NCBI RefSeq assembly: GCF_032362555.1
Contig: NC_083522.1
Coordinates: 7,232,001-7,296,000 of the forward strand
Length of the DNA: 64,000 bases
Origin: Amyelois transitella
Lineage: Eukaryota > Arthropoda > Insecta > Lepidoptera > Pyralidae
Direction: 5' to 3'
Positions 1 to 64,000 of the stretch are shown here, piece by piece. Each line of letters begins with the position of its first letter. Within the stretch, counting starts at the first letter, position 1. Both the position numbers and the translations under genes were made by a program. The notes under the pieces were generated by a model. It was not told the origin of the DNA. It was given only the letters and a program-made list of their open reading frames with translations, and ran no database searches.

Positions 1-95
1 CTGTGACACCGGAGGTCCCGGGTTCGAATCCCGGCCAGGGCATGATGAGCAACGAACTTTCTCTGATTGGCCTGGGTCTTGGATGTTTATCTTAT
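1..95 (+). repeat. tRNA-derived SINE, 5' part cut by window edge
   Basis: The first 45 bases hold a B-box-like RNA polymerase III promoter (GGTTCGAATCCC near 20-31) followed by a non-tRNA body with the phrase CTGGGTCTTGGATGTTTATC. The same phrase, slightly changed, follows the tRNA-like head at 60.0 kb, so the two are copies of one SINE family. A TATAGATA microsatellite (about 96-127) forms the tail. It is not a functional tRNA gene, because no acceptor stem partner is present. Confidence 0.7.
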
Positions 96-127
96 ATAGA
101 TATAGATAGATATATAGATAGATATTA

Positions 128-887
128 TTATAAAATAGTATCGTTGAGTTAGTATCTCGTAACACAAGTCTCGAACTTACTTCGAGGCTACCTCAATTCG
201 TGTAATTTATATTTTATAAGTGAGGACGCAACCGGGACTAACATCAGAGCGGTTAGTGCGAGTTTTACTCGATCAAACGCGTCGAGCACGAATTTGTATG
301 GAATTGCATTAGTTCCATCGCGTTACCACTAGGTGGCGCTGATCAAATCACATAAAAATTCGCGTTTACATGCTCGACGCGAATTTTTATGTGTGGAGAA
401 TGACGAACCATAGAATGGGAACAAAAACGGCATACGAACGCTGTTACAAACCGAAACAAAGCGTCCAAAACTCTTGCTTATAAAAAAAGTCATAACGCAC
501 TTATTGTGCACTTAATTATAAGTTACTCGGTACAAATACTACTTACATAATACGCAATTAGATTACGTTGCAGAACGGTAACAAGCGGGTAAGTGTTCGT
601 CACGCCCCCATCATTTCCTGGTTCCCGTAATTATGTGATACGGGTGATACGTAACATACTGCTGGATGGATGGATCAAGTTGGCACTTGTCTCTCTATAT
701 TAGGTACTCATTTTTTATTTACATGCTTATAGAAGTGACCGGTAAATGTGATGTCGTGAGTAATTTGCTTCTGAGATTTATTCGACGCAGAAAATTGCGT
801 GCAAATCAAAAAACGACAGAATTCCTGTAGTTTCAATTAAACAAACAAGTAGGTACAATAAATCCCTTTTTATTAGGTATTCCTTTC
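128..887. other. Intergenic stretch, no gene seen
   Basis: AT-rich sequence without a supportable exon. A fragment at about 220-240 (GAGGACGCAACCGGGACTAA) matches the 3' part of the SINE family found at 9.3 kb and 11.9 kb. The reading frames here are short and lack codon bias. Confidence 0.5.
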
Positions 888-1142
888 TATGCCGTGTGGT
901 TCCCGTCACCAATAGAAAAAAGAATAAGACCACTCCATCTCTTTCCCATGGATGTTGCAAAAGGCGACTAAATAATAGGCTTATAAACTTGGAATTCTTC
1001 TTTTAGGCGACAGGCTAGCAACCTGTCACTATATATAAATCTCAATTCTATCATTAAACCAAACAGCTGAACGTGGCCTATCAGTATTTCCAAGACTGTT
1101 GGCTCTGTCTACCCCGCAAGGGATATAGACCTGATTATATGT
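888..1142 (-). repeat. Lepidopteran GTAGACAGAGCC interspersed repeat
   Basis: Near full-length copy read in reverse, from CCGTGTGGTTCCCG through TCGCC-like and CAGCTGAACGTGGCC blocks to GTCTACCCCGCAAGGGATATAGAC. Other copies lie at 5811-6080, 29629-29850, 40085-40275, 51570-51740 and 52072-52325, with fragments elsewhere. It looks like a short non-coding interspersed element (SINE- or MITE-like). Confidence 0.8.
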
Positions 1143-2625
1143 ATTTTCTTACCCTTTCTATCAGGATACTGTAGACTAATTCGTTTTTAGCCACGTTCCC
1201 CATGCATTTCCGTTTGCCTACACCTTGGATATGTCGTAAGAGGTGCCTGAGGGAAAAGCCAGTGGACAATCGCCAGGAGAATGAGTAAGAAAGTTGTCAG
1301 TCCAGTGTTTTATTAAAATTAAAACAAGAAATTTTTCCAAGATTTAAAATTTTATTCAAATTGTATATTAACAAATGATCTTGTTACATGATCTTTTGAT
1401 AACATGGTAAAATCAATATCAGAAATAATTTTGCATGGTTGCTTTACTACTACTCACACATACAACACTTACTATACTAGTAGCAATGCTAGCTAGCTAA
1501 ATTATTTCTAAATGATTTTTGATATTAATTCATAATTTTTCATGACTTGCAATATTGGAATCAAGATTTAAAGGGAATTCATGACATTGAAACGGTAAAG
1601 ATTATATTTCTAAAAACCTAAGTAACTCAAACAAACAGATTAAATGATTTACACATAGCTACCTAATCGACCAAATTTATTGATTGTGATATGATATAAA
1701 AATTTGAGTAAAGTACTTATTTCTGACGGGAGTTAAACCCCAGAGTTAGAAACCATGTATGTAGATAATATTATCCAACCAATTTCATAAGTGGAGTAAG
1801 TTATCCTTGGGGAATTAACTACAAAGTAACAATTGTTCCCCATTCTATTTAGAAGATAAGACCACTGTTGTTAGCGTACTCTTTTTCATCTAACACGCAA
1901 AATAAAATTCATAGACAATATTCTATATTATTAAGTAAAAATTACATTCGAAATTAAACACTAATTATTTCTAACTTCTAGTCAAAATAACCGTTATATG
2001 CATGCATCTACCAAGTTGTGCAACTCGTTTCTTAGGTAAAACATAATTAAGATAACTTTTATACTGATGAGATTTAAATTATGATAGTTAATAGATTGTC
2101 GATCTTCATCTTCTGTTCTTCTAAAGTATGGATAAAAAAAAAGTTTTCTTTATAATATATTTTAAGATAACAGGGTTTACGTTACCAGGGATAATATGCG
2201 AGTCAACGGAACAACTCCAGGGCTCGAGACTACACCTTGAGACAAATGGAAAGAAAAATTTTAAACTTATAAAATCTACACAAAGATGAGAGAGAGAAAA
2301 AGACATTTATACTTACAAAAGAAATGTATCATCGTCATCTTTTCCCTCCCCTTATTCGGGCTTTGTGCAGGAATCTTCATAACAGTCTTATTTTCTTATT
2401 CTGCGTTAAATTGCAGCCAGCATAGCGAGGGCGCTTGTCTTATATGTACCTGAATAGGACAAACAATCTATGATCTCAATTTCACCTTTTTAGCCGCGTA
2501 ATTTACATTTTCATAACCATTTCTCAAAAATAGTTGAATTAAAAAAATACATTAGTTCTTAATTTAAATTACCGCTATCTATAAGGTCGTTTTATTTTAA
2601 ACGCGCGCCAAACGCAGCAGTTGAA
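1143..2625. other. Upstream region of the distal ALDH3 first exon
   Basis: AT-rich, no coding exon seen. About 1190-1290 looks like a degraded piece of an interspersed repeat. The last 30 bases before the ATG at 2626 are GC-rich (ACGCGCGCCAAACGCAGCAG) and are a plausible 5' UTR or core promoter; no TATA box is evident. Confidence 0.4.
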
Positions 2626-33066
<30,441 letters not shown>

Positions 33067-33881
33067 GACTTATTATTGCCTACATTGTTCGTTAAAGTTG
33101 TTGGTTGACGAATTGTGATAATTTTATAACTTAGCTGTTAAACTTTTGTTACATTCTTGCACATTACTTGCATTTATTATTTTATTCAGAGATATTCATA
33201 TGTTATTTTTTATTGATATTCTTTTGTATTAAAATAATTTTTATATAGTTATTTTTTATGAAACATGACACATTTTGATTAAACATGATTTTTAAGTTCT
33301 ATTTGTACATTCCATTAAAAACTGAACTGAAAAACACAAAGAGTTTTTTCTAAAAATTAATAGGTATTTTATTAAAGCAACTTTACCGAAAGAAAATAAT
33401 ACCCTACAATTAAAAAAAAACTGTAACATAACGAAATATAAATATATACGGGGCAGATTACACAGATTGAGTTAGCCTCAGCCTCAGATAAATATTTTAT
33501 TTGTATTCAATTTTAAGGCCTTGTTGTGCACTATGGCAAAGAACTTTGCTGTTTTTGTCATTCCTGTATAAGCCTTATTTCGGTGCCTTTACTAAGATAG
33601 AAACTAGATTGCTAAGATATTTCTATAATACAGCAATTCAAATAATGTTCTTTCGGAAAACAAACAGTTTAATAATCAAAACAAAAAAACGGTGCACTAG
33701 TATTTCGAGCAGACTGTACTTATAAGTTTAATAGATTTGTATACAACAGTTGTATAGTTGGGTAGGTAGGTACCTATAGTTAAAGCTATTGTGAAATTAT
33801 AGCATTGTGGCTTAATTCGTCATGTGACTTACATAAATATTTTTTCAGTAAGCCCTAATGTTATTGTGTAAAATGGTTGAT

Positions 33882-33887
33882 AATAAA
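33882..33887 (+). terminator. Poly(A) signal AATAAA, candidate for ALDH3 isoform B
   Basis: An AATAAA about 815 bases downstream of the isoform B stop, within GATAATAAATAAGTTATTC. Weaker candidates occur upstream (ATTAAA near 33278). Confidence 0.4.
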
Positions 33888-35991
<2,104 letters not shown>

Positions 35992-36193
35992 TTGTGCTTG
36001 TGGCGTATAAAGAATAAGCGTAAATGCCTTAAACAATTGTAGTCGGGGGAGTTCAGGCCCCGCCTTGGTGGCCCTCAGGAATTTTGTGCTATCAAGTTAT
36101 ATAATTGAGTAGCGTCTTTATCTATAGGTGTATTCCTCGACCGGTGTTATCACCGAGACTTGTTAAGTTCGGTATTTTGTATTTTAATTTTTC

Positions 36194-36199
36194 AATAAA
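36194..36199 (+). terminator. Poly(A) signal AATAAA, Rho1
   Basis: AATAAA in TTTTTCAATAAAATAGTGAT, 203 bases after the stop; a GT/T-rich stretch (ATTGTGTAGGATGTTTATTT) follows. A second AATAAA at 36417-36422 could serve a longer 3' UTR. Confidence 0.6.
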
Positions 36200-36691
36200 A
36201 TAGTGATGTATAAATTGTGTAGGATGTTTATTTGACTATGGAGCGTGAGCCCCATCTATTAGCCAAGTGCCTGTCAAGTAGACACGGCCTGGGAAGCCTG
36301 CGACACCTGGCTTCCCGGAGCTTGATCACCAGCTCATGGTTCCGTAGGACATGATTTTTTTAAAGTAATTGTGTGAAATTTTAACTTTCCATATTGCATG
36401 ATTATAATTTATTAGTAATAAAGGAACCCCATGTTTTAATAATTCTTTACTAGACTCTTTTTGACTTTTATAAAAATTAATACCGCATTTATGCATCAGA
36501 GGTGTTTAGGATGGGCAAATATTTAAGTTAAATAAAAAAAAATCATCTATGTTATGTTTATTAGTATTGTAAGTACAAAATTATCTTGAAATATACATTA
36601 ATTAACATAATATTAGACTTCCTTTTATAATTTAAGATATTTTGGATCTATTCCAATTACAAATTTATTAACTAATCATTGACTGTTTCAA

Positions 36692-39600
36692 TTAGGAACT
36701 CCTTGACATTTTCAATAGCTGTAGGGGGTTGAAGCGCCTCCGGGGAGCAGACATGAGCTGCCGCTGGTGGCGGGTGGTGGTGGTTCGGTAGGGGACGGCC
36801 ACGCCCTCGGGCAGGTGGCGCTCCTGGCCCCGCAGCTCGGGCGCCCAGTCCGCATACACCAGCGTGTTGACAGAGGCCAGCTGTCGACACGGCGTGATGA
36901 TGTAAACCTTTTCGCGCTCGTAATCAATGCCCCGGACGAGACCTGCAACAACGTTAGTGTATGCACTTATCAGTTAATCAGCATTTTATTGTTGCAATTT
37001 AATTGATAACTTTGTATGGATGAATTTTAATCAGTAACAATAATAGAAATGGTACGGTGAAATAAGTTTGCGCTGTGTTTGCGAGTCGGCGCGCGTATAA
37101 AATCACTTCTTGACGCGCTTACGTCATTGCCTCGAATGTTGATGATTCATTGGAAATCGTTTATTTTCTCATAATGTTGAAGGGTCATGCCTTTATCTAG
37201 TGCCTTGTACACAAAACTTTAAATTAGAATTTAATTTAATAATTATTAGCACTAAAATTTAATATTTTAAAATAATGAAAACAATACGTAGGTACATAAT
37301 CGTAGCAATAGTATTCAAAATATTTTGTTTCAAATGAGAACCTTTCGGCGGCTTTACCAGAGGTATCCTAAGTCTATTGACTTCCTAAAGATCAATAAGC
37401 AGGCTAAAAAAGTTCATTTCATGTAACATCGAGCAGTAATGTAGGTACCTTTTTTTTTCCAGAAAATTTCAATAGTGGCTTGACTTTTATGAAGAAATTT
37501 AAATCGTATGTTTAACCTATACGTGAAAAACAAAGTAATCAGCTGACTAGAACTAAGTATAAAATTAATTACAAGTCATTATCATAAAAACGATCAAAAG
37601 TTGGATCATCCATATCGTTGCAAAGATAATCCTACGATTTTGGCAATGCCCTGCTGTCAATAGAACATCTGAAGCCGGCCCGAGAGACAATTCTGACCCT
37701 CACAAAAAACTATACATATATAGATGAATTCCTTACTTTACAACATGCATTTGGCAAGCAATGGAGTGGTACTTTCAAAAGTTCCAGGAACCATACGGTA
37801 CAAACTGCCTTTTCTGTTGATACTAATAAAATACAGAATTAATTCAGTTTTGGGTTGAAAATAATTACCGTGTCCATAGCACAGCAGCGGTTTATCTCTG
37901 AGAGTAAACACGGCGACGTCACCGCGCGGCAGGTGACACAACGCGACCACTTTCCCGTTGATCACCTTCAGGGCCGCTTCGGGCGCCACTCGCACGTTGA
38001 AGCCGACTTGGAGCTCGCGAAAATTCACCCTGGGAAAAAATTAATGTAATTTGAATTGAAACAATGATACTTGGCCTCGGTTACATTCTTTCTCATATTA
38101 TCCTGGATGGTGGGTATAATAAAGCCTTGGGCTCTCGCAAGGTTCTATTATGCCCACTATCCATGATTGGGGGAAAGTCATGATACACCCATCTCACTCC
38201 CGAAGTAATAGAATAACGGAATAAACTTTTCCACCTACCGATAACATTGATTAGTCGCCTCTTACAACATCCAGGGAAAGAGATGAAGTGAAAGCTCTTT
38301 AGTAAAGTTTTAAAGAGAAAACAACCTATCAACTATATTACTGGACCGATTTTGATAAATTCATCAAATAGTCGATTAAGGCATTGGCTACTTTAATTGC
38401 TGAAAACCCCACAAAAACAAAGCCCCGGGCAAAAACCACACACAAGACAAAAACAACGTAGGAGTGAGACTGGTTTACGTGGCACATAGTACGTCGAGTC
38501 GCCCAGTCTCCAATTTCTAATTATAACTTCTCAATGAAACTCGTGAATGAAACAGTCACTGTGGTGGTTTTACACAAATCGTACGCGAGAGAAATCTATA
38601 ATATTGTAATTAGAAAATTTGTCTATTTATTACGCTTTCGCGGTTAAACCGCTGAACCGATTTTTACGCAATTTGCATTGGAGATAGATAAAGAACAGAA
38701 GTAAAACGTAGGGTATGTATTCCGCGAGCGAATTCCGGGGTCGCAAGCAGCTAGTAAAAATCAAAGATTCAAACAACAAATCACAACAATTTTGTATCCT
38801 TGAAGGCTGCGATAAACACGAGGCGTAAGATTACTTTAGCCCTTGAAATTCCCGTGGGAGCAAAGCTTAAATACTACAATTATTATAGGTGACGAATTAA
38901 CCAGTTTATCTCCAATCGTACTTATGAGTCACGCTATTCCGGGATGCTTGCTTTGTCATATTATTCGTCATTTGCAAACAATTATCACGATAAGTTTGGC
39001 TTTATTTGAAGTCGTTTAAAAAATAGTGCTACGTTATAAATAATTAGTTCACGCCTTTTTACCGAGGCATATCTGGCATAACATTAGAAAAAATCTAGGC
39101 ATTTCTTGATTCACATACGTCCTTAACCCTTACGAAGTGGACAGAGTCCCTAGAAAAGGCCACGTTTACATCGATAGCTCGATGATATAATTCATAAAAA
39201 TTTTATGTTTACCTCGAGCAAAATTATAAACAAGATGCCATGGATGGGATTCAAAGAGATTAATCATCGATCATTTTCGAAAAGAAGGACGATTTGTTTG
39301 TTTCGGATACTTTTCCAGCGGTATTGTGTCTACAGATGTTTCGTCGTAAGGCAGAAATAACAACTCACAATATTTTTCCTCGCTGTAAGTAGAAACATGC
39401 AGTGTGTGGTTTTCAATTTTAAAAACTTACTCGTATGGCGTAATTCCTAGAAGCGCCTTCTCTTCGCGAGCCCTTAGCAGGTCTCCGAAATACGCTAAGT
39501 AATTCAGATATCTTTCATCCCTGGGCGCCAAAGAGAAGTCTTTCTTCCCCACTACCTCCAAACTATCGCACAAAAAAAATGAATATTCCAGAGCTTCTGG

Positions 39601-42359
39601 TACCGGTACATGTTTGAATAAAGAATCATTTTTGAATTCTTCATTATAAATGTTCTTTATTGTGCCAGGATTCAAATAACATTGGAATCTCTTTTTGGCG
39701 GCTTTTGAATCTATTTGGAGTAGGAACGTGGGTTGTGTGTGCATTATTGTGTGGGTAATGAATTTGAGTCCCATTGCGTTGCACATTCCCATCGTGTTTA
39801 CGATCCACGGCATGCGCTGGTAGGCCTCGTGTTCGCGGCAGTGGGTAACGAGTTCGGCGACGGCGGCCGCGTAACGTCTCGGGTTGTCCATTGTGTTGAT
39901 CATGCCTAAGTACAACATCCTGAAAGAATGAGGTTTATTGAATGATTGTTGCAAATAGTGTCCATATTGCGTAGAAATAAAAGGGAACTTGTCCAATGTA
40001 TCATTAAGAAATGTTTTTGTGTCTCTTAATATTCAGTGTACTCAATCTTAAAAGACTTATTGTATATCTTTTAAGAGTGAGTACACATAGTCACATCTAT
40101 ATCCCTTGTAAGATAAACAGAGCCAAAGGTCTTGAAAAGACTGAAAGGCCACATTTAGCTGTATGGTTTATGATGGAATTAGGGTTCAAATAGTGACAAG
40201 TTGCTAGCCCATCACCTACAAGATGAATCCCAAGTTTATAGGCCTATCGCTTAGTCGCCTTTTGACTTCAATGGGTGGGTAAGTAGTTAAAATTTCATCT
40301 AAATCCAATATATGGTATTCCTGATATGGTAGTGCAAGCAAAAGTAGGAAAACAAGTGTACAGAGGAGTAAACAAACAAATATAGTTATTCAAACGTACT
40401 TGTCCGGTTTTTGGAGATGAGTGAAATTAGGTCCAAGTAGTGGCTTAGTGACCACAGTGGCTGACACACTTCCAGCCACTGTGAACTCTGCCTGCCCCGG
40501 GTCCAGGTCTACGACCAGCACTGGCCCTTGACTCAGCAGTCGGTTCACACTGTATCTGAGGAATGTAGATTTACCCACACCTTTCCCTCCACATACAATG
40601 CCTCTGCTTCGTTCATCTGAAATGCAATGGTAATTGTTATACATATATTTCAATCAATACAAAAATATAGGTACATGTTAAGAAGACAAATTATACAGAT
40701 TTTAATTAGCCTCGAAAAATTATTTATATTTAGACTATCATAATGTCCCATCTGTCTCAATACCAAAATTTTCAATATGTCCCAGCAGTTTGACATGTTT
40801 ATAAAAGTATAATTTTCCCAACTGAATAAGATAAAAATTAACAGATAAAAAGAATGCTTACAGAAAGATCTATCAAAAGCTTGACTCCAACTGGCATTTT
40901 CTTCAAAACACTTCCACGGTCCTGTAAGATAGAGTGAGCAACGGAGGATCTCCGATGCTTGACGCAAACAGTTGTCAATTTGCCTATTTACTTTACTAAA
41001 CAAATCTGTTAATTCAAAATTATTTTCTACAAAGTCCATTTGCTTGCATTTCAGAGATGTCATACAGACAACACCATCTGATGCTCCGATGGATGTTACA
41101 ATTTCTTCAGCTTCGTAAACTGAAAGTCCTGATGATGTCAGCTTACCAAAAAGTCCATAGTAAGAGTTCTCACTATTAACTGTTCTTAAACAATGAGCAT
41201 AATTATAATTCGGTGCATACACTTTATAAACTTCATCTTTCAACTTATACCCAAAAATTTCTAAACTACCACCCAGCGCTTGAATATTTATTTTACCATG
41301 AATGTACAATTTCGCTGGATGTTTCATAACAAATATACAACAATTTCTGGCATAGTAGACTTTGACAGATTCTACAAGTTCCTCTGAAAATTCCAATGAA
41401 GAATCAAGTGCCATTTCTGAATCGAGAGTGTCATCACGTAATGCAGATTCATTGGCAATAGAAGGAGAATAATCTGATAAATCAAAGTCACCATCTTTAG
41501 CTATAACTTCATTATCTGATTGAATATCTATGTCAGTAACTACAATATTTTCACTTACTTCCACAGGAAACATAGTTTCATTAGATGTGTTAATAGTTTG
41601 AATGTCTGACGGCATATTTCTAACAGTGGAATGTCTGTAGTTACCCAATAAATCATTCAAACTCTGATTGGACATTTCTGTGGCAGAAACTGATACAAAT
41701 GGCGAAGAAACTGTTGAACTAGCATCTGAATCTTCATGGCCATCAGTCTCCATTTGGTCATCTATCCTAAATTCTGGAGGAATTTTCTTTATTGCCTTCT
41801 TTTTGGTTGGTACTTTTTTGTTTAATCTTTGTAATATTTTCGAGGCCAATGCCCCATCAGCATCAAACTGTGCTGTAGAGGTTTCCAAATCAACCTCTGT
41901 GGCTGTGTCTGTTGTAGAACCAAACATGCCATAATCACTTGATGTATTACTACTCGTATCCTCTGACAATGAATCTAAGGTATCATTGCATTCTGAAATG
42001 GAGTCCATCTCCAAGCTACTGCCTATACTTGCACTTGAATCTTTAAATTCTTCATCATCTTTGCTATGTTCCAACTCAGCTAAAGGCTTGTCCTCTTGAG
42101 ACTCATGACCACGGCTGACATCTCCCTCGTTGCTCGAGTTGCTTAGATTTAAATCCGAAAAACCGCTTACTGAACTTGAATCGTCTAGAAGTCGGTGTGG
42201 GTCTAAATTTAAGTTCTCGCTCTTCATGATAAGTTGGTTGTCATTCTGCTTGTAACCTTCCAACATCAGTTTCAGCTTCTTCTTTACAGTTTCCTCAGAC
42301 TTTGTGTCTTTCTTCACAGGTTCATTCTTCGAAATGTGCGCCTTTTCAAAGAAGTCCAT
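36692..42359 (-). CDS. NOL9: NOL9/Grc3 polynucleotide 5'-hydroxyl kinase
   Basis: A nucleolar 5'-OH RNA kinase needed for ITS2 processing in pre-rRNA (known role of the Grc3/NOL9 family). Exons on minus: 42359-40862, 40616-40400, 39919-39431, 38029-37869, 36942-36692; phases agree, 871 aa. The first exon encodes a long acidic, Ser/Asp/Glu-rich region (about residues 1-330) and then the N-terminal domain (VKVYYARNCCIFVMKHPAKL onward). Exon 2 carries Walker A GGKGVGKST and the DLDPGQAEF block with a conserved LLGPNFTH. Exon 3 has GMINTMDNPRRY and the VNTMGMCNAMGL segment typical of the Clp1/Grc3 fold. The last exon ends RRRFNPLQLLKMSRSS. It is convergent with Rho1, and a minus-strand AATAAA at 36562-36557 is a likely poly(A) signal. 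Introns hold repeats. Confidence 0.93.
38105..38163. repeat. Hairpin repeat in NOL9 intron
   Basis: GGATGGTGGGTATAATAAAG with CCTTG and the inverted CAAGG, then TTCTATTATGCCCACTATCC, form arms of about 25 bp around an 8-base loop. The flanks (TTAGTCGCCTCTTACAACAT then CCAGGGAAAGAGATG, to about 38285) resemble part of the GTAGACAGAGCC repeat. Confidence 0.7.
38560..38760 (+). mobile_element. Helitron- or RTE-like 3' end in NOL9 intron
   Basis: Contains TCGCGGTTAAACCGCTGAAC, CGATTTTTACGCAATTTGC and ends TCGCAAGCAGCTAGTAAAAA, a 3' end type common in Lepidoptera. The stretch 38764-39430 has no exon. Confidence 0.5.
40085..40275 (+). repeat. GTAGACAGAGCC repeat, diverged copy
   Basis: ATCTATATCCCTTGTAAGAT, AAACAGAGCCAAAGGTCTTG, AAATAGTGACAAGTTGCTAG, TCGCTTAGTCGCCTTTTGAC. 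It lies in the NOL9 intron between exons 2 and 3. Confidence 0.75.
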
Positions 42360-43234
42360 TTCTACTTATTTAATAACAGTAATAGATACACTATTTCGTC
42401 AAGAAGCTGTAATAGGATGATTATGTTGTACTTCACGTTGAGGTTTAATTAATTATCTCGGATTTATAACAAATAAAATATAAAATTAAAATTATTTTAA
42501 AAAATAGACAAACGTGCGTGATTATTCTTGACATTGATTTATTTATGAGTTTATGACAGTGACAGGCAAAGGACGACGATTGAAATCTTGGATATTTTTC
42601 AAACTCGACAAAGACATAGACAAAAATTTATTTACTAAACATTCAACATTGGCAAAATCAAATTAAAAGTGTAAATTATACGCGTTATTCTGATAAATAA
42701 TTTAAAGGAATATTATAAGGAGGTAAAAATTTGTGAGTTTGTATATTTGAGGCGGATAATCTCCGAAGACACCCACCGATTTTAAAAATTCTTTATCTAA
42801 GGCATAAACTTTTTCTCTCTCATCTCTGCGTGTTCCCGGTTGCACCTTCCACACAGTGTCTCGGGTCTGTCTTCAGACTTTTCTCTGTGTACTTGATCCA
42901 AAAACAAAACACACTTTGGAACATTGCCATATACGGATGCGAAGCGTGGATAATGAAGCAAAAAGGTAAAGAAATGATAGTAGCATTTGTAGGGAAAATG
43001 ATAGGCCATATAATCCGACATGACGAATTTTTATATTTTATACTAAAGGAAAAAAAATTTTTGTTCAAACAATGAGTAACCTCCCATAAAACATGTTAAA
43101 TAGCGTAAATAACGTTTTTTACATACTAAGGCCGACAGTAAGAAATCGCATGGGTAACTTAATGGTACAAAATGGCAAAATTAAAAGAAATGGTTGGACG
43201 ACGTATAAAACAACACCAGACTATTTAAAGATGT
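42360..43234. other. Region between NOL9 start and ATP synthase alpha end, with a LINE relic
   Basis: 42360-42720 is the AT-rich NOL9 upstream region. About 42918-43040 on plus encodes AIYGCEAWIMKQKGKEMI, then GKMIGHIIRHDEF, which looks like a decayed C-terminal part of a LINE reverse transcriptase (YG-E-W and G-H-RHD landmarks). A minus-strand AATAAA (43240-43235) is the likely poly(A) signal of ATP synthase alpha. Confidence 0.45.
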
Positions 43235-43503
43235 TTTATTAATATATAACCACTCCTGACATTTCCGAGATAAATACATTCCATGATTGTATCAACATTC
43301 AATACAGTCCATACGAATGATAACTACTACACGCCTAGCGGAAACACCGTCCGATCTACGGGCGCATGTTTCCGTTAGTCGATAACTTAACATTGTAGAT
43401 TGTTCGGCGCGACGCTGTGTTGCCAGTTAATTTAGACGATTTATCCTAAGCTTTCAGCGCAGTGTCGTGTCGAAGGGTATTTTCGATTTAAAGGCTAGGC
43501 TCT

Positions 43504-49001
<5,498 letters not shown>

Positions 49002-49746
49002 TTTCACGAAATATTATTTTTATGGCAGGTCTCAAAGCCCAAGTGGTTCTCCGCTCGTCTCTCGTTGCGGTAGAACCGGAAGTGACACAATCGATATTTG
49101 TCTGTGGTTCATGCGCAGTGATATTTCTGTTTAGAAATCAAAATATGAAGTATCTAACTCAATTTTTTTTATTGAAATATTTTTTTGAATTAAAGAGATA
49201 ATTTCCTATCGATTGTCTAATTATAAGTAGGAATATCTTTTTCTAATTAAAATCATTAATTGAAAAACAATATCTGCAAATTTTTCGTAACAAACATTTT
49301 GAGCGAAAGTTGGATATCAGTCGTGTTGCCAGAATAACATGAAAAAACTCAGATTATTTATAGGTGTATCTCTACATACCAACGTTTACAATTTTTATTT
49401 CATATTCATATCTTTTCCACAAGGTAGAAATGTCTATTTATTAGTCAAAATTGGTTGATAAAACCGGTTTTTTTTTTCTTTTATAGAGGTAAATTCTTTT
49501 GCGTGAAACTTTCGTAAAGACAAAAATAAAGTCTATGGTCAAACAAATGTCAGCCAGCTGATGTTGACATTTTTTTGTTTGATGGTTGGTTGTCAGACAG
49601 ATTGTTGATTATATTTCTACTATTTTCTGCGATATGATGTGATGATGATTTTGAATACATTAACTAGTTGTTTTCGCGGTTATAATATACATCTTTATCA
49701 TAATTCTTTGACAAATACGGTTCAATGAACATTTGCCTTAAGTGTA
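49002..49746. promoter_or_regulatory. Shared divergent promoter region, ATP synthase alpha / PXK
   Basis: The two start codons are 745 bp apart on opposite strands. Near the ATP synthase side is CGGTAGAACCGGAAGTGACA (about 49066-49085), holding an ETS/GABP-type CCGGAAGT, followed by AATCGATATT (about 49091) and CCTATCGATTG (about 49205), which resemble DREF sites. The motif roles are inference from known promoter elements; no TATA box is clear. Confidence 0.5.
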
Positions 49747-52700
49747 ATGGCTATATTCGAAAGCCCATCTCAAACAAAAGTTATTGTTGATGATACCGAA
49801 AAACTGATTTGTGTTGTTGAAAATGCACAAAATATCAACAAACATACTGTAAGTTAAATCAGCATTTACGTTATGATGATACGACCTACATCATTTCTAC
49901 TCATTGCTTACTTGGAACGATTTTAAATCCATGTAACCTTAGAATAATTTGCTTAGTCAAGTATAATCGTATTTAATTACACAGCCTAGTCTGGTGTTAG
50001 TTAGAGATCAACTTCATAGCATAGTACGCATTGTGGTCTCTTCTCTATCCACCTATTATATATTTGTATTGAATTTTATATTACTATTTTATTAAAGTTT
50101 ATTTTACTTTTTAATGACAATGGTTTTAGGAATATATTTTACGGATCCAAAGAGGCCCCAATAAGGAGAACAAGTGGAATGTGTCACGGAGGTACAGAGA
50201 CTTCGCTGCGCTGCATGCCAGCCTACACCAGGCCAACATTGACCTACCTCTCCCACCAAAGAAACTTATTGGGAACATGCAACCATCGTTTATTGCGGAG
50301 AGACAAATTGCATTACAGGTTAGTCCATTTATATTTGTGAATAATTGTATGTCCTCTATAATTAAATGATTATCTCATGTTTATTTAAAAATGAATTTGT
50401 ATGTTGTTGTGATTTAACATAATATTCAATTTGTTGAAACAAGAAGATGAATTATGCCAAAAAAAAGTATATAAACACATTTTTTTTTCACAAATTCTTC
50501 TTACATTCTAGTCTTCTAACAAGTTGGCAAAAGCATAAAAGCCTCCAAATTGGCCATGTTTCTTAATTTGATAAATTCTTAATAAATAATTACTCTTATT
50601 CCAGAATTACATTAATGAGGTGCTGAAACATGATATACTGGCTCTGTCAGTTCAAGTGAGGAGTTTTTTGGATCCCAAGAATTACACTTTATCTATTGCA
50701 GGTAATCATCATCAGCAAATATCTCTGCCTACCAATACAAAGCAAGGCCAAAAGGCCACTCATATTATTGTAATGTGTAATTTGTATTTTTGTTTGCACA
50801 TAGTTCTTGCAATATTAGTAAAATACATTGTATGTTTAACTTCAGAACAAGCACTGCAGACAATATCAATCGCATTGCGAGGTGATGGTCGATATGAACT
50901 TAGAACCCCGCTGCCTGGCATTGGTTGGAGGATACGGAAACATTACTTTTTAGTGAGTTAAAGTTATTAATTTTAATAAAAGACATGAGTGGCAAACTGT
51001 GTAGACCACTGAAGTGATATACCTAGATTTTAGATTCACTTTATTTACACAACAATATTATTTTAATCTGAGAGACCTGTTTTTGCTCTACAAAGATAAC
51101 CTGTCTTTGTTTCCAGACATGGGTGGTAACATTGACATCTGAATGTCATTTTCTTATCAAGTAGGTTACAAGTATATTGCAGATATAAAATTATTAATTT
51201 AGATTTTTCTGTTTTTCATTACCAGTTTCTGAGAGTCCACTAAAAATTTTAAAGGTTTTGTTAAATTAGAATTCTAGGTATTTATATGTGATCTCTCAAC
51301 TTTCCCAAAATTTTGTACTGAAATCACTAACGTTAAACACCATCTGTCAATCATCCCGAAGAAAATGATGCGCTCAGCCAATAGCAGCAGATTGGAGCAT
51401 AAATACAACCGCCGACTTAACATCGTCGGAGCCGCTGTTCCCCAGGCATCCTAGCCTAGCGGAAGATCTTACCTTTGTGGCGGTTGAGCCGAATCATCAC
51501 TCTCACTACAATATAATTGAAATCCATATAATTATTTGAAAATGAAATCGAAAAAAAAGTTGAATGTAATGAATGAACTTGGAATTCTTCTTTTAGGCGA
51601 TGGGCTAGTAACCTGTCACTATTTGAATCTCAATTCCATCATATAACATACATTATACTGAGCGTTGGCTTTTCAGTCTTTTCAAGACTGTTGGCTCTGT
51701 CTACCCTGCAAGGCATTAATACGGGACTATATGTGTGTATGTAATATCTTGCAGCAGTTTCAACCATTCTATCATCCTTAGAACCAGCAGTTTGTACTGT
51801 GTGTTGATATGTCAGTCAATCAGTGTCTTCTTTTATATATTTAGATTTCATTACATACTTTTCAATACTTATCAACAACATTGTTAGCCCTACATCCGTT
51901 ATATTATTAAATCATTTTGTTTTGATAGTGCAATAAATAATATTCCCTTCTCTGTTAAATTTATAAATTCAAACTAATGTTGGTAAATAACTTCGAAAAT
52001 AGTATTTGGCCGAAGTGGGATTTGAACTTGTGCCTTTCTGTATCAACGACCGACGCTCATACAATATTAAATTTACATACATACATATAACCATGTCTAT
52101 ATCCCTTGCAGGGTAGACAAAGCCAACAATTTTGAAAAGACTGATAGGCCACGTTCAGCAGCTAAATTATAGAATTGAGATTTAAATAGTGACAAGTTGC
52201 TAGTCCATCGCCTGTAAGAAAGAAGTTCATAAGCCTATCTCTTAGTCGCCTTTTAAAACATCCATGGGAAAGAGATGGAGTGGTCCTATTATTTTTTCTA
52301 TTGGTGTCGAGAACCGCACGGCACTGCGTTTAATTTATAAGTATGTTTATAGGTAAACGACATTGACAGCAAATCGAGTTGTATTTTGTCCTGGCAGAAC
52401 TACGGGCCGGACAGACATCTTAGCGACAAGGAGCTACAGACAGCGTGCAAGAGCTTACTTAACTTATCTGTAAGTGACTTTTATTTGTTAATTCCTTTTA
52501 CGCTATTCTGAGGTGTTCAGACTATCCTCAGCTAATATGTATTTTGAACCAAAATGTCTTTTTTGTTTCAGCATCCATTCATAGATCCTATATTATCCAT
52601 ACATAACTTAGAATCTGGTGCATACACAGTAAGAAAGGTGCACGAGGGCGGTAGTTTAAGAGATATATTATACGGCACGGACTATACTAAAAGTAACTTA

Positions 52701-55700
52701 TCCAAGTACGGGAATCCAAAGGTGCGGAGGCCGTTCACGCACGGGCAGATCGCGCATTACGGATACCAGATATTGGTCGCATTGAAGTTCTTACACGATA
52801 AGGGGATATATCATGGTAAGTAATTGATATTTTCTTTTGTTTAATTAATTGTAAGTTGTAATTTTAAATATAAACATATACAAATTATTCATATATTGAA
52901 ATTCTCTTCATATGGATCAAAATTATTGAAACTGCTGCAAATATATAAGTACTTACTTGCTAACCAGTTAACATAGAATATGTTTATCCTTTCCCGTGCG
53001 AATTTCACATAAACCTATTTAAGTGTTCCTTTACATCCAAAGATACTTTTTCTGATGTACAGTTTTAGTCGATTACTTAATAACTTCAAATGTAAACTAC
53101 AATGTAAACAAGTAGTGAAAATAACAATATAACTCCATTTTCAGGTCACATCCACCCCGGCAACATAGCAATAGAGAACCAAAGAGTGCTACTAATGGAC
53201 ATTGAGAACAGTTTATTGGGCGGCGCCTGTTTATACCGGCCGAAGCTGTTGCAATGCAGAGCTTCGACGTCTGTGGCCGTGGACACGTACTGCTTCGGTC
53301 TCACATTGTATGAGATGGCCTTCGCAGAACCTTTGGACACGCATTATAGGGATTACTACCCGGAAGGGATATCTGATGATTTAGGTTAGTTTTTCATGTT
53401 ATGTTTTGCTGATAGTCTTCAAAACAGTTTGGTGAAGGGTGCATGTGTTTACTGGCCGAAGTTTTTGCAATACAGATCTTCAACGGTCCAAGCGGTCGAC
53501 AATTAATGGTTTGGTCTCACTTTGTATGAAATGGGCTTTGCAGAACCTTTGGACACGCATTATAAGGACTATTACCCAGAAGGGATATTTAAAGTATAAG
53601 TACCTTTTTAAATCAAATAAGTTTTAGCGCGGGTTTCTCTTCCGTCGGAAGTGCCAGAAAAATTCTATGTTATCCCTAAAGGTTTTTTCTATTTGTATAC
53701 AAAATTTCATTAAAATCGGTTCAGTAATTTATGAGTTTATTCGTTACAGACATTTAAAAATAACAATCTTTTCTCTTTATTATTAGTGTGGTCTAGAGAA
53801 AAGATTTATAAATTTTCAAGAAGTTTTTTCGTTCGTGTATTGTTTTTAATTTCGAGTTCTTCAAAAAGCTGACATATATGACAAACTGAGAATGCAATCT
53901 CGAATATTTTATTATGAAACACAGAATCAAAGGTTAAAAAAATAAAACCTTTTGTTTATTTATTTAGGTATAATTAAATCAATACATTTCCAGAATCAGT
54001 ACTCCGCCTCTGCCTATCCCGAACGGCGTCAAAACACGGCGGGCCGACGCTTACGCACCTACTAGCTCACCCGATGTTTGCGCGTGCGCCGCTCAACGGC
54101 TTGTCGGCCATGCCAGATGACGACCGCGCACATTTGAAGTTTCCCACTGCACTGAAGGAGGAATTGAAGGCAGGAGTCGCGGCTTTTGAAGCTAGGCTGA
54201 AAAGTGAACAGAAATTAGTAAGTTTTTAATACTTTGCTGTAAAATATCACAGGTTGGTCCTTCGAGCCGGACTAATTATGAAAAAAATATTACCTAAATG
54301 GTAGTTGTTAAGAATTATTTGATGTTTTGGAAGATTTGGTTCAAAAATAAAAATATGACTAAAAATTAAAATGTTGTTTTAGGTTAGAAATGCAAGAAGA
54401 GAAGTGAGAATACAAGAGATTTTAGGGTCAGAAGAAGAATTGCGGAAACAGAAACGAAGATCGGTAAGTAACATTTGAACCAAACTTGACGTACGATTTC
54501 CGTCAGAGTAGAGTATGCACTACATCTATTTCAATATCTATATATAAAATTTGATCACGAAATCTCAAAAACTGCTGAGGCAATAACCATGAAATTTGAC
54601 AGGAAGGTTTATTGTAACTTAGAGACGTCCGCTAAGAATGATTTTTGGAAATTTCCGCCGGTCGAGAGATAACGGGATATTTTCAAATACCTACATACAT
54701 ATCCCTTATGAGGGAGGCAAAAGTATTATATAGACTGAAAGGATACATTCAGCTTTTCCAATACCTAAATGTACGTGGTTAATTTGCAGAAGAAACGAGA
54801 CAGTATGTGGAAGTCGACATCGTCTCTAGCCGAGACAGTGAGATCACATAGTGGCAGCACTGCTTCTTCTCCCACGCCGCCTGCGATCTGTGAGTTTAAT
54901 TTTTAACTTCAATTTTTTTAACTAAAATAAGGAGGAGATTCTCAATTTGACCGTAACGTTTTTTTTTAAGTCTGTTTCTTTTTATTATTCCTTAGACACT
55001 TTTTGCATATAAACGAGATATTTTTTTAAAAGTCTCCTTCCTATTGGCAATAGTCCCGGTTACATCTTTCTCTCTTTGGAGATTGGTTACATACCAATAA
55101 TCCACTATGGGTTAGGTTGCAGGGGGCAAAGGTTGCGAAGGTCAAAAAACCTGACTCATCCAATCCAGGATCATGGTCAGATAGGCGAGGATTTAACCGG
55201 GATTAACGCTGGGAGAAAGAAGAAGACGATGTTATTTTAGGATGTCGTTGGCGTGTCAGAGTAGTTTCTGACAGATTTTTGAGCTGTCCACGGGCGTCAA
55301 ACCATTCGACCACAGACTTTGAATTTTAATAGCGTTGCTCTTCAAGTCAGATTATTAATTTATTTATTCAAGTAGGTGCAACAACAATGTTTATCTACAA
55401 CATTCAACGATACATATAAAAAAATCGTTCTTATATACCACCAATAACAGGATACGCAACGTTCACCATAAACAAAAAAAAATATGTTAAAATTTTATCA
55501 AAAATAATAATGTTAATCGTTGATGTGGTTGAGAACAGCTTTCGTTTAACCCTTCGTAAGCTTTAGGCCGTATCCGGGCATGTACTAGGAATGCTTTGTT
55601 CCGGATCCGTCCAAATGCACTCGTCGTAGTTTTTACACAAATATAATATCTAATAACAAGAAATAAGGTGTTTTATTATTTGAAATGTATTTCTAACGAA

Positions 55701-58700
55701 TGAAGCCGTCATAGACAACTGTCAAATATGAATTTCATCCGTTCATTTAGCTAACCAAGTCATTTCAAATTGTGACTTCGTTGTGTTGCAAAGTGACTGA
55801 AGAACGTGTGAGAAAACTCGTCTTTTTTGGCTGTAATTACAAACAGGTATGTAAATGTTTTTATTTCGTTATTATATAGTTACTTTCGAAGCAATTACGT
55901 GTAAAAGTTTATAGATTTAGTAAAAAAAGAAGGATTTTAGCTTTTTCAAAAGTAGATGGAGTGTGTTACATATTTCTTTCGTGTTAGTTTATGCATTATA
56001 TCCAATACCTCTGTAATGGATATAATTGGTTTTAGATAGTAAATTTATTATACTATTGAAATACACTAACTTTTTTACAATAAATACATGGATTTTGTAA
56101 ATATCTTATATTTTTCAAGACTGAGAATCCGTTACACGCACACATACGCACTATGTCCGCCATCTTACTTGTGTCGTACACTGTCTGTGTATTGTATCGC
56201 GACGCTAATATACAGCATGCTTTCAAAAGCCTCTGTGATTTATTCATTGATTGAAACTAAATCTACGAAATTTATTTTATTGGTTTTAGTCAAAATGTCG
56301 TTTGGTTTTGATGACATGATGTCATGATAGTTGGGAGATGGTATACAGGATCTACGCTCCGGTAACTCGTATCGCGCTGTGTTTTAGCTCGTTAGTTTTG
56401 TCTCCGTGAGCACTTTCTGATGAAGTGACATCGAGGGTCTGATGATGCAGTCGGAAGGTGGTATACAGGATCTACGCTCCGGTAACTCGTATCGCGCTGT
56501 GTTTTAGCTCGTCAGTTTTGTCTCAGTGAGCACTTTCTGATGAAGTGACATCGAGGGTCTGATGATGCAGTCGGAAGGTGGTATACAGGATCTATGCTCC
56601 GGTAACTCGTATCGCGCTGTGTTTTAGCTCGTTAGTTTTGTCTCCGTGAGCACTTTCTGATGAAGTGACATCGAGGGTCTGATGATGCAGTCGGAAGGTG
56701 GTATACAGGATCTACGCTCCGGTAACTCGTATCGCGCTGTGTTTTAGCTCGTCAGTTTTGTCTCAGTGAGCACTTTCTGATGAAGTGACATCGAGGGTCT
56801 GATGATGCAGTCGGAAGGTGGTATACAGTATACAGGATCTACGCTCCGGTAACTCGTATCGCGCTGTGTTTTAGCTCGTTAGTTTTGTCTCCGTGAGCAC
56901 TTTCTGATGAAGTGACATCGAGGGTCTGATGATGCAGTCGGAAGGTGGTATACAGTATACAGGATCTATGCTCCGGTAACTCGTATCGCGCTGTGTTTTA
57001 GCTCGTTAGTTTTGTCTCCGTGAGCACTTTCTGATGAAGTGACATCGAGGGTCTGATGATGCAGTCGGAAGGTGGTATACAGGATCTACGCTCCGGTAAC
57101 TCGTATCGCGCTGTGTTTTAGCTCGTTAGTTTTGTCTCCGTGAGCACTTTCTGATGACATCGATGTCTGGTTTGAATACATGCTAATAATTTTATTTTAT
57201 TGACAGATTAAAATGGAACCCCAAACCCCAAGTACTTCCAGAAGCATGTTTGTCGGCTTGGAGGTGACTAGAACTCCTCAGGGATCCCTTATTCGGGGCA
57301 GAGATGTAGTCTTGGAGACATCTGGATCAGGGAGGATTAGAGTATGTTATTTTCCAGTTTTGTTAACTTTCCCTTTTACTTTAAAAACAAAAACTGATTA
57401 TTTCGTATATTTTATTACAGCCTTGGCGGCCCCAAAATTTATCTGTGGAAGGCGAAGCCATAGAGATCGTGGATGAGTTGGTCCATGGCGGCGAAAAAGT
57501 AGCTGCTGTAAGAATGGTTTTCTTTTTTTTGATAACTTTAGTAGATGTTCAACTTTTTTTTAACTACCAAGATAATAATATGTCGAGATGTATACTAACT
57601 TATTGCTCACTTATTGATGTCTATTGTAAGGATTATCGAAACAAAATATTACCTATTATCACAACATGCAATGTTATTTACAAAATAATTATTTTTTAGG
57701 TACCAGAGGAACGTACGAAAGGTCAGCCGCGTAATCTTTTTGGCCGAGAACCTGTAAGTTTCATTTTCATAACACTCTTTGAAAGTATAAATTACTTGCA
57801 TTGAGAAAGGGATTTTTATTTATTGCCGCTCTCATCGTGCACCGGACTATCTGATAGAAATCTAGTCCATCCAGTAACTAAGGTAATGTAACTAAGGGTG
57901 TTTGGTTTGTGCTTCAATAACACAATTCTGCTAAAATTGGCAATGCGGTATGAATGTATTGTAACTTCATTGATATAAAGGTGTTTGGTGTATGCTCAAT
58001 AACGTAATTCAGCGAAATTGGCAATATGGCATGAATATATTGAAAGTTAATTGAATAAAAATGAACAGGAATCTCTATTCCTGTTCATCGTTGGGATACA
58101 CTAATTATTCCTTTTTATAAAAATATTGTGGTTGGCATCTCTAACAATACCCGCTTTTGTTATGTTTGTGTGTATGCTTGCATGTGGTTTAGGGTTTGGT
58201 TTTTTTAATAGGATGAAGACATACTGGATCCTGAGCTGGCTGAAGAATTAGCCATCGACTCTGGAAGTGATGAGGATGCCGAGGAAGAATTGACTCTCGA
58301 TCAGTTACAGCAGATGTTGGAATCAGATGACGATTTTATTGAAGATGAAGTTAGTGAGGAGCCATTGACTTGGTCATCTGATTTTAACGAATTTAGAGGG
58401 GTCAGGGAGGACTTCAACGAAGAAGCTGGTCCTAAAATTGAGGGAACAAGTCCTTTAGGCTTGTTTACTCAAATTTGGGACCAGCCTCTGATGGATTCTA
58501 TTGTCCACGAAACGAATCATTACGCTTGGGAAACAATAACCGGTTTCTTTGAAACCGGAGACTCCATGCCAAGTAAATCTCGCATGAACGACTGGGTGGA
58601 AACTTCGGTTTCCGAACTATATAGGCTTATAGGTGTGATGATATTTATGTCAATATGTGTAAGAAGTAGGTTAGAGGAATATTGGATGACGGGTGTGATG

Positions 58701-61700
58701 GGTATGCCGGAGTTTCGAAAACTGATGTCAAGGGATCATTACGTAATGCTCTTAAAATTTTTGCACTTTACTGATAACAACAACATACATGTACAGGGGC
58801 GTGATAAGAAAATAGCTAAAATAAAACCTATTATAGATTATTTAAATAAAAAATTCCAGTCCATTTACGTGCCTCACAGAGAAGTATCGATAGACGAATC
58901 GTTGCTGCTTTGGAAGGGTCATTTAAGCTGGAAACAATGCATTCGTTCCAAAGCAGCTCGATTCGGTATCAAAAGTTATGAACTCTGTGAGGCCGTAACT
59001 GGATACGTAGTAAATTTAATTTTGTATGCCGGCAAAGGCACGACAACTGCAGAAACGGTTTACGGGTTTACTACATCCACTGCCAAAATAGTCCTTGAGC
59101 TTTTCAAGAACTATTTAGGCAAGGGATATACCCTGTTCATGGACAATTTTTATAATTCTGTTCCTCTGACCCAATTTCTAAAAAAACATAAAACTGACGT
59201 AGTCGGTACTCTGAACCGTCGCCGAAAAGACACGCCCGTAGAAATCCAAAATTTGCAGGATAAAAGGATGGCTAGGGGTAGTGTGGTAAGTAGACACTGT
59301 GGTGATGTATCCGTCATAGCATGGAAAGATGTGAAGCTTGTCACCACTGTATCTACTTACCACAAAACAGATATGGCTCCAGGGCACAGGGCTGGCCAAC
59401 CCTGCTCCAAACCAGTCGTGGTCCATGAATATAATAAATACATGGGAGGCGTCGATCTCAAAGATCAAAAGCTAAGCATGTATTTATTAGAAAGAAAGAG
59501 GGGAATCAAATGGTATATTAAAGTTTTTAGACGTCTTTTAAATATATCTATTTTAAATGCATATATTATATATTGTGCTAACATTGGCCAGCATAAAAAA
59601 ATGACTCACCGCCAATTTCGTTTCAAGCTTGCTGAAGAGCTCTGCTTAGAATTCGGACAAAACGTCTCCTCACGTTCGCGCCAGGTCCCCATCCCCACCT
59701 GTAGCAGGCTGAACAGGGATTTTAATCATTTCCCTGTTCATAATGAGGTGACCGAGGAGCGAACCAAAAAACAAGATAAATTTAAGAGGGGACGTTGTGT
59801 TAGATGCAGGCAAAAATGTAACATCGCGTGCAGTCATTGCACGGTGTATATTTGTGTTGGCCAATGTTGGCTTGAGTATCATACTTTAGAAAATCTATAG
59901 TTTGTAAATTACTTCTGTAGTTACATATATATAAAATATATAATTAAATATTATCTATTTATTTATATTAGTTATATATTTATATAAAATGTGTGATGTA
60001 GTAGTCAACACACCAGACTGCTACTTCCAGGTCTCGGGTTCGATCCCCAGTCAGGTCAAGTTGGTAAATTATCTTTTTCATATTGACTTCTGATCTTGGG
60101 TGTTTATCTATTTATGTATACATTATTTTATTTTTAAATATTAATATTAGGATTATTGTTTAAAAATACTTTTTTCTCTTTGATCCCTTCTTTCTTAGGA
60201 CTGCACTGGTTTGGTCTACGGGTTATAAGATACATAGAATGAATATACAAATAAAATAAAAAAAAAAAAAATTCAAAGCCCTTCAGGCGAGTAGGCGACC
60301 AATACTGTTGAAAAGAGTTTCTTTCGGCGTTTCTTCTCTTGCAGTGGTCGGTTACGAAGCGCTAGTAGTCTTTAGCTTTGAAAGAATTAATAATTTTAAA
60401 TTTGAGTTTTGAATACATATCTATTTAATTTATCTAAATCGATAATTTTTACATGTAATTTGACGTAAAAAAGTGCCTACAAAGGCCTATTTTCTGAATA
60501 AACGTTTGAGTTTGGTTACAGTCGGCTTGAGCTCGATCGAACGCATGCGTGTTTTGAGTCCAAACATGCTTTGTTTAAAATTTAAGTTGACGTCATTTAG
60601 AGACACTGCTGCAGTGCAGTTTGGTGCCTATTCTTCTGTTATCCTATTCTTCACTTGCGCTTCTGAATTTGTGTAAACTTTTTTGCATATGAATATTCTG
60701 CAGACTGTTTAAATAACACCCTTTTAAAACGTTGTTGTTATCAGTAAAGTGAAATGATGGGAATCTAAAATTTCGATTCCTACGCAAAATTTTTTTGTTT
60801 AATTTGAATTCATAATTCATTAAAAATAAGTATTTTTTTTTACAAAACAACCGACTTCAACACTATTCCCTATCTCAAAAATTACTGAACCGATTTTGAT
60901 GAAAGTATTTTTTTTCAATAAGTCTTTATATATTACATAGTTCTTATCATTATAGATTTATTGAAAAAAAAAACTTATCAAAAACAGTTCAGTAATTATT
61001 TTTACAAAATTGTAATTTTATTTTTATTTTTTCATTGGTAAAAATAATTCCTAGTATGTACTATGAATCATTGGTAAAAATAATTACTAGTATGTACTAT
61101 GAATTGAATAGGTTTAGAGTAGTGGAAACCAATAAACATTGTACATTTTTGTATTCCAATAAAAGAAACATTTTAATCAACATTTTATTTTTATTTTTAC
61201 AAGACACTCTTTTCCAAATTACTAACGTGCACAACTAAAAACAAACATCCTGTAGATATGCCCAGATCCGACCTAAAGCAGTTAGACAAACATTGACAGT
61301 GGACGGATACGGCCATCAGCAGTTAGGCGTTAACCACATGCCGCCATTTTGTCCAGATACGGCCATCAGCAGACAAGCAAGGCAAACAAGTCACGCACAC
61401 AGACATACATTTTTCTAGTTTTTGGCTATGGTTTTTCGCTCATTTTCTCTAGGCAAGCTATATATGTCTGATATAAAAACGAAACTACAATTTTTCGTGT
61501 TTGCCACACTGCCCTTACAGTTGAGCAAAGACAAATGTAAGTGAATGAACGAGCCAATTGAAAAAATGATAGTTTTCTAGGTAAGTTTTCAGTTTTTAGT
61601 AGAAATATACTATTTTAAGACATTTAGATACATTTTACTTGTTGTTTTGTGAAGCCAAATACATTATTTACGATTACAATGCCTCAAATAAATCTACATT

Positions 61701-62518
61701 TCAATATTTTCATGGTAATAGAAGTATAAAGTTTGCGTTGTAGAAGTTGCAAAATGGCGAAATCGTGATTCTTACTGGATTATTTGTGAAGACGATTTTA
61801 GAGAATTTTACTTGGGACATAATAACTTTTTGGCACCATTAAATTCCTCAATTATTGGACTTTGTGGAATAGTAAACAAAAACAGAATATATGAAAGATG
61901 TAAATTGCAAAATCAGTAAAATATTTACAATGGATAATTTTTCGGTAAGTTTTGAATTCAGTGACCTAAATATAATAAACGCAAGTGTTTTTTCGCATCA
62001 AAATTTATTGCATATGATTCTTCATTTATATATCTTTAAAAAAAAATAAATTTTTGGGTAGGTCCCAAATAATTATATACAGATATACAACAAAATCTAA
62101 GACACTGCGCGCCCGTCCGCCGCGGCGCTTGAACGCCGCAGACGAGGTGCGCAGTTTGCGTATAGCCGCCGCAGCTGAAGGGTTAAAGAATATAATGAGG
62201 CTATTGTCAAATATGTCCAAATTTCGATTGACGGACTCATTTTTGTTATCACGTGATACGGGATAGCGATAGTTTTTCGCGCGATAATAACGACGTCGCG
62301 CGAGCTTTACTGCAGGAGCGTGGCTTACCAGATTAGTACCTGCTGGTCAGATTATAAAGTGGACTTAATATTACAGCGGCAGAAGCAAGCGGGTCTAGCT
62401 CTATCACGGCCGCGGGCCCCGTCTCGCCGGTGTCGAGCCCCGCGTGCGACTCCCGCGGAGCCCTACTCGACGCCATCTGCTCCTTCGACAAGTCCCGCCT
62501 CGCCAGGGTGCACTCGCG
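49747..62518 (+). CDS. PXK: PX domain-containing pseudokinase PXK (3' end beyond window)
   Basis: A membrane-trafficking protein with a phosphoinositide-binding PX domain and a kinase-like fold; vertebrate PXK acts on endosomal receptor traffic. Exons: 49747-49848, 50130-50318, 50605-50701, 50846-50952, 52353-52469, 52572-52815, 53145-53384, 53994-54217, 54383-54463, 54790-54889, 62377-62518. Phases agree through 547 codons. The PX part has RRYRDFAALHASLH and LPLPPKKLIGN. In the kinase part the catalytic loop reads HGHIHPGN instead of HRD-K-N, and DFG is DIEN, so catalysis is doubtful. Charged KKRDSMWKS follows, then a Ser/Pro-rich tail and a WH2-like LLDAICSFDKSRLARV in exon 11. Intron 10 (7.5 kb) contains the piggyBac gene. 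The last donor (TCGCG|gtgaga) has no partner that I recognise before 64000. Confidence 0.93.
51570..51740 (-). repeat. GTAGACAGAGCC repeat in PXK intron 4
   Basis: AACTTGGAATTCTTCTTTTA, GGCGATGGGCTAGTAACCTG, TTTTCAAGACTGTTGGCTCT, GTCTACCCTGCAAGGC. The rest of intron 4 (50953-52352) contains a reverse SINE head fragment at 51985-52060 (AACTTCGAAAATAGTATTTG) and otherwise no recognisable feature. Confidence 0.8.
52072..52325 (+). repeat. GTAGACAGAGCC repeat abutting PXK exon 5
   Basis: Near full-length forward copy: CATGTCTATATCCCTTGCAG, GGTAGACAAAGCC, GCCACGTTCAGC, AAGAGATGGAGTGGTCCTAT, GAACCGCACGGCAC. Its end is within about 30 bp of the exon 5 acceptor (52352), so it has replaced or forms most of the normal branch-point region. 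The forward and reverse copies in this intron (51570 and 52072) make an inverted pair. Confidence 0.85.
53419..53596 (+). pseudogene. Decayed tandem duplicate of PXK exon 7
   Basis: This stretch matches the 3' two thirds of exon 7 (about 53208-53375) base by base over long runs: CAGAACCTTTGGACACGCAT is identical, and GGCCGAAG(C/T)TGTTGCAAT, TTGTATGA(G/A)ATGG and TACCC(G/A)GAAGGGATAT differ slightly. Deletions around 53490-53510 (the GTCGACAATTAATGG part) and frame changes make it non-coding. It begins 35 bp after the functional exon, and there is no proper donor at its end. Confidence 0.85.
53620..53790 (+). repeat. Relic of a LINE/Helitron 3' region in PXK intron 7
   Basis: Contains AGCGCGGGTTTCTCTTCCGT, AATTTCATTAAAATCGGTTC and AGTAATTTATGAGTTTATTC, phrases shared by lepidopteran LINE and Helitron tails. 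It directly follows the duplicated exon piece. Confidence 0.5.
55081..55235 (+). repeat. SINE fragment in PXK intron 10
   Basis: Matches the 3' half of the SINE at 9324: GGTTAGGTTGCAGGGGGCAA, CCTGACTCATCCAATCCAGG, ATCATGGTCAG, GAGGATTTAACCGGGATTAA, then the AGAAAGAAGAAGA tail. Confidence 0.7.
55800..55846 (+). other. Possible non-coding first exon of the piggyBac gene
   Basis: TGTAATTACAAACAG|gtatgt is a good donor after a GC-richer stretch, and the coding exon has a good acceptor at 57206 (TTTTATTTTATTGACAG). If joined, the 120-bp satellite lies in the first intron. The exon's 5' end is unknown. Confidence 0.4.
56341..57157 (+). repeat. 120-127 bp tandem repeat, about 7 copies
   Basis: Copies start with GTATACAGGATCTACGCTCC at 56341, 56461, 56581 and 56701; longer 127-bp units with the 7-bp insertion GTATACAGTATACAGG start at 56821 and 56948; the last, truncated unit starts at 57075. 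Within each unit are GTAACTCGTATCGCGCTGTG, TTTTAGCTCGTTAGTTTTGT and TGAAGTGACATCGAGGGTCT. Units are nearly identical; copies with GTTAGT...TCTCC alternate with copies having GTCAGT...TCTCA, which points to duplication of a dimer. It ends 50 bp before the first coding exon of the piggyBac gene. Confidence 0.95.
57213..59900 (+). CDS. piggyBac-type transposase gene with introns (652 aa)
   Basis: Coding exons 57213-57341, 57421-57507, 57700-57753 and 58212-59900, all phase 0 with canonical splice sites (aga|gtatgt, gct|gtaaga, cct|gtaagt). N-terminal residues 1-115 are acidic (DPELAEELAIDSGSDEDAEE). The transposase core follows (TQIWDQPLMDSIVHETNHYA, LYRLIGVMIFMSICVRSRLE). The piggyBac DDD triad is complete: VSIDESLLLW (D318), LFMDNFYNS (D401) and GGVDLKDQKLSMY (D505), with spacing close to the moth piggyBac protein. 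The C-terminus carries a cysteine cluster (CVRCRQKCNIACSHC, then CVGQCWLEYH) like the end-binding domain of piggyBac. The frame is entirely intact. Introns are unusual for an insect piggyBac, so it is either a domesticated gene or an intron-bearing active element. Confidence 0.9.
57898..58060. repeat. 83-bp tandem duplication in the last piggyBac-gene intron
   Basis: Two diverged copies: GTGTTTGGTTTGTGCTTCAA, TAACACAATTCTGCTAAAAT, TGGCAATGCGGTATGAATGT and, from 57981, GTGTTTGGTGTATGCTCAAT, AACGTAATTCAGCGAAATTG, GCAATATGGCATGAATATAT. Older than the 120-bp satellite, judging by divergence. Confidence 0.8.
58061..58088. repeat. Perfect 28-bp palindrome
   Basis: ATGAACAGGAAT, loop CTCT, ATTCCTGTTCAT: 12-bp perfect arms directly after the 83-bp duplication and about 125 bp before the acceptor of the main exon. 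Confidence 0.9.
59988..60240 (+). repeat. tRNA-derived SINE just after the piggyBac gene
   Basis: The head AGTAGTCAACACACCAGACT and the B-box GGTCTCGGGTTCGATCCCCA precede CTGATCTTGGGTGTTTATCT. It is the same family as bases 1-95. It begins about 90 bp after the stop at 59900, so the transposase 3' UTR may read into it. Confidence 0.75.
60280..60385 (+). repeat. Fragment of an interspersed repeat
   Basis: CGACCAATACTGTTGAAAAG, AGTTTCTTTCGGCGTTTCTT and CGGTTACGAAGCGCTAGTAG form a phrase I know from many moth genomes. It is non-coding here. Confidence 0.55.
60386..62103. other. PXK intron 10 / piggyBac right flank
   Basis: AT-rich, no exon. A tandem duplication of 36 bp lies at 61033-61104 (CATTGGTAAAAATAATTCCT and CATTGGTAAAAATAATTACT). 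ACGGCCATCAGCAG occurs twice, at about 61309 and 61359. About 60850-60900 is a LINE-tail relic (AAAATTACTGAACCGATTTT). Confidence 0.5.
62104..62155. repeat. GC-rich hairpin near the candidate right end
   Basis: ACTGCGCGCCCGTCCGCCGC, GGCG, loop CTTGAA, then CGCCGCAGACGAGGTGCGCAGT: arms of about 22 bp with some mismatches. It lies 28 bp inside the GAAGGGTTAA at 62177-62186 and is far more GC-rich than its surroundings. Confidence 0.75.
62377..62518 (+). CDS. PXK: PXK exon 11 with WH2-like motif
   Basis: Acceptor ACTTAATATTACAG after a phase-1 donor at 54889; it continues as SAEASGSSSITAAG, then LLDAICSFDKSRLARVHS. Vertebrate PXK also has a Ser/Pro-rich tail followed by a WH2 motif with ICSF-like sequence. 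The exon is GC-rich against AT-rich flanks, which supports it as coding. The donor is TCGCG|gtgaga. Confidence 0.85.
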
Positions 62519-63055
62519 GTGAGAACCCGCCACTTTCATTGTGTGAATTTTGACGATGAAAGTGAGAAAGTTTTCATAAATACAAAAGCGAAATAAGTTC
62601 ACTCTCCCATATAAGATAGATCAATATGTTTTTATGGAAACCTTGAGCAGGTTCATCATCCAAACGTGCTATTAAAATTTCCGTAACCAATGTAAATTCA
62701 CCATGTATACACGATCTGGTGGTCTATTCACGGACGAGGAATGTTTTATCTGTCTTCGATCTTTAGGTACTGATATGAAAGTGAACAATCTTGATACGTA
62801 TTTTTCTTGAAATATACATTTCTAAAATAATTTAATTTATTATGCGATCTGTTATATTATTTTGATTAGATAAAACATTGCCTTTTCAACGTTAGTGAAT
62901 GGGAGCTGGCGTTGACAAGGGCTATATTTAAAAAAGACTATTTATATGACGTGAAACGGGAAAGCGATAGTTTTTCGCGAGCCGTGCTACGAAGTGATGT
63001 ATCTGATGCGCCCAAACGTTGATAAGGCGCATGTCTATTTTCGTACTTTAACAAC
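62519..63055. other. PXK intron 11, no exon seen
   Basis: CGGGATAGCGATAGTTTTTC (about 62259, just upstream of exon 11) and CGGGAAAGCGATAGTTTTTC (about 62957) are the two copies of a short direct repeat around the exon. Nothing coding was recognised here. Confidence 0.4.
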
Positions 63056-63294
63056 TCTGCCCTGGTATAACTAAAATGCCGTTATCTGCCAAATCCTTGT
63101 TTTTAGTAAAACGTCAAAAACTGCGGTAAAAATTTAAACTGATGCCATTCATCAATGAGAACGCCTGTTTATGACTTAAAGGTACCAAAAAGTCGTATAT
63201 ACAGATCGAAAGAAATTTTTTTTTCTTATTTTACTGGTAAAAAAGGTGTAAATCCTGATGTCAGATAACGGCATTTTAGTTATACCACGGCAGA
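63056..63294. mobile_element. Short MITE with 35-bp inverted ends
   Basis: TCTGCCCTGGTATAACTAAA, ATGCCGTTATCTG at 63056-63088 is inverted at 63262-63294 (CAGATAACGGCATTTTAGTT, ATACCACGGCAGA), with one mismatch over 33 bp. The interior is 173 bp of AT-rich non-coding DNA. No clear target duplication. It lies in PXK intron 11 or downstream. Confidence 0.85.
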
Positions 63295-64000
63295 ACTTTC
63301 TCTCTTTGTCTCACTCTGAAAGTAACCAAAAAGATAGAGACAAGAACACATATGCCTTATCAACGTACAGCTGCCTGCAGAGAAACATGACCCCCTTATT
63401 ATACAAACAAACAAAGAAATGGCGGGAGGTGGTTAAGGTTTTTGCAGTCGACCAAGTTAGATATATATTTTATCTTCTCTATATCTATATGATTTCCGTT
63501 ATAAAAGAGAAAGGAGTAGAAGTAGTAGAGGAGGAAATAAAGACATACACTCGTTAATAAATTTACTTTTTGCGTACTTAACAATAAAAGACCAATCCAG
63601 TGTAAACGTACAATAACTAAGATAAAATTAATGACAAATTAAGAAGACAACATGGCTTTTATATGTCGTAAATTAATGTCGATTTAATTTTTTAAATTAT
63701 CTTAACAACACCAGTGGCGTTCTGCAACGCGGTTACATCTTAAGAGTATTAAATTTAAAATAAATGAGCAACATTGAATTTTTAGATAGGTTAGATCCGT
63801 ACAAATATTTTAGAAAGCGATTTGGCCAAGGATTCTAAACAAATTTTATATATAATAAGTTGTTGAATTCTGAAAACCAATTTTCAACTTCTCAAGGATC
63901 AAGATTTTAAGATTCCGATAAAATACAACTGTTGCATTTTTAACGCTAAACTACATTTGAATGCATGATTAATCAGAAATTTGTTTTCATTTTTTGTTAT
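63295..64000. other. Right end of window, no gene seen
   Basis: AT-rich. Short open frames at 63.3-63.6 kb have no domain or codon bias. The terminal PXK exon was not recognised here. Confidence 0.4.

Follow-up and report, generated by a model that had tools for sequence, protein, structure and literature searches.

In this work, we found that the locus very probably belongs to a young piggyBac-type DNA transposon family that looks autonomous and has at least 31 copies. The basis is a 6.6-kb element with TTAA duplications and piggyBac-type tips, an open transposase gene with a complete DDD core, and the presence of the element at 31 places. The complete transposon occupies 55546-62186 on the forward strand (6,641 bp, both TTAA counted; Table 1) of the window, namely, the whole 64,000-nucleotide stretch analyzed. 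The initial annotation placed the feature at 57213..59900, which holds for the gene but not for the extent: the 652-codon transposase gene is just the inner portion of this transposon.

Table 1. Features of the element and of the neighboring host exons.
Feature	Position	Strand	Basis or remark
PXK exon, phase 0 end	54383..54463	+	Sequence
PXK exon directly upstream of element, phase 1 end	54790..54889	+	Joins in frame to 62377
Whole element	55546..62186	+	BLAST against 10 long copies; 3′ 200 bp at 31 places
5′ TTAA target duplication and CCCTTC tip	55546..55555	+	TTAACCCTTC, single occurrence in window; in 10/10 long copies
Sub-terminal motif, 5′ end	55560..55581	-	Inverted match to 61258-61279 (22 nt, 86%); motif scan
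Minisatellite, 120-bp unit x 6.7, directly 5′ of exon 1	56339..57157	+	Tandem Repeats Finder
Possible 5′-UTR intron	57140..57206	+	GTGAGC ... TGCTAATAA ... TTGACAG; predicted from sequence
Coding exon 1, 43 aa	57213..57341	+	Joined frame, codon usage, rule-based chain search
Intron 1, 79 nt, phase 0	57342..57420	+	Sequence
Coding exon 2, 29 aa	57421..57507	+	Joined frame, codon usage, rule-based chain search
Intron 2, 192 nt, phase 0	57508..57699	+	Sequence
Coding exon 3, 18 aa	57700..57753	+	Joined frame, codon usage, rule-based chain search
Intron 3, 458 nt, phase 0; 81-bp tandem duplication at 57893-58059	57754..58211	+	Sequence
Coding exon 4, 562 aa and stop; acidic stretch, DDD core, cysteine cluster	58212..59900	+	Pfam, PDB matches
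Three sub-terminal motif copies, ~61260, 61303, 61353	61258..61371	+	Motif scan; orientation opposite to 5′ copy
GAAGGG 3′ tip and TTAA target duplication	62177..62186	+	GAAGGGTTAA, single occurrence in window; 3′ 200 bp at 31 places
PXK exon directly downstream of element, weak WH2-like match	62377..62519	+	Pfam WH2 E 0.067, under cut-off

Extent of the element and its copies in the genome

The limits of the element were obtained by BLAST of 54500-63500 against 10 long copies. The left limit of likeness lies within 8 bases of 55546 in all 10 of these copies, and the right limit lies within 6 bases of 62186 in nine. The window copy and nine of the long copies have a TTAA duplication on either side; the 3′ end of the tenth lies outside the fetched stretch. 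The terminal inverted repeats (CCCTTC/GAAGGG) have the CCC/GGG tips and are exact over only 6 bp, which is the bottom of the range described for identical tips of beetle piggyBacs (6-46 bp; PMC12732532). A TTAA-CCY tip match of 6 flanking the gene on both sides was obtained in 6 of 2000 shuffles. According to the motif scan, the clearest sub-terminal motifs are located ~0.8 kb inward of the 3′ end rather than adjoining it. This location and the short exact tip count against the reading proposed above. The 120-bp minisatellite contains seven GTGAGC donor-like sites, and its unit number is 7, 8, 9, or 11 across the window and the 10 long copies. Rfam over 55400-62400 produced four matches, all far under their gathering scores, and ARAGORN found no tRNA in the window.

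In the genome to which the window belongs (327 Mb, 33 contigs), at least 31 copies are distributed on 18 contigs, and 31 places have the 562-aa frame open and share an equal Pfam score. Of these 31 copies, 30 retain the 1,094-bp 5′ gene region in full, with its introns (29 with the top score, one with a slightly lower score), and the remaining copy has an internal deletion that takes out exons 1-3, the first two introns, and a portion of intron 3. The initial annotation had stated beforehand that many genomic copies lacking the introns would count against its gene model; exons joined without introns were found at 0/31 places. The 3′ 200 bp with the TTAA was found at all 31 places (28 at the top score). 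For the 5′ end, the count is based on the 10 long copies, all of which start at the same TTAA and have flanks that differ in every one.

Over 57158-61064, 24 of the 26 fetched copies together showed one substitution relative to the window in 93,768 bp, introns included. Because this near-identity spans the introns too, it reflects recency. Also, the number of array units varies among otherwise near-identical copies, which argues against repetition of one sequence by assembly error. The near-identical copies (at least 31), with the same ends and introns and with different flanks in the 10 long copies, point to very recent jumping and not to a host-tamed gene. This is the first of the two origins considered initially, namely, a recently active element with introns; given that a sister family also has predicted 5′ introns, in another phase, the element itself may or may not have gained them.

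For relatives in other collections, four stretches in viral_contigs and 26 in genome_contigs matched the pattern and none was confirmed, the phage and plasmid collections gave no match, and two exact DNA patterns had 0 matches each in viral_contigs. These collections contain viral, bacterial, archaeal, phage, or plasmid DNA, such that the misses say little on insect-to-insect horizontal transfer.

Transposase gene and protein

Consistent with the initial annotation of an intact four-exon, 652-aa piggyBac frame with clean splice sites, the predicted exons 1-4 join into 652 codons without a stop, and the introns have GT..AG borders. All coding introns are located 5′ of the region that encodes the catalytic domain. 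A rule-based search of 57160-58211, with rules that were set after the sites had been seen, returned exactly exons 1-3, and such a chain occurred in 0/300 dinucleotide shuffles. Read in this frame, exons 1-3 have a codon usage that one of 5000 base permutations reached. The G+C content is 50-53% in exons 1-3, 23-33% in the introns, and 41% in exon 4. The putative 5′-UTR intron stops 6 nt ahead of the ATG.

Pfam PF13843 (DDE_Tnp_1_7) was matched over its full 349 positions (E 1.4e-88) within exon 4, and the PDB matches were piggyBat 9c0f (E 9.2e-50) and Trichoplusia ni piggyBac 6x67 (E 1.2e-33). The three catalytic Asp residues recognized initially (D318, D401, and D505), to which we add D508 as a fourth acidic residue, align with SIDE, MDN, and GGVDxxD of these two proteins. 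The catalytic-site residues of T. ni piggyBac are given as D268/D346/D447/D450 (PMC2533014). The C-terminal cysteine cluster of the initial annotation was also recovered, as the last 34 residues contain seven Cys and two His that align to piggyBat in sequence; a single-sequence AlphaFold model without alignment had a mean pLDDT of 32.8 and gave no reliable fold for a candidate zinc-binding domain there. The length of 652 aa falls inside the 500-725 aa described for intact beetle piggyBac proteins (PMC12732532). However, the N-terminal extension proved not to be acidic: the 90 residues encoded by exons 1-3 have a net charge of -1, and the acidic stretch (residues 91-150, net -26) is at the start of exon 4. 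These first 90 residues have no significant similarity to the N-terminus of the sister family described below (566/2000 shuffles score at least as high), which also counts against the proposed reading.

Host gene and alternative explanations

The element is inserted in a 7,487-nt phase-1 intron of a host gene, on the same strand as initially described; this gene is probably PXK. Domestication, in which a co-opted piggyBac gene would work for the host inside this intron, was the other origin considered initially. It would fit the intact frame and catalytic residues, and introns are also described in the domesticated PGBD5 (PMC3902484). We consider this highly improbable because there are 31 near-identical copies at different places instead of a single copy at one locus, the transposon ends are retained when their loss would be expected of a domesticated gene, and the introns are no less identical among copies than the coding exons. 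The copy number refutes domestication for the family as a whole, although one copy could still be coming into use. The shared strand, the intronic position, and acceptor-like sites within the element are also compatible with a PXK-transposase fusion produced by splicing of the PXK transcript into the element, for which primate CSB-PGBD3 is the published model (PMC2268245). Such a fusion is very unlikely here, as the upstream exon ends in phase 1 and a stop occurs at once or at most 18 codons after any of four element acceptors. The frame is kept only if that exon is skipped (from 54463, phase 0), and a conserved fusion would be hard to reconcile with an insertion that looks so young.

Other alternatives concern the boundaries of the gene and of the element. 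Translation of the transposase might instead begin within exon 4, from its first internal ATG, to give a protein of ~528 aa, in which case exons 1-3 would be untranslated or a chance feature. This would agree with the location of the entire Pfam domain in exon 4 and with the lack of a proven homologue for the N-terminal extension. This start is very unlikely, as the codon-usage and exon-chain tests favor exons 1-3, one open frame spans all three joins, and the sister family likewise has predicted in-frame 5′ exons. A 3′ end at the TTAA of 61330-61333, with the remainder being host DNA or another insert, was considered because the inner 30 bases there are more like the 5′ end (1/1000 shuffles) than those inside 62186 (194/1000). 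However, copies at other places run on to 62186 and diverge beyond, leaving this end almost no probability, and it was dropped as refuted.

For a young transposon as proposed here, transcription would start inside the element, where the 120-bp array would probably hold the start or be read through, and the three coding introns and perhaps one 5′-UTR intron would be spliced out. The 652-aa transposase may then bind the ends, excise the element at TTAA, and re-insert it elsewhere by cut and paste. As the mobile form is DNA, the introns travel along. The copy in the PXK intron should usually be removed with PXK splicing. A speculative and rather improbable possibility is that the family is transposing in living populations now and that the front end (variable 120-bp repeats with donor-like sites and up to four introns) acts as a control device, in which the repeat number sets the transposase amount and splicing restricts the full protein to certain tissues. 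In the latter respect, it would resemble the Drosophila P element, in which intron retention limits where the full protein is made.

Intact piggyBacs surveyed in beetles and bees are described as ~2.1-3.5 kb, and those of beetles as having a single open frame (PMC12732532, PMC10140906). The 6.6-kb element, with its four coding exons and at least 31 copies that are virtually identical, amounts to a natural experiment soon after a burst, in which introns are no bar to piggyBac spread. The copies provide insertion sites that population studies could use directly, together with a candidate transposase with expression possibly under splicing control. The locus also cautions against reading domestication from an intact transposase gene with introns that lies in an intron of a host gene.

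Comparison with known systems

Pokey of Daphnia, a member of the piggyBac superfamily and a published precedent for elements with introns, is described as mobile and multi-copy, with an intron of 68-84 bp that has RT-PCR splicing support and a 668-aa product (PMC3849761). By its description, its likeness to the element includes being an intron-bearing mobile multi-copy piggyBac, repeats 5′ of the transposase gene, and TTAA sites. However, Pokey has one intron whereas three coding introns are predicted here, and its repeats are 200 bp and derived from the rDNA spacer in contrast to the 120-bp array. At the fourth acidic site, a criterion for the Pokey family, Pokey has N (PMC3849761) and the transposase here has D508. 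T. ni piggyBac (IFP2) shares the aligned DDD core and cysteine cluster, as well as TTAA, short tips, and sub-terminal inverted repeats, but is described as 2,472 bp with one 594-aa frame (PMC10140906), whereas the present element is 6,641 bp long and its coding sequence is divided into four exons. The best solved-structure match is piggyBat, which covers query residues 98-561 and has a similar final stretch ending in YHTL.

PGBD5 is similar in being a piggyBac gene with introns (PMC3902484) and CSB-PGBD3 in being a piggyBac within a host intron (PMC2268245). Both are described as domesticated and conserved, whereas the element here is multi-copy and would be out of frame if fused to the closest PXK exon. 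Furthermore, the introns of PGBD5 are within the transposase domain (PMC3902484), whereas those found here are upstream of the domain.

In the same genome, the L044 family has a 658-aa frame at four places of equal score. This family is the sister in the tree of the 15 piggyBac families of this genome (100/100), with 41% identity over 572 aligned positions. It likewise has predicted 5′ introns in an in-frame chain, but these are two introns, both phase 2, instead of three in phase 0.

Transposase gene and host gene

Our analysis establishes the anatomy, copy number, identity and ends of a piggyBac-type transposon of 6,641 bp (55546-62186), and the intron-bearing transposase gene described in the initial annotation is real. 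Its four coding exons join into 652 codons without a stop, separated by three phase-0 introns that each have GT..AG borders. A match to PF13843 (Pfam) over the full length of the domain comes from exon 4 alone (E 1.4e-88), and this exon also matches the solved chains of piggyBat (9.2e-50) and T. ni piggyBac (1.2e-33). No intron interrupts the transposase domain; all coding introns precede it. In the alignment to solved chains, the three catalytic positions correspond to D318, D401, and D505, the residues originally proposed, and D508 corresponds to the fourth acidic position of piggyBac transposase described in PMC2533014.

The upstream exons 1-3 exceed chance. A rule-based search, with donor and acceptor rules chosen once the sites had been seen, yields exactly these exons, and any chain was found in 0/300 dinucleotide shuffles. 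Their in-frame codon usage was matched by 1/5000 permutations, exons 2 and 3 being singly too short for this test to separate the read frame from every opposite-strand frame. The proposed acidic N-terminal extension was inexact: exons 1-3 have a net charge of -1, and the acidic stretch is the start of exon 4.

Features of the element, PXK and the remaining window
Feature	Position	Location	Remark
Reverse-transcriptase frame	7259-8362 (+)	elsewhere in window	RVT_1 (Pfam), LINE-like
Reverse-transcriptase frame	22265-24070 (-)	elsewhere in window	RVT_1 (Pfam), LINE-like
PX domain	50130-50336	PXK exon	Pfam E 9.3e-12
Weak kinase match	52548-52820	PXK exon	E 0.00026, short of curated cut-off
5' end	55546	element	TTAACCCTTC, unique in window
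Minisatellite	56339-57157	precedes exon 1	120-bp unit, 6.7 units
Coding exons 1-4	57213-57341, 57421-57507, 57700-57753, 58212-59900	transposase gene	
Palindromes	58421-58489, 59072-59130, 59282-59364	transposase coding exon	fold z -7.3, -5.6, -4.4
24-nt stretch (codes HFTDNNN)	58761-58784	transposase exon	23/24 inverted copy at 60731-60754
SINE-like stretch	~59990-60270	element	tRNA-derived by eye
Long hairpin	60870-61010	3' non-coding part	z -8.0
3' end	62177-62186	element	GAAGGGTTAA, unique in window

Several internal structures were also observed. Each of the three coding-exon palindromes folds better than all of its shuffles (0/200 fold as well), which is unusual in coding DNA, and the first has a sub-threshold mir-54 match (Rfam, E 0.077, minus strand). 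The inverted copy of the 24-nt stretch lies in the element's 3' non-coding part, as does the long hairpin, which is perhaps a nested small inverted-repeat element. The SINE-like stretch carried by the element contains a B-box-like motif together with an A-rich tail, and received no call by ARAGORN or Rfam.

The element is nested in PXK as claimed: a 7,487-nt phase-1 intron separates the flanking exons (54790-54889 and 62377-62519), which are in frame once joined. The name PXK rests on the PX domain, the weak kinase match, a weak WH2-like match (0.067, short of cut-off), and what we take to be the make-up of this gene; Pfam searches of 53153-53380 and 53993-54217 gave no match. A PXK-transposase fusion is unlikely because, reading from 54889, all four element acceptors lead to a stop at once or within 18 codons; the frame is kept only if the PXK exon ending at 54889 is skipped.

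Copies, ends and age of the element

The end sequences TTAACCCTTC and GAAGGGTTAA bracket the transposase gene inside the PXK intron, and 6/2000 shuffles do equally well. Near the ends are motifs resembling CMGATMCGRMC, inverted relative to each other. Elsewhere in the window there is no further copy, just one 31-bp match. A PF13843 search of the same genome (327 Mb, 33 contigs) reduced 535 candidates to 116 scored matches, of which at least 31, including the window copy, are spread over 18 contigs, each scoring 299.3 bits with a 562-aa open frame; copy counts from the genome search are lower bounds. One 12.4-Mb contig accounts for 16 of the other 85 matches but for none of these 31, against about one expected from its length. 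A 1,094-bp query (spanning exons 1-3 and the introns into the first part of exon 4) matched at least 31 places, 30 of them at full length (29 at top score and one slightly below). The 31st matches query positions 801-1094 only, in a copy (L017) with a short filler in place of 56800-58006. The final 200 bp of the element, including TTAA, matched at least 31 places (28 at top score). None of them stood apart as a lone 3' end, so this query revealed no short non-autonomous relative.

Ten of the 30 copies besides the window copy were fetched with ends and flanks. All share the 5' start TTAACCCTTCG, and nine have the 3' end at GAAGGGTTAA within the fetched stretch; the tenth (L040) has an insertion after ~61107, with its 3' end displaced outward by ~4.4 kb. 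The initial annotation offered two readings, a recently active element or a co-opted gene. The former is right, as at least 31 near-identical copies have shared ends and, in 10/10 long copies, different flanking DNA; the latter finds no support. Many intron-free copies would have spoken against the gene, and joined exons were found at 0/31 places of the 1,094-bp query. For this recently active element, transcription would start inside the element, the predicted introns would be spliced, and the encoded protein would move it by cut-and-paste.

Over 57158-61064, a base-level comparison with the window covered 24 of 26 fetched copies, leaving out L017 (deletion) and L039 (without ~450 bp, 60087-60535). 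Twenty-three are identical and one has a single substitution, in intron 3 (1 in 93,768 bp). Introns are as identical as exons, so this likeness is due to recency. The butterfly mutation rate is ~3e-9 per site per generation, which puts the age in the range of thousands of generations. Over 57158-62186, six of the ten long copies equal the window; the differences in the other four (L033, L034, L039, and L040) and a small length change within the first 778 bp of L037 count against near-perfect identity. Donor-bearing units of the 120-bp array number seven in 7/11 copies (window included), eight in two, nine in one, and 11 in one; therefore, the array changes far faster than the rest of the element.

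Related families and known elements

In a tree of 15 piggyBac families of this genome (those with a fetched locus: the present one and 14 representatives, one of them, L012, a frame shortened by a stop), the sister is the L044 family (41% identity over 572 aligned positions, support 100/100). Removing two predicted introns 5' of its long frame leaves a single open frame to the end, but these introns are phase 2 rather than phase 0, and likeness between the N-termini of the two families is not significant (566/2000 shuffles). Judged from sequence, having introns at the 5' side seems typical of this branch, possibly with different introns in the two families. Introns may be common among this genome's piggyBacs, because the long frames of four other families (L013, L014, L003, and L002) apparently begin, by eye, behind an acceptor-like site. 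Other families also form equal-score groups (590 aa, six copies; 598 aa, 12; 631 aa, 11), so there seem to have been several recent piggyBac bursts.

Our literature search, by titles and abstract openings, found no insect piggyBac with several coding introns. Pokey of Daphnia, as described in PMC3849761, is a mobile piggyBac having one intron with RT-PCR support and repeats upstream of the gene. The present element is a new variant inside the piggyBac superfamily, not a new kind.
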